Shown piece by piece: positions 1 through 7,974 of a stretch of 7,974 bases of DNA. Under the pieces are notes generated by a model. That model was not told the origin of the DNA and made no database searches. It saw only the letters and a program-made list of their open reading frames with translations. Positions within the stretch are counted from its first letter, which is position 1; each line of letters begins with the position of its first letter. Source of the stretch: Candidatus Pacearchaeota archaeon (GTDB lineage: Archaea > Nanoarchaeota > Nanoarchaeia > Pacearchaeales > GW2011-AR1); assembly GCA_002690445.1 (NCBI GenBank), contig NZER01000308.1, positions 1-7,974 of the forward strand, written 5' to 3'. Position numbers and translations under genes: made by a program.

Positions 1-99
1 ATCTGCCCTCGGTCTCGGTGGGGTTCAGCCCGAACTGCCTTTCAATTAGCGCCTTAAAGTCGGGGGCATCCAAGGGGATAACCGAGCCATTGAAGTAGA
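1..99. repeat. Terminal direct repeat, left copy (circular contig overlap)
   Basis: Bases 1-99 are identical to 7876-7974 in the same orientation. The minus-strand reading frame of the replication gene passes through both copies without a stop and joins in frame, so the repeat is best read as the assembly overlap of a circular molecule of 7875 bp. A true terminal repeat of a linear molecule is the alternative. It is less likely because the repeat lies in the middle of a conserved gene. Confidence 0.93.
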
Positions 100-1108
100 A
101 GAGTTCATCGCCGGGGGTTCTCAGGAACTTGCCTCTCTCATTGAGTTCATCATTCACTACCTCAGCTATATGTCTCTTCTTCAGGAAGGTTTGCCCCTTG
201 CTTAGCCTTATTTCGTCGACCTTTCGTATCAAGGGAGACACACGAGCATTTTTTGCCAGTAGTTCAACCCTATCGAGGGTAGCTTTAGGCAATATCTCCT
301 CCAGGCCCTTGAATCCCCTCACCGGCTGGTTGCCCTTTATCTTGGCAAAAGTATCTTCAATTGCCCTTAGTCTATCCTTGGGCTCATTATCGTCCTTGGA
401 GGCCCGTTTGATGACTTCCTTGACCATCGGCAGTGCCCAGCCAAGCTTAGCCAGATAAGCCGATAGAGACAGAGCTAATTCATGCCTATAGTCCTGTTTC
501 CAGTGGGGTGCGACAAGTTGGGCTATTTCGGTTACCTCATTATGATTTGTCTGATAATTTGCCTGTTTATCACCCACTGGCCCTTCCGGTAGTTCAACGC
601 CCAAGTCTACTAGGCTGTGAATCTGGAGAATCTCGGTTACTTGAGGGTTCATAAACTGGTAGACCGCCCCACTGGGGTGAATTGAGGGCGGTGCCACAAT
701 ATAGCTACCTTCTCCTTGAATATCGAGCCTACCAGTAAGCCTCCGTTTGTTCACGATTTGCCGTATTCTCAGATAGACTTGAAATCCTCGGCCTGTTTTC
801 ACCACTGGAGTCTCTTCTTGGACATCTGTTCCCCTGAGTTCCTTCCATTTGCCCCCGAATTCCTGGAATGCCGCCAGTTTGTCAAAGTCAAGCACTACAA
901 GATTGCCGGATACCCTACCACATACTATCCCGATGTTCTTGTGGTGCTCATTTCCAAACCACTTACCAAGCTCAGCATTGTCAGCCTTTCGCCGCTGAAG
1001 TGGTTTCCAGTCCACTAATGGTTTTTTTGACCTGTGAGCAATAGGTAAGATGGCGAGTCCCCAGCGCTTGTATAGCTCTATGGCCTCATATAGCCCGATA
1101 TCAGGCAT
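1..1108 (-). CDS. Replication protein, N-terminal part: Prim-Pol (archaeo-eukaryotic-type primase/polymerase) domain of a primase-helicase fusion
   Basis: This is the N-terminal 369 codons of a predicted 775-aa replication initiator. The rest lies at 6656-7875 across the circle junction. Residues about 1-165 form a bifunctional primase/polymerase domain. It opens with a region of the type LYKRWGLAILPI...KKP (residues 12-30). The metal-binding motif LVVLDFDK follows, with D74 and D76, and then RLDIQGEG and YIVAPPSIHPSG (residues 128-147), which are typical of the family. The usual His of the second motif appears to be Gln (TGRGFQ, Q110). The family synthesises primers, and often extends them, at plasmid or phage origins. 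The ATG at 1106-1108 overlaps the stop of the upstream 128-aa gene by 8 bp (ATGCCTGA), which suggests translational coupling. No stop occurs before the window edge. Residues about 170-345 look like a helical linker leading into the helicase. The domain call is strong; polymerase activity is inferred. Confidence 0.9.
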   Translation of the reverse strand, partial: MPDIGLYEAIELYKRWGLAILPIAHRSKKPLVDWKPLQRRKADNAELGKWFGNEHHKNIGIVCGRVSGNLVVLDFDKLAAFQEFGGKWKELRGTDVQEETPVVKTGRGFQVYLRIRQIVNKRRLTGRLDIQGEGSYIVAPPSIHPSGAVYQFMNPQVTEILQIHSLVDLGVELPEGPVGDKQANYQTNHNEVTEIAQLVAPHWKQDYRHELALSLSAYLAKLGWALPMVKEVIKRASKDDNEPKDRLRAIEDTFAKIKGNQPVRGFKGLEEILPKATLDRVELLAKNARVSPLIRKVDEIRLSKGQTFLKKRHIAEVVNDELNERGKFLRTPGDELFYFNGSVIPLDAPDFKALIERQFGLNPTETEGR

Positions 1109-1487
1109 TTGCGACCTCCGGAAGGGCAAAGGCTAGCTGATGAGGTCCATTGCCGTTTGGCTCGATGACTTGCCACTTGGAGAGCATCAGGAAATACTGC
1201 TTCCCAAAGCCACGGTCAAGCACGTGCTTCTGTTTATCGAAATGCTCCACTGACGCTCGGTATTTGATGTCAGTCTCCTTATCCCAGATGATGATTTCTC
1301 TAGCGTTGGTCTTCACCTGTTCCTCAAAGATAGCAGCGTCAAGTGCCCAAGCCGGTGGTCGCATCAATCTGTGCTTTGAACCATTCACTTCCTTGATAAG
1401 AGCGTCTCCTTCGAAGTAGCCAATCTTTTTGCCATCCGGCAGATACACCGGTCTCTTGCCATCTGTGCTATAATTTCTTCGGAGCAT
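1101..1487 (-). CDS. Hypothetical protein in the replication operon (128 aa)
   Basis: I do not recognise this soluble 128-aa protein. It has no signal peptide, membrane segment or clear motif. It is mixed-charge and moderately basic, with an opening DGKRPVYLPDGKKIGYFEG that looks like beta strands, an Arg/Pro-rich RLMRPPAWALD segment, and a C-terminal half rich in aromatic and charged residues. The start is well supported by AGGAGG placed 7 nt before the ATG (rc of 1485-1499). Its stop overlaps the start of the primase-helicase by 8 bp, so the two are almost certainly co-translated. That linkage suggests a replication accessory role such as origin recognition, helicase loading or copy control, but nothing in the sequence proves it. 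It lies downstream of the XRE gene and a 12-bp hairpin on the same strand. Confidence 0.8.
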   Translation of the reverse strand: MLRRNYSTDGKRPVYLPDGKKIGYFEGDALIKEVNGSKHRLMRPPAWALDAAIFEEQVKTNAREIIIWDKETDIKYRASVEHFDKQKHVLDRGFGKQYFLMLSKWQVIEPNGNGPHQLAFALPEVANA

Positions 1488-1513
1488 GGGATTACCTCCT
1501 GTGCTTTGGTATG

Positions 1514-1553
1514 AGCCTCGGCATGGTCAGTTTGGCCGCTGCATGCCGAGGCT
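1514..1553 (-). other. 12-bp perfect inverted repeat (hairpin) between the regulator gene and the replication genes
   Basis: AGCCTCGGCATG at 1514-1525 is the exact reverse complement of 1542-1553, with a 16-nt spacer that can extend the stem by CAG/CTG (1528-1530 with 1539-1541) after a 2-nt bulge. On the minus-strand transcript it sits after the XRE stop and about 15 nt before the Shine-Dalgarno of the 128-aa gene. There is no T-tract on the exit side, so it is not a standard intrinsic terminator. It could be an mRNA processing or attenuation element, or a DNA hairpin recognised during replication. Confidence 0.75.
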
Positions 1554-1577
1554 TCCTATCATTCAACATATTTCAAT

Positions 1578-1790
1578 CTACTTCATAGGGTGCAATCTCC
1601 CTATCTCTTCAGGGAACAACTTCTCAATAGGAACTTCCAGAGCCCCTGATATTCGATACGCTACTTTAGGCCACGGTTTCAGAACTCCCCGCTCTATTGC
1701 GGATATGAGGGCCTGCGGGGTGTGTGATGCTTCGGCAAGCTCCCTCTGATTTAGTCCCTTTGCCAGTCTCACTTCTCTCAGGCTTGTCAC
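1578..1790 (-). CDS. XRE-family (Cro/CI-type) helix-turn-helix regulator, 70 aa
   Basis: This is a single-domain repressor-like protein. Residues about 3-60 match the five-helix XRE fold: LREVRLAKGLNQRELAEAS gives helices 1 and 2, and TPQALISAIERG the recognition helix and the turn after it. PWPKVAYRISGALEVPIEKLF gives helices 4 and 5. At 70 aa it is near the minimum size for the family, with no ligand or oligomerisation domain. The start is GTG at 1788-1790, with AGGAGG 8 nt upstream. It is the first gene of the leftward operon that includes the replication protein. It faces the rightward operon across about 50 bp containing overlapping divergent promoters, the usual position for an autoregulating switch protein. 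I infer that it controls copy number or the balance between replication and the rightward genes. Confidence 0.92.
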   Translation of the reverse strand: MTSLREVRLAKGLNQRELAEASHTPQALISAIERGVLKPWPKVAYRISGALEVPIEKLFPEEIGRLHPMK

Positions 1791-1807
1791 TGCGATTCCC
1801 TCCTTTG

Positions 1808-1836
1808 TTGAATTCTCTACACGTTTATGTTACTAT
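1808..1836 (+). promoter_or_regulatory. Putative rightward sigma70-type promoter, start point at or next to the GTG start codon
   Basis: TTGAAT (1808-1813) and TACTAT (1831-1836) are separated by 17 bp. The expected transcription start about 7 nt downstream falls on or beside GTG 1843 / ATG 1846. No Shine-Dalgarno precedes that gene, so its mRNA may be leaderless. Both boxes match consensus 4/6. Confidence 0.5.
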
Positions 1837-1856
1837 GAATACGTGATGCATCTCAA
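1827..1856 (-). promoter_or_regulatory. Putative leftward sigma70-type promoter for the regulator-replication operon
   Basis: On the minus strand TTGAGA (1856-1851) lies 18 bp from TAACAT (1832-1827). Transcription would start near 1820, giving a short leader that contains the AGGAGG of the XRE gene. The boxes match consensus 5/6 and 4/6. The site overlaps the rightward promoter, so one repressor could control both. Confidence 0.45.
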
Positions 1857-2802
1857 AAAGATAAGTAACGACAAGCGTAACAAACAAGGAAGAATTCCAT
1901 TCTTGGACATGACTCATGGGTCTTTCGCCTTCCTTTGGCGTGTGTCTGAGGGCGGTTATTCTGTAAATAACACGCTGGAAATCGACCCGAATCAGATTGA
2001 TGTAGATTGGATTGACCAACAACCACCTTGGTTGGTGCCCGAAGGAAAAACGCTACGGCAGTACCCGCCACTGGCAGAGCCCACATTGCACCGTGAATTC
2101 GGCGACTTGGGAGAAACTGAGGAAGCAATGATGAAGTTTGCTGGTAAGTACGGATTGCTCGGACACGATGTGATATTAGCTCAGGCGAAGGGTAGCGAAG
2201 TTATCCTTGGTGAATCTGTTGGTCGGTGGAAGCAGGAGATTCAGCAAATGAGCGTGTTGTTGACCATATGGGACTTGGTGTATGACAAAATGGAGGGCAA
2301 ACTGCGGCAAATTGTTTCGTGGCCTAGCATAGACCGAATCACACTAGAGCTAGAGTGGGAACGTGCAAACGGTAGGTGTGAAGTCTACAGTCCAACGAAG
2401 CTTAAAGATTGGCCTAGCCAAACGAAGGGTTACTCAAGAGGACGCATTCGTGAGGTGTTGTCCAGTCCCCAGCATGAACCGCAGCTACTCGAAAGATGGC
2501 GTCGGGGCGATGTCATGGAGCCCGCCCTATACTATGTCTGTCTTCAGGTAAACAAGCGCTTGAGGAACCAAGTTTGTCCCCAAGTACTTCCCTTCAGGGG
2601 TAAGGAAATGCGCCTATTTCCTGATTCGCTCCTCTCTGCCATGTACCTCATGTTTATGTGGGAGATAGCCGGCGAGACCAAAGTGCTTCTATGCGCCGGT
2701 TGTGGCTCTTGGGCAGAGCAGAAAGACCCGCGCCAGAAGCATTGCTCCGGTGCTTGCAAACAGCGAGTATATAGAAGAAGAATAAATCTAAAGGAGGGTT
2801 AA
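1843..2802 (+). CDS. Zinc-finger protein of unknown function with a C-terminal Cys4 (CGNR-like) motif, 319 aa
   Basis: This is a soluble protein, first gene of the rightward operon. The C-terminus carries four cysteines in the pattern C284-x2-C287-x13-C301-x3-C305, followed by a basic tail (QRVYRRR). This resembles the short zinc fingers that end ABATE/CGNR-type and related proteins, so nucleic-acid binding is plausible. The middle has a segment of the type FAGKYGLLG (about 99-107) followed by long helices, which I associate with a widespread uncharacterised bacterial family. The N-terminal 60 residues are not recognisable. The start is either GTG 1843 or ATG 1846; neither has a Shine-Dalgarno, unlike the other genes here. 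Its last codons contain the ribosome binding site (AAGGAGG, 2791-2797) of the next gene, which starts 1 nt after its stop, so the two are coupled. Transcription factor, antitoxin-like and host-takeover roles are all open. Confidence 0.8.
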   Translation: MMHLKKISNDKRNKQGRIPFLDMTHGSFAFLWRVSEGGYSVNNTLEIDPNQIDVDWIDQQPPWLVPEGKTLRQYPPLAEPTLHREFGDLGETEEAMMKFAGKYGLLGHDVILAQAKGSEVILGESVGRWKQEIQQMSVLLTIWDLVYDKMEGKLRQIVSWPSIDRITLELEWERANGRCEVYSPTKLKDWPSQTKGYSRGRIREVLSSPQHEPQLLERWRRGDVMEPALYYVCLQVNKRLRNQVCPQVLPFRGKEMRLFPDSLLSAMYLMFMWEIAGETKVLLCAGCGSWAEQKDPRQKHCSGACKQRVYRRRINLKEG

Positions 2803-2803
2803 A

Positions 2804-2980
2804 ATGAAGTGGGAATACAAAATAGAATCGGTCGCCTCGAAGGGGCTTCTGAAGCTCTCAGTCAATCCAGACTTGGATAAATGGGGTGAAGAAGGATGGG
2901 AGCTAGTAGCTGTTCTGCCTATGGGTGCTGGGTTTGGGACAACTACTAATGTCCTCTTTATTTTTAAGCGGCCAAAGTAA
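2804..2980 (+). CDS. DUF4177-family small protein, 58 aa
   Basis: The 58-aa product begins MKWEYKIESV, contains LDKWGEEGWELVAVLPM in the middle and ends VLFIFKRPK. This is the layout of the DUF4177 family: an N-terminal WEYK strand, then an N-x-x-G-x-x-GWELV helix-strand, then a closing strand ending in F-K-R. The family is common in bacteria, phages and plasmids, and its biochemical function is unknown. It is predicted cytoplasmic with no membrane segment. The AAGGAGG at 2791-2797, inside the end of the preceding gene, lies 6 nt before the ATG. Only 1 nt separates the upstream stop from this start, so it should be co-translated with the zinc-finger protein. Confidence 0.85.
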   Translation: MKWEYKIESVASKGLLKLSVNPDLDKWGEEGWELVAVLPMGAGFGTTTNVLFIFKRPK

Positions 2981-3024
2981 AGGGTGACGTCGGGAAGTAC
3001 TTGAAACCAGAAGGGAGGCCAGCA

Positions 3025-3168
3025 ATGGGACTCAGAAGCAATCTCTACAAGGCAGCCCGTATCCTTGGCGATGTCAACGCCGTCAAAAAGTTGCAAAGTG
3101 GGCAAGCGTGTAATGAAGAGAGCAACAGGCAAGGCGACGTTAGAGGTCTGAGGAAGCTCACGAATTAA
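3025..3168 (+). CDS. Small basic protein with two apparent compensating frameshifts, 47 aa
   Basis: A strong AAGGGAGG (3011-3018) precedes the ATG. The open frame starts MGLRSNLYKAARILGDVNAVKK and ends RGLRKLTN. The middle, residues 23-39 (LQSGQACNEESNRQGDV), is unlike either end. Read in the +1 frame, 3095-3139 gives KVGKRVMKRATGKAT. That is what I would expect from small phage/plasmid proteins of the layout LYKAARI-DVNAVKKG-KVGKR-RATGKA-GR-LRKL. The gene therefore looks shifted +1 at about 3091-3094 and back by -1 near 3139, with total length preserved. Two natural indels, two assembly errors or a polymorphic population would all explain it. The family function is unknown; its basic helical character suggests nucleic-acid or membrane contact. 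It sits between DUF4177 and the two-zinc-site gene in the same operon. Confidence 0.65.
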   Translation: MGLRSNLYKAARILGDVNAVKKLQSGQACNEESNRQGDVRGLRKLTN

Positions 3169-3184
3169 CCGAGAGGAGGAGGAA

Positions 3185-3712
3185 ATGGGATTCTTAGACA
3201 GATTCAAAAGACAAAAAGAAAACGAGGTTCCAAAGGTTATTTCTAGAGAGCCGCAATACCCGAAAACGGAGGAGACGTCTCAAAGGAGCGTAATAGGTAA
3301 GACGTGCCCGTACTGCAACGCTCCACTCGACCCAGTCCCTCAACGTAAAAAGAAGTGTCCCTCATGCGGTAGTCTCATCTACGTGCGAACCCGCCCCTCT
3401 GACCGACAACGAGTATTAGTCACCGAAGAAGGGGCAAAGCAAATTGAAGAAGAATGGGAAAGGGTTAGAATTCAGAAGGCTGAAGATGTTAAAAGGGAAA
3501 TAGCTGCTAGCAATAAAGCTGCCTTGGAGCAATACAAGGAATCAGGCGTAGTCGAAAAGGTTGAAATATATCCTGCACTCGATGAGTATAATTGTTCTGT
3601 CTGCGAAGCTGCTGCTGGTATTTATCCTATTGATAAAGCGCCTTCATTGCCCCTCATCGGTTGTACATCCAAGAAGGGTTGCCGATGTACCTATCTTCCC
3701 GTCATAGACTAA
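3185..3712 (+). CDS. Protein with two putative zinc-binding sites: N-terminal Cys4 ribbon and C-terminal Cys-rich domain, 175 aa
   Basis: Residues 41-61 form a zinc ribbon (C41-P-Y-C44 ... C58-P-S-C61), followed by LIYVRTRPSDRQRVLVTEEG. This is a recurring sequence type in phage- and island-encoded proteins. Residues about 84-120 are a charged helical linker. The C-terminal part has C137-S-V-C140, then C160, C166 and C168 in a CRCTYLP context. It recalls the cysteine-rich tail of Mu F-like head-morphogenesis and related proteins, where a CxxC pair is followed by a P-x-x-C ... CRC group. No other structural phage gene is present, so a capsid role is unlikely; a DNA- or protein-binding role is a better guess. 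The ribosome binding site is a purine run (GAGAGGAGGAGG, 3171-3182) just before the ATG. Only 16 bp separate it from the preceding gene. Confidence 0.8.
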   Translation: MGFLDRFKRQKENEVPKVISREPQYPKTEETSQRSVIGKTCPYCNAPLDPVPQRKKKCPSCGSLIYVRTRPSDRQRVLVTEEGAKQIEEEWERVRIQKAEDVKREIAASNKAALEQYKESGVVEKVEIYPALDEYNCSVCEAAAGIYPIDKAPSLPLIGCTSKKGCRCTYLPVID

Positions 3713-3783
3713 CAGGAGAAAACCTAAGACAGAGAAAGGGGGTTAACGATGAGAAAAGTTAAGCAAATTGTTAAGCAACACAC

Positions 3784-3801
3784 TGAAGCTATTTAGCTTC
3801 A
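3784..3801. other. 8-bp perfect inverted repeat in the left arm of the attachment region
   Basis: TGAAGCTA (3784-3791) and TAGCTTCA (3794-3801) are perfect arms around TT. The repeat lies between the second and third GTTAAGCA copies. It has no T-tract after it on the plus strand, so termination is unlikely. It could be an operator for integrase expression or a binding site for a directionality factor. Confidence 0.5.
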
Positions 3802-3872
3802 AAATTTGGGGCAAGTTGTTAAGCAAAGTGCTTAACAAGGGAATTTGTGCAAACCATCAAAAGGAGGAAAAA

Positions 3873-4925
3873 ATGAGGAAAACAGCTTCAAAATCTAGTG
3901 GGCCCGGCTGGATTCGAACCAACGACCAATCGGTTATGAGCCGACCGGACACGCTCAAACTGCTTAACAAGTTCTCAACTTCCACTATTGCAGAAACAGG
4001 AAAGTTAAGCAAATCCTATATTTCTCAGGTCAAACACGGTAAACGACAACCTAGTCAAAGACTCATAGGAGTAATCCTCGACCTTCTGCCCCAGTCCAAT
4101 GACAGGGAAAAACTTGCAGCCATCGACAATACCCTTAACTCCTTTATAAAATCCCGCAGGCAGGGCATCTCTCCCAATACCATTAGGGACTATCGCATCA
4201 TCTTGTCAAAAGCCTTGAGTGTGTTGGGGCTTTCTCCAAAGACTTCAGACATAAACCGCTACCTACGGTCTCTCTCCTGCTCAATAGGTGGCAAATATGG
4301 GTACTTCAAAGACTTGAGGGCTTTCTATAATTGGCTCTACAGCCCAAGGTCTGGGCTCCCCTTCAAACCAGAGAATAACCCAGTCGCTTGGGTCGATGCT
4401 CCCAAGAGGCCAGCCATAATCTTACCAAGCCTTACTGCCGAACAAGTACAGGGATTGATAGACAAGTGTGATTCTGCACGAGACAAGGCAATCATAGCGG
4501 TATTCACCGAGTCCGGATTAAGGCTTTCAGAATTAACTAATATCAGGAGAAACGACATCGACTGGGGGAACCGTACCATCCGAACTATAGGCAAGGGGAA
4601 CAAGGAGGGTTTAGCCCCTTTCGGTGAGTTATCGGAGCAATATCTTCAATCTTGGCTTACCGAGTATCAACCCGACGGTAACATCTGGGGCCTGAACCAG
4701 TGGGGGATTGTATCAATGCTACGCAGGCTGGAAAAAGCCACTGGCCTCCCCTGCAACCCTCACACCTTCAGGAGAACCTTTGCCTGTCTCTTGAGGAAAG
4801 CTGGAGTGGATACCATGACAATTAAAGATTTGGGAAGGTGGGAGAGCCTAGAGATGGTACAAAGATATACGAGGTCGGTGACATTCCAAGATAGCTTGAA
4901 GCACTACAAGGCACCGTTGTCGTGA
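3873..4925 (+). CDS. int: Tyrosine recombinase/integrase with embedded attP and N-terminal helix-turn-helix, 350 aa
   Basis: The catalytic set is complete, numbered from ATG 3873: R217 (SGLRLSEL), K241 (GKGNKE), H297 and R300 (HTFRRTF), W323 in place of the second His (GRWES), and nucleophile Y332 (QRYTR). Residues about 95-185 are the SAM-like core-binding domain (ISPNTIRDYR onward). Residues about 38-61 (IAETGKLSKSYISQVKHGKRQPS) look like an XRE-type helix-turn-helix and may serve as the arm-binding domain. Residues 10-25 (GPGWIRTNDQSVMSRP) are simply the in-frame translation of the antisense tRNA half. ATG 3873 is chosen because AAGGAGG lies 5 nt upstream. A TTG at 3768 extends the frame but has no ribosome binding site. 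An internal ATG at 3936, complement of the CAT anticodon, would give a 329-aa protein. Integration would remove the native start and promoter. Confidence 0.93.
   Translation: MRKTASKSSGPGWIRTNDQSVMSRPDTLKLLNKFSTSTIAETGKLSKSYISQVKHGKRQPSQRLIGVILDLLPQSNDREKLAAIDNTLNSFIKSRRQGISPNTIRDYRIILSKALSVLGLSPKTSDINRYLRSLSCSIGGKYGYFKDLRAFYNWLYSPRSGLPFKPENNPVAWVDAPKRPAIILPSLTAEQVQGLIDKCDSARDKAIIAVFTESGLRLSELTNIRRNDIDWGNRTIRTIGKGNKEGLAPFGELSEQYLQSWLTEYQPDGNIWGLNQWGIVSMLRRLEKATGLPCNPHTFRRTFACLLRKAGVDTMTIKDLGRWESLEMVQRYTRSVTFQDSLKHYKAPLS
3899..3946 (-). other. attP: Putative attP core: 3' half of a tRNA-Met(CAT) gene, antisense to and inside the integrase gene
   Basis: On the minus strand, 3945-3929 folds as a complete anticodon arm: 5-bp stem GTCGG/CCGAT and loop CTCATAA, anticodon CAT. 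A 5-nt variable loop (3928-3924) follows, then a T arm with stem GTTGG/CCAGC and loop TTCGAAT (3923-3907). Next come the 3' acceptor strand CGGGCCC (3906-3900) and discriminator A (3899). There is no D arm, no 5' acceptor strand and no encoded CCA, so it is not a functional tRNA gene. A tRNA 3' half beside a tyrosine integrase is the standard signature of a tRNA-targeting attachment site. The crossover is probably in the anticodon or T-arm region. Met, initiator-Met or Ile(CAT) tRNAs share this anticodon; discriminator A and the arm structure are compatible with elongator Met. Confidence 0.88.
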
Positions 4926-4991
4926 AAAGTTATTACACTGTCATCTATACTGCCGCAAGTCTGTTTGATAGAGCTGCAATGATATAATGTA

Positions 4992-5020
4992 TTGTAAAAC
5001 CCAACTCCGGGGACTATAAT
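4992..5020 (+). promoter_or_regulatory. Putative sigma70-type promoter for the FxLYD gene
   Basis: TTGTAA (4992-4997) lies 17 bp from a perfect TATAAT (5015-5020). Transcription would start near 5027, giving a leader of about 60 nt. A second TATAAT at 4983-4988 lacks a good -35 box at standard distance. The rest of the 4926-5089 gap holds no gene or clear terminator. Confidence 0.55.
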
Positions 5021-5089
5021 AATGTCGCAACACTATAAGAGGGCCGACTGATTCACACCGTGGCCATTAAACTCCTGAGGGTTGTCTGA

Positions 5090-5743
5090 ATGGAGAATAA
5101 CACTGAACAAGTCAACCTGCCAAGACAAAAGCTACGTCAGCGATGGATTGTGCTAATCATTTTCGCTGTCGTGGCAATGCTTCTCGCTGGATTCTTGAGG
5201 GTTTATCATGGAGGTGGACTCGGATTCCATATAGTAGCCAAAGATAGTTTCTCTTTCAGCGATACAATTGTAAACTTGGACAATATTCTCGGCCAACCTC
5301 GCCTCGTGGTCATGTTGCGGCATCCCGACGTTGTAAGGCAGCTTGAGGAGATGGGTATTATCGAAACACTGGAACAGGCAATCGAAACACTGGAACAGGC
5401 ATCAGAGCAAATAATGCGAGAGATTGACGAAGCGATAGAAGGCGATATTAGCGACAATGTCAATCTAGTGGGTAGGGAGCACAATGGTACTTGGAGCCTT
5501 TTTGAATGGAAACAGGATGAACTCGGCCTCCGATATTTGACAGGAACCGTAGCCAACCGTTCTTCGAATGAGTATTCATTCGTGCAAATTGACTTCTATC
5601 TTTATGATAAGACTGGGGCTCAAGTAGGGAGCACATCTGCCTTTATCAGTAATTTGGAGCCTTATGGTACATGGAAGTTTGAAGCTCTTGTTCTTGAAGA
5701 GAACGCAGTACGGGCAAAATTCAAAGGGGTCACAGGTTTCTAG
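5090..5743 (+). CDS. Membrane-anchored FxLYD-domain protein with a coiled-coil segment, 217 aa
   Basis: A basic N-terminus (PRQKLRQR, 11-18) precedes one strongly hydrophobic segment at about 19-38, which fits a signal anchor with the rest outside the membrane. There is no lipobox Cys. Residues about 83-118 are helical and acidic, and include a perfect heptad duplication IETLEQA-IETLEQA (91-104), consistent with a coiled coil. The C-terminal domain (about 147-212) has YLTGTVANRSS followed by FYLYD at 169-173, the signature of FxLYD domains. These are beta-sandwich modules found on bacterial envelope proteins, usually of unknown role. The start has only a modest GAGG about 9 nt upstream. It has its own promoter and lies after the integrase. 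Cargo that modifies the cell surface is possible but unproven. Confidence 0.85.
   Translation: MENNTEQVNLPRQKLRQRWIVLIIFAVVAMLLAGFLRVYHGGGLGFHIVAKDSFSFSDTIVNLDNILGQPRLVVMLRHPDVVRQLEEMGIIETLEQAIETLEQASEQIMREIDEAIEGDISDNVNLVGREHNGTWSLFEWKQDELGLRYLTGTVANRSSNEYSFVQIDFYLYDKTGAQVGSTSAFISNLEPYGTWKFEALVLEENAVRAKFKGVTGF
5360..5401 (+). repeat. Perfect 21-bp tandem duplication in coding sequence
   Basis: The 21-bp unit at 5360-5380 is repeated exactly at 5381-5401. It is in frame and encodes IETLEQA twice, adding exactly one heptad to the predicted coiled coil. Lack of any base difference suggests the duplication is recent or actively variable. Confidence 0.95.
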
Positions 5744-5878
5744 AGGTGTCCTTTGTCACACAAGTCCTATTGGTGTAGTTACGTAAGCCTTTTGTCAAAA
5801 CTCACAAATTTTCCGGAGGGTAAAATTTCGGCCTTCGAGCACTGACCGTTGGATGACTATTTTGCCAAACAAACCCAT
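5744..5878. other. Convergent intergenic region with weak inverted repeats
   Basis: This gap separates the end of the FxLYD gene from the end of the leftward 187-aa gene. It contains TTTTG/CAAAA (5790-5800) and an AT-only 7-bp repeat AAATTTT/AAAATTT (5806-5812 and 5822-5828). Neither makes a GC-rich stem with a T-tract, so a terminator is only possible by position. No convincing gene is present. Confidence 0.4.
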
Positions 5879-6442
5879 TTACCCTTCGTGTGGTGTGTCT
5901 ATGTCTATGGCCGCCGGTGCGGGTGGTTTTGCCCCTCCCCTCGCCATCTGTAATCTTATCAACTCATGAACAGCTTTGTAGATTTGCCTTTCGATAGCGG
6001 CCTCATATCTCATAATCTTCTCCGTGTAATCGCTGGCTATCATGTTTCGATAGGCTCGTCTTTCGGTCTGCTCTTCAGATTCTTGGGGAAGGCTGGGGAG
6101 GAGGTCAGCAAAGGGGTCGGGGTTGCCCGCTATTGCCTGTGTGTATTCCCACTCCATAGTTTGCCTTTCCACCATCAGTGCCCTTTTGAGTCTCCAGATG
6201 TTGGACACGATGCGGTCAACTAAAATTATCTCAAGCTCTCCCTGAGGCCGGAGTTCTGCTATCAGCTTTACCTCAAGCTCGGCTAGAGTCTCTGCGCTCT
6301 CTCTAGCAAGCAATACCTCACAGGAGAGAAGCCCGTGTTTTAGAGCATTGAGCCGGACCAATGCCTTGCCTTCTAGAGTCTTTACGCCGCCTTTTTTCGC
6401 GTTCTCTCGATTTGCTTTGAGTTGTTTCTCTGTTACCGCCAT
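5879..6442 (-). CDS. Conserved hypothetical protein of the NALKHGL-motif family, 187 aa
   Basis: The N-terminus has the layout KQLKANRENAKKGG-VKTLEGKA-RLNALKHGLLS (residues 6-39). This corresponds to a widespread uncharacterised bacterial family whose consensus I recall as ANRRNA-STGP-TPEGKA-NALKHGL. It is highly basic and may bind nucleic acid. After it come RPQGELEIILVDRIVSNIWRLKRA (helical, about 65-88), an acidic Pro-rich segment (about 105-122) and a second helical region ending in an Ala/Pro-rich tail. There is no catalytic motif, signal peptide or membrane segment. ATG 6440-6442 is preferred because AGGAG lies 7 nt upstream; a TTG one codon earlier is less well placed. It is transcribed away from the putative origin, whose three TTTAT dyads lie in its upstream region, so it may be regulated by, or act at, those sites. 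Confidence 0.8.
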   Translation of the reverse strand: MAVTEKQLKANRENAKKGGVKTLEGKALVRLNALKHGLLSCEVLLARESAETLAELEVKLIAELRPQGELEIILVDRIVSNIWRLKRALMVERQTMEWEYTQAIAGNPDPFADLLPSLPQESEEQTERRAYRNMIASDYTEKIMRYEAAIERQIYKAVHELIRLQMARGGAKPPAPAAIDIDTPHEG

Positions 6443-6461
6443 CAATATACTCCTGTTTTCA

Positions 6462-6535
6462 AGCTGTTTATCAGCTGTTATTCCACCTGTTTATCAGGCA
6501 AATTGCCAAGTATTGTTTTCCGATTGTTTATCAAT
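6462..6535. repeat. Three TGTTTATCA repeats, each a small dyad with conserved loop and different stems
   Basis: TGTTTATCA occurs at 6465-6473, 6488-6496 and 6525-6533. Each is the centre of an inverted repeat around the invariant TTTAT: AGCTG/CAGCT (6462-6476), CCTG/CAGG (6486-6498) and ATTG/CAAT (6523-6535). The outer bases change on both sides together. They lie between the AT-rich origin candidate and the 187-aa gene. I read them as iteron-like binding sites or small single-strand hairpins. A role as leader RNA structures of the 187-aa gene is an alternative. Confidence 0.7.
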
Positions 6536-6544
6536 TTGTTCACG

Positions 6545-6653
6545 ATGCATCACTAGCACCACTAAAACGCCATTTTTCACCTTTATAAATTGTCACCTAT
6601 AAGGCTATATATACTTTTTGAAAAACGCTAATCTAGTGGTGACAGTGGTGCAT
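6545..6653. other. Candidate replication origin: 20-bp imperfect inverted repeat around an AT-rich core
   Basis: The left arm (6545-6564) and right arm (6634-6653) are reverse complements at 17 of 20 positions; the arms are built on CACCACTA/TAGTGGTG units. The 69 bp between them are AT-rich, with TTTATAAAT, a near-repeated TCACCT-TATAA (6577-6588 and 6593-6602) and TATATATA (about 6606-6613). The right arm begins 3 nt after the replication gene stop. Position next to the initiator gene, an AT-rich core, flanking symmetry and adjacent iteron-like dyads are all typical of plasmid origins. There is no experimental or homology support. Confidence 0.6.
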
Positions 6654-6655
6654 AA

Positions 6656-7974
6656 TCACTTCGAGAAACGATAAACGACCTTACTCCCCCGCTTAATACT
6701 TTTCTCCCAATCCAACCCAAAGACTCTTGCCAAGTTGTGCCTGACATTCGTTAGGTGCATCGCAAGACTTCGAGCATTCTTGAAGGGGAAGTAGAGCCCT
6801 CCTTCCTGTGATAGTGTGCTCCATTCGCCATAAAGCTGCGCTGGGGTTAGCCAGACATCCTTCCCACTTTGCCACTCCTCGATTATGGCTGGTAGCGGCG
6901 AATCCTCCAGGAGAGCCTCATCCTGAAAAGTAGTGAGTCCTTGGAGTAGCGGCTCAACCTTGTCCCTCCCTTCTATTCGCTCTATCAATGAAGCCCAATC
7001 CGCCATCCTGAAGGTGCTATCGGGGGGAGGCTCTAGCAACTTGGGGATTAAGGCATTAAGCTCAAGGATAAGGCCATCCCACATCCTGTCTCGTAGCCCC
7101 TTCACCATGCGGAGGAGCTTGCTCTCCGGCGTCTTGCTTGGTCGCTTTTTCAGCCGGAGAATAATCAACCTTTCCGCTAGGGCGCTATCGTCAATTGGCG
7201 GGTTAATTGACGTGAAAGCCACAAAACATCGTGGGGTGAAACTGACCTGGGTGTTGGTGGTGTATAGCTTCCTGAGAGAGATTGTCTGGCCGGTTGCCGC
7301 CCGCTTGAGCTCCGGGATGACCCATTTGGGCGTCTTATCGCTCTCAAGGTCATCGAGCGCCAGTAGGTGGTTAGCCGATAGGGAAGCCCAGAAGTCATCC
7401 TGACCTCGTATGGTGTCGAGGTCTCCGTTGCCATAAAGGAAGTGCAGAAGCCTTCGTAGAAAGAGGCTCTTGCCAGAGCCAGCATCCCCGGTCAGGCATA
7501 GTATTGGCTTGGTGGGAAGTTCCTCGGTGAAAAAGAGGCTCAATACCCAGAACTTAGCCACCTCCCTTTGCTGCTCTGGTCTTAGGGCTACAAGCTCACC
7601 TATCTCGAAGTTAAGGTCATCGGTGAGATATGCCCAAGGCGAGATGGCCTTCTCCAAATCAGGCTTGAAGGGTTGTTGCCACTTCTCCCTAGCAAAGTAA
7701 ACCCCGTCGTCGCCATTGCTGGCCCTCTTGATGGTTTTACCGTCCAGCTTTAGTGTCTCGCCGTCTCCCATATCAATGTAGAGGATACCACTGGCTCTAT
7801 CCCAATGGGTTAGGCGATAAACCTCTACTTTCTTCCCTTCAGTAAGGGCTTCATTCTCCAGGCTAGACAGGGCATATCTGCCCTCGGTCTCGGTGGGGTT
7901 CAGCCCGAACTGCCTTTCAATTAGCGCCTTAAAGTCGGGGGCATCCAAGGGGATAACCGAGCCATTGAAGTAGA
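6656..7974 (-). CDS. Replication protein, C-terminal part: SF3-like/D5-type helicase domain of the primase-helicase fusion
   Basis: This is the C-terminal part of the 775-aa protein that begins at 1108; the frame enters from the right edge. In whole-protein numbering the Walker A motif is GDAGSGKS (499-506, K505), the Walker B motif is LLALDD (540-545, D544 and D545), and the sensor-like motif is VAFTSINPP with N594. A likely arginine finger follows at R605 (AERLIILRL). The order and spacing match superfamily-3-like helicases of plasmid and viral initiators, which melt the origin and unwind DNA as hexamers. The segment before the ATPase (LFYFNGSVIPL, about 335-345) resembles the lead-in region of D5-type helicases. 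The last about 100 residues probably form a winged-helix DNA-binding tail; this is a guess from length and position. The TGA stop lies 3 nt before the right arm of the inverted repeat in the putative origin. The TTG at 7946-7948 that would open a shorter frame is an internal Leu codon. Confidence 0.9.
   Translation of the reverse strand, partial: YFNGSVIPLDAPDFKALIERQFGLNPTETEGRYALSSLENEALTEGKKVEVYRLTHWDRASGILYIDMGDGETLKLDGKTIKRASNGDDGVYFAREKWQQPFKPDLEKAISPWAYLTDDLNFEIGELVALRPEQQREVAKFWVLSLFFTEELPTKPILCLTGDAGSGKSLFLRRLLHFLYGNGDLDTIRGQDDFWASLSANHLLALDDLESDKTPKWVIPELKRAATGQTISLRKLYTTNTQVSFTPRCFVAFTSINPPIDDSALAERLIILRLKKRPSKTPESKLLRMVKGLRDRMWDGLILELNALIPKLLEPPPDSTFRMADWASLIERIEGRDKVEPLLQGLTTFQDEALLEDSPLPAIIEEWQSGKDVWLTPAQLYGEWSTLSQEGGLYFPFKNARSLAMHLTNVRHNLARVFGLDWEKSIKRGSKVVYRFSK
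7876..7974. repeat. Terminal direct repeat, right copy (circular contig overlap)
   Basis: This is an exact copy of bases 1-99. Position 7876 is equivalent to position 1 of the circle. It codes for residues around 337-369 of the primase-helicase, upstream of the ATPase domain. Confidence 0.93.

Follow-up and report, generated by a model that had tools for sequence, protein, structure and literature searches.

A bacterial-type tyrosine integrase with attP in frame inside its own gene, which integration into tRNA genes probably cuts from its start

The window, by which is meant the whole stretch of 7,974 nucleotides analysed here, is most likely a small integrative element of plasmid-like type in its free, circular state, with a tyrosine integrase gene laid out in such a way that integration would cut it; we hold this explanation, taken as a whole, with high confidence. 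As read from the sequence, the start codon and ribosome binding site of the integrase are upstream of the tRNA core of attP and the core is read in frame, while in integrated relatives the two parts of the gene are located at opposite ends of the element and mostly still in phase through the attachment site (att). The split was seen in relatives; for the element of the window itself, no copy in the integrated state turned up.

The window contains a 99-bp terminal repeat (1-99 identical to 7876-7974), which indicates a circular molecule of 7,875 bp. The circle encodes a primase-polymerase, a helicase-like protein, a small helix-turn-helix (HTH) regulator, the tyrosine integrase and several other proteins. 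The primase-polymerase and helicase parts (2-1129 and 6656-7972, minus strand) form a single reading frame interrupted by the contig ends. The protein encoded at 3185-3712 (plus strand) has CxxC motifs close to the N-terminus and a weak C-terminal match to PHROG 115, a family of phage minor head proteins (E 8e-5), and the ORF at 5090-5743 contains a perfect 21-bp tandem duplication, ATCGAAACACTGGAACAGGCA, at 5360-5401. No complete tRNA was detected in the window with ARAGORN. When the 10 window proteins were compared with the 17 integrated elements described below, the integrase was the only one that matched any element. The exact 45-mer of the attP core had no match in viral contigs, searches of viral contigs with the integrase returned 2 and 4 loci with short or distant matches, and none of the 28 viral stretches carrying the pattern TTCGAACC...TGCTTAACAA matched the family profile at E 1e-10. 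The best identities to named plasmids and phages were 33% and 28% at E 1e-15.

The features of the integrase gene and attP are as follows.

3758..4012: attP region, octamer-repeat arms on either side of the tRNA core, overlapping the integrase start; all 6 octamers are here
3758..3777, plus strand: arm repeats GTTAAGCA at 3758 and 3770 (octamer count)
3818..3836: two arm repeats, one at 3818 (GTTAAGCA) and one at 3829 (TGCTTAAC) (octamer count)
3861..3867, plus strand: Shine-Dalgarno AAGGAGG of the integrase, five bases before ATG 3873; the closest relative, L133, has GGAGG ahead of an in-frame GTG
3873..4925, plus strand: tyrosine integrase gene, 350 aa (PF00589, E 3.7e-25; the stop ends at 4925)
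3873..3947, plus strand: residues 1-25, leader and tRNA-derived stretch, predicted disordered (pLDDT <50, residues 1-24)
3898..3947, minus strand: core of attP, a tRNA-Met(CAT) 3' half that runs antisense to the integrase and is read in frame (48/50 identity to a tRNA-Met gene; 54-bp repeat of L133)
3948..4085, plus strand: HTH domain, residues 26-71, probable arm binder (high-pLDDT helices; PF01381 match)
3961..3968, minus strand: arm repeat TGCTTAAC within the coding sequence, part of the KLLNK codons (octamer count)
4004..4011, plus strand: arm repeat GTTAAGCA within the coding sequence (octamer count)
4428..4877, plus strand: catalytic domain, residues 186-335 (PF00589)

The 50 bp of the core correspond to positions 73-24 of the tRNA-Met(CAT) gene of a retrieved locus, and residues 10-25 of the integrase (GPGWIRTNDQSVMSRP) are the antisense reading of this tRNA 3' half, in agreement with an earlier note on this DNA that had claimed an in-frame attP inside the integrase gene. 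The span for attP in the note (3873-4012) omitted the left arm, and a better estimate is approximately 3758-4012 with the core at approximately 3898-3947. The octamer GTTAAGCA/TGCTTAAC occurs in 6 copies per circle, all within 3758-4011, compared to 0.225 expected from a first-order Markov model, and the attP assignment therefore does not depend on the tRNA match alone. Sites of the lambda attP type contain arm sites for the integrase, and by analogy the octamer repeats are taken as integrase arm sites. Since the arms span 3758-4011, the start codon of the integrase and the first part of its HTH domain are inside attP. When relatives were grouped by HTH type (by eye, L147 ungrouped), one type had GCTTAAC as arm repeat in 9 of its 12 loci and the other had GTTCACA in all four, a covariation that supports the HTH domain as the probable arm binder. 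No arm repeat was found in L155, and the repeat is variant in L021 and L023.

A scan of 3550-4200 revealed no sigma-70-like site upstream of 3873, so that the position of the integrase promoter is only inferred; a single promoter and a single terminator were predicted in the scan, no more than chance would give. A mini-ORF, MRKVKQIVKQHTEAI, is present at 3749-3796 (plus strand) with GGGGG upstream and is not in the integrase frame. It resembles the integrase start of L134 and L171, suggesting that the start in the window may have shifted to 3873.

Residues R217, K241, H297, R300, W323 and Y332 of the window integrase are invariant across 42 aligned proteins, and we take them to be the catalytic positions (R, K, H, R, W/H, Y) of tyrosine recombinases, which places the protein in the PF00589 family. 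A PF01381 (HTH) match at E up to 10 was obtained for all 42 proteins, that of the window protein falling below the cut-off (E 0.0044). Pfam matches of protein P0001 up to E 10 were confined to PF00589, HTH_3 and SAM_1. The nearest relatives of solved structure are Xer recombinases and the Brujita integrase, and no SSV integrase was seen among the 51 sequence matches of solved structure up to E 10. The structure model of P0117, a protein of the sister layout described below, has residues 55-97 disordered, with an ordered HTH before them and the catalytic part after them, and the tRNA match of P0117 (residues 63-84) is within this predicted disorder; the pTM of 0.55 in both models makes domain placement uncertain. 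Predicted disorder of the tRNA-derived stretch in P0117 and the window protein could be the reason that several frames of many tRNAs are tolerated.

The fate of the gene upon integration was followed in 17 two-ended integrated copies, hand-picked by direct att repeats with both ends on one contig. The repeats are 33-111 bp and the spans 2.1-10.9 kb; one copy (L137) is on a 1.85-Mb contig. Repeats of eight other loci (L014, L019, L039, L041, L135, L144, L154 and L161) were left unused because the partner was not a tRNA att at the end expected, was a neighbouring tRNA or was a tandem element. One tandem (L144) has an intact tRNA-Lys at 523 and the ORF of a distant integrase at 694; these are followed by another element, with an integrase body after a tRNA-Lys 3' copy at 4931. 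The catalytic body adjoins one att copy in 17/17, a consequence of choosing the copies by att repeats. At the other att copy the longest upstream open frame keeps the phase of the body when read across att in 15 of the 17 (binomial p 4.5e-6 against 1/3, treating the copies as independent). A Shine-Dalgarno sequence and start precede this att copy in the body-phase frame in 12/17 and in neither of the other frames in any copy (0/17 each); three copies (L018, L021, L023) have the in-phase frame without them. The in-phase remnant is absent from L147 and L155, in both of which the integrase ORF is broken, and present in L171, where it is also broken. These results support the earlier claim that integration cuts the gene from its own start. 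On the body side no Shine-Dalgarno sequence and start were found in 14/17 copies, and a weak SD-like in-frame start was found in L023, L147 and L155. None of the 17 has a remnant-type start together with the body on one side of a junction, as would be expected if the whole gene were retained there. Two copies (L165, L171) have an ATG at the LLNK position after att. The body is beside the intact tRNA in 7/17 copies, on the same strand in four of them (L021, L147, L151, L152), and at the far end in 10/17. The att core is a tRNA 5' half in L136, L150, L022 and L023.

The closest relative, L133, has an integrase 77% identical to that of the window. It occupies a tRNA-Met gene, and a perfect direct repeat of 54 bp bounds it on either side, one copy being in tRNA-Met. 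The remnant adjoining the intact tRNA-Met consists of GGAGGAAAAA-GTG (GGAGG), the RKSASK codons in frame and then the tRNA reading; the other end has the tRNA 3' half followed by the integrase body, and here a stop codon immediately precedes att. These are the junctions that the earlier note had foreseen at tRNA-Met genes, and both remnant and body junction closely follow attP of the window. The window and L133 have no further gene in common at E 1e-4, which fits a mobile module of integrase and att.

A search of a large protein collection returned 2,788 relatives at E 0.001, and the 120 listed were analysed. In 48 of these the HTH or catalytic match is preceded by at least 12 residues; the other 72 have fewer and begin too near it for comparison with tRNA. 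A match to translated tRNA at E 0.05 was found for 47 of the 48 long-leader relatives among those listed, compared to 17% of shuffled peptides; all 47 are antisense readings, divided among three frames as 16, 23 and 8. The best 80 of 85 genome-contig matches comprise 79 loci, 70 of them named Chloroflexota. The named copies are MAGs and the hosts named for the family are Dehalococcoidia/Chloroflexota; the host of the circle is probably likewise among Chloroflexota bacteria. Contigs of L012 and L024 are binned as Methanothrix and Planctomycetota, either misbinning or a wider host range. When 393 genomes belonging to a single class were searched, 35 contained the family at E 1e-60 or better, and genome searches at family and order level gave no place for the integrase beyond that search.

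For the loci themselves, 78 candidates gave 63 unique integrase loci, window included; dropped from the profile matches were those with E >1e-40, C-terminal fragments, and L049, L050, L052, L055, L056, L058, L062, L064, L066, L067 and L070. A tRNA or tRNA fragment is present no more than about 260 bp upstream of the catalytic part, on its N-terminal side, in 57 of the 63 (36 partial, 21 complete). The arrangement is common within this family, and the earlier remark that an in-frame attP is unusual in a bacterial-type integrase understates it. The partial fragments are free of stops in the integrase frame in 33/36, the other three containing a stop, versus 56% of tRNA-half frames that are open in a library of 113 tRNAs of these loci (p 3.7e-6). 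Among the partial fragments every antisense frame is in use (5, 5 and 13), as are two sense frames (5 and 8), and the third sense frame is represented only by complete tRNAs at the body side (5). The tRNA names are best matches in the 113-tRNA library and may be off for short fragments.

Two layouts were recognized. In type A, the group of the window, the HTH follows att; in type B, the sister layout, the HTH precedes att and the catalytic part follows it. Once integrated, type B elements carry the catalytic part at one end and, at the opposite end, a reading frame with the HTH alone; 7 of the 8 HTH-only remnants scanned pass the Pfam cut-off for HTH_3. P0117 and P0060 represent the unsplit form, each being one protein in which a tRNA-like stretch joins an HTH-like start to the catalytic domain; the middle parts match translated tRNA at E 5e-6 each, a value reached by 0 of 50 shuffles for each. 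With residues 1-110 of P0117 as query, the only match was P0117 itself. A tree of the catalytic part (quick method; 58 rows, 48 labelled, the labels of L154 and L028 corrected by hand beforehand; 18 of 55 inner branches weak, L139 on a long branch) gave at least 27 changes of tRNA identity, 13 of tRNA orientation and 2 of HTH/att order. Judged from these sequences, target tRNAs switch often and att remains within the gene.

Three other explanations must be weighed against a gene cut by its own integration. That attP merely abuts the integrase, the overlap being in frame by chance, could draw on the 56% of tRNA-half frames that are open, and is contradicted by both the phase agreement of the remnants (15/17) and the openness of the fragments (33/36); we regard it as most improbable. 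An integrase whose real start is after att (MSRP or the NTG of LLNK), so that the upstream open frame is incidental and the gene functional when integrated, would agree with the many listed relatives that begin shortly before the HTH or catalytic match (72/120), often called from MSRP, MLNK or LLNK, and with the ATG at LLNK in L165 and L171. Against it are the Shine-Dalgarno sequence and start upstream in the integrase frame in 12/17 copies and in none of the other frames, the fused proteins P0117 and P0060, and the sister layout, in which the HTH upstream and the catalytic domain downstream of att can be joined only by read-through. A start after att is accordingly considered improbable.

The strongest contender, although still rather unlikely, is that the gene is split and the body is re-expressed after integration by host or tRNA transcription and an internal start, in which case integration would switch the mode of expression rather than silence the gene. 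In its favour, the body is beside the intact tRNA in 7/17 copies, on the same strand in four of them, and two sources describe precedents: a tRNA-Asn promoter drives int of integrated ICEKp1 (PMC13023037), and for pTN3 of T. nautili a tRNA-Leu promoter is suggested for int(C), relatives of pTN3 often having an in-frame start near the beginning of int(C) (PMC8371274). The window-type body retains both the HTH and catalytic domains after the cut, and together with the ATG at LLNK this makes internal starts possible; such a body could still be expressed if translation began internally on a host transcript. The position of the body away from the intact tRNA in 10/17, the closest relative included, and the 14/17 body sides lacking a Shine-Dalgarno sequence and start argue against re-expression.

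With the gene cut by its own integration as the preferred explanation, a cycle can be proposed. The circle would be the source of integrase, with the HTH domain binding the octamer arms and the catalytic domain recombining attP with the tRNA gene. After integration the body would be without ribosome binding site and start, and probably without promoter; in the sister layout it would also lose the HTH domain. Stripped of its start signals, the body would make integrase no longer or at a lower level, and the element would be held in place. Excision would then depend on intact integrase from another circle, or on host or tRNA transcription that allows the body to be expressed in a leaky way.

The closest parallel is archaeal. 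According to a 2021 review by Badel and co-workers (PMC8371274), suicidal integrases are exclusive to archaea and tied to PF16795 (Phage_integr_3), integration producing int(N) and int(C) with the catalytic domain in int(C); in SSV1/SSV2, pTN3 and pT26-2 an att of about 40-50 bp is located within the integrase gene, as is the 50-bp core of the window. The earlier note's comparison with SSV-type integrases holds in that att is inside the gene and the N- and C-terminal parts are at opposite ends in relatives. The differences are the hosts, which by name are Chloroflexota in 70 of 79 loci (the one Methanothrix MAG perhaps misbinned), the PF00589 plus HTH_3 domains, and the use of many tRNAs in several frames and both orientations. 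PF16795 was absent from the P0001 matches up to E 10 and from the families listed (25 of 48) for the 42 proteins. Suicidal integrases are also marked by N and C parts that, once integrated, do not recombine efficiently. In what can be read from sequence, the family has the functional marks of suicidal integrases and lacks their domain and host marks.

For an att within int there are bacterial precedents. An Islander paper (PMC4383910) notes that Mx8 and SSV integrases extend across attP. Myxococcus phage Mx8 (like Mx9) is bacterial with attP within the int coding sequence of Mx8, but there (PMC6070905, PMC4701971) integration swaps the C-terminus, after which the enzyme is less active or has altered specificity; the exchanged part is not the 5' end of the gene. 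Serine integrases of streptococcal ICEs in rumA also contain att within the gene but are serine recombinases (PMC4701971) altered in length and C-terminus. The window core, at residues 10-25 of 350, does not fit a C-terminal switch of the Mx8 type.

In integration-dependent immunity of the Brujita type the integrase stays whole. As described in PMC6109161, integration edits an attP-bearing phage gene and thereby acts as a genetic switch, as proposed here, but the gene is that of the repressor and is cut near its 3' end. In the window attP is in the integrase gene, and only the sister layout gives rise to an HTH remnant. For ICEKp1 and ICEclc integrase transcription depends on the circular or integrated state, as may also hold for the window, but by a switch between promoters, and no cut coding sequence is described in the abstract of PMC13023037. 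In the literature searched, which covered few subscription papers, none of the results listed described this family or reported that integration separates a bacterial integrase from its start.

A wider proposal is offered tentatively, its parts to be taken jointly: the family may be a bacterial lineage of self-splitting integrases with an origin independent of the archaeal ones, the tRNA fragment may serve as an exchangeable and largely frame-indifferent linker, and the remnant of the sister layout may be a free arm-binding HTH protein that could repress or block further recombination. If this is true, integration in the sister layout would convert an integrase gene into an HTH gene, a switch thrown by recombination itself. 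Overall, the family represents the archaeal suicidal-integrase design in bacteria with a different domain make-up and can thus be studied as a probable convergence. It offers a possible route to one-way integration without a separate directionality factor, and with its repeated changes of tRNA identity and orientation, against only two of HTH/att order, it is a natural record of target switching.
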